A stretch of DNA of 32,845 nt from Opitutaceae bacterium (GTDB lineage: Bacteria; Verrucomicrobiota; Verrucomicrobiia; Opitutales; Opitutaceae). The DNA is taken from NCBI GenBank assembly GCA_002694885.1, contig NZNM01000102.1, positions 1 through 32,845 of the forward strand. Reading direction: 5' to 3'. Each line of letters opens with the position of its first letter. The first letter of the stretch is position 1. A program made the translations under genes and the position numbers. Below the pieces are notes generated by a model, which ran no database searches, had not been told where the DNA came from, and worked only from the letters and a program-made list of their open reading frames with translations. Positions 1 to 32,845 of this stretch are shown piece after piece.

Positions 1-403
1 GCAAGTGAGTCTTGCCGCCATAGAACGTGGCATAGCCAGCTCGCTTCATGAGTTTGCCCAATGAATTAGCCGTCACTTCCTCAGGTATAGTCGCCTCCAT
101 ACCATTATTGAAAACGCCAAACCGTCCAGGCATCATCCCCGTGGACATGGATAGTCGACTGGGCATGCAAACCGGATTAGTTGCGTAAGCATTGGTGAAA
201 CGGATACCGGATTCGGCAATGCTATCGAGGGCCCGAGTTTTCAAATAGGGATTGCCCGCCGCCGAAAGCATCTTGGCATGATGCTGATCGGTGATAATGA
301 AAAGAATATTGGGGCGGGAGTCGGAGGCGAAGGCTGAGAACACAAAGGCAATTCCCAACAATAAATGAAAGCTGAATCTTTGAATAATTGCGAATAAGGT
401 CAT
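1..403 (-). CDS. Type I sulfatase, N-terminal part (cut by window edge)
   Basis: Only the first 134 codons are in the window; the gene continues past position 1. The start ATG at 401-403 opens a hydrophobic signal peptide (residues about 1-27, ending SAFAS), followed by the type I sulfatase opening block RPNILFIITDQHH and the formylglycine motif C79-M-P-S-R83. A GGKTH segment near the cut matches the conserved sulfatase GKWH/GKTH block that carries the catalytic lysine. The family hydrolyses sulfate esters after the cysteine is converted to formylglycine; export to the periplasm or outside is predicted from the signal peptide. The metal-site opening reads TDQ instead of the common DD, as in choline-sulfatase-like members. 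Substrate cannot be told from this fragment. Confidence 0.88.
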   Translation of the reverse strand, partial: MTLFAIIQRFSFHLLLGIAFVFSAFASDSRPNILFIITDQHHAKMLSAAGNPYLKTRALDSIAESGIRFTNAYATNPVCMPSRLSMSTGMMPGRFGVFNNGMEATIPEEVTANSLGKLMKRAGYATFYGGKTHL

Positions 404-415
404 TCTGACTGAAAA

Positions 416-513
416 GTAGTCGTGGTCCTCAGGCCGCGAATGTGTAGACTGTCCGATGATCGCAGCCTGAAGGCAGCGACTACTGACGGAGGACCGAGCC
501 GGTCCTCCCTACC
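416..513. repeat. REP-like composite: inverted pair plus GGACCG hairpin
   Basis: GTAGTCGTGGTCCTC at 416 and its inverted partner ending GCGACTAC at 484 form a head-to-head pair. A second, unrelated hairpin (GGAGGACCGAGCCGGTCCTCC core, ending CTACC at 513 on this strand) follows directly at 488-513. Both families recur elsewhere in the window. It fills most of the 150-nt gap between two sulfatase genes. Confidence 0.8.
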
Positions 514-553
514 TTGATTTACAATTGAAGCGGCAAACATCGATCGATTTGCC

Positions 554-1957
554 CTATTTCAATGGATCCGCCATTCGGCCCATGAACCAGGAAAACTCGG
601 ATTTCATTTTCGCCAGGGTTCCCTCGTACTTGCTCTTGCCAGCCAAATCGTTCAATTCCAAGGGGTCTGTATCCAAATTATAGAGCCGGTACTTATCGAT
701 TGTCGGATAGTGGATCATCTTATAGTCCTGGCTAATAAACGCCCGCTGGCTTCCCGGCTCGTAAGCCCCATAGATATAGTCGTACTGTAAATCCCGATCC
801 CCAGCCATGACAGGAAGAAGGCTTTTGAATTCCACATACTCGGGAACGGGTATTCCCGCGAGTTCGAGAGAGGTGGGCATGATGTCCTGCAAATATACCC
901 GCGTATCCAGTCGCTCCCCTTTATCGATAGTGGGCCCCGTTACTAGCAACGGCACACGCAGGCTGTGCTCGTACATGTTCTGCTTTCCTATAAAACCATG
1001 ATGCCCGACTCCCAATCCATGGTCCGCGGTGAAGAAAATGTAGGTGTTATCCGCCTTGCCGCTCTTCTCTAAGGCGTCAAGAATTCTCCCGATTTGCTCG
1101 TCCATATGCGTGATGATCGCGTAGTATTCTCTACGATGAACCTTAACTGCGTATTCGGTTCGTGGATAGGGGGCGAGTACTTCATCTCTGACCTCTTTGA
1201 CATTGCCGGCTTCCGCGTAGGGGTACTCAGGAATAAAGCTCTCGGGCACTTCGATTCGATCTAGTGGATAGCGATCCAGATATTCCTGGGGAGCCTGCCG
1301 TGGATCGTGCGGGGCATTGAAAGCCAAATACATAAAGAACGGCTTCTCAGAGCGGCTGGTAATTTCCATGAAGTTTTCAGCGTTGTCCGCCACGACTTCA
1401 CTCCAATGCCGTCCGCCTGCCCAAAAACCTTCGAATTTCGTATCGGTCGCATCCCACGGATCCGGCTGACCTTCCACAGGACGTCCATAGGCTTCCGGAT
1501 AGTAGATCGGTCCCGGCATTCCCGGGCGAACATGGGAGACGTGATCAAAGATCGCTCCGGTGTCTGCTTTCACATGCCACTTGCCTGTGAAAAAGGTCTC
1601 GTAGCCGGCGTTACGCAGGAGCTGCGACCACATGCGCTCGTTGTTGATCTCTTGAGACAGTTTCGGCTCAAGATCTCTAGCCGGCCAAAGAAAGCGCCCC
1701 GTATTGATCATCGTGCGGCTGGCCACGCAAATGGCTCCATGCCAACCACCCATATTGTAGGTCTGCGTAAACGCCGTTCCTTGATTGGCTAGCCTATCCA
1801 GATTCGGCGTATCAATATCAGTGTATCCCAATGCAGCGATGGTATCGTAGCACTGATCATCCGCGAAAATGAAAAGAATGTTGGGTTTCTCGGCGGCGAA
1901 ACCGCTCAGAGTAAACAATAAGGCGATAAGACAGGAAAGAGGGGCGATCTTGAACAT
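554..1957 (-). CDS. Secreted type I sulfatase (C-V-A-S-R motif)
   Basis: The protein of 467 residues starts at the ATG at 1955-1957, chosen because it places a clean signal peptide (MFKIAPLSCLIALLF, cleavage near GFAA-EKPN) at the N-terminus; the frame stays open upstream to 2023 but that extension is not signal-like. Metal-site block FADDQCYD lies at residues 31-38, the formylglycine motif at C77-V-A-S-R81, GKWHVK follows, and TADHGLGVGHHG is the second metal-binding block. The Cys-x-Ala-x-Arg form is less common than Cys-x-Pro-x-Arg. Function: sulfate-ester hydrolysis on an exported substrate, probably a glycan; the exact linkage is not known. It is flanked by repeat-filled gaps on both sides and looks monocistronic. 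Confidence 0.93.
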   Translation of the reverse strand: MFKIAPLSCLIALLFTLSGFAAEKPNILFIFADDQCYDTIAALGYTDIDTPNLDRLANQGTAFTQTYNMGGWHGAICVASRTMINTGRFLWPARDLEPKLSQEINNERMWSQLLRNAGYETFFTGKWHVKADTGAIFDHVSHVRPGMPGPIYYPEAYGRPVEGQPDPWDATDTKFEGFWAGGRHWSEVVADNAENFMEITSRSEKPFFMYLAFNAPHDPRQAPQEYLDRYPLDRIEVPESFIPEYPYAEAGNVKEVRDEVLAPYPRTEYAVKVHRREYYAIITHMDEQIGRILDALEKSGKADNTYIFFTADHGLGVGHHGFIGKQNMYEHSLRVPLLVTGPTIDKGERLDTRVYLQDIMPTSLELAGIPVPEYVEFKSLLPVMAGDRDLQYDYIYGAYEPGSQRAFISQDYKMIHYPTIDKYRLYNLDTDPLELNDLAGKSKYEGTLAKMKSEFSWFMGRMADPLK

Positions 1958-2026
1958 ATTTTTATTTACGCGCTTCCCGGGACATTCGACAACGAAAGAA
2001 TTGATTGGCGGAAAATGGAGCATTCA

Positions 2027-2084
2027 GTGGCGCGAGCCCCGCAATTGCGGGGCCGCGGAGAGTAGAACAAGCATCCTGCCTGTT
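2027..2084. repeat. Two adjacent REP-like palindromes in a 353-nt gap
   Basis: A GCCCCGCAATTGCGGGGC palindrome (within 2034-2055) is followed by GTAGAACAAGCATCCTGCC at 2062-2084, a diverged member of the CACAGGC family. The gap 1958-2310 holds these, one further repeat at 2189-2213 and no other recognisable feature. Confidence 0.7.
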
Positions 2085-2188
2085 TCAGACACAAAGCGGT
2101 ATTCAATCGAAAAACTCTGTCAGACACAGGCCAGTCGTCGCTTTTCGAGCTATGCCCAGTGCAACTAGAAGCCTATGCTACTTTTCTG

Positions 2189-2213
2189 TTCGCGGCCTAA
2201 AGACCGCGACTAC
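2189..2213 (-). repeat. REP-like unit, GTAGTCGCGG family
   Basis: Read on the minus strand the unit begins GTAGTCGCGGTC and ends GGCCGCGAA, forming a short imperfect hairpin. It is the same family as the inverted pair at 416-484. It lies about 100 nt upstream of the oxidoreductase start at 2311. Confidence 0.75.
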
Positions 2214-2310
2214 CAATACTTAGGCAACGCTCAGGACGCAGAGAACCGGAGATTCACATTGGCATCGCCAGCGGACCCCCTATTTTATCCGCCAACAAAC
2301 TATTTCGCTT

Positions 2311-3672
2311 ATGAAATCACCCCTATCTCGTCGCAAGTTCCTGGCCGCCTCGGCTGCCGCAACCGCATTCCAAATTGTGCCTCGGCACGTAATCGCCGGT
2401 TCCGGCCAAACACCGCCCAGCGAAAAGCTGAATATCGCAGGAATTGGGGTTGGTGGGATGGGAGCTTCCAATCTTCGCAAGTGCAAAGACGAAAACATTG
2501 TGGCTCTGTGCGATGTCGATCACGACTACGCTGCTCCAACCTATAAAGCCTACCCCAAAGCGAAAATCTACACGGACTATCGCGAGATGTTCGACAAGCA
2601 GAAGGACATCGACGGTGTCATCATCGCCACTCCGGACCACACCCACGCGGTGATCACTATGCGAGCCATGGAAGCGGGCAAACATGTCTTTTGCCAAAAA
2701 CCGCTGACCCATACGGTGCACGAGGCCCGCGCCATCACTGAAGCGGCCAAACGCTACGGGGTTCAAACCCAGATGGGCAATCAAGGCCATTCCTCAGAGT
2801 ACATCCGGCTTATGAAAGAGTGGATCGATGATGGGGCTATTGGGGATGTCCGAGAAGTACATGCCTGGACCGATCGGCCCGTCGGCGGACAAGTTTGGTC
2901 CACTTTCGCAGTTAAGGGGAAGTCCCTGGAACGGCCCGCTATACCAACGAGCCTCAACTGGGATCTTTGGCTAGGACCTGCCCAATACCGTCATTATCAC
3001 CCCGACTACCACCCGAAAACATGGCGGGCCTGGATTGATTTCGGCACCGGCCCCCTCGGTGATATGGGCTGCCACATTCTCGATCCTGCTTTTTGGGCTC
3101 TCGATTTAGGGGCACCGGAAATGATCAACGCTTCCACGACTCACTGGGAGCCTGATGTCAGCTCCCAAACCTTTCCCCGAGCCTCAATCGTTCGCTACCA
3201 ATTTCCGGCTCGCGGCAAGAAGCCTCCCGTTAAATTGACCTGGTATGATGGCCGACTTCTCCCACCTCGTCCCGAGGAACTAGAGCCAGATCGAGAGCTC
3301 CCTAAAAGCGGGGCCATTATTATCGGCGACAAAGGCAAGATGCTACACGGTTCACACGGGGCCAGCAGCTTGAGAATTATTCCCGAGGAGCGCATGAAGG
3401 CCTACCAGCGACCGGCGAAAACGATCCCGCGCGTCAAAGGTAGTCACGAAGATGATTGGATTCGGGCTTGCAAGGAGGGACGTGATGGGACGCCAGCTAG
3501 TTCAAGTTTTGAATACGGAGGAGCCTTAACGGAAATGGCGCTCCTCGGCATGGCGGCAATCCAAATGAAAGATCAGAACCTGCGTTGGGATACTAAAAAC
3601 TTGCGCTTCACGAATAACGAAGACGCCAACGCCTTAATCAATCCGCCCTACCGCGAAGGCTGGACTTTGTAG
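2311..3672 (+). CDS. Tat-exported Gfo/Idh/MocA family oxidoreductase
   Basis: This 453-residue protein begins with a twin-arginine signal (SRRKFL at residues 6-11, then an Ala-rich hydrophobic stretch to about residue 30). A Rossmann nucleotide-binding fold follows: G44-I-G-V-G-G-M-G51, the CDVD strand end at 67-70, and the TPDHTHA segment at 108-113. CQKP at 128-131 replaces the family's usual EKP and keeps the catalytic-site lysine. The remaining part is the C-terminal substrate-binding alpha/beta domain. The family oxidises or reduces sugars and cyclitols with NAD(P); Tat export fits a cofactor loaded before secretion, as in glucose-fructose oxidoreductase. It stands alone on the plus strand between two sulfatase genes, so a role on sugars of the same glycan is inferred. 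The substrate is unknown. Confidence 0.9.
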   Translation: MKSPLSRRKFLAASAAATAFQIVPRHVIAGSGQTPPSEKLNIAGIGVGGMGASNLRKCKDENIVALCDVDHDYAAPTYKAYPKAKIYTDYREMFDKQKDIDGVIIATPDHTHAVITMRAMEAGKHVFCQKPLTHTVHEARAITEAAKRYGVQTQMGNQGHSSEYIRLMKEWIDDGAIGDVREVHAWTDRPVGGQVWSTFAVKGKSLERPAIPTSLNWDLWLGPAQYRHYHPDYHPKTWRAWIDFGTGPLGDMGCHILDPAFWALDLGAPEMINASTTHWEPDVSSQTFPRASIVRYQFPARGKKPPVKLTWYDGRLLPPRPEELEPDRELPKSGAIIIGDKGKMLHGSHGASSLRIIPEERMKAYQRPAKTIPRVKGSHEDDWIRACKEGRDGTPASSSFEYGGALTEMALLGMAAIQMKDQNLRWDTKNLRFTNNEDANALINPPYREGWTL

Positions 3673-3686
3673 CCTTCTTGATTTCT

Positions 3687-3767
3687 GCAGGAGCGGCCCA
3701 CGCTCTGCGGGGCCGCGATGGTTACGATACACCCTACATCAAAATCGCGACATAAAACCGCTCCTAC
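3687..3767. repeat. REP inverted pair, GGAGCGGC family
   Basis: The left arm starts GCAGGAGCGGCCCACGCTC at 3687 (foot GCAG instead of GTAG) and the right arm ends CCGCTCCTAC at 3767. The arms are complementary over the GGAGCGG and CGCGAT blocks. It sits just after the oxidoreductase stop codon in a gap between convergent genes. Confidence 0.82.
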
Positions 3768-3813
3768 AGAAAAAAGGTTCTCGCAAGCGACACCCCTACG
3801 GAATTCCTAAAAC

Positions 3814-3840
3814 GGCTGCTTAAGGATAAGCAGCCCTACC
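3814..3840 (-). repeat. REP-like unit, GTAGGGCTGC family
   Basis: Read on the minus strand it begins GTAGGGCTGCTTATCC and closes with AAGCAGCC, a self-complementary hairpin. It lies immediately downstream of the stop codon of the sulfatase gene 3844-5400 and could form a 3' stem-loop on that transcript. Confidence 0.78.
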
Positions 3841-3843
3841 CTC

Positions 3844-5400
3844 CTACAAGCCCAACTCTCGCTTCAATTTCGAAAAATCGTCCGGGTCGATGGTTGTAAT
3901 ACCTTCATTGGACAATTTCGGACCTGGGGTACTGCGCCCATTTTCCACATACGACTCTAGCAGGCGATACATTCCCCTAACCTTGTCCTTATTGGTCAAA
4001 TACAGGTTATTCCTCTCCGAAGGATCCTCCCTTAGGTTAAAGAGCTGAATTGGGGGAATGCTCATTTTTTTTGCCTCGGCCGGCCTGGGAGCGCTCCAGC
4101 CACCTGAGCCAGGGCATAAGACCAATTTCCAATCGCCCTTGCGAATAGCGAATGAACCATTGATGGAATGATGGACAGTAGCCTCTCGAACTTCGCCAGC
4201 CTGCCCTTTCATGGCCGGGAGAAAACTAACGCTATCTTCGCCTGCATTATTTGGAAAATCCGCATCCAGTATATCCGCCATCGTAGCTAGCAAGTCCGTT
4301 AGGCAGATCGTAGCATCGGATTCTGCGCCCGCCTTGATGCCATTTGGCCAATGGGCAATAAACGGAACTCTATGGCCAGCCTCGTAGATGTCCGCTTTGT
4401 TTCCTCGATAAATCCCGCCCGGCTTGTGACCCACTTCATCCAGCTCATCGAACTCAGCTCTAGGCGAACAGCCGTTGTCGGCCGTGAAAATGAATAGCGT
4501 ATTCTCCGCAACACCGCTCCTCTCCAGCGCTTCCATAATCTGCCCCATGTGCCAGTCGACCTGCTGTACGAAATCGCCGTATTCATTGGTGCCGCTCTTT
4601 CCTTCGAACTCATCAATAGGCAGAATGGGCGTATGCGGGCTGGGCAATGGCAGGTAGAGGAAAAAGGGCTTCCCGGTCTTGGCGCGCTCTTCGATGTAGT
4701 CGACCGATCGTCTAACGAAATTCGGGGTCACGTCTATGTGATAGAAATCCGAGCCGGTTGGCCCCACTCGCCAAAATCCTTTGTAGTCTTCGTTAACCGT
4801 AATGCGATTCGGCGCCGCCGTAACCACCCCATCTTCTACATACACATAGGGCGCCATATCCAAAGACCCGCAGTGACCATAGTAGTAGTCAAAGCCCAGC
4901 GCGTCCGGACCATTTTTAACCCGCTTCTTGTAGTCGATCACTTCCCCACTGTTGAGAAAGAACGTATTGCTGGGCTCGCCATCTTCGAAATGGAAGTCCC
5001 ATCCAAGATGCCACTTACCTATCATGGCGGTATGGTAGCCCTGATCCTTGGCCAAGTCGGCAACGGTGTAGCGGTTCGTGTTGATCAGATGTACCGAGGA
5101 GCCGCCCAAAACGCCATTCTTCAATCGAGAACGCCAACTGTAGCGGCCCGTTATAATTCCGTAGCGCGTGGGGGTGCAAACCGCCGAGCCCGAGTGGGCG
5201 TCAGTAAACATCATCCCCTGGGATGCAATCTCGTCCAAGTAGGGTGTTTGGATCTTCGAATCTTTGTTGAAACAGCTCAAGTCGCCATACCCAAGATCGT
5301 CTGCAAGGACGTATACCACGTTGGGCTTATCGGCGCCCAAGAGGAGCGAGGATGCTATAAGGGCCAACAGGAATGAAATAGATTCGCGGAGTAAGGGCAT
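3844..5400 (-). CDS. Secreted arylsulfatase A-like sulfatase (C-T-P-T-R)
   Basis: 518 residues. A signal peptide covers residues about 1-22 (hydrophobic LLALIASSLLLG). Metal-site block LADDLGYGD is at 32-40, the formylglycine motif is C75-T-P-T-R79, followed by GRYSWR, GKWHLG and TADNGCSPRAEF (second metal and substrate block). A C-terminal subdomain carries the typical NLREDPSERNNL turn. It resembles the sulfatases at 12704-14254 and 18423-19991 in the segment after the active site (TGRYSWR then a GV-L/Q-GG loop) and in the C-terminal NGRSTPG tail, so the three look like paralogues. Sulfate-ester hydrolysis outside the cytoplasm is the expected role; the sugar and position are not identifiable from the sequence alone. 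Confidence 0.94.
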   Translation of the reverse strand: MPLLRESISFLLALIASSLLLGADKPNVVYVLADDLGYGDLSCFNKDSKIQTPYLDEIASQGMMFTDAHSGSAVCTPTRYGIITGRYSWRSRLKNGVLGGSSVHLINTNRYTVADLAKDQGYHTAMIGKWHLGWDFHFEDGEPSNTFFLNSGEVIDYKKRVKNGPDALGFDYYYGHCGSLDMAPYVYVEDGVVTAAPNRITVNEDYKGFWRVGPTGSDFYHIDVTPNFVRRSVDYIEERAKTGKPFFLYLPLPSPHTPILPIDEFEGKSGTNEYGDFVQQVDWHMGQIMEALERSGVAENTLFIFTADNGCSPRAEFDELDEVGHKPGGIYRGNKADIYEAGHRVPFIAHWPNGIKAGAESDATICLTDLLATMADILDADFPNNAGEDSVSFLPAMKGQAGEVREATVHHSINGSFAIRKGDWKLVLCPGSGGWSAPRPAEAKKMSIPPIQLFNLREDPSERNNLYLTNKDKVRGMYRLLESYVENGRSTPGPKLSNEGITTIDPDDFSKLKRELGL

Positions 5401-5482
5401 AGAGCGATGAGAATAGATTCTATTGGCGAGACCAAGCGAAAACTAGTGTATGAAAAGGCTCCAGAGTAATCGTAGCTTAATT

Positions 5483-5554
5483 GTAGGAGCGGCTTTACGC
5501 CGCGATAATCGTTTGAAACTAATCGCGGCCCCGCAATGCGTGGGCCGCTCCTAC
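5483..5554. repeat. REP inverted pair, GGAGCGGC family
   Basis: GTAGGAGCGGCTTTACGCC at 5483 is paired with an arm ending GCCGCTCCTAC at 5554. The inner blocks CGCGAT and ATCGCG are also complementary. It is the first of three repeat elements in the 418-nt gap 5401-5818, which holds no gene. Confidence 0.85.
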
Positions 5555-5643
5555 GGGAAAAAGGTCGGTTGTGACCTTTAATCCATCTTATGCCGGACCC
5601 TGCCTATCACCGGCTTTACTCCTTTTGAACCGCTATGCCAATG

Positions 5644-5669
5644 GTAGGGCCGGTTGTCCCTAACCGGCC
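5644..5669 (+). repeat. REP-like unit, GTAGGGC family
   Basis: GTAGGGCCGGTTGTCCC followed by TAACCGGCC makes a single hairpin whose foot and internal TCCCT match the units at 14319, 25509 and 29710, although the stem bases differ. Confidence 0.72.
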
Positions 5670-5733
5670 GAGCCCCTCCCAGCGCTCCAGCATCCACACA
5701 GGGCGGTAACGTATTTTCTCAAGATTCAATAAA

Positions 5734-5798
5734 GTAGCACAGGCTTCCAGCCTGTGTAGAAAACACTTATAAATTCACAGGCAGGATGCCTGTGCTAC
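5734..5798. repeat. REP inverted pair, CACAGGC family
   Basis: GTAGCACAGGCTTCCAGCC at 5734 and the inverted arm ending GCCTGTGCTAC at 5798. Each arm is itself a palindrome (CACAGGC...GCCTGTG), so the pair can fold as two hairpins or one long stem. It ends 20 nt before the stop of the esterase gene. Confidence 0.85.
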
Positions 5799-5818
5799 TC
5801 TTTGCAAACGCGCTTTTC

Positions 5819-7351
5819 CTACCGCCTTAGCAACCAATCACCACAAAGGTCTTTCCATCCAGAAACCGGATACGCTGATGGGCGCGAGCCATAGCCATGC
5901 CCGCCAGTCGGAAACGTATGCAACTCTACCTCGATGCCTCGTTTGAGTAGCTCGTTATTATAGGCGATCGCGCTAGGGAAGTGCTTGGTATCGTCTTGAG
6001 TCTGGACGATGAAGGCGGGAGGCGCTTCTTCGTCCAAAGAAAAGTCGTCTGCCGTCTCGAAATCCGGCGTGCCGATGTAGGCTGGGTAGACCAATACCGT
6101 AAAGTCCGGTCGGGAGGAAACGTCGTCTGCGCTATCCATTTTTGGATACGCCCGCTTCCGCCAGTGATTACTCAGCGTAGCGGACAAATGCCCGCCCGCA
6201 GAAAACCCAAGCACGCCGATGCGTTCGGGATCCAAATTCCATTTCTCGGCATTGCTCCGCAACATTCCTAGAGCCCGCTGGGCGTCCTGCAAAGCCCCCT
6301 CGCGATTTTTGGGTACCCGATACTTGAGTACAGCAGCGGAAATGCCGATGGAATTAAGCCATTCCGCAACTTCCTCGCCTTCCAAATCCCAAGCCAACTT
6401 GTTGTAGCCACCTCCCGGACAAACGAGGACCGTAGTCCGGGGGCGTCGGCCCTTAGCCGGGTACCACTTGATGCTAGGCTCCGCCACGTTGGTCACTCGA
6501 TTCACCGTTCCCGGACCATCGCGCGGCCCCACTTCGCTCTTCTCAACTAAGGACTTATCATGAGGAGCAGGAACCCCCTTGGGCCAAAGAGCGATTACCT
6601 CTTTTGGCGTTTCGTCCTCTTCGGTTCCAAAATGCCGCTCCAAGACAGGGTTCAAGCCCGCTGCCCAAAGTTCATAACCTCTCTTGTTCGGGTGTAGCAG
6701 ATCCGGCATTACGTTTTTGGGCAAAACTCCATCGTTTTCAACAAACAGATTGCTGATATCCAGAAATTCCGCTCCCTTTCGTTTAGCCACCCCGGGCAGC
6801 ATCTCATTGATTTTTTCGTTTACTTTTCGCATGTGATTATCAGCCGTGGCGCCTCTCGGGAATATCGCATGGAGAATGATCTTCGTTTCGGGCAGGCGTT
6901 TTTGGATCTCATCGATGATCGCCTCGATCCCTTGGGCCGTTTCAGCCGGCGGATGCCCCTCGTCATGGCCCGTATTGTTAGTTCCGATCATGATGACCGT
7001 CACTTTCGGGGATAGGTTTTCCAAGGCCCCGTGATCGATGCGCCAAAGGACGTGTTCCGTTCGATCTCCACTGAAACCCAAGTTGAAGGCTCCGTACTTG
7101 GCGAAATTTTCCGCCCATAGTCCCTCGTCCCAGCCATGAGTGATCGAGTCGCCAATAAAAAGCAGTTCCACGTCGTCGCCTCGAGCCTCGGCCTCCACCA
7201 ATTTTTCTTCATGCCGAGGCATCCACCAACTAACCGCCCATTCCGCATCCTGCTGGACGGGCGTAACGGTCGGCGGTTGTGCGGACAACGAAAAACTGAG
7301 CAATAAACTCAAACTCGAAGCTACAATTGAGATACTATTTTTGATGCTCAT
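5819..7351 (-). CDS. Secreted two-domain esterase: SGNH hydrolase plus alpha/beta hydrolase
   Basis: 510 residues in two catalytic domains after a signal peptide (about 1-24). Domain 1 (about 35-245) is SGNH/GDSL: GDSITHGW at 67-74 with nucleophile S69, GTNN at 123-126 with the oxyanion Asn, and D217-L-L-H220 supplying Asp and His. Domain 2 (about 285-510) is an alpha/beta hydrolase of the acetyl-xylan/lipase type: GGGY at 313-316 for the oxyanion hole, nucleophile elbow G382-F-S384-A-G, an Asp near 453, and H485 in GGHGYG. Both triads look complete. Such fusions usually remove O-acetyl or other acyl groups from polysaccharides, which fits a locus of sulfatases; the acyl group and sugar are inferred, not shown. 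It is divergent from the isomerase gene 7514-8392. Confidence 0.9.
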   Translation of the reverse strand: MSIKNSISIVASSLSLLLSFSLSAQPPTVTPVQQDAEWAVSWWMPRHEEKLVEAEARGDDVELLFIGDSITHGWDEGLWAENFAKYGAFNLGFSGDRTEHVLWRIDHGALENLSPKVTVIMIGTNNTGHDEGHPPAETAQGIEAIIDEIQKRLPETKIILHAIFPRGATADNHMRKVNEKINEMLPGVAKRKGAEFLDISNLFVENDGVLPKNVMPDLLHPNKRGYELWAAGLNPVLERHFGTEEDETPKEVIALWPKGVPAPHDKSLVEKSEVGPRDGPGTVNRVTNVAEPSIKWYPAKGRRPRTTVLVCPGGGYNKLAWDLEGEEVAEWLNSIGISAAVLKYRVPKNREGALQDAQRALGMLRSNAEKWNLDPERIGVLGFSAGGHLSATLSNHWRKRAYPKMDSADDVSSRPDFTVLVYPAYIGTPDFETADDFSLDEEAPPAFIVQTQDDTKHFPSAIAYNNELLKRGIEVELHTFPTGGHGYGSRPSAYPVSGWKDLCGDWLLRR

Positions 7352-7380
7352 AGTTGAAGAAAACTAGCCCAAGATTTTCA

Positions 7381-7423
7381 GGCGAAGCTACCAAATACAA
7401 ACTGATAATAACTTAGCTTCGCC
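7381..7423. promoter_or_regulatory. 10-bp perfect inverted repeat in divergent intergenic region
   Basis: GGCGAAGCTA at 7381-7390 and TAGCTTCGCC at 7414-7423 are perfect reverse complements separated by 23 nt of AT-rich sequence. It lies 30 nt upstream of the esterase start and 90 nt upstream of the isomerase start, a position suited to a shared operator. It could also be a remnant of a repeat element. No clear promoter boxes were recognised. Confidence 0.35.
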
Positions 7424-7513
7424 ATTCAGCCATTGCGTTGACGACAAGTCAGAGCTTGCCTGGCACGGTATCAGCCTTCAACTTGGCCCACCTACTTACA
7501 ATCACTACCCGAT

Positions 7514-8392
7514 ATGAAACGACGTCATTTTCTTAGAACCGCCCTTGCCTCTTCTCTGGCATCATCAGCAGCCTTCCAAGCCATGGCCATTGGGAAAAAT
7601 AACCGCTACCGCAATGAGATCGGGCTTCAACTCTACACGCTGCGCAATCAGATAAAAGAAGACACGGTGGGCACCTTGAAAGCCGTCGCTGATGCGGGAT
7701 ACAAGCAAGTTGAACCGTACGGATTTCCAAACGCAGGGGAAATGATCAAAGCGGCCAAGGACTTTGGGCTAGCCGTCAATTCTAGCCACTTCGTGTGGGA
7801 ATCGGTGACCGACCCCGATAAGGAAGGTACGGTACCATTCAGTAAGATCCTTGATGAAGCGAAGGACGCCGGGCTCTCCCACTTGGTCGTACCCTACGTA
7901 CATGAAGGGAACCGCAAAACGCTCGATGACTACAAACGGTTGGCAGAGAACTGCAACAAAGCCGCCGTTAAAGCCAAGAGCGCTGGTATCCAGCTCGCCT
8001 ATCACAATCACGCTTTCGAGTTTCAACCTCTAAAGGGCAAGCAATCGGGATTCGACGTCTTCATGAGTGAGTTCTCCGAAGACATGAAGTTCGAGGTCGA
8101 CGTCTTCTGGGTTGCTGTTGCCGCCGAAGACCCGGTTAAACTCATTCGCAAGCTTAAGGGCCGCGTGTCGCAATTGCATCTGAAGGATCTGAAGAAGGGG
8201 ATGCAGACCCCCGAGTTCGGCAAAGTACCCAATGACGCTTTCCAGGAGCTCGGCGAAGGCGTTATCGACTGGGATCCTGTCATTCGCGTGGCGAGAACCG
8301 CCGGAGTTGGCCACTGCCACATAGAGCAAGATCAATCCCCCCATCCCATCAAGAGCGTCAACCAGAGTATCCAGCACCTGGCTACTTTGTAG
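7514..8392 (+). CDS. Exported sugar phosphate isomerase/epimerase-like TIM-barrel protein
   Basis: 292 residues with a twin-arginine-type leader (KRRHFLRTALASSLASSAAF, residues 2-21) ending near AMA. The rest is a xylose-isomerase-like TIM barrel: IGLQLYTLR at about 36-44, a VEPYGF strand, SSHFVWE, YHNHAFEF with a metal-type His, FEVDVFW, LHLKDL and a final HCHIEQD. This His/Glu/Asp pattern is that of divalent-metal isomerases. Despite the family name, an exported member is unlikely to act on a sugar phosphate; isomerisation, epimerisation or keto-sugar processing is more plausible. Its pairing with the Tat-exported oxidoreductase 2311-3672 in the same locus hints at joint oxidation and rearrangement of sugars; this is inference. 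Confidence 0.87.
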   Translation: MKRRHFLRTALASSLASSAAFQAMAIGKNNRYRNEIGLQLYTLRNQIKEDTVGTLKAVADAGYKQVEPYGFPNAGEMIKAAKDFGLAVNSSHFVWESVTDPDKEGTVPFSKILDEAKDAGLSHLVVPYVHEGNRKTLDDYKRLAENCNKAAVKAKSAGIQLAYHNHAFEFQPLKGKQSGFDVFMSEFSEDMKFEVDVFWVAVAAEDPVKLIRKLKGRVSQLHLKDLKKGMQTPEFGKVPNDAFQELGEGVIDWDPVIRVARTAGVGHCHIEQDQSPHPIKSVNQSIQHLATL

Positions 8393-8401
8393 AATGAAAT
8401 A

Positions 8402-8492
8402 GTAGCACAGGCTTCCAGCCTGTGTCTAAGCAAAAGTCGTCGCCCCGCTAAAAGCGGAACTGCGCCATACACAGGCTGGAAGCCTGCGCTAC
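8402..8492. repeat. REP inverted pair, CACAGGC family
   Basis: GTAGCACAGGCTTCCAGCC at 8402 and an inverted arm ending GCCTGCGCTAC at 8492, the same family as 5734-5798. It begins 9 nt after the isomerase stop codon, between convergent genes. Confidence 0.85.
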
Positions 8493-8509
8493 CACTAATT
8501 TCAGATACT

Positions 8510-8533
8510 TTCGCGGCATAAAGCCGCTCCTAC
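8510..8533 (-). repeat. REP-like unit, GGAGCGGC family
   Basis: On the minus strand it reads GTAGGAGCGGCTTTATGCC then GCGAAA: a single hairpin 17 nt beyond the stop codon of the sulfatase gene 8551-10419. Confidence 0.8.
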
Positions 8534-8550
8534 AAATTCTGAAGGTCGCC

Positions 8551-10419
8551 CTAACGCGCTTGCATGTTGTCGATTTCAACGAAAGTTCCTGGTTCGCTGA
8601 CAAAGTCGAGTCGCAGGGCTTTGGCCGAACCCGACTCCGGCAAGGTGAAAGAAGCTGTGGCAAAGTCTCTCGCGGGATTGACAGAAACAGGTCCCGCCAT
8701 TCGGCGAGTCACTCCGTTTCCATGGTTCACCGAGAGCCAAACCAAGGTCGGTTCGGTTACCCGCATGGCAACCGCGAATGAGCCCCCTTGATTGGCCAGG
8801 TCAGCATCGAGACCGCTTCTTACAATCGATCCCTTCCCTTCCGGAAGGTGAAAATCGAGATACCCTTTGAATCCGGCTATATTCGACAACCCCGGATTGG
8901 CTTGCCATCCTTCGGTCTGCCATCCGCCGCAATCGAAAGTGAACAGCAGCTTCCCATCGTTGGCATCACGATTGTTATAGCCTTCCCACTGGTCCGAAAG
9001 CCCATCGCCGTCCGAGTCTAAACGCAAATGCTCGTATTCAGGATTCACTTTCCGCCACTTCTCTGGACCTTCATTCTGGAACGCGATCTCCGCATCCGGT
9101 TCTTCTATTTCTCCCATATCGCCCTTGCTAAGCCAGCCATCCAACAGCGCCCTATGCTCGTCCAATACGCCGGCAAACCTCGGGTCATCGACAAGATTGT
9201 TCAATTGGTGCGGATCCCGCTCGACATCGTACAATTCTTCGGGACGCCGCTCTCCAAAATAGATCTCAGCCAACTTAGGCGAAAGCTTTCCCGTGTTATA
9301 GAGATCATGCAAATTTTGAGTGTACGGCTGGTGATCCCTGTATTGAGGCTGAAGCAGAATGCGATCTAGCTTGTAGTTGCGCGTGTAGCGAAAACGCTCG
9401 GTCCGAACGGTGCGAACTCGATCGATCGTGTGATCCAATCGGTCCTTGGCAGAAGCGACAAATGTTCGCGGTTGGAAATCGGGAGCGAATAAATCCTGCC
9501 CTTCATACCAATCGGGCTGTTCGATTCCAGCCCACGCGAGCGTAGTCGCGGACAAGTCCAACACGTCTACCAAGTCGTCGCGTAGTTTTCCCTTGGTTAC
9601 GTATTTCTCGGGACCTCGGACGACGAAGGGGACGTGGAGTCCGCCTTCCGTAGGCATTTGCTTGTGACGGACCAGATTGTTGGCTCCGTGATCGGAAACA
9701 TAGACCACAATAGTGTTCTCCCAGAGTCCGGATTGCTTCAGCCCCTCGAGTACGTCCCCAATAAAATCGTCGTCTTTGCGGATGGAGTCGTAGTGCTCAG
9801 CCACCACTTCCCGATAAAGCCGGTTTTGCGGGTAGTCGGCCGGTACCGTAACGAATTCGGGATCCGTCTTTCGATCAGCCGGAAAATTCCTAACATTATT
9901 TTTCCCTCCAGCTGTCTGGATCTGTCCGTAGAATGGCTGATTTGCCTTGATCCTATCCCAAGGGATGGGCGAACGCTGCTTTTGCTCCATGGAATAGGTC
10001 GAGTCCTGATCCCAGATGAAATTGTAGTCCGTCTTACCGAGGTTGAAGGTATAGTACCCGTTTTCCTTCATAATTTGGGGCAGCAACTTCAATTCGCTGG
10101 GATACTGGATCTTGCGGGGGCCTCTGGAGGATCGGTGTTCGTGGGCCCCAAATCGGATCTGATTCTGTCCCATCATAACCGCGGACCGACAGGCTGAGCA
10201 GACCGGCGCTGGAACGTACGCCCTAGAGAAAAGCGTTCCTTGAGCCGCCAGCGAATCGATATGCGGCGTATGGCCCTCATTTACCTCATCGCCATAACAT
10301 CCCATCCAGGGAGAGGTGTCCTCAGCGAAAATCCACAGGATATTCGGCTTGCCCGCAGCAAATCCGCAGGAAACGAGCGAGAGCGCAAAGAGCAACGAAA
10401 GGGGCTTACGTTTGATCAT
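8551..10419 (-). CDS. Sulfatase (C-S-A-C-R) with calcium-loop and extra C-terminal domain
   Basis: 622 residues, larger than a minimal sulfatase. The leader (residues 1-22) contains L-V-S-C18, which fits a lipobox, so the protein may be a lipoprotein rather than freely secreted. The opening block is FAEDTSPWMGCYGD (31-44) with Glu-Asp in place of Asp-Asp, the formylglycine motif is C74-S-A-C-R78, and SDHG at 242-245 is the second metal block. This form is common among sulfamidase-like (heparan N-sulfatase type) bacterial proteins, so N-desulfation is possible but unproven. After the sulfatase domain, DSDGDGLSDQWEG at 468-480 is a thrombospondin type 3-like calcium loop, followed by about 140 residues of probable beta-sandwich that may bind carbohydrate or the cell surface. 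Confidence 0.92.
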   Translation of the reverse strand: MIKRKPLSLLFALSLVSCGFAAGKPNILWIFAEDTSPWMGCYGDEVNEGHTPHIDSLAAQGTLFSRAYVPAPVCSACRSAVMMGQNQIRFGAHEHRSSRGPRKIQYPSELKLLPQIMKENGYYTFNLGKTDYNFIWDQDSTYSMEQKQRSPIPWDRIKANQPFYGQIQTAGGKNNVRNFPADRKTDPEFVTVPADYPQNRLYREVVAEHYDSIRKDDDFIGDVLEGLKQSGLWENTIVVYVSDHGANNLVRHKQMPTEGGLHVPFVVRGPEKYVTKGKLRDDLVDVLDLSATTLAWAGIEQPDWYEGQDLFAPDFQPRTFVASAKDRLDHTIDRVRTVRTERFRYTRNYKLDRILLQPQYRDHQPYTQNLHDLYNTGKLSPKLAEIYFGERRPEELYDVERDPHQLNNLVDDPRFAGVLDEHRALLDGWLSKGDMGEIEEPDAEIAFQNEGPEKWRKVNPEYEHLRLDSDGDGLSDQWEGYNNRDANDGKLLFTFDCGGWQTEGWQANPGLSNIAGFKGYLDFHLPEGKGSIVRSGLDADLANQGGSFAVAMRVTEPTLVWLSVNHGNGVTRRMAGPVSVNPARDFATASFTLPESGSAKALRLDFVSEPGTFVEIDNMQAR

Positions 10420-10475
10420 ACCTCAATTTACGCAGGTGTGAGGAAATTCGACAATGAAAGAATGGGGTGGGGAAA

Positions 10476-10526
10476 GTAGCGCAGGCTTCCAACCTGTGAT
10501 CAAAACAGGCAAGATGCCTGTTCTAC
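10476..10526. repeat. REP inverted pair, CAGGC family
   Basis: GTAGCGCAGGCTTCCAACC at 10476 and an inverted arm AACAGGCAAGATGCCTGTTC closing with CTAC at 10526, only 5 nt of linker between arms. The two arms are of the two known variants of this family (TTCC and ATCC loops), as in the pair 5734-5798. Confidence 0.8.
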
Positions 10527-10537
10527 CCTATACGGAC

Positions 10538-10561
10538 CCCCAATTGCGGGGCTCGCACTAC
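10538..10561 (-). repeat. REP-like unit overlapping a stop codon
   Basis: On the minus strand it reads GTAGTGCGAGCCCCGCAATT then GGGG. Its GTAG foot contains the TAG stop codon (10558-10560) of the SGNH hydrolase gene that ends here. The same GCCCCGCAATT stem occurs at 2034-2055 and in the right arm of 12604-12677. Confidence 0.72.
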
Positions 10562-11334
10562 TCTTCTCTCAGCAATTCCTTCAGCTTGTAAGCTACAGCT
10601 TCGCCCTGAGCTCGGATGCCTTCCGGGTTGAAATGCACATTGCCTGGTCGGGTCCACCACTGTTCGTGATGTCCGACTGTGAATGCATACAAGTCATTGA
10701 CCGCGATCTCCGGGTGGTCTCTCAAAACCTTCAACGCGACTTCGTTGTATCGCTTGGCGTCTCCCGCATGTCGACCCCGCTCGCCCTCGGGAACCGGAGT
10801 GGTCAAAGCGAAAACGATTTTGGCTCCCGGATGCTCTCGTTTGAGATAGGCAAAAATATCGCGTAGGTTTTGCTCGTATTCGGAAAGCGATGCCACTTGC
10901 TCGCCATTTTCCTTATCCAGCTTGGAGCCATTAACCACGTACTTCAAATCGTGCAGGCCAACATTTACTTGGATCACGTCCCAATCATGGGCCCATCGAT
11001 CCTTGATTTTCCAGTCTCGCATCGTCTCATGCAAAGTATCCATCTTTTCGATAAACGAAGCAGAAAATCCGCCGTTCACGTGCAGTCGGTAAACATTAGC
11101 CTCCCCCTCCAGCAATCCTCTAACTATCGGGGTGTAAGCGATCGAAATCGAGTCGCCATATATGAGTACATTCGGCAGGGCAGGATTGTTCTCAATATAC
11201 AAAAAAGCTTTATTCTTGTCGTTCTCCTTATTGCGCAAGGCAATGCCGTACCACGCTTCTTCGGCGGTTTGCGAGGCCTGGACAGAGACCGCAGCAATAA
11301 GAATGATCAACAGGGTCGAAAGAAAACGGAACAT
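10558..11334 (-). CDS. Secreted SGNH/GDSL-type hydrolase
   Basis: 258 residues with a Sec signal peptide (about 1-20, cleavage after VQA). The nucleophile block is YGDSISIAY with S62; the oxyanion block reads NVGLHDLK around 124-131, a variant of the usual GxND; the C-terminal block HFNPEG near residue 234 supplies the catalytic His. This is an esterase fold; removal of acyl groups from glycans is the likeliest role given the neighbourhood, and it resembles only distantly the SGNH domain of the 5819-7351 protein. The TAG stop codon is formed by the foot of a repeat unit, so the 3' end may have been set by repeat insertion. It is divergent from the DUF3500 gene, with 97 nt between the starts. 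Confidence 0.85.
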   Translation of the reverse strand: MFRFLSTLLIILIAAVSVQASQTAEEAWYGIALRNKENDKNKAFLYIENNPALPNVLIYGDSISIAYTPIVRGLLEGEANVYRLHVNGGFSASFIEKMDTLHETMRDWKIKDRWAHDWDVIQVNVGLHDLKYVVNGSKLDKENGEQVASLSEYEQNLRDIFAYLKREHPGAKIVFALTTPVPEGERGRHAGDAKRYNEVALKVLRDHPEIAVNDLYAFTVGHHEQWWTRPGNVHFNPEGIRAQGEAVAYKLKELLREE

Positions 11335-11431
11335 GTTCGAATCAAAGGCTGCCGAGCTGGAAAAGTCAATGAGGCGACCGCTTCGTGTTTCTTCTTTTCA
11401 ATTCCTCGAATCCGTTCTTCTATCCATCGCT

Positions 11432-12496
11432 ATGAAGTTTCTTCGCCGCTTTCCTAGTTCCCTCAGCTTAACTGGAACCGTCCTGGCTGCCGTTTGCTTG
11501 TTGGCTCCAACTCAGGCCGCTGCCCACCTTCATGGTGATGAACCGCTAGCTCATGAGATAGAGAATGCCGCCAAGAGCTTCATCCGCTCCCTCGACGGTT
11601 CCCAAAGGAGAAAAGCGGTGTTCGAGTTCGATGATCCCTACAGAGTTCAATGGGACTTCCTGCCCGTGGCGATGATAGGCCGCAAAGGGGTTGCTCTAAC
11701 AACCCTCTCCGAACGGCAGAAACGCCTAGCTTATCAGCTGCTGGAATCGAGTGTGAGCGAATCAGGGTATGAAAAGCTGCGCGACATCATAGACCTTGAA
11801 CGGGTACTCCTCGAGCTCACGGGATCTGACATACGCGTTCCCGAGCTTTACCATGTCATGCTTTACGGGGAGCCATCCGATCACGGCACTTGGGGGTGGC
11901 GGTTCGAAGGGCACCACATTTCTCTCCATTTCACAATCGTGGATGGCGAGCAAATAGCTGTGGCCCCGCGCTTCTTGGGAACCAACCCCGCTCATGTGAA
12001 AGAAGGCGATCGCAAAGGGCTCCGCGTCCTTGGCGAAGAGGAAGATCTCGCTCGCGAGCTGATGAAATCCTTCGACGAAAGACAGCGCCCGCTGGCCCAC
12101 TTCCAAAGTATCGCCTATCCGGAAATCGTCACCAATCGAGCGACCGAGGTCGGGCCGCTCGCGCCGGTGGGCATTCGAGCGGCCCGCATGTATCCCTTTC
12201 AAAAAGCTCTTTTGGAAAAACTGATCTATACCTACGCGGCCACTATGCCCTTGGAACTAACTAAAGAGCGGCTTCAAAAGATCCAAGAGACTGGATTCGA
12301 CAAGATTCGCTTTGGCTGGGCTGGCGGCATTGAACTCGGTGAACCGCACTATTACCGCATACAGGGACCCACCTTTCTGATAGAATACGACAACGTGCAA
12401 AATGACGCCAATCACGCCCATACCGTTTGGCGCGATTTCAATGGCGACTTCGGGCGCGATATCCTCAAAGAGCACTATTTGAATCACGGGCACTAG
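11432..12496 (+). CDS. Secreted DUF3500 family protein
   Basis: 354 residues from the ATG at 11432, chosen because it gives a clear signal peptide (residues about 1-30, ending TQAAA); the frame is open further upstream to 11162 but that part runs antisense into the neighbouring hydrolase. The body matches the DUF3500 pattern: W-D-F-L-P near residue 57, HGTWGWRFEGHHISLHFT, then a LGTNPA segment, and a C-terminal HYYRIQGPTFLIEYDN and HAHTVWRDFNGDFGRD. The repeated His, Glu and Asp residues look like a metal or polar active site, but the family's activity is not established as far as I know. Its place among sulfatases and esterases suggests a role in glycan breakdown, by association only. Confidence 0.85.
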   Translation: MKFLRRFPSSLSLTGTVLAAVCLLAPTQAAAHLHGDEPLAHEIENAAKSFIRSLDGSQRRKAVFEFDDPYRVQWDFLPVAMIGRKGVALTTLSERQKRLAYQLLESSVSESGYEKLRDIIDLERVLLELTGSDIRVPELYHVMLYGEPSDHGTWGWRFEGHHISLHFTIVDGEQIAVAPRFLGTNPAHVKEGDRKGLRVLGEEEDLARELMKSFDERQRPLAHFQSIAYPEIVTNRATEVGPLAPVGIRAARMYPFQKALLEKLIYTYAATMPLELTKERLQKIQETGFDKIRFGWAGGIELGEPHYYRIQGPTFLIEYDNVQNDANHAHTVWRDFNGDFGRDILKEHYLNHGH

Positions 12497-12498
12497 AC

Positions 12499-12524
12499 CC
12501 GAAGCGGCATCCTGCCGGATTCGG
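12499..12524. repeat. Hairpin directly after the DUF3500 stop codon
   Basis: CCGAAGCGGCATCCTGCCGG followed by ATTCGG folds into a nested stem (CCGAA/TTCGG and GGCA/TGCC). It begins 2 nt after the stop codon. It shares the GGCATCCTGCC core with one variant of the CAGGC repeat. There is no following T-run, so it is not a classical terminator. Confidence 0.5.
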
Positions 12525-12554
12525 AGCAAGAAGTAAGGCCCCGTTGTAATACAG

Positions 12555-12579
12555 GTAGGGAGGACCGTCTCGGTCCTCC
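12555..12579 (+). repeat. REP-like unit, GGACCG family
   Basis: GTAGGGAGGACCGTCTCGG then TCCTCC: a GTAG-footed hairpin matching the units at 488-513 and 32134-32196. Confidence 0.78.
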
Positions 12580-12603
12580 AACCAATCACAGATCAACTCT
12601 CAA

Positions 12604-12677
12604 GTAGCGCGGCGCTTCAGCCCGCGTAAAATGTTCACGCCCGATACGCAGCCCCGCAATTGCTGGGCACGCGCTAC
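12604..12677. repeat. REP inverted pair, GCGCG family
   Basis: GTAGCGCGGCGCTTCAGCCC at 12604 and an inverted arm ending GCACGCGCTAC at 12677. The right arm contains the GCCCCGCAATTGC stem also seen near 2034 and 10538. It lies between convergent genes, 26 nt from the stop of the next sulfatase. Confidence 0.8.
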
Positions 12678-12703
12678 TCATAACACTTACGAATAGGCGC
12701 TCA

Positions 12704-14254
12704 TCACCGGCGGACTGACAACCGGTTGTACTGAACCTCAGTGATCCAGCTAAGATCGTTCCAATAACCTGTATCGTTGGGCTGCGGAAGCCCGCGGGTC
12801 GTTCGTCCACGGCAAATGATCTCAGTAATCTTCCGCTCTAGATCATTCGCGATAGTGAGATTCTTCGCGTACACATTCCTCTCTTCACCGGGATCCCTTT
12901 TCAAATTGTAGAGTTCGTGCCCCAAATCGCCGTGAGGCATGATCAGTTTCCAATCGCCTTCCGTCACTGAAAACCGACCTCTCATAGCGTGATTGATAAG
13001 CGGATACCGCCTGTACTTGGACTTCGAATCGCGAAGCACCGAGTAGAAGCTTTGACTATCCTCACCTGCCTCGTGAGGAAGCCGAGCGCCGATCATATCG
13101 GCGATGGTTCCAAGAAGATCAACCTGCCCTACCAATCCGTCCCAAGTTCGGCCTGGTTCTGCGATCCCACCAGGCCAGCGAATGAAAAAGGGAACACGAT
13201 GCCCACCCTCGTAAACCGAGCGCTTGCCCTCTTTGTAAATGCCGCTGCTATCATGATTAAAGTCCTTGATGCGCTCTACCCATGATCTTTCTGGCCCATT
13301 ATCGCTGCTAAAATAGACCAGGGTATTTTCATCAATCCCGCTCTTTTCCAGAAATTCCAGGACACGACCAACATGGTGATCGGTCTCTACCATAAACTCT
13401 CCGTAGCCACCCGCGTCGCCTTCTCCCCAAAACTCTGGTCTTGGCGCAACGGGATAGTGAGGCGATGTGAAGGGCAAGTAGAGGAAGAACGGTTTTCCCT
13501 CCCTGGCATCGTCCAATTTTCCTTCCATCCACTCAATACCCTTATCCGTAAACCGCTGTAGACACTCCGTATCCACAAAATCGGGCGCCACTTCAATTGC
13601 AGCAGCTCCATGTAGCGCTTTCGCTTCTTCCGGGGTTTCAAAATACGGCGGCATGATCCGATAGTCCATGTGCCGGTCATTCGGCTTTTTGGCTGTATAC
13701 ATCGTCGGCGGGACTTCCGCATGACGCCCTTCGATCCAGGCCAGATAGCCATAATTGAGCGAGGCCGGGATTCCATAGAAATAGTCGAATCCAACATCCA
13801 AGGGCATCTCCTTGATGGGCGACTCGAAATCGCGGTTCCCCATTTCGCCTGGAATATCCATGCCCAAATGCCACTTGCCAACCATAGCCGTGTGATAGCC
13901 ATTCTCCTTGAGCAAGGAGGCGATGGTCATGCGATCGTTGTCGATCAAAGCCGGCGTATCCGCGCCCTGAACACCCGTCTTCAATCGCGTCCGCCAGCTG
14001 TAACGTCCCGTCAGCAATCCATAGCGTGAGGGCGTACACACCGAATCTGAAGAATGCCCATTGGTGAAACTGATACCCTCTTTGGCCAGCTTATCCAAAT
14101 TAGGCGTCTTGAACTTGGCCTCTGGATTAAGGGAACTGGCATCTCCGAACCCCTGATCATCGGTGTAGATTAGTATGATGTTCGGGCGTTGCGTTTGAGC
14201 GATGAGGGAAGAGAGAACTAAAAAACCAACTACGAGGACGGAGGGAATATTCAT
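12704..14254 (-). CDS. Secreted arylsulfatase A-like sulfatase (C-T-P-S-R)
   Basis: 516 residues. Signal peptide about 1-20 (LVVGFLVLSSLIAQ). Metal block YTDDQGFGD at 30-38, formylglycine motif C73-T-P-S-R77 followed by YGLLTGRYSWR, GKWHLGMD, an HYPVAPRPEFWG segment, and SSDNGPERSW as the second metal and substrate block. The C-terminal subdomain ends with a GRTTRG tail close to the NGRSTPG tail of the related sulfatases at 3844-5400 and 18423-19991. It should hydrolyse sulfate esters outside the cytoplasm; a carbohydrate substrate is inferred from the locus. It is a separate unit: 301 nt of repeat-filled sequence separate it from the sulfatase gene upstream on its strand. Confidence 0.94.
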   Translation of the reverse strand: MNIPSVLVVGFLVLSSLIAQTQRPNIILIYTDDQGFGDASSLNPEAKFKTPNLDKLAKEGISFTNGHSSDSVCTPSRYGLLTGRYSWRTRLKTGVQGADTPALIDNDRMTIASLLKENGYHTAMVGKWHLGMDIPGEMGNRDFESPIKEMPLDVGFDYFYGIPASLNYGYLAWIEGRHAEVPPTMYTAKKPNDRHMDYRIMPPYFETPEEAKALHGAAAIEVAPDFVDTECLQRFTDKGIEWMEGKLDDAREGKPFFLYLPFTSPHYPVAPRPEFWGEGDAGGYGEFMVETDHHVGRVLEFLEKSGIDENTLVYFSSDNGPERSWVERIKDFNHDSSGIYKEGKRSVYEGGHRVPFFIRWPGGIAEPGRTWDGLVGQVDLLGTIADMIGARLPHEAGEDSQSFYSVLRDSKSKYRRYPLINHAMRGRFSVTEGDWKLIMPHGDLGHELYNLKRDPGEERNVYAKNLTIANDLERKITEIICRGRTTRGLPQPNDTGYWNDLSWITEVQYNRLSVRR

Positions 14255-14318
14255 CTGACTGTGATTCTTGTTTATAGTTGAAAATGTCGATTTAACGAGA
14301 CGTTCAGCAAGCCGAATG

Positions 14319-14381
14319 GTAGGGCTTTACAATCCCTAGTCAGCAGCACTAGGTCGGCTGCTTAGGGACAAGCAGTCCTAC
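14319..14381. repeat. REP inverted pair, GTAGGGCTG family (diverged)
   Basis: GTAGGGCTTTACAATCCCTA at 14319 and an inverted arm GGCTGCTTAGGGACAAGCAG closing with CCTAC near 14381-14382. The left arm has drifted from the family pattern. It lies in the 301-nt gap 14255-14555, which contains this pair, the pair at 14443-14513 and no gene. Confidence 0.72.
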
Positions 14382-14442
14382 CTTTTTCTAACAAATACAC
14401 CGTAACTTTTGGACAGCTCTGAGACAATCATCATTCGAAATC

Positions 14443-14513
14443 GTGGGAGCGGCCCACGCTCTGCCGGGCCGTGATGGCCCTCTATCTAAATCGCGGCGTA
14501 AAGCCACTCCTAC
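14443..14513. repeat. REP inverted pair, GGAGCGGC family
   Basis: GTGGGAGCGGCCCACGCTC at 14443 and an inverted arm ending GCCACTCCTAC at 14513. The left arm is the same CCCACGCTCTGC variant as at 3687, the right arm the TTTACGCC variant as at 5483. Confidence 0.8.
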
Positions 14514-14555
14514 ATTCATTATGTTCTCGCAATTTGAGTAACCCCAATCAACTCC

Positions 14556-15980
14556 TCAATCATTCGGATCGACCAGGTTTCTCCAGTCAGGATAGATGGG
14601 ACGGCGCTCAGTATGCCTATTCTCCTTGACCATCGGAGGTGGAGGCGTTGATTCCAAAAAGGCCTGCAGTTTTTCGCGAACCACTTCGGCCCGTTCACCG
14701 GCTTCCCCGATCAATAGATCGTTCGCCTCTCTCAAATCTTTGGGCACTTCGTAGAACCGTCCATCCCGGTAGAGCTTGAATCGCTCCGTTCGGGCAAACT
14801 GAGAAGGAATCTTATTCCAATAAGGCTGATAATGGGTAAACACCCAATCCCGTGGATTCCCGGCCTCACCTTTCAGTCGAGGATAGAAACTGCGCCCGTC
14901 TATCGGATCGCTAGGGTCGAGTTCCATCCCAGCCGCATCGGCCATGGTTGCATAGAAATCGGTGAAATCAATCAGGTCGTCCGGAGCCTGCCCTACGGGG
15001 GTTTGCCCTTTCCAGTACGCGACGAAAGGAACATGAGTGCCCATATTGGTAGGGCCGCCCTTCCCACCTTTGATATCCATTCCATTCCAGCGGGAAACGA
15101 TCGGGGTGCCCGTGCCATTGTCTGCAGTGAACAGGATTATGGTATTTTCAGCGATTCCCAACTCTTCCGTCTTGTCGACAATTTTACCGATTATCTTATC
15201 CATGTAATTCACCATGGATACAAAATGCTCCTTGTTGCGGGGCCGATCCCACTCATTGGCAGTCTCCTTTGGGGCATCGTCAATGGTGTCTGGCGTAGGC
15301 ACGAAAGGATCGTGAACGAGGACCATCGGATAATAGGCGAAAAATGGCGCGTCCCGATTGCGCTCCATGAATTCGCACAAGTAGTCGCTCATCTGATCCG
15401 GCCCATAGGCGCCCGCGTTCTCTTCTTTGGTGATGAACTTGCCATTCGTTTCGATGGGGGGATTCCAAAATCGCTCGCCCCCGATCTTGCCGCTTTTGCC
15501 AGTCGTCAGTTGCCACAAGAAGTATTCGTGAAATCCCGCTTTAACCGGACGCATGTTGTCGTCATGCCCAGGCATTAAGTTATACAGGCCATTGAGCTGC
15601 CACTTCCCGACTATGGCCGTGCGATAACCGGCTTCCTGCATCAGATGGCCAAAGGTCTTATCGTTCGGATTCAAGTAGCCGAAGTGCGTGTAATTGCGGA
15701 AATTATACTGACCCGTCATCAGCTTGACCCGAGAGGGCGTGCAGATAGGGGTGGAAAAACAATTTTTGAAACGCAGGCCTTTGGCAGCCATATCGTCGAT
15801 TCGAGGCGTCTCGTAGTCCTCCGCTCCGTAACAACCTATGGCTTCCCAACTGACATCATCAGCCATGATTAAAACCACATTGGGCTGGTCTACGGGATCG
15901 CGTGGCGGTTCGGCCTGAGTGGAAAGCCCAATTGCCAATGCGATTAAAGAAACGAGACACTTGGGAGAAAACGCTTTCAT
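14556..15980 (-). CDS. Secreted type I sulfatase (C-T-P-S-R)
   Basis: 474 residues from the ATG at 15978-15980. That start gives a proper signal peptide (MKAFSPKCLVSLIALAIGL, cleavage near TQA-EP); the open frame runs back to 16154 without signal-like sequence. Metal block MADDVSWEAIGCYG at 39-52, formylglycine motif C80-T-P-S-R84, then GKWQLNG (Gln replaces the usual His of GKWH), VLVHDPFVPTPD with a catalytic-type His, and TADNGTGTPI as the second metal block. The IGCYGAEDYETPRID opening and the GQYNFRNYTHFGYL segment after the motif set it apart from the three ASA-like paralogues. The substrate is unknown; a sulfated glycan is likely from context. Confidence 0.93.
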   Translation of the reverse strand: MKAFSPKCLVSLIALAIGLSTQAEPPRDPVDQPNVVLIMADDVSWEAIGCYGAEDYETPRIDDMAAKGLRFKNCFSTPICTPSRVKLMTGQYNFRNYTHFGYLNPNDKTFGHLMQEAGYRTAIVGKWQLNGLYNLMPGHDDNMRPVKAGFHEYFLWQLTTGKSGKIGGERFWNPPIETNGKFITKEENAGAYGPDQMSDYLCEFMERNRDAPFFAYYPMVLVHDPFVPTPDTIDDAPKETANEWDRPRNKEHFVSMVNYMDKIIGKIVDKTEELGIAENTIILFTADNGTGTPIVSRWNGMDIKGGKGGPTNMGTHVPFVAYWKGQTPVGQAPDDLIDFTDFYATMADAAGMELDPSDPIDGRSFYPRLKGEAGNPRDWVFTHYQPYWNKIPSQFARTERFKLYRDGRFYEVPKDLREANDLLIGEAGERAEVVREKLQAFLESTPPPPMVKENRHTERRPIYPDWRNLVDPND

Positions 15981-16196
15981 GGAGACATATAAGAATAAGA
16001 AAGATGAAAAGATCGATCCCTTTTTCACAGCCCACGTTCTCGGAATGCTCCTATCTGACTGGATTTCTATCCATCTGCCAAATCGCAAGGATCGGCTGAC
16101 TCTCTTCGCCGGGGATTGGCCCCAGGATCGGAATAGACTCTTGGATTGGGACAAGGCGGAGTAGCTTTATCGCCCTCAACTGAAATAATTTAAATG

Positions 16197-16219
16197 TCGG
16201 GAGGACTGAGCCGTTGGAA
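16197..16219. repeat. Degenerate REP-like unit, GGACCG family
   Basis: GTCGGGAGGACTGAGCCGTT keeps the GGGAGGAC start of the family, but the foot is GTCG and the closing TCCTCC arm is lost. It looks like a decaying copy. Confidence 0.45.
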
Positions 16220-16328
16220 CGCCCAATTCTGGTGAAACGTAGGATCATCTTTGTCCGCAGCGCGGATTTGGCCGAAGGCCACTGAAAGTATTTTCCTCAG
16301 TATTACACAGTCGGCTCTACCTGATTTT

Positions 16329-16353
16329 GGAGGGCCGAGCCAGTCCTCCCTAC
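16329..16353 (-). repeat. REP-like unit, GGACCG family
   Basis: On the minus strand it begins GTAGGGAGGACTGGCTCGG and ends CCCTCC, with a GTAG foot and an imperfect stem. It lies 19 nt downstream of the stop codon of the PhoD-like gene. Confidence 0.75.
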
Positions 16354-16372
16354 GACTCCGGTCAAGATCGGG

Positions 16373-18214
16373 CTAATTGTCCATGCCCATGACAATCGAT
16401 TCACTAAATTTGAACTCACCGGTGAAAGCGTCGTAGTACTTAAATATAACTTGAGGATGCGGATACGCGACCCAACGGGTGTCGCCTCGTTGTATCGGAC
16501 TGTTGAAGACGTTGTTCACTTGCACCACACAGTAGTGGGGGTGCGTCCGTTCCCGGCGAGGCGTATCCGAGTAAACATAGGTCGACCAGCGGATTTCACA
16601 CTCGCGCGGACCATACTTGAACTTTCCATTGATGGGTCTATTCCCTTCGTCGGCTTCGGGAACGTGATTGACAGAGTTACCCGGACCCGAGGCGAATTCC
16701 CACACGTTGTTCAGCACTTTGATGGCGAATGAGTTGTGCAAATCGCCCGTCAGCATAAAGAACTGCTTGGGGCTATTGGCTTCGAAGAAATCGATGAGGT
16801 CCTCGCGCTCCTCCAGGAAAACCGTCCAGGCATCATCCTTTTTGATCTTCGTGTTGAAGTCGGTTCCGCCCCCACTTCCTACGTGTGGGATCATAAAATC
16901 CACACTGGAGGCCATGAAAAAGAAATCAGCGTCCGAGTTGCTAATGGTGTCTTTCAACCACTGAAGCTGCTGCTTGCCCAAGATGGTGGCCCCCGGCTGG
17001 TCCGGATTGTCGACATCGTGCAGCGATCGATGCGATCGCGTATCGAGCATAAAGAATTCGCAATTGGCTACCCGAAAGGAGCCGTAGGAGCGTCGACCGA
17101 CCGAGTAATTCGCTTCGCCGTCCGCCCGACCCGGAGGCGAGATCTTCAGGCGGTTGCGGTCGACGATCTCGACAATGTCATAGACGCCGGCATTGGGGTC
17201 ACCAGGAATTTGATCCAAATCCATGGCTTGAATCCCATCGGTAGGCTTGCCCCAATGAACCACCAAGTTGGCGTGATCTTTAAGGTCCATGCTCGAGAAA
17301 TTCGCATTGGGATCGTAGAGGATGTCGCTCCCCTCTTGGAATTTGCCCACGCCAAACCTAGCCGGCACATCGTGAGCCACAGGGTTGGCCCAACCTAGAT
17401 AATCAAACCAGGCTCGTACCGCCGTATCGCGGAAAACCGCTCGACGATCCACGTAGCCCGCTTCGCCCGTCCCATAAATATCGTTGAGCAGCTCATGGTC
17501 GTCAAAGGTGTAGAAACTGGGAACCTTGCTATGCCACTCCATCATGTTGCGGCCTCGATACATGTAAGTCTTGTAGTTCTCCCATACGCCCACAATCGGC
17601 GGGGCCAAGTCCACTATTTCCGGATTGGGATCCTGGTCTTCCAGACGCGCTTGAGCCCTCCAGGCGTGAACCGGAAAGTCGCGATCCTCCTCGTAGAGCC
17701 AATCCCCGTTCATTATAGCGAAATGAACGTCATCCGCTACCTGCTCGTTCAAAGTATCGTAAATCGGCATGTCCGGACCCATGCTGCTTTGCCAGGCCTG
17801 ATTGACGCAGGAGACAAACTCGAACTGGAAATTAAACAGGCCTTTCGGGTTATGCTCCTCGTCGATAAAATCTTCCGTTCGAGGAAGCGTCTTGAAGGTG
17901 CCGCTCAGGCCTTTATCGACCGTGTAGTAGTACAGCGTGTCTGGATACAGATTTGTTAGTGTGATGATAGCAGTGTTATCGTCTTCGAGCTTGGTTTCCA
18001 CATACTCGGACATCATCAACTGTTTGAGACGCTCAGTTCCATACTTGACCGCGACCTCGCCTGGAACATTCGTCCGAACCCAGATACTCATGGTAGTCGC
18101 TCCTGGGCGCCCGAGGATCGGACCGTGAGTTACCTTTAGATTGATACGAGACTTGTCGGCCATGGCAGACAGCGTAATCAAGGAACAGAGGGATAAAAGG
18201 GGGAGGATTTTCAT
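16373..18214 (-). CDS. Secreted PhoD-like metallophosphatase/phosphodiesterase
   Basis: 613 residues, long for the family. A signal peptide spans about 1-19. A fibronectin-like N-terminal domain (about 25-110, with TMSIWVRT and LYPDTLYYYTVD) precedes the PhoD catalytic domain: SC at 135-136, N169-G-D-W-L-Y-E-E176, TFDDHELLND at 236-245, D391-T-R-S-H-R396 and G490-D-L-H493. These are the metal and phosphate ligands of the PhoD family, which cleaves phosphomonoesters and diesters. About 80 residues (291-370) between the DDHE block and the DTR block look like an insertion, possibly a beta-rich lid. The locus setting raises the possibility of action on phosphorylated or other anionic glycans; this is inference. 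Confidence 0.88.
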   Translation of the reverse strand: MKILPLLSLCSLITLSAMADKSRINLKVTHGPILGRPGATTMSIWVRTNVPGEVAVKYGTERLKQLMMSEYVETKLEDDNTAIITLTNLYPDTLYYYTVDKGLSGTFKTLPRTEDFIDEEHNPKGLFNFQFEFVSCVNQAWQSSMGPDMPIYDTLNEQVADDVHFAIMNGDWLYEEDRDFPVHAWRAQARLEDQDPNPEIVDLAPPIVGVWENYKTYMYRGRNMMEWHSKVPSFYTFDDHELLNDIYGTGEAGYVDRRAVFRDTAVRAWFDYLGWANPVAHDVPARFGVGKFQEGSDILYDPNANFSSMDLKDHANLVVHWGKPTDGIQAMDLDQIPGDPNAGVYDIVEIVDRNRLKISPPGRADGEANYSVGRRSYGSFRVANCEFFMLDTRSHRSLHDVDNPDQPGATILGKQQLQWLKDTISNSDADFFFMASSVDFMIPHVGSGGGTDFNTKIKKDDAWTVFLEEREDLIDFFEANSPKQFFMLTGDLHNSFAIKVLNNVWEFASGPGNSVNHVPEADEGNRPINGKFKYGPRECEIRWSTYVYSDTPRRERTHPHYCVVQVNNVFNSPIQRGDTRWVAYPHPQVIFKYYDAFTGEFKFSESIVMGMDN

Positions 18215-18314
18215 ACCCTAAGGGTTAAACAGATGCTTGGACCAAAGGCCAAGCGAATATCGCTGCTGAGCAAATGGAATCCTGGTCCGCGCTAATCCTA
18301 CCCGACTGTCTTGA

Positions 18315-18346
18315 AACTCTTTTCGCTAAGGTTACCGAAAAGAGTT
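18315..18346. terminator. 11-bp perfect inverted repeat, possible terminator
   Basis: AACTCTTTTCG and CGAAAAGAGTT are exact reverse complements around a 10-nt loop. The hairpin is 77 nt beyond the stop of sulfatase 18423-19991 and 101 nt before the start of the PhoD-like gene on the same strand. On the minus strand it is followed only by a short TTTC, so termination strength is doubtful; a regulatory hairpin in the PhoD leader is the alternative. Confidence 0.4.
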
Positions 18347-18422
18347 GATCGGCTGATTGGCCCACTTTTCCGGTCTAATCGGTTCTTTACTAAGGTTCAA
18401 GCAGGCTGAAGCGCTGCCCCAC

Positions 18423-19991
18423 TCAATCGACCCAGTCAATCTGCGGCCAATCGCCAGCAACGTAACCCTGGCGCGAACCTGGCGTGCTGCGTCCATTCTT
18501 GATGTATTCCGTGGCCAAGCTCGTCAATTCCGCCACAATTTCTGGATGTTCGGTGGCTAGATTCTGCGATTCCGCCATATCCAATCGCATATTGTAAAGC
18601 TGCCGGTGGCCGGAATCGAAAAGCCGCTGCTCGAGGGTACCTGCATAGGCCTTCGCCCTACGTCCCGATTTCACGCTGTAATTGTTTCCTCCTGAGCCGC
18701 TATGCAGTAGCAGTTTCCAATCTCCACGTCGAATCGCAAAACGGCCGCCACTCGAATGATGGATGATCGCGTGCGACTCTCTATAGGCCCCGCTTTCTCC
18801 CTTCAATAGAGGCAAGGCGGTGACACTGTCCACGCCTTCACTTTCCGGGAGGTTCACTTCCAGTAAATCTGCAAACGTGGCCATCAAATCAACCAAACAG
18901 AAGGGATCCGAACTTCCCGATCCGGCCCGAATCACACCCGGCCAGCGAGCTATAAACGGCACGCGGTGACCCCCTTCCCAATTGTCCCGCTTCGACCCGA
19001 GAAGCAACCCAGAGCTGTCATGACCTGTCTGCTGCAAACGCTCATACATATTGGTCTCTGGTCCATTATCGCTGGTAACAATGAAGAGCGTGTTGTCAGC
19101 CAATCTCAAATCGGACAAAGCTTGCATGACGCGTCCCACGTGATGATCCACTTCTACCACGAAATCGCCATAAACATCCATGCCACTCGTTCCGACAAAA
19201 GCATCGGCCGGGGCATGTGGCGTATGAGGAGAGTTTAGCGGCACGTAAGCGAAGAAGGGTTCGTTGCGATACTCTCCAACGAACTCGATTGTTTTGTCGA
19301 TAATCGCGCTCATCACGTACTTGTGTCGCCATCCCTTTGTAGCAGGTCCCGGACGACCACCTTTGTCTTCGAATTCCAGCATGGAAGTAGGCAGCTCTAC
19401 TACGCGATCGTTTTCGATGAACACATAGGGAGGCATATCTAGCGAAGCTGAGATACCGAAAAAGAGGTCGAAACCATTAGACGTCGGCGTTCTGCGGATA
19501 CGTTTTGAAAAATCGACGCCATCCCATTTCTGACGCATGGCGTATTCCTGGTCCCCACGATGGGGCCGGTCCCATTCCATACCCAGATGCCATTTTCCGA
19601 TGCAAGCGGTCGCATAGCCTCGCTGCTTGAACAAGTCACCCAAGGTCTTCCTGCCTGGCTCGATAAGGGGGAGAGAGAACCCCCCCAGAACGCCACTCTT
19701 CAGCTCAGTTCGCCAGCTATGACGCCCCGTCAGCAAAGCGTATCGCGATGGCGTGCATACAGCCGACGCGGAATGGGCATCCGTCATCTGGATACCCTCA
19801 GACGCCAGACGATCCAGATTGGGTGTTCGAATCCTCGAATCGGGATTGTAGCAGCTAACATCGCCGTATCCCAGGTCATCCGCGAAGATTAAGACGACAT
19901 TAGGGCGAGCCATCGTTTGCCCCAACGCGAGATACTCGAGCTGCAAGCAAATGCCTACAGTCAATAGAAGCAGGCCGGTTGCCTTCACCAT
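18423..19991 (-). CDS. Secreted arylsulfatase A-like sulfatase (C-T-P-S-R), operon partner
   Basis: 522 residues. Signal peptide about 1-26 (GLLLLTVGICLQLEYLALG). Metal block FADDLGYGD at 36-44, formylglycine motif C79-T-P-S-R83 followed by YALLTGRHSWR, then GKWHLGMEWD and TSDNGPETNM. The loop GVLGGFSLPLIEPGR after the active site and the tail NGRSTPGSRQG match the sulfatase at 3844-5400 closely, so the two are probably duplicates that have diverged. Its start lies 17 nt after the stop of the sulfatase gene 20009-21796, so the pair is probably cotranscribed, with this gene second. Expected to remove sulfate from an exported or surface-bound glycan. Confidence 0.94.
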   Translation of the reverse strand: MVKATGLLLLTVGICLQLEYLALGQTMARPNVVLIFADDLGYGDVSCYNPDSRIRTPNLDRLASEGIQMTDAHSASAVCTPSRYALLTGRHSWRTELKSGVLGGFSLPLIEPGRKTLGDLFKQRGYATACIGKWHLGMEWDRPHRGDQEYAMRQKWDGVDFSKRIRRTPTSNGFDLFFGISASLDMPPYVFIENDRVVELPTSMLEFEDKGGRPGPATKGWRHKYVMSAIIDKTIEFVGEYRNEPFFAYVPLNSPHTPHAPADAFVGTSGMDVYGDFVVEVDHHVGRVMQALSDLRLADNTLFIVTSDNGPETNMYERLQQTGHDSSGLLLGSKRDNWEGGHRVPFIARWPGVIRAGSGSSDPFCLVDLMATFADLLEVNLPESEGVDSVTALPLLKGESGAYRESHAIIHHSSGGRFAIRRGDWKLLLHSGSGGNNYSVKSGRRAKAYAGTLEQRLFDSGHRQLYNMRLDMAESQNLATEHPEIVAELTSLATEYIKNGRSTPGSRQGYVAGDWPQIDWVD

Positions 19992-20008
19992 AGAGACCAG
20001 GCTGGCAA

Positions 20009-21796
20009 TTAAAGTCGTTCCACAACCGCGTAGTACGAACTAACGGAGCCATTTGAACCACTTCCGGTTTTGAAAATTCCGCGCAATTTAAAATCGCCTG
20101 GCTTAAGGTCGACGGTGAACGTTACGCTCTCTGCCCCTTTTTTGATCGGCTTTTCTTCATAGAAGTCCGCCACATTTAAAGACGCTCGCGTAAAATCGAA
20201 GGCTTTGCCTGGGGTTTCGCGAAAAGTGGCGAGTCCTGGAACGGGGTCGCCCGGCTCTAAACCTTCATTAATACCCTTGGAAATCTCCTGTGGCCAACGG
20301 CGAAGCGAAATCTTGTAAGTTCCTGCCTGCTCGACCCTGACCGCCCAGTATCCAACGCCTGCTTGTCCTCGACGAATGTGCCCCTGATTCCAGGGCGAGG
20401 TGCCATCGTCGGTGAGCCAGTCGTGACTCGTTAGCTGGGTCGGATTTTCCGCGTCATTACCGAGAACCGGGCGCTCATCGATGACGAAGCTGGGGGAGAT
20501 GCTGTCCCACCATTTGTCATAGGCCTCTCTCAGGCGTTTCACCGTCTCCGGATTTCGCTTGGCGATATCATTCTTCTGTTCCGGATCCGCCTCGATATCG
20601 TAGAGCTCCTTGCCATTGATCAGTCGCCAGCGATCAGTCATCACTGATGACTTGCGCCACTTAATGGGGTCCCGCACACGTTGCGAATCGGTAATGACCA
20701 CCCGGTTCGGCCACGGAGTAGGTGTTCCATAAAGCAAGGGAGCCAGGGTCCGGCCATCGAAGCTGTAGTCCATTGGACCGACTAATCCGCAGAGATCGAT
20801 AAGCGTGGGCAAAATATCAATATGAGCGGTCAACGTATCCACATCGCGACCACCATCGAGATGACCCTCAGGCCAATGCATGAAGAATGGAACGCGGTGG
20901 CCTCCATCGTATTCGCTGCCTTTCTTGCCCCGCATGCCACCGCTAAATAGTTTTTCGCCACTCGCAGTACCATTGTCGGTCGTGAAAATGAACAGGGTGT
21001 TTTCGGCCAATCCCTCCTCTTCCAGCCACGCTCTCAGGGCCCCTACGTTCTCGTCGATATTTTCGATCATGCCATAGAAGATTGCTTCTCGTTCGGACAT
21101 TCCGTGCTCCAAGTAAGGCTTCCAGTATTTGTCTGGGCAATTGAATGGGCTGTGGGGAGCGTTCGTGCAAATGTAGGCGAAGAACGGATTATCGTTTTTG
21201 ACACTAGACTTAATAAAACGTTTGGCTTCCTGAAAATAGACATCCGTACAATAGCCTTTGTACTTCTTGGGCTTGCTGTTGTGCCAATAGGTGTCGTCGA
21301 AATAGGAGTTGTCCCAATAGTCCGGAGTTTGGCCAACGCCCCCGCCTCCGTGGCGAACCACTTCCGAAAATCCGCGATCCTCGGGACGGTAGGGATAATT
21401 GTCGCCTAAATGCCATTTGCCAAACATCCCGGTCTCGTATCCATTATCTAAGAACGCTTGGCCTAAAGTCATCTCGCCAACTCGAAGAAAAGATCGCCCC
21501 ATGATCGTGTGCCAAGGTCCCGCTCGATTGGTGTAATGCCCGCTCATCAGAGCGCCGCGTGTGGGAGCGCAAGTCGGAGTTACGTGATAGTCCGTCAAGC
21601 GCACCGAATCGCTATGCAGCGAATCGAGGGCGGGAGTCTTAATAATCGGATTTCCGTGGGCTGCGATATCGCCATAGCCCTGGTCATCGGTAATAACCAA
21701 TATCACGTTCGGGGCATCCGCTGACGCAAGGATGGCGAAGAGCGAGGTTAAAAGTGCTACGGAAAAACCGGATTGAAGCCATTTTTTGAGGTACAT
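20009..21796 (-). CDS. Secreted sulfatase (C-A-P-T-R) with C-terminal beta domain, operon first gene
   Basis: 595 residues from the ATG at 21794-21796. The frame continues to 21889, but that extension runs through a repeat unit, while this start gives a signal peptide (FSVALLTSLFAILASA). Metal block ITDDQGYGD at 35-43, formylglycine motif C76-A-P-T-R80 followed by GALMSGHYTNRAG, then GKWHLGDNYP and TTDNGTASGEKLFSGG. The sulfatase core ends near residue 440. The last 140 residues (from about LTSHDWLTDDG to the end) form a separate beta-rich domain of the kind attached to many Planctomycetota and Verrucomicrobiota sulfatases, possibly for glycan binding. It is followed after 17 nt by sulfatase 18423-19991. 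Confidence 0.93.
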   Translation of the reverse strand: MYLKKWLQSGFSVALLTSLFAILASADAPNVILVITDDQGYGDIAAHGNPIIKTPALDSLHSDSVRLTDYHVTPTCAPTRGALMSGHYTNRAGPWHTIMGRSFLRVGEMTLGQAFLDNGYETGMFGKWHLGDNYPYRPEDRGFSEVVRHGGGGVGQTPDYWDNSYFDDTYWHNSKPKKYKGYCTDVYFQEAKRFIKSSVKNDNPFFAYICTNAPHSPFNCPDKYWKPYLEHGMSEREAIFYGMIENIDENVGALRAWLEEEGLAENTLFIFTTDNGTASGEKLFSGGMRGKKGSEYDGGHRVPFFMHWPEGHLDGGRDVDTLTAHIDILPTLIDLCGLVGPMDYSFDGRTLAPLLYGTPTPWPNRVVITDSQRVRDPIKWRKSSVMTDRWRLINGKELYDIEADPEQKNDIAKRNPETVKRLREAYDKWWDSISPSFVIDERPVLGNDAENPTQLTSHDWLTDDGTSPWNQGHIRRGQAGVGYWAVRVEQAGTYKISLRRWPQEISKGINEGLEPGDPVPGLATFRETPGKAFDFTRASLNVADFYEEKPIKKGAESVTFTVDLKPGDFKLRGIFKTGSGSNGSVSSYYAVVERL

Positions 21797-21861
21797 GCCT
21801 CCATTCGATAGGGCTCTTTCGCCTGAGCGCAAAACATTCCGGCTGAGGCGTGAAAACAATT

Positions 21862-21884
21862 GCAGGAGCGGCTTAGGGCCGCGA
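21862..21884 (+). repeat. REP-like unit, GGAGCGGC family
   Basis: GCAGGAGCGGCTTAGGGCCG then CGA: a hairpin of the same family as 3687 and 5483, with the foot GCAG. It lies 66 nt upstream of the chosen sulfatase start and within the rejected longer frame, which supports the shorter start. Confidence 0.75.
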
Positions 21885-21926
21885 AACATTTTTATGCAAG
21901 CAACTCTTTAATGGATGTCGTTAGAG

Positions 21927-21953
21927 GTGGAACCCGACCTCCGGGCGGGTTTT
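21927..21953 (+). repeat. REP-like hairpin, GAACCCGACC family
   Basis: GTGGAACCCGACCTCCGGGC then GGGTTTT forms an imperfect stem with foot GTGG. This stem sequence is seen only once in the window. Confidence 0.5.
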
Positions 21954-22053
21954 AGCGCACGCAAAGGCGGCGAGCTTCTACCAAAATATTAGAATCGGTA
22001 TCTTACCTGTTTGCCTATTAGCCAGGGAGCTGCCCTCAGGCTGGATCCCTATC

Positions 22054-23661
22054 CTACTCTCCTCCGACGAACGGTGGCCTTTCAAACGTCATGCGATCGC
22101 CGGTCACACGGGGATCTCCGTTTTCTTCAAGCAGCTTGAGCAATCGATTGCGGAGCTCGTCACGTTTGGCCCCATACACGGGATCCGACGCGAGATTCAC
22201 GACTTGATCCGGATCGGCGTGCAAATCGTACAGCTCTTCACCGGGACGCTTGCCAAAGGCGAAGTCATAATAAGGCCTGCCGAACTCAGTATCCTTGTTC
22301 AACACAAGCCATGCCTTGGTAGGGCTGGCGTCTAGATCGCCAAAGGTAGCAAAGGTGTTATTAGTCAATTCATGCGCATCAACTGCAGCGGCACCCTTGC
22401 CCGGATCGCCTTCAGGCCAGCGATCGGGCTTAAAATTGCGGATGTAGAGAAAATCGTCGGTTCGAAGGGCCCGATGCGGATAAGGTAAATTCCCCGCCCG
22501 AGCCTTGGCAACGTGACGCTCGCGACCGGTCACAACAAAGTGGCGAGAGCTTTCTACTCGACCCTCTCGATTCGAAGAAAGGATTCCAGCTAAGCTACGT
22601 CCTGTCATAACATCAGGTATGGAAACTCCTCCGATTTCCAGGAAAGTAGGGGCGAGGTCCATCAGATTGACAAAATCCGTGACAACTCGACCCGTATTTC
22701 CCTTGCCCGGCCAGCGGATAGCTAGAGCAACATTCGTTCCGTAGTCGTAAAGGTTCGTTTTAGCGTTGGTAAACCCGGGGATACCATGATCTCCGCTTAC
22801 CACGACAACAGTATTGTCTAGCTCGCCCGCGATCGCGAGCCGGTCTAGCAAAACCCCAAGAGCCGTATCGAAGGCCATGACCTCGCCAAAATAATCGATC
22901 ATGTCCTCCCTCACCGTGTGCACATCGGGCAAGAAATCAGGCAGTTTACCCTTCAAGTCGTCCGGCTCCAACCCCCAAAGCGTTTTTCCAGATCCACGTA
23001 TCCATTTTCTGTGAACATTGGTCGGGCCGAACCAATAGAAAAAAGGAGCTCCATCCGGACGAGCATCCAAGAAGCTTTCGAAATTCCCCAAAACCTCGTC
23101 GTAGAGCTCCCGCTTCGCCTCCAAAACCGAAGCTCCCTTCTCCATCAGCTTCTCCGCATTCTGGGAGAACTGATTGAATCGCGTTCCAGCTGATTCGTAT
23201 TCATAATTCCGACCCCCAAAAGGAGCGTCTTTGACCGAGCCAGGTGACCACACCTTGTAAGTCTGCCCAATATGGTAGCCAGCATCCCGCAGCAAAAGCG
23301 GAAAGGAAGGAATCGAATCATCCCAGACCGCCCCTTGCAAAATGGCTGCTCGACCCGTTCTGAAAAAGTACTGTCCAGAAAGCAATGCGCTCCGACACGG
23401 TGTGCAGGAAGGCGAATTGACGAATGCGTTGGTAAATAAAACTCCCTCGTCGGCGATGCGATCGAAGTGACGCGTTTGCAGAGCCGTATTTGGGGTCTCC
23501 TCGAATTCCAAATCGGCATAGGCGCTGGCGAACTTTCCCCAATCATCAGCAAAAGCGAACAGTATGTTGGGACGATCGGCGCCATAAACGTTGGTCAAGC
23601 CAACCGTCGCAAAAAGGGCCAAGAAGATGCGCGGGACATGAAAGCAACTAGAGAAACTCAT
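22054..23661 (-). CDS. Secreted type I sulfatase (C-T-P-C-R)
   Basis: 535 residues. Signal peptide about 1-28 ([16 protein letters not shown]). Metal block [14 protein letters not shown] at 37-50, formylglycine motif C86-T-P-C-R90 followed by [20 protein letters not shown]. It lacks the common GKWHLG block: the equivalent segment reads [10 protein letters not shown], so the lysine is kept in a different setting. [13 protein letters not shown] is the second metal block, and the C-terminus has [16 protein letters not shown]. With the 8551-10419 protein it is one of two members here with a second Cys three residues after the formylglycine Cys. The YKVWSPG variant suggests a subfamily distinct from the others; the substrate is unknown. 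It is divergent from the CehA-like gene. Confidence 0.92.
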
Positions 23662-23798
23662 ATGAATTGAAGGGCATAACCGACTGCATGCTCATGATCA
23701 AGCGATAGATCGCCACAATCGAAAACACGCCCGATTCCGGCAATCCGCGGTCGACAAGACGACCCGTGCTGTCAAAATCAAAATCGACCTATCGACCC

Positions 23799-25418
23799 AT
23801 GCATCGTGCCCTTCCCGTCGTTGCTGGCCTCTGCTTGCTCTTCTCGACCAGCGAATCGAGAGGACACGACGCAATCCCCGTTACCCACGAGTTTGGCCCC
23901 TTTCAGAAGGAGAGACTCAAAGAAGAGTTGCGAATTTCCGTAGTCGACGCAGATACCAGGGAGCCCTTAAACGCCCGTCTCTCCTTTGAAGTCGATGGCG
24001 ACTACTGGGCCCCTGAAGGAGTCAATGAGCACGGAATTCGCTTCACTTCTATCCACAAGAGTAAGCAACAGCGATTCACCGTCATTTACGCCCTCATCAC
24101 CGGCCCGCTCCGTATCCCATACCCGAAAGGCGCCGAATCCATCAAGATTACTGCGTCACGCGGATTCGAATACATCTCTGATTCTATTGAAATTGACCTC
24201 GAGGAAAGATCGGCCTCAGCGGCGATTCCAATAGATCGCTGGTCCAACCTGAGGGATTCTGGATGGGCTGCCATTGAAGAGCATCTCCACTATGACCGAC
24301 TGAATTCCGCCGATGATCGCCACTGGTTAGCGATGCTGGATGCGGATGGCCTGGATGCCGGCCATTTCATGATTCTGAAAGGCGGCATGGTTCCCGGAAT
24401 CTGGTCCAGGCAATTCGCTTTTGGTGAAGCCGGACGCTCCAATGACGAACGACAATGGCTCATCCCTAGTCAAGAATATCGCGCTTCCGCCAAAGGGCAT
24501 ATCAACTTATTGGGGACTTCAAAAATAATCGAGCCCTATTCGACCGGTGGAATGGGCTGGCCAAAAGTTGTCGAGAACTATCCTCCCCTTCACGATGTTC
24601 TCAAGGAGGCCCAAAACCAAGGCGGTTACGCAGGCGTCGCCCACGGTGGCTCTTTAGGCAAGCAACCAACCGCCATCGCCGACGCCGTACTGGGCCGCGT
24701 CGATTTTTGGGAAATTAGCAATGGATTTATCTATGAACTGGATACTTGGTATCGCTTAATGAATTGCGGCTACTTTCTTCCTCCTATGGCTGGAACTGAC
24801 CTGCCCAACTGGCCCTATCGAGACGCATGGCAGCCCTTTCTCGGTTCCATTCGTACCTACGTGCACAAGGGAGGATCGACTGAATTTGATGCCTTCAAAC
24901 AGGCCATGAACCGGGGTCGCGTATTCACCTCCAGCGGACCACTGATCGATCTCGAAATCAATGGACAGCCCATCGGCGAATCCATAAATCTGGCTGAGCC
25001 CGGCTTTGTACGCGTGACCGGAAATCTCCGTTCGCCTAGGCCCCTTCGCGAAATTGAGCTGATTCGAAATGGACAGCCCGTAGACGTCTCCGTTCTAAAA
25101 CAAAATAGCAGCGGCATTCATACTTGGTCGATCGATACGAACCTCAAAATAGAAGAAAGTTCGTGGATCGCTCTCTCAGGTCTGGGCTCTCGCATCAATG
25201 TTCAAAACATTGATGCTACGGCCCACACCAACGCCATTCGCGTCATTGTAAACGACGAGCCAATACGCTCTCCCGAGACGGCCCGGGAATTTATTGAGGC
25301 CCTTCAGGGCCGCAAAAATTTCTACCGCGAAAAGGGGGCCTACAAAACCGAGCACCAACGTCTGCAAGCGTTGGAGATTTTCGATCGAGCCATCCGTGAA
25401 CTGGAAAAACGGCTTTGA
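23799..25418 (+). CDS. Secreted CehA/McbA-type PHP metallohydrolase
   Basis: 539 residues from the ATG at 23799, which gives a signal peptide (LPVVAGLCLLFSTSES); an upstream in-frame GTG at 23766 is possible but less signal-like. A beta-sandwich domain (about 42-140, starting LRISVVDADTREPLNARL) is followed by a PHP-type metal site: H162-L-H164-Y-D166, E227 in PSQEYR, H234 in GHINLLG, H282 in VAHGG and D334 in AGTDLP. This HxH...E...H...H...D order is that of the CehA/McbA family, whose named members hydrolyse esters such as carbaryl and the microcin B17 export-linked protein. A C-terminal Ig-like region (about 400-500) completes it. Natural substrate unknown; hydrolysis of an ester or phosphoester on a glycan is a guess from context. 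Confidence 0.86.
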   Translation: MHRALPVVAGLCLLFSTSESRGHDAIPVTHEFGPFQKERLKEELRISVVDADTREPLNARLSFEVDGDYWAPEGVNEHGIRFTSIHKSKQQRFTVIYALITGPLRIPYPKGAESIKITASRGFEYISDSIEIDLEERSASAAIPIDRWSNLRDSGWAAIEEHLHYDRLNSADDRHWLAMLDADGLDAGHFMILKGGMVPGIWSRQFAFGEAGRSNDERQWLIPSQEYRASAKGHINLLGTSKIIEPYSTGGMGWPKVVENYPPLHDVLKEAQNQGGYAGVAHGGSLGKQPTAIADAVLGRVDFWEISNGFIYELDTWYRLMNCGYFLPPMAGTDLPNWPYRDAWQPFLGSIRTYVHKGGSTEFDAFKQAMNRGRVFTSSGPLIDLEINGQPIGESINLAEPGFVRVTGNLRSPRPLREIELIRNGQPVDVSVLKQNSSGIHTWSIDTNLKIEESSWIALSGLGSRINVQNIDATAHTNAIRVIVNDEPIRSPETAREFIEALQGRKNFYREKGAYKTEHQRLQALEIFDRAIRELEKRL

Positions 25419-25508
25419 GGAGCAAAAGCGGCTGGTTAAGGATCCGCCTTCGCGACGCTACAGCGAGACGCGCAACCAACCCTACCATCGGTCAAACTCG
25501 TGCAAATG

Positions 25509-25534
25509 GTAGGGCTGCTTTTCCCTAAGCAGCC
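25509..25534 (+). repeat. REP-like unit, GTAGGGCTGC family
   Basis: GTAGGGCTGCTTTTCCCTAA then GCAGCC: a single GTAG-footed hairpin between two convergent genes, close to the unit at 3814-3840 in inverted orientation. Confidence 0.8.
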
Positions 25535-25606
25535 GCCCGAACCTGGAGAATAGAGCCAACGTGTTTCGGATTGATCACCTCGAAATCGAAACGAGAATTC
25601 CGCTCT

Positions 25607-27001
25607 CTACCGCTTTCGCTTCGCCCACTCGGCATCCACCTCGGCCTTGCTCATGTTCTGAGCGTTTCGCATGTGATATTTGGCATCGAGCTCAGTCTGA
25701 ATCCCCGTATCGCCTTGCGACGCCATCCAGGCATCCAGCTTTCCTTTCAAACGGCGCATCACGCTAGCGTACTCCGGGTTCTCTGCCAGATTGTTCATTT
25801 CCAAGGGATCAGCCAGGCAATCGAAAAGTTCGAACTCAGGCCGCCACTGATATTTGGATACAAATTCTTTAACATGAGCATCGCCTGACTCTGCTTTGGC
25901 GATCATCGATTTGAATGCCTTATTACCTGTGTAGGCGTTGCTGTATACAACATCCGGCATCAGGTTCCAAATCAGCCGGAAATTCTCGTCCCGAACGGTT
26001 CTGATAGGATAAGCGTCCGATCCGTTGTTGATCCCGCGAGTAGTCACCTGACCGTAAACGTAGTTTCGGTGCCGATTGGTTTTGCCTGACAGCACAGGGG
26101 CAAAACTCTGGCCATCTAGGGAGGCCGCCGGGATTCCACCCGCCACCTCGATGAAGGTCGGGAGCACATCAGTATACTCTACCATTGCCCTAGTCGTGGA
26201 ACCCGCTTCCACATGACCAGGCCAACGGACGATCATAGCCGACTGCAACCCATTCCCATAGCATGTCCACTTGGCGAATGGCATCGAGTTGCCTTGTTCG
26301 GACACCACCATAACCAGCGTGTTCTCTTTTAGCCCATGCTTGTCGAGCAACGCGAGAATCTGCCCCACTTGGCTATCGTAGTAGGTAATCTCCGCCAAGT
26401 AAGCGCTAAATCCCTCTCGTACCTCAGGCGTATCCACGATGTAAGGAGGCAGAATAACTTTATCTGGCGGATAGATAGACGCGTCTCCCTTGTTCCAAGG
26501 GCCATGCGGTTCGTTCGAACACGCGAACAAGCAAAAGGGATTTCCCGCAGCAACCGATTCCACCATCAGGCTATCGATCGCCTCCATATCGGGATTGTTG
26601 TCCTTTTTGCTGTATTCAAACGGGAATACGGATTCCGGCTTGATATGCGTTTTTCCCGATAAGGCTACACGATAGCCCAAGGGTTGCAAATAGTGTACGA
26701 CGCTCTTCGCGCCCAGTTTAGCGAAGGTATGATTGGGATACGCTCCCGAATTAAACGGATACAATCCAGTGTAGATATTGTGGCGCGTCGGCGAGCACAT
26801 CGATGATGATTGAAAGCAGCGTTCGAATAGCATGCCTTCTGTCGCCAGAAAATCGATGTTGGGAGTGTGGGCCTGCCCACCATAGGATCCGATGTCTCTA
26901 AATGTAAGATCGTCAGCTATAATGAAGACCAAATTCGGCTTAGATTGAGCGAAAGCCAACGAATTCAATAGCGCGCAAACGAGGGGTAGTAGCGATTTCA
27001 T
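25607..27001 (-). CDS. Secreted type I sulfatase (C-S-P-T-R)
   Basis: 464 residues from the ATG at 26999-27001, which gives a signal peptide (MKSLLPLVCALLNSLAFA). Other in-frame ATGs lie 12 nt and more upstream (MVDL at 27013, longer forms to 27061); no clear ribosome-binding site decides. Metal block IADDLTFRDIGSYGG at 28-42, formylglycine motif C69-S-P-T-R73 followed by HNIYTGLYPFNSGAYPNH, then a SGKTHIKPE segment (GKTH carries the catalytic lysine) and VSEQGNSMPFAKW. The second metal block has Ser-Glu-Gln-Gly instead of the usual x-Asp-Asn/His-Gly, a noticeable change of ligands. The rest is a typical C-terminal subdomain. It is the last sulfatase of the cluster and stands alone. Confidence 0.92.
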   Translation of the reverse strand: MKSLLPLVCALLNSLAFAQSKPNLVFIIADDLTFRDIGSYGGQAHTPNIDFLATEGMLFERCFQSSSMCSPTRHNIYTGLYPFNSGAYPNHTFAKLGAKSVVHYLQPLGYRVALSGKTHIKPESVFPFEYSKKDNNPDMEAIDSLMVESVAAGNPFCLFACSNEPHGPWNKGDASIYPPDKVILPPYIVDTPEVREGFSAYLAEITYYDSQVGQILALLDKHGLKENTLVMVVSEQGNSMPFAKWTCYGNGLQSAMIVRWPGHVEAGSTTRAMVEYTDVLPTFIEVAGGIPAASLDGQSFAPVLSGKTNRHRNYVYGQVTTRGINNGSDAYPIRTVRDENFRLIWNLMPDVVYSNAYTGNKAFKSMIAKAESGDAHVKEFVSKYQWRPEFELFDCLADPLEMNNLAENPEYASVMRRLKGKLDAWMASQGDTGIQTELDAKYHMRNAQNMSKAEVDAEWAKRKR

Positions 27002-27124
27002 CAAATCAACCATGGCCAGCATTCTATATTCAACAAAGCAATTTAATCCATGCGCTCGCAAAAAAGCCGCGACTGGAAGCTCCCCAGTGCGACTGAAAGT
27101 TTTGTTCTAAGGCAAAATTGAGCG

Positions 27125-27511
27125 TCAGTTGGTAATATCGAATGTCGTGCTGGCTTCCCTTACCGGCAGGTACACTTCGTACCACTCCTTTTGTGCAGCG
27201 CTTCCCGCATAGTCCTTAAGAGCTTGCTCGTCCTTGAACTCCATGACGAATGCATGGGAACGATTGCCCTGAGCCTTGATCGAACGGATCCATACGCGAG
27301 TCACTCCGTCGTATTTTTTGGCGATCGTCTTGACGCCATCGAGAGCCTTTTTGATCTGATCCTCCGAAGCGTCGTCTTTCCAAGATACGGTGACAACGTG
27401 GATTACCGATTTTGGAGCGATCTTGCTGTCTCCATGGTGAGCGCCAAACGCGGTAGACACTCCCACGATCAAAAACAAGGCTCCGATAAGAGATAGAACT
27501 GATTTTTTCAT
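27125..27511 (-). CDS. Secreted Dabb (stress-responsive A/B barrel) domain protein
   Basis: 128 residues. Signal peptide about 1-23 (LSLIGALFLIVGVSTAFG). The remainder is one Dabb domain: VIHVVTVSWKDDASEDQIKK at 39-58 as the first strand and helix, a VTRVWIRSIK strand, HAFVMEFKDEQALKDY, and a C-terminal YLPVREASTTFDI. Dabb proteins are small dimeric ferredoxin-like barrels that bind hydrophobic or polyketide-like ligands; most bacterial secreted ones have no defined function. It is separated from the sulfatase by 123 nt and from the DUF5069 gene by 181 nt, with no link visible beyond location. Confidence 0.85.
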   Translation of the reverse strand: MKKSVLSLIGALFLIVGVSTAFGAHHGDSKIAPKSVIHVVTVSWKDDASEDQIKKALDGVKTIAKKYDGVTRVWIRSIKAQGNRSHAFVMEFKDEQALKDYAGSAAQKEWYEVYLPVREASTTFDITN

Positions 27512-27692
27512 ATGGATTTTGATTAACTAGGTTTTCTTAAAATGAGGCAACGTTTCCCTCGCCCCGGTTGATGAAATCAACGGCACATTTTATCAATCTA
27601 GGGGCCTGGGCAAGCAGAATAGGCATAGTTGATTCTCGCGACAAAGATGTAACGAAATATCTCCAAGTTGCCGAACTCCCGCCCACAAAAAG

Positions 27693-28145
27693 CTATATCC
27701 TTCCCTCTTCGATGCCGTAAACATCGAACAATACGTAGACCACGCGGCCCTGAGGGAAGTATTCAGGAATATAGCCTTCCAGGAACTCCTGCAATTCGAT
27801 CGGCATCTCGCTAATCCGCTTGCCACGCATCTCGTTGTTACAAGCTATGATCTCCCGACGCTCTCGTTGCTTGGCGTTAGACGCAATCCACTCGGCCACC
27901 GCTTCATCGTTGGCGCCGGTCGCCACGAACTCCTTGAAAGCGTCTGGCTTGACCTCCGCGAAACCGAAAAAGAAATTATCCAGCGGGCAATCGAAATGGT
28001 ATTCCCCATTCGTTACCGCTAACGCGGCCCGGCATTTGTCCAAGGTTCGCTTGGCGACTACATAGCCGGCTAGCGTTTCTCTTGGGCTAGCAGGATAGTC
28101 CTTGGCTAGGTCTAAAGCGAGTTCGTTGAGTCCAGATTTTGACGT
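27693..28145 (-). CDS. DUF5069 domain protein with no canonical start codon
   Basis: The reading frame from the stop at 27693 encodes a DUF5069-like protein: PRETLAGYVVAKRTLDKCRA, NGEYHFDCPLDNFFF, DAFKEFVATGANDEAVAEW and a C-terminal QGRVVYVLFDVYGIEEG. The homologous part begins before the first usable start (a TTG at 28041-28043) and extends up to TSKSGLNELALDLAKDYP. An in-frame stop lies at 28152-28154, and between it and the TTG there is no ATG, GTG or TTG. Position 28143-28145 reads ACG just where an ATG (M-S-K-S-G) would be expected. So either ACG is the start, the start has been lost by a T-to-C change, or the base is an error. Function of the family is unknown to me. With ACG the protein would be 150 residues. 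Confidence 0.68.
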   Translation of the reverse strand, partial: TSKSGLNELALDLAKDYPASPRETLAGYVVAKRTLDKCRAALAVTNGEYHFDCPLDNFFFGFAEVKPDAFKEFVATGANDEAVAEWIASNAKQRERREIIACNNEMRGKRISEMPIELQEFLEGYIPEYFPQGRVVYVLFDVYGIEEGRI

Positions 28146-28224
28146 GTTTAATTAGCGAATTGTCCGTTGCCTCTCACGGCAAACGAATTCGGCATCAATG
28201 CGATTGCCTTCGAAATCTCTCAAT

Positions 28225-29610
28225 CTACACCCCCGGATCCTCATGACGCTCCACCTCGTCTGGCTCGACACCCACCAGAACAGGTTTATCCTCGATCTCA
28301 ATCCCTTCCCATTCCGGCAGGCAAAACCGCTGGGCCTCCAAGATCTCTCGGGCCAGCGATCGGATCTCGTCTAACGATAGACAGGCTGCCGTCAACGGAT
28401 CCATGGCGAATGCTTGGAAAACCCGCTCCGGATCTTGGGTCAACGCCGCTTCCACCGCCAGCCTTTGGACATTGATCTGCGTCTGATTGATGGCCGCGTG
28501 GACCATTGGAATATCGCCCACCTTCATTGGCTGCAATCCATTGGCATCGACGAAAACCGGTCCCTCGACGCAACTGTCCTCCGGAAGATTGTCGATCATC
28601 CCTCGATTCTCAACGTTACCGTGTATCACCACCGGTTCTCCTCCTTCAGCCGCATGAATAATCTGCGATCCGTATTCAGAACTTCGGTTCAAATCGATCT
28701 CTTTCTCCCCGTTAGCCAATTTTTCCATCTCATCTTTCCAGTCGGGTCGGGCATAGAGCTCCTTGATAAAGCCGCTGCCACCGTTCCAGCCGCCACCGGG
28801 ACAATACTGCTCGATGAGTTCGGGCCTCTTCCGCCACCAAGGCGTGTACTCGGATCCATGACCGCTTGATTCCGTAACGGGAAAGCCGAAATGCTTGACC
28901 ATTTCCATGCGCACGGTATCGCCCTTCCAAATTCGCGGCTCGATAGCCAGTTCATTAATACGAGGCAACAAGTCCTCCCCATTCTTTTCGAACTTGTAGA
29001 ACCAAGCCTGATGATTGATTCCCGCGCAAAGCCAGTCGACGTCCTCCAATTCGAGCTCTAATCGCTTTGCCCACTGCTGCGACGTCCCTTGCACAGAATG
29101 ACAAAGCCCCACCAATTGGACCCCAGGGGCAGCACGATACATGCCCCAGCATAGCATGGACATGGGATTGGTGTAGTTCAACAGGATCGCTCTTGGACAC
29201 AGCTCCATCATGTCCCGGGCAATTCCCACCTGATGCGGGAGCGTGCGCAGGCAGCGCATAATACCGCCAGGCGTCAGGGTATCTCCAATACATTGATCGA
29301 CGCCATAGCGCTTGGCGATATCGATCTCCGCCTCGATGGCTTGATACCCGCCGACAAGCAAACTTGAAATTACGTAATCAGCCCCGCATAGAACGCTGCG
29401 ACGATCGGTGGTCGCTTCGAAAGTAGCCTCAGTATAGCCCCCCGCTTTCAAAAGCCGCTCGGTAATCCTTTGAGCGTACCCCAGCCGCTCTTCATCGACG
29501 TCGACTAAGCAGAAATGGGAATCTCGCAGATTCTCGAAACTGAGAATATCCGCTTGTAAGCGACTAGAAAACACCAGGCTTCCTGCCCCGATAATGACAA
29601 TCTTAGGCAT
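28225..29610 (-). CDS. GH4 family NAD-dependent glycosidase, alpha-galactosidase type
   Basis: 461 residues without a signal peptide, so cytosolic. An N-terminal Rossmann site (IIGAGSLVFSS, residues 6-16) binds NAD. GH4 motifs follow: NYTNPM at 145-150, C170-H-S-V173 and G197-I-N-H-Q-A-W203, the Mn-binding Cys-His region. Enzymes of this family cleave glycosidic bonds by NAD-assisted oxidation at C3 and elimination rather than by simple acid-base hydrolysis. The CHSV form is the one reported for MelA-type alpha-galactosidases; CHEV is typical of alpha-glucosidases. Other specificities (alpha-galacturonidase) cannot be excluded. It is the only recognisable glycoside hydrolase in the window and would act on short imported oligosaccharides. 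It ends 79 nt before the DUF5069 gene on the same strand. Confidence 0.92.
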   Translation of the reverse strand: MPKIVIIGAGSLVFSSRLQADILSFENLRDSHFCLVDVDEERLGYAQRITERLLKAGGYTEATFEATTDRRSVLCGADYVISSLLVGGYQAIEAEIDIAKRYGVDQCIGDTLTPGGIMRCLRTLPHQVGIARDMMELCPRAILLNYTNPMSMLCWGMYRAAPGVQLVGLCHSVQGTSQQWAKRLELELEDVDWLCAGINHQAWFYKFEKNGEDLLPRINELAIEPRIWKGDTVRMEMVKHFGFPVTESSGHGSEYTPWWRKRPELIEQYCPGGGWNGGSGFIKELYARPDWKDEMEKLANGEKEIDLNRSSEYGSQIIHAAEGGEPVVIHGNVENRGMIDNLPEDSCVEGPVFVDANGLQPMKVGDIPMVHAAINQTQINVQRLAVEAALTQDPERVFQAFAMDPLTAACLSLDEIRSLAREILEAQRFCLPEWEGIEIEDKPVLVGVEPDEVERHEDPGV

Positions 29611-29709
29611 GGAGAACAGCCTTAAAGAATAGACACTAGTAGCAACGAGATACGATCGAATGCATCTGAGCGAACGCCTAATGTTTGAGTTTTATTCGCT
29701 TTGAGGATG

Positions 29710-29785
29710 GTAGGGCTGACTGTCCCTAGTCAGCCGTTCCGACAAACCTCTCCAATCGCGGCTGACTAGGGACAGTCAGCCCTAC
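29710..29785. repeat. REP inverted pair with perfect 26-bp arms, GTAGGGCTG family
   Basis: The left arm starts GTAGGGCTGACTGTCCC at 29710 and the right arm ends GTCAGCCCTAC at 29785. The two 26-nt arms are exact reverse complements around a 24-nt loop, the best preserved pair in the window. It is the first of three pairs in the 432-nt gap 29611-30042, which contains no gene. Confidence 0.9.
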
Positions 29786-29852
29786 CATTTGAAACTCGGA
29801 TTGAGATTTATTGTACACTCTCTCAACCAGTTCCCAATAAGATGATATCGGC

Positions 29853-29916
29853 TGAAGGAGCGGCTTTACGCCGCGATTAAGCTAGAATTATCGTGCCGTA
29901 AAGCCGCTACTTCTAC
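29853..29916. repeat. REP inverted pair, GGAGCGGC family
   Basis: GAAGGAGCGGCTTTACGCC at 29853 (foot GAAG) and an inverted arm GTAAAGCCGCTACTTCTAC ending at 29916. The right arm has an extra ACTT before the foot compared with other members. Confidence 0.78.
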
Positions 29917-29949
29917 AAAAAACCTTCGCAGTCACAGCACATTCTAATG

Positions 29950-30023
29950 GCAGGGAGGATCGGCTCGATACTCTTCCACCTACATTCACGACAATACTGG
30001 AGGACTCAGCGAGTCCTCCCTAC
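29950..30023. repeat. REP inverted pair, GGACCG family (left arm diverged)
   Basis: Left arm GCAGGGAGGATCGGCTCGA starting at 29950 and right arm GGAGGACTCAGCGAGTCCTC closing with CCTAC at 30023. It ends 20 nt before the stop of the dehydrogenase gene. Confidence 0.75.
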
Positions 30024-30042
30024 CACGAAAGATCTGACCGGC

Positions 30043-31467
30043 TTACTCCACCGGAACCAGCTTATGGAGGCCGCCCTTATTGGGGCCACGCCTATTGAGA
30101 GCCACGTATATCAGCCCGTCGGGACCGGTGGCGATATCGCGAACACGTCCCTGCTTCTTCAAGATCGTTTCGATGTGTACAACTTTCTTATCTTGGATGA
30201 CGATACGCTGCACTTCCTCCGCCGACATACCTGTCGCTAGCAAATTGTACTTCCATCCAGGGAACGCGTCTCCTTCATAAAAATCGATTCCCGCGGTAGC
30301 GATTGAAGGCAGCCAATAGTGAGTTGGTTGCTCCATGCCTTCCATGTGCGTCTTATCCGTCCATGGCGTACCATCGTAGTTCATGCCGTAGGTGATCACG
30401 GGCCAGCCGTAATTGATGCCCGGGCGAATCCAATTGAGTTCGTCGCCTCCGCGTGGGCCGTGCTCCGTTTCCCAAAGGTCTCCAGTAAGTGGATGCAAGT
30501 CCATCCCTTGCGGATTGCGGTTTCCGTAGGCCCAAATAGTCTTGTAGGCTCCGGGAGTGTTGTAGAAGGGATTGTCCTTAGGCACTCGGCCATCGTCATA
30601 GATGCGATGGATCTTGCCGTGAGGAACCGTTAGATCCTGAGCAGGATCGCCCTCTTGACGGTCGCCGATCCCAAAAAATAGGTATCCATCTTTGAACACA
30701 AATCGCGATCCGTAATGCCCGCCTTTGGTCGTATGGAATTTTGGTGGAGCCATAAATATCTCCTCTTGGTCCACCCATTTGTTACCCTTGATACGACCCC
30801 GAACCACCGCGGTCATAGAAGCGGTTTTCCCACCTACCTTTGCTCCCGCATCTTGGCTATAGGACAAGTAGATCCAGCCATTCTTCTTGAAGTCGGGATG
30901 CGGAGCCACCTCCAGTAGACCGCCTTGGCCGACTCCCCGCACTTCCGGGGTGCCCTTGATTTCGCGTTTCTTGCCATTGGTCACCTTCCAAAGCACCCCG
31001 TCGCGCTGTGTCAGCAACATGGACTCGTCGGGCAAGAACGCGATCGACCAGAGTATGTCGTCCAGCTCCAAAACCTTCTCCAGTCTGAACTTGTGATACT
31101 GGGTGGTGAAAATCCCGTCCTTCGGCATCGATCTCTTGAGCAGATCTGTCGTTTCCGCCAGATACTTCTGCTCGCGCATGAAAATGATCAGACTGCGAAT
31201 CTGCTCCTCGGAGAGCACGCCTTCCCAAGGAACCATTCCCAATTCCGGGAGCCCTTCGCGAATCACTTTGGCGATCTCTTCGTCCGATCCGCCCCATTTC
31301 CAAACATCATCAATGAGCGAGCTGCCTTGCCCACCCTCGCCATTTTGGCCATGGCACTGAGCGCAATATTGCGTGTACAGTTCCTTGCTTCCACCTGTAC
31401 CGATGCGATTTTGGGCAAAGCTGGTGGAGCAAAATGCTACGAGGCAAAGAATCGAGAAGTACTTCAT
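30043..31467 (-). CDS. Secreted cytochrome c / PQQ-type sugar dehydrogenase fusion
   Basis: 474 residues from the ATG at 31465-31467, which opens a signal peptide (MKYFSILCLVAFCSTSFA); longer in-frame starts to 31512 are less likely. Residues about 25-110 form a c-type cytochrome: C35-A-Q-C38-H39 binds haem and GLPELGMVPW offers the methionine ligand. Residues about 130-474 are a soluble aldose or sorbosone dehydrogenase beta-propeller: GGLLEVAPHPDF, YGNRNPQGMDLHP, EHGPRGGDELNWI and GLIYVALNRRG. The combination would pass electrons from PQQ-dependent sugar oxidation in the periplasm to haem. The PQQ cofactor is inferred from family membership. Desulfated sugars from the neighbouring locus are possible substrates. 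Confidence 0.9.
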   Translation of the reverse strand: MKYFSILCLVAFCSTSFAQNRIGTGGSKELYTQYCAQCHGQNGEGGQGSSLIDDVWKWGGSDEEIAKVIREGLPELGMVPWEGVLSEEQIRSLIIFMREQKYLAETTDLLKRSMPKDGIFTTQYHKFRLEKVLELDDILWSIAFLPDESMLLTQRDGVLWKVTNGKKREIKGTPEVRGVGQGGLLEVAPHPDFKKNGWIYLSYSQDAGAKVGGKTASMTAVVRGRIKGNKWVDQEEIFMAPPKFHTTKGGHYGSRFVFKDGYLFFGIGDRQEGDPAQDLTVPHGKIHRIYDDGRVPKDNPFYNTPGAYKTIWAYGNRNPQGMDLHPLTGDLWETEHGPRGGDELNWIRPGINYGWPVITYGMNYDGTPWTDKTHMEGMEQPTHYWLPSIATAGIDFYEGDAFPGWKYNLLATGMSAEEVQRIVIQDKKVVHIETILKKQGRVRDIATGPDGLIYVALNRRGPNKGGLHKLVPVE

Positions 31468-31680
31468 ATGTCGCATGTCGGTACTGACGAATTCCACCCA
31501 TGACAACTCCAAATAGCTGTGAATTCGCCTTGATTTTCATTACGTGGAGAATGTCTGAATTCTCAGTTTGGGCCTTGAGTAACGCTTTTTTACCTGGCTA
31601 CTATATCACCCGAAACTTCAACCAGCCACCCCGAAATGCTTTCGATATTCCGCCTCTCGCCAATTTTCGCAGCCATATTT

Positions 31681-32031
31681 CTACTGGCGCTTTCCCATCT
31701 CCAGTTGGCATACCCAGCAGCTGCTGGCTCCGATATCTTCATCCCTGAGCTCGAACAGGCTGGATAGGCGTTGAATGCCCGCGTTAGCGAAGAGAACAGA
31801 AGGGGGTCTAAAGGCTTCGACGGCGCTGGCGATGGAGGCCTCGACCCTCTTTCGACTTCTAACGTCGGTTTCGAAAAAGGCGACGGATCCTGGATGCTCC
31901 TTCTGGCAGAGTTTAAGGCTCTCCTCTTTGTTCACATCCAGCAAGGCAACATCATAACCCTCGGAAGCATATTTTCTTACGGCGGCGCCTCCAATACCGG
32001 TGGCGCCTCCAGTGATAATGGCAAGGGGCAT
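31681..32031 (-). pseudogene. Truncated short-chain dehydrogenase/reductase
   Basis: 116 residues from the ATG at 32029-32031. The first 100 match the SDR nucleotide-binding half: TGGATGIGGA at 8-16, LLDVN at 30-34, TDVRSRKRVEA and the NAG triad at 83-85 followed by IQRLSSLFELRDEDI. A normal SDR continues for about 150 more residues with the catalytic Ser and YxxxK, but here the frame runs into an unrelated tail (GASSCWVCQLEMGKRQ) and stops. No continuation was found in the other minus-strand frames down to about 31500, so the second half appears deleted rather than frameshifted. The remnant could still bind NAD(P), but catalysis is not expected. Confidence 0.75.
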
Positions 32032-32133
32032 GGTTTTATGGGAAAATCTAAAAGGGCTCGTTCGCAAACAGGAAATCCAGCTTTTTGAGCTCTTGGGGCT
32101 GTTGTACAATTCAGAATTGCTTTGCTGACTTTG

Positions 32134-32196
32134 GAAGGGAGGACCGGCCCGGTCCTCCGTATTCGTATTTTGCAGGACCGAGCCGGTCCTCCCTAC
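32134..32196. repeat. REP inverted pair, GGACCG family
   Basis: GAAGGGAGGACCGGCCCGG then TCCTCC at 32134-32158 (foot GAAG) and an inverted arm AGGACCGAGCCGGTCC closing with TCCCTAC at 32196. Confidence 0.82.
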
Positions 32197-32249
32197 CTTT
32201 AGAAATGCCTCTCAACAAGCCCAGGTGATCTTTAATCTATCCTAGACCG

Positions 32250-32845
32250 TCACCGCTGATTCCGTCGATCGAAGCGCCCGCCTACGCGGTGCAGGTATTC
32301 GAATCCTAGATTGAAAATAAGTACGCCTGCCAAAGCGATGCCCGCACCCAAAACACCTAGCGCCGCCCACTCGTTCTGCAAGGTCCACAGGAATTGGCCG
32401 ACACAAAGGATGGATACAACGAGCAAGGTTGAGGTCCGGCCAATGCGGTTCACGATGAAAGCTCCAAGAGGCGCTCCCAAAATCACCACCGGGGCAGCCG
32501 CTAACCAGTTTTCGAATACGCTAGGCTGGAGAGATCCAAACAACGTCTTGGTCGCTAGACCGAAGAGCGAGGTGAAGGTCATGATGATGACCGAAGTGGG
32601 AATAGCGATCTTGAGATCAGCCTGGCAGAGAAGGACCAGCACCGCGTAGAGTACCATGTCTACTCCCACTCCTGTGATAGACGATACCGCGGCCCCGGCC
32701 AGCAATCCCACCATAAAACCCGCGTTCCGGTCGAATCGGTGAGCTCCCGGGGCCAGGCCTTCGTGCCGAACGATCTCCTTGAGGCGATACATGTGAAGGA
32801 CGCCAAAGCTGCACCACACTACAGCAAACAGAACCTTAATGAACA
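32250..32845 (-). CDS. TauE/SafE family membrane transporter, C-terminal part (cut by window edge)
   Basis: The frame is open from the stop at 32250 through the right edge (FIKVLFAVVWC continues upstream of a possible GTG at 32819), so the start lies beyond the window. About 198 residues are visible, mostly hydrophobic. At least four membrane segments can be seen: GFMVGLLAGAAVSSITG, VLYAVLVLLC, AAAPVVILGAPLGAFIV and GVLGAGIALAGVLIFN. The small glycine-rich GAPLGAFIVNRIG loop is characteristic of TauE/SafE permeases. The family exports or imports small anions such as sulfite, sulfoacetate or organic acids. The neighbourhood of sulfatases makes a sulfur oxyanion attractive, but this is inference, since a truncated SDR and the dehydrogenase lie between them. 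Confidence 0.82.
   Translation of the reverse strand, partial: FIKVLFAVVWCSFGVLHMYRLKEIVRHEGLAPGAHRFDRNAGFMVGLLAGAAVSSITGVGVDMVLYAVLVLLCQADLKIAIPTSVIIMTFTSLFGLATKTLFGSLQPSVFENWLAAAPVVILGAPLGAFIVNRIGRTSTLLVVSILCVGQFLWTLQNEWAALGVLGAGIALAGVLIFNLGFEYLHRVGGRFDRRNQR

Follow-up and report, generated by a model that had tools for sequence, protein, structure and literature searches.

The window, by which we mean the whole stretch of 32,845 nucleotides that was analysed, is contig C108 of a 3.68 Mb genome in 165 contigs (G000), and carries on its minus strand an open frame of 152 codons from stop to stop (28151-27693). This frame opens after TAA 28154-28152 and closes at TAG 27695-27693, and it encodes a member of the DUF5069 family, matching the Pfam profile PF16798 with 113.4 bits over frame residues 18-151 (gathering cut-off, 27 bits). 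Following the TAA, its codons read TTA AAC ACG (28145-28143) TCA AAA, and the first ATG, GTG or TTG is TTG 28043-28041, 34 codons 3' of the ACG. The features of the locus are as follows.

27693..28145, minus strand: DUF5069 coding frame, running for 150 codons from the ACG and closed by TAG (PF16798, 113.4 bits; one match in the genome)
28041..28043, minus strand: TTG, the first ATG/GTG/TTG of the frame; a start here would lose 34 conserved residues (sequence and orthologue alignment)
28143..28145, minus strand: ACG triplet where a start codon is expected (ATG occupies the column in 8/8 nearest orthologues, with equal spacing to ALDL)
28148..28195, minus strand: short out-of-frame ORF, ATG 28195-28193, 15 sense codons, TAA 28150-28148 (sequence)
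28152..28154, minus strand: in-frame TAA two codons upstream of the ACG (sequence)

The sequence-only reading had placed a stop at 28152-28154 with no ATG, GTG or TTG between it and the ACG, and these coordinates hold on the minus strand; with the stop only two codons 5' of the ACG, no other in-register start is possible. The DUF5069 protein has no second match within its own genome. It resembles the PF16798 family and a solved relative, the uncharacterized protein 3OMD, in sequence and domain (61 bits to chain A over residues 10-109), and differs from the family in having ACG for ATG and in the replacement of three family-invariant residues. A structure prediction reached a mean pLDDT of 43.5, a quality insufficient for use, and a literature search on DUF5069 found no papers. 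A Dabb-domain gene and the DUF5069 gene (window 27125-28145) lie in tandem here; in the relatives L014 and L016 they are arranged head to head, and comparison of the region 5' of the ACG with the Dabb-DUF5069 intergenic sequences of two relatives gave no significant shared sequence (best shuffle fraction 0.063).

A close orthologue is present in seven of the 10 other genomes of the genus, with 67-75% identity. One of the remaining three (G002) has only a 26% match, and the search of the ten gave no match in G003, which is 85% complete, and G010. As three of the ten thus have no close orthologue, the gene appears from its distribution to be dispensable within the genus. The named nearest relatives of the gene are records from the Opitutales, Opitutaceae and Puniceicoccaceae. 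An ATG stands exactly at the ACG column in all seven close orthologues of the genus and in a locus of a sister genus of the family (L172, also present as the named record L017, Puniceicoccaceae bacterium K14); the named records L012-L016 and L018 duplicate six of the seven loci, which were counted once. The claim that homology reaches up to the ACG was borne out, given that the eight nearest orthologues (L002-L008 and L172) read M, eight residues and ALDL, and the window T, eight residues and ALDL, without a gap. More widely, all 27 family loci examined (L172-L198, from a 100-genome sample of which 77 had a match) have an in-frame ATG close to the homologous start, although many are distant, down to ~32% identity, and their exact starts are less certain. 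It should be noted that in our alignment of 16 relatives each start was taken as the nearest ATG, so that all 16 have an ATG by construction; the codon listings are independent of this.

The ACG is therefore not an unusual codon kept among orthologues, ATG being found in 8/8 of the nearest. Its presence at a column otherwise occupied by ATG indicates that it is derived by a single T-to-C change, a transition, and comparison of the sequences identifies it as a singleton of this genome.

No stop or frameshift was found across the 150 codons of the frame, in which 61 of the 1350 possible single substitutions would create a stop; the absence of stops would put neutral divergence below ~0.15 per site. 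We wrote a branch model for this analysis (9 taxa, 138 codons, with the first 12 alignment columns excluded). On the window branch omega = 1 was rejected (2dlnL 17.7), with synonymous sites saturated and some estimates at their bounds, and omega showed no rise over background (2dlnL 1.8, with the same saturation). The method is noisy, as omega = 1 was not rejected for the ATG-bearing orthologue L006 in the same model, and the result is accordingly weak. In the comparison with 16 relatives, 43 columns are otherwise invariant; the window protein departs at four of them, namely the start, the W of IIAWNN (here C) and, in VWFDVYD, the W (here L) and the final D (here G). Of the relatives themselves, 15 depart at 0-2 such columns each; L179, the most distant, departs at 10. 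Three distant paralogues share the first of the two Trp residues; the two of them that reach far enough have F in place of the second Trp and E in place of the Asp.

Among genus-invariant columns the window protein departs at 9/90; the corresponding figures for four G000 control genes are 22/212 (TolC), 20/187 (T8), 11/87 (T10) and 3/77 (T6); in three of the four the G000 branch is as long as in DUF5069 or longer. We had considered an acceleration specific to loss of the gene and rejected it, as the long branch and the departures from invariant columns are matched in these three control genes. The gene thus evolves at the usual pace of its genome, like most of the control genes, and the three residue departures beyond the start are suggestive only. 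This pace, with the rejection of omega = 1 and the absence of any stop, led us to reject an old pseudogene, and any loss would have to be recent.

In a survey for further cases, we compared 0.96 Mb of G000 (60 stretches and the window) with 1.6 Mb of its single-contig relative G001, the DUF5069 pair itself lying outside this sample. The 542 reciprocal best pairs were reduced to 257 without antisense shadows, 239 of which had both 5' ends closed. Start codons were mutually aligned in 101 of 153 better pairs, in 82 of them ATG with ATG, and the surveyed pairs held no further change from ATG to ACG in G000. In 16 G000 genes homology began 8 codons or more ahead of any ATG, GTG or TTG; a sorting by eye gave 10 with a usable start shortly downstream, four fragments or partial matches, and two, encoding a TolC-family and a FemAB-like protein, that are near full-length and have no such start. 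The TolC-family gene (L138:2425-3750, minus strand, contig C39) has no ATG, GTG or TTG in the first 55 codons of its frame, and its protein scores 212.5 bits against TIGR01844, under the cut-off of 225. At one codon its orthologues carry CTG in eight of nine loci and TTG in the other; in one of the eight (G003) the frame has only 53 codons, and several loci offer an alternative start at an ATG or GTG further downstream. Judged from this conservation, the CTG is probably used as a start by these bacteria. The FemAB-like gene (L049:13227-14309, minus strand, contig C10) has its first ATG, GTG or TTG 76 codons into its frame, although its homology to G001 starts at codon 8; it matches TIGR03019 with 102 bits, below the cut-off. 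In G001 a small membrane-protein gene, which we take to be DoxX-like (L076:13837-14334, minus strand), has an ACG opposite a G000 ATG, with an in-frame GTG 16 codons upstream.

The best explanation of the DUF5069 locus, to which we give a probability of about one half, is that an otherwise intact gene recently lost its start codon, either by a fixed mutation or in a strain variant. The change confined to one genome, the intact frame and the orthologous starts are observed directly; that the change is recent and that expression is lost are inferred. An ordinary Opitutales DUF5069 gene would have had its ancestral ATG turned into ACG by one transition in this genome only; translation would then fall to trace amounts, leaving the gene at the onset of decay. 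Compared with its orthologues the gene does carry a disabling change, as the ATG is replaced and no standard start follows for 34 codons, and the three further departures at family-invariant residues, with three of ten genomes without a close orthologue, make a recent loss plausible. An error in the assembly would mimic this picture. The consensus of a metagenome-type assembly may be wrong at this base in an organism that itself has ATG: the ACG is one transition from a conserved ATG in a single genome, the assembly is split over its 165 contigs, and of 161 conserved genes, two have a broken frame in G000 and none in G001. However, two breaks in 65,286 aligned residues, which may be real, amount to ~1 per 98 kb of the coding sequence that was compared, so that an error at one given start codon should be rare, and we regard this explanation as unlikely. 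The two broken genes (L136:15931-16982 and L138:13377-14184) contain either sequence errors or are pseudogenes.

Also unlikely, in our estimate, is that the ACG serves as a weak start, the initiator tRNA pairing with a near-cognate codon at low expression. The intact and apparently constrained frame would agree with this, and the conserved CTG of the TolC-family gene, by which near-cognate starts probably occur in these bacteria, slightly raises the odds of such initiation; CTG is, however, an NTG codon and ACG is not. The 15-codon ORF that ends 2 bases 5' of the ACG is a possible source of reinitiation, and ribosomes finishing there could perhaps help. Against a working ACG stand its absence from all relatives examined, the lack of a Shine-Dalgarno core 5' of it and an ordinary predicted 5' folding (-4.3 kcal/mol, within the 0.0 to -9.9 kcal/mol of eight orthologues). 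Among 64 G000 genes whose starts are common to G000 and G001, nine carry a Shine-Dalgarno core between -20 and -4, compared with ~7 after shuffling (0.109 per gene); as such cores are no commoner than chance, there is little to offset a poor start codon. ACG initiates very poorly in E. coli, where the available part of a reporter study places it within a group at 0.1-1.5% of ATG, a value for the group (PMC6925171). Among the matches listed in a literature search on ACG starts in bacteria, no title concerned a natural bacterial ACG start. On a broader version, ribosomes of this Shine-Dalgarno-poor Opitutales lineage would be more tolerant of near-cognate starts than those of E. coli, and one relaxed rule would cover the DUF5069 ACG, the TolC CTG and the FemAB-like gene; we consider this improbable.

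Gene callers limited to ATG, GTG and TTG would choose TTG 28043-28041 or omit the gene. As the first standard start codon in frame, this TTG could give rise to a shortened protein, but such a start would remove 34 residues including the DL..YPASPRETLAGYV segment, which is kept in the orthologues and partly in 3omd, so that the predicted loss of the conserved N-terminus was correct. The sequence-only reading had called for an alignment of orthologous starts; none of the eight nearest orthologues begins at the TTG, all having ATG at the ACG column instead, which rules out orthologues starting there and makes a shortened product very improbable. The reading's own set of options, a rare start, a recent start-loss or a base error, is supported as a set, and the evidence ranks these and eliminates none.

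Near-cognate starts outside the NTG codons have precedents, such as infC, which starts at ATT. Chloroplast genes with ACG starts, some edited to AUG, are also described, in the available part of the source (PMC9845219). Like these, the window ACG differs from ATG by one base and occupies the homologous start position; unlike them, it is not conserved in relatives. Start-loss alleles and early pseudogenes are a familiar kind in bacteria, and the window gene resembles them in being dispensable and in lacking, in this genome only, a conserved ATG; it has no further disabling lesion.

The change of start codon is confirmed, yet it is an ordinary observation. A caller restricted to ATG, GTG and TTG would shorten or omit this DUF5069 gene. 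If the ACG does not work, the locus adds one more start-loss in a dispensable gene. A working ACG would be an example from nature of such a start in bacteria and, together with the TolC-family gene and its conserved CTG, would open start-codon choice in Shine-Dalgarno-poor bacteria to testing.
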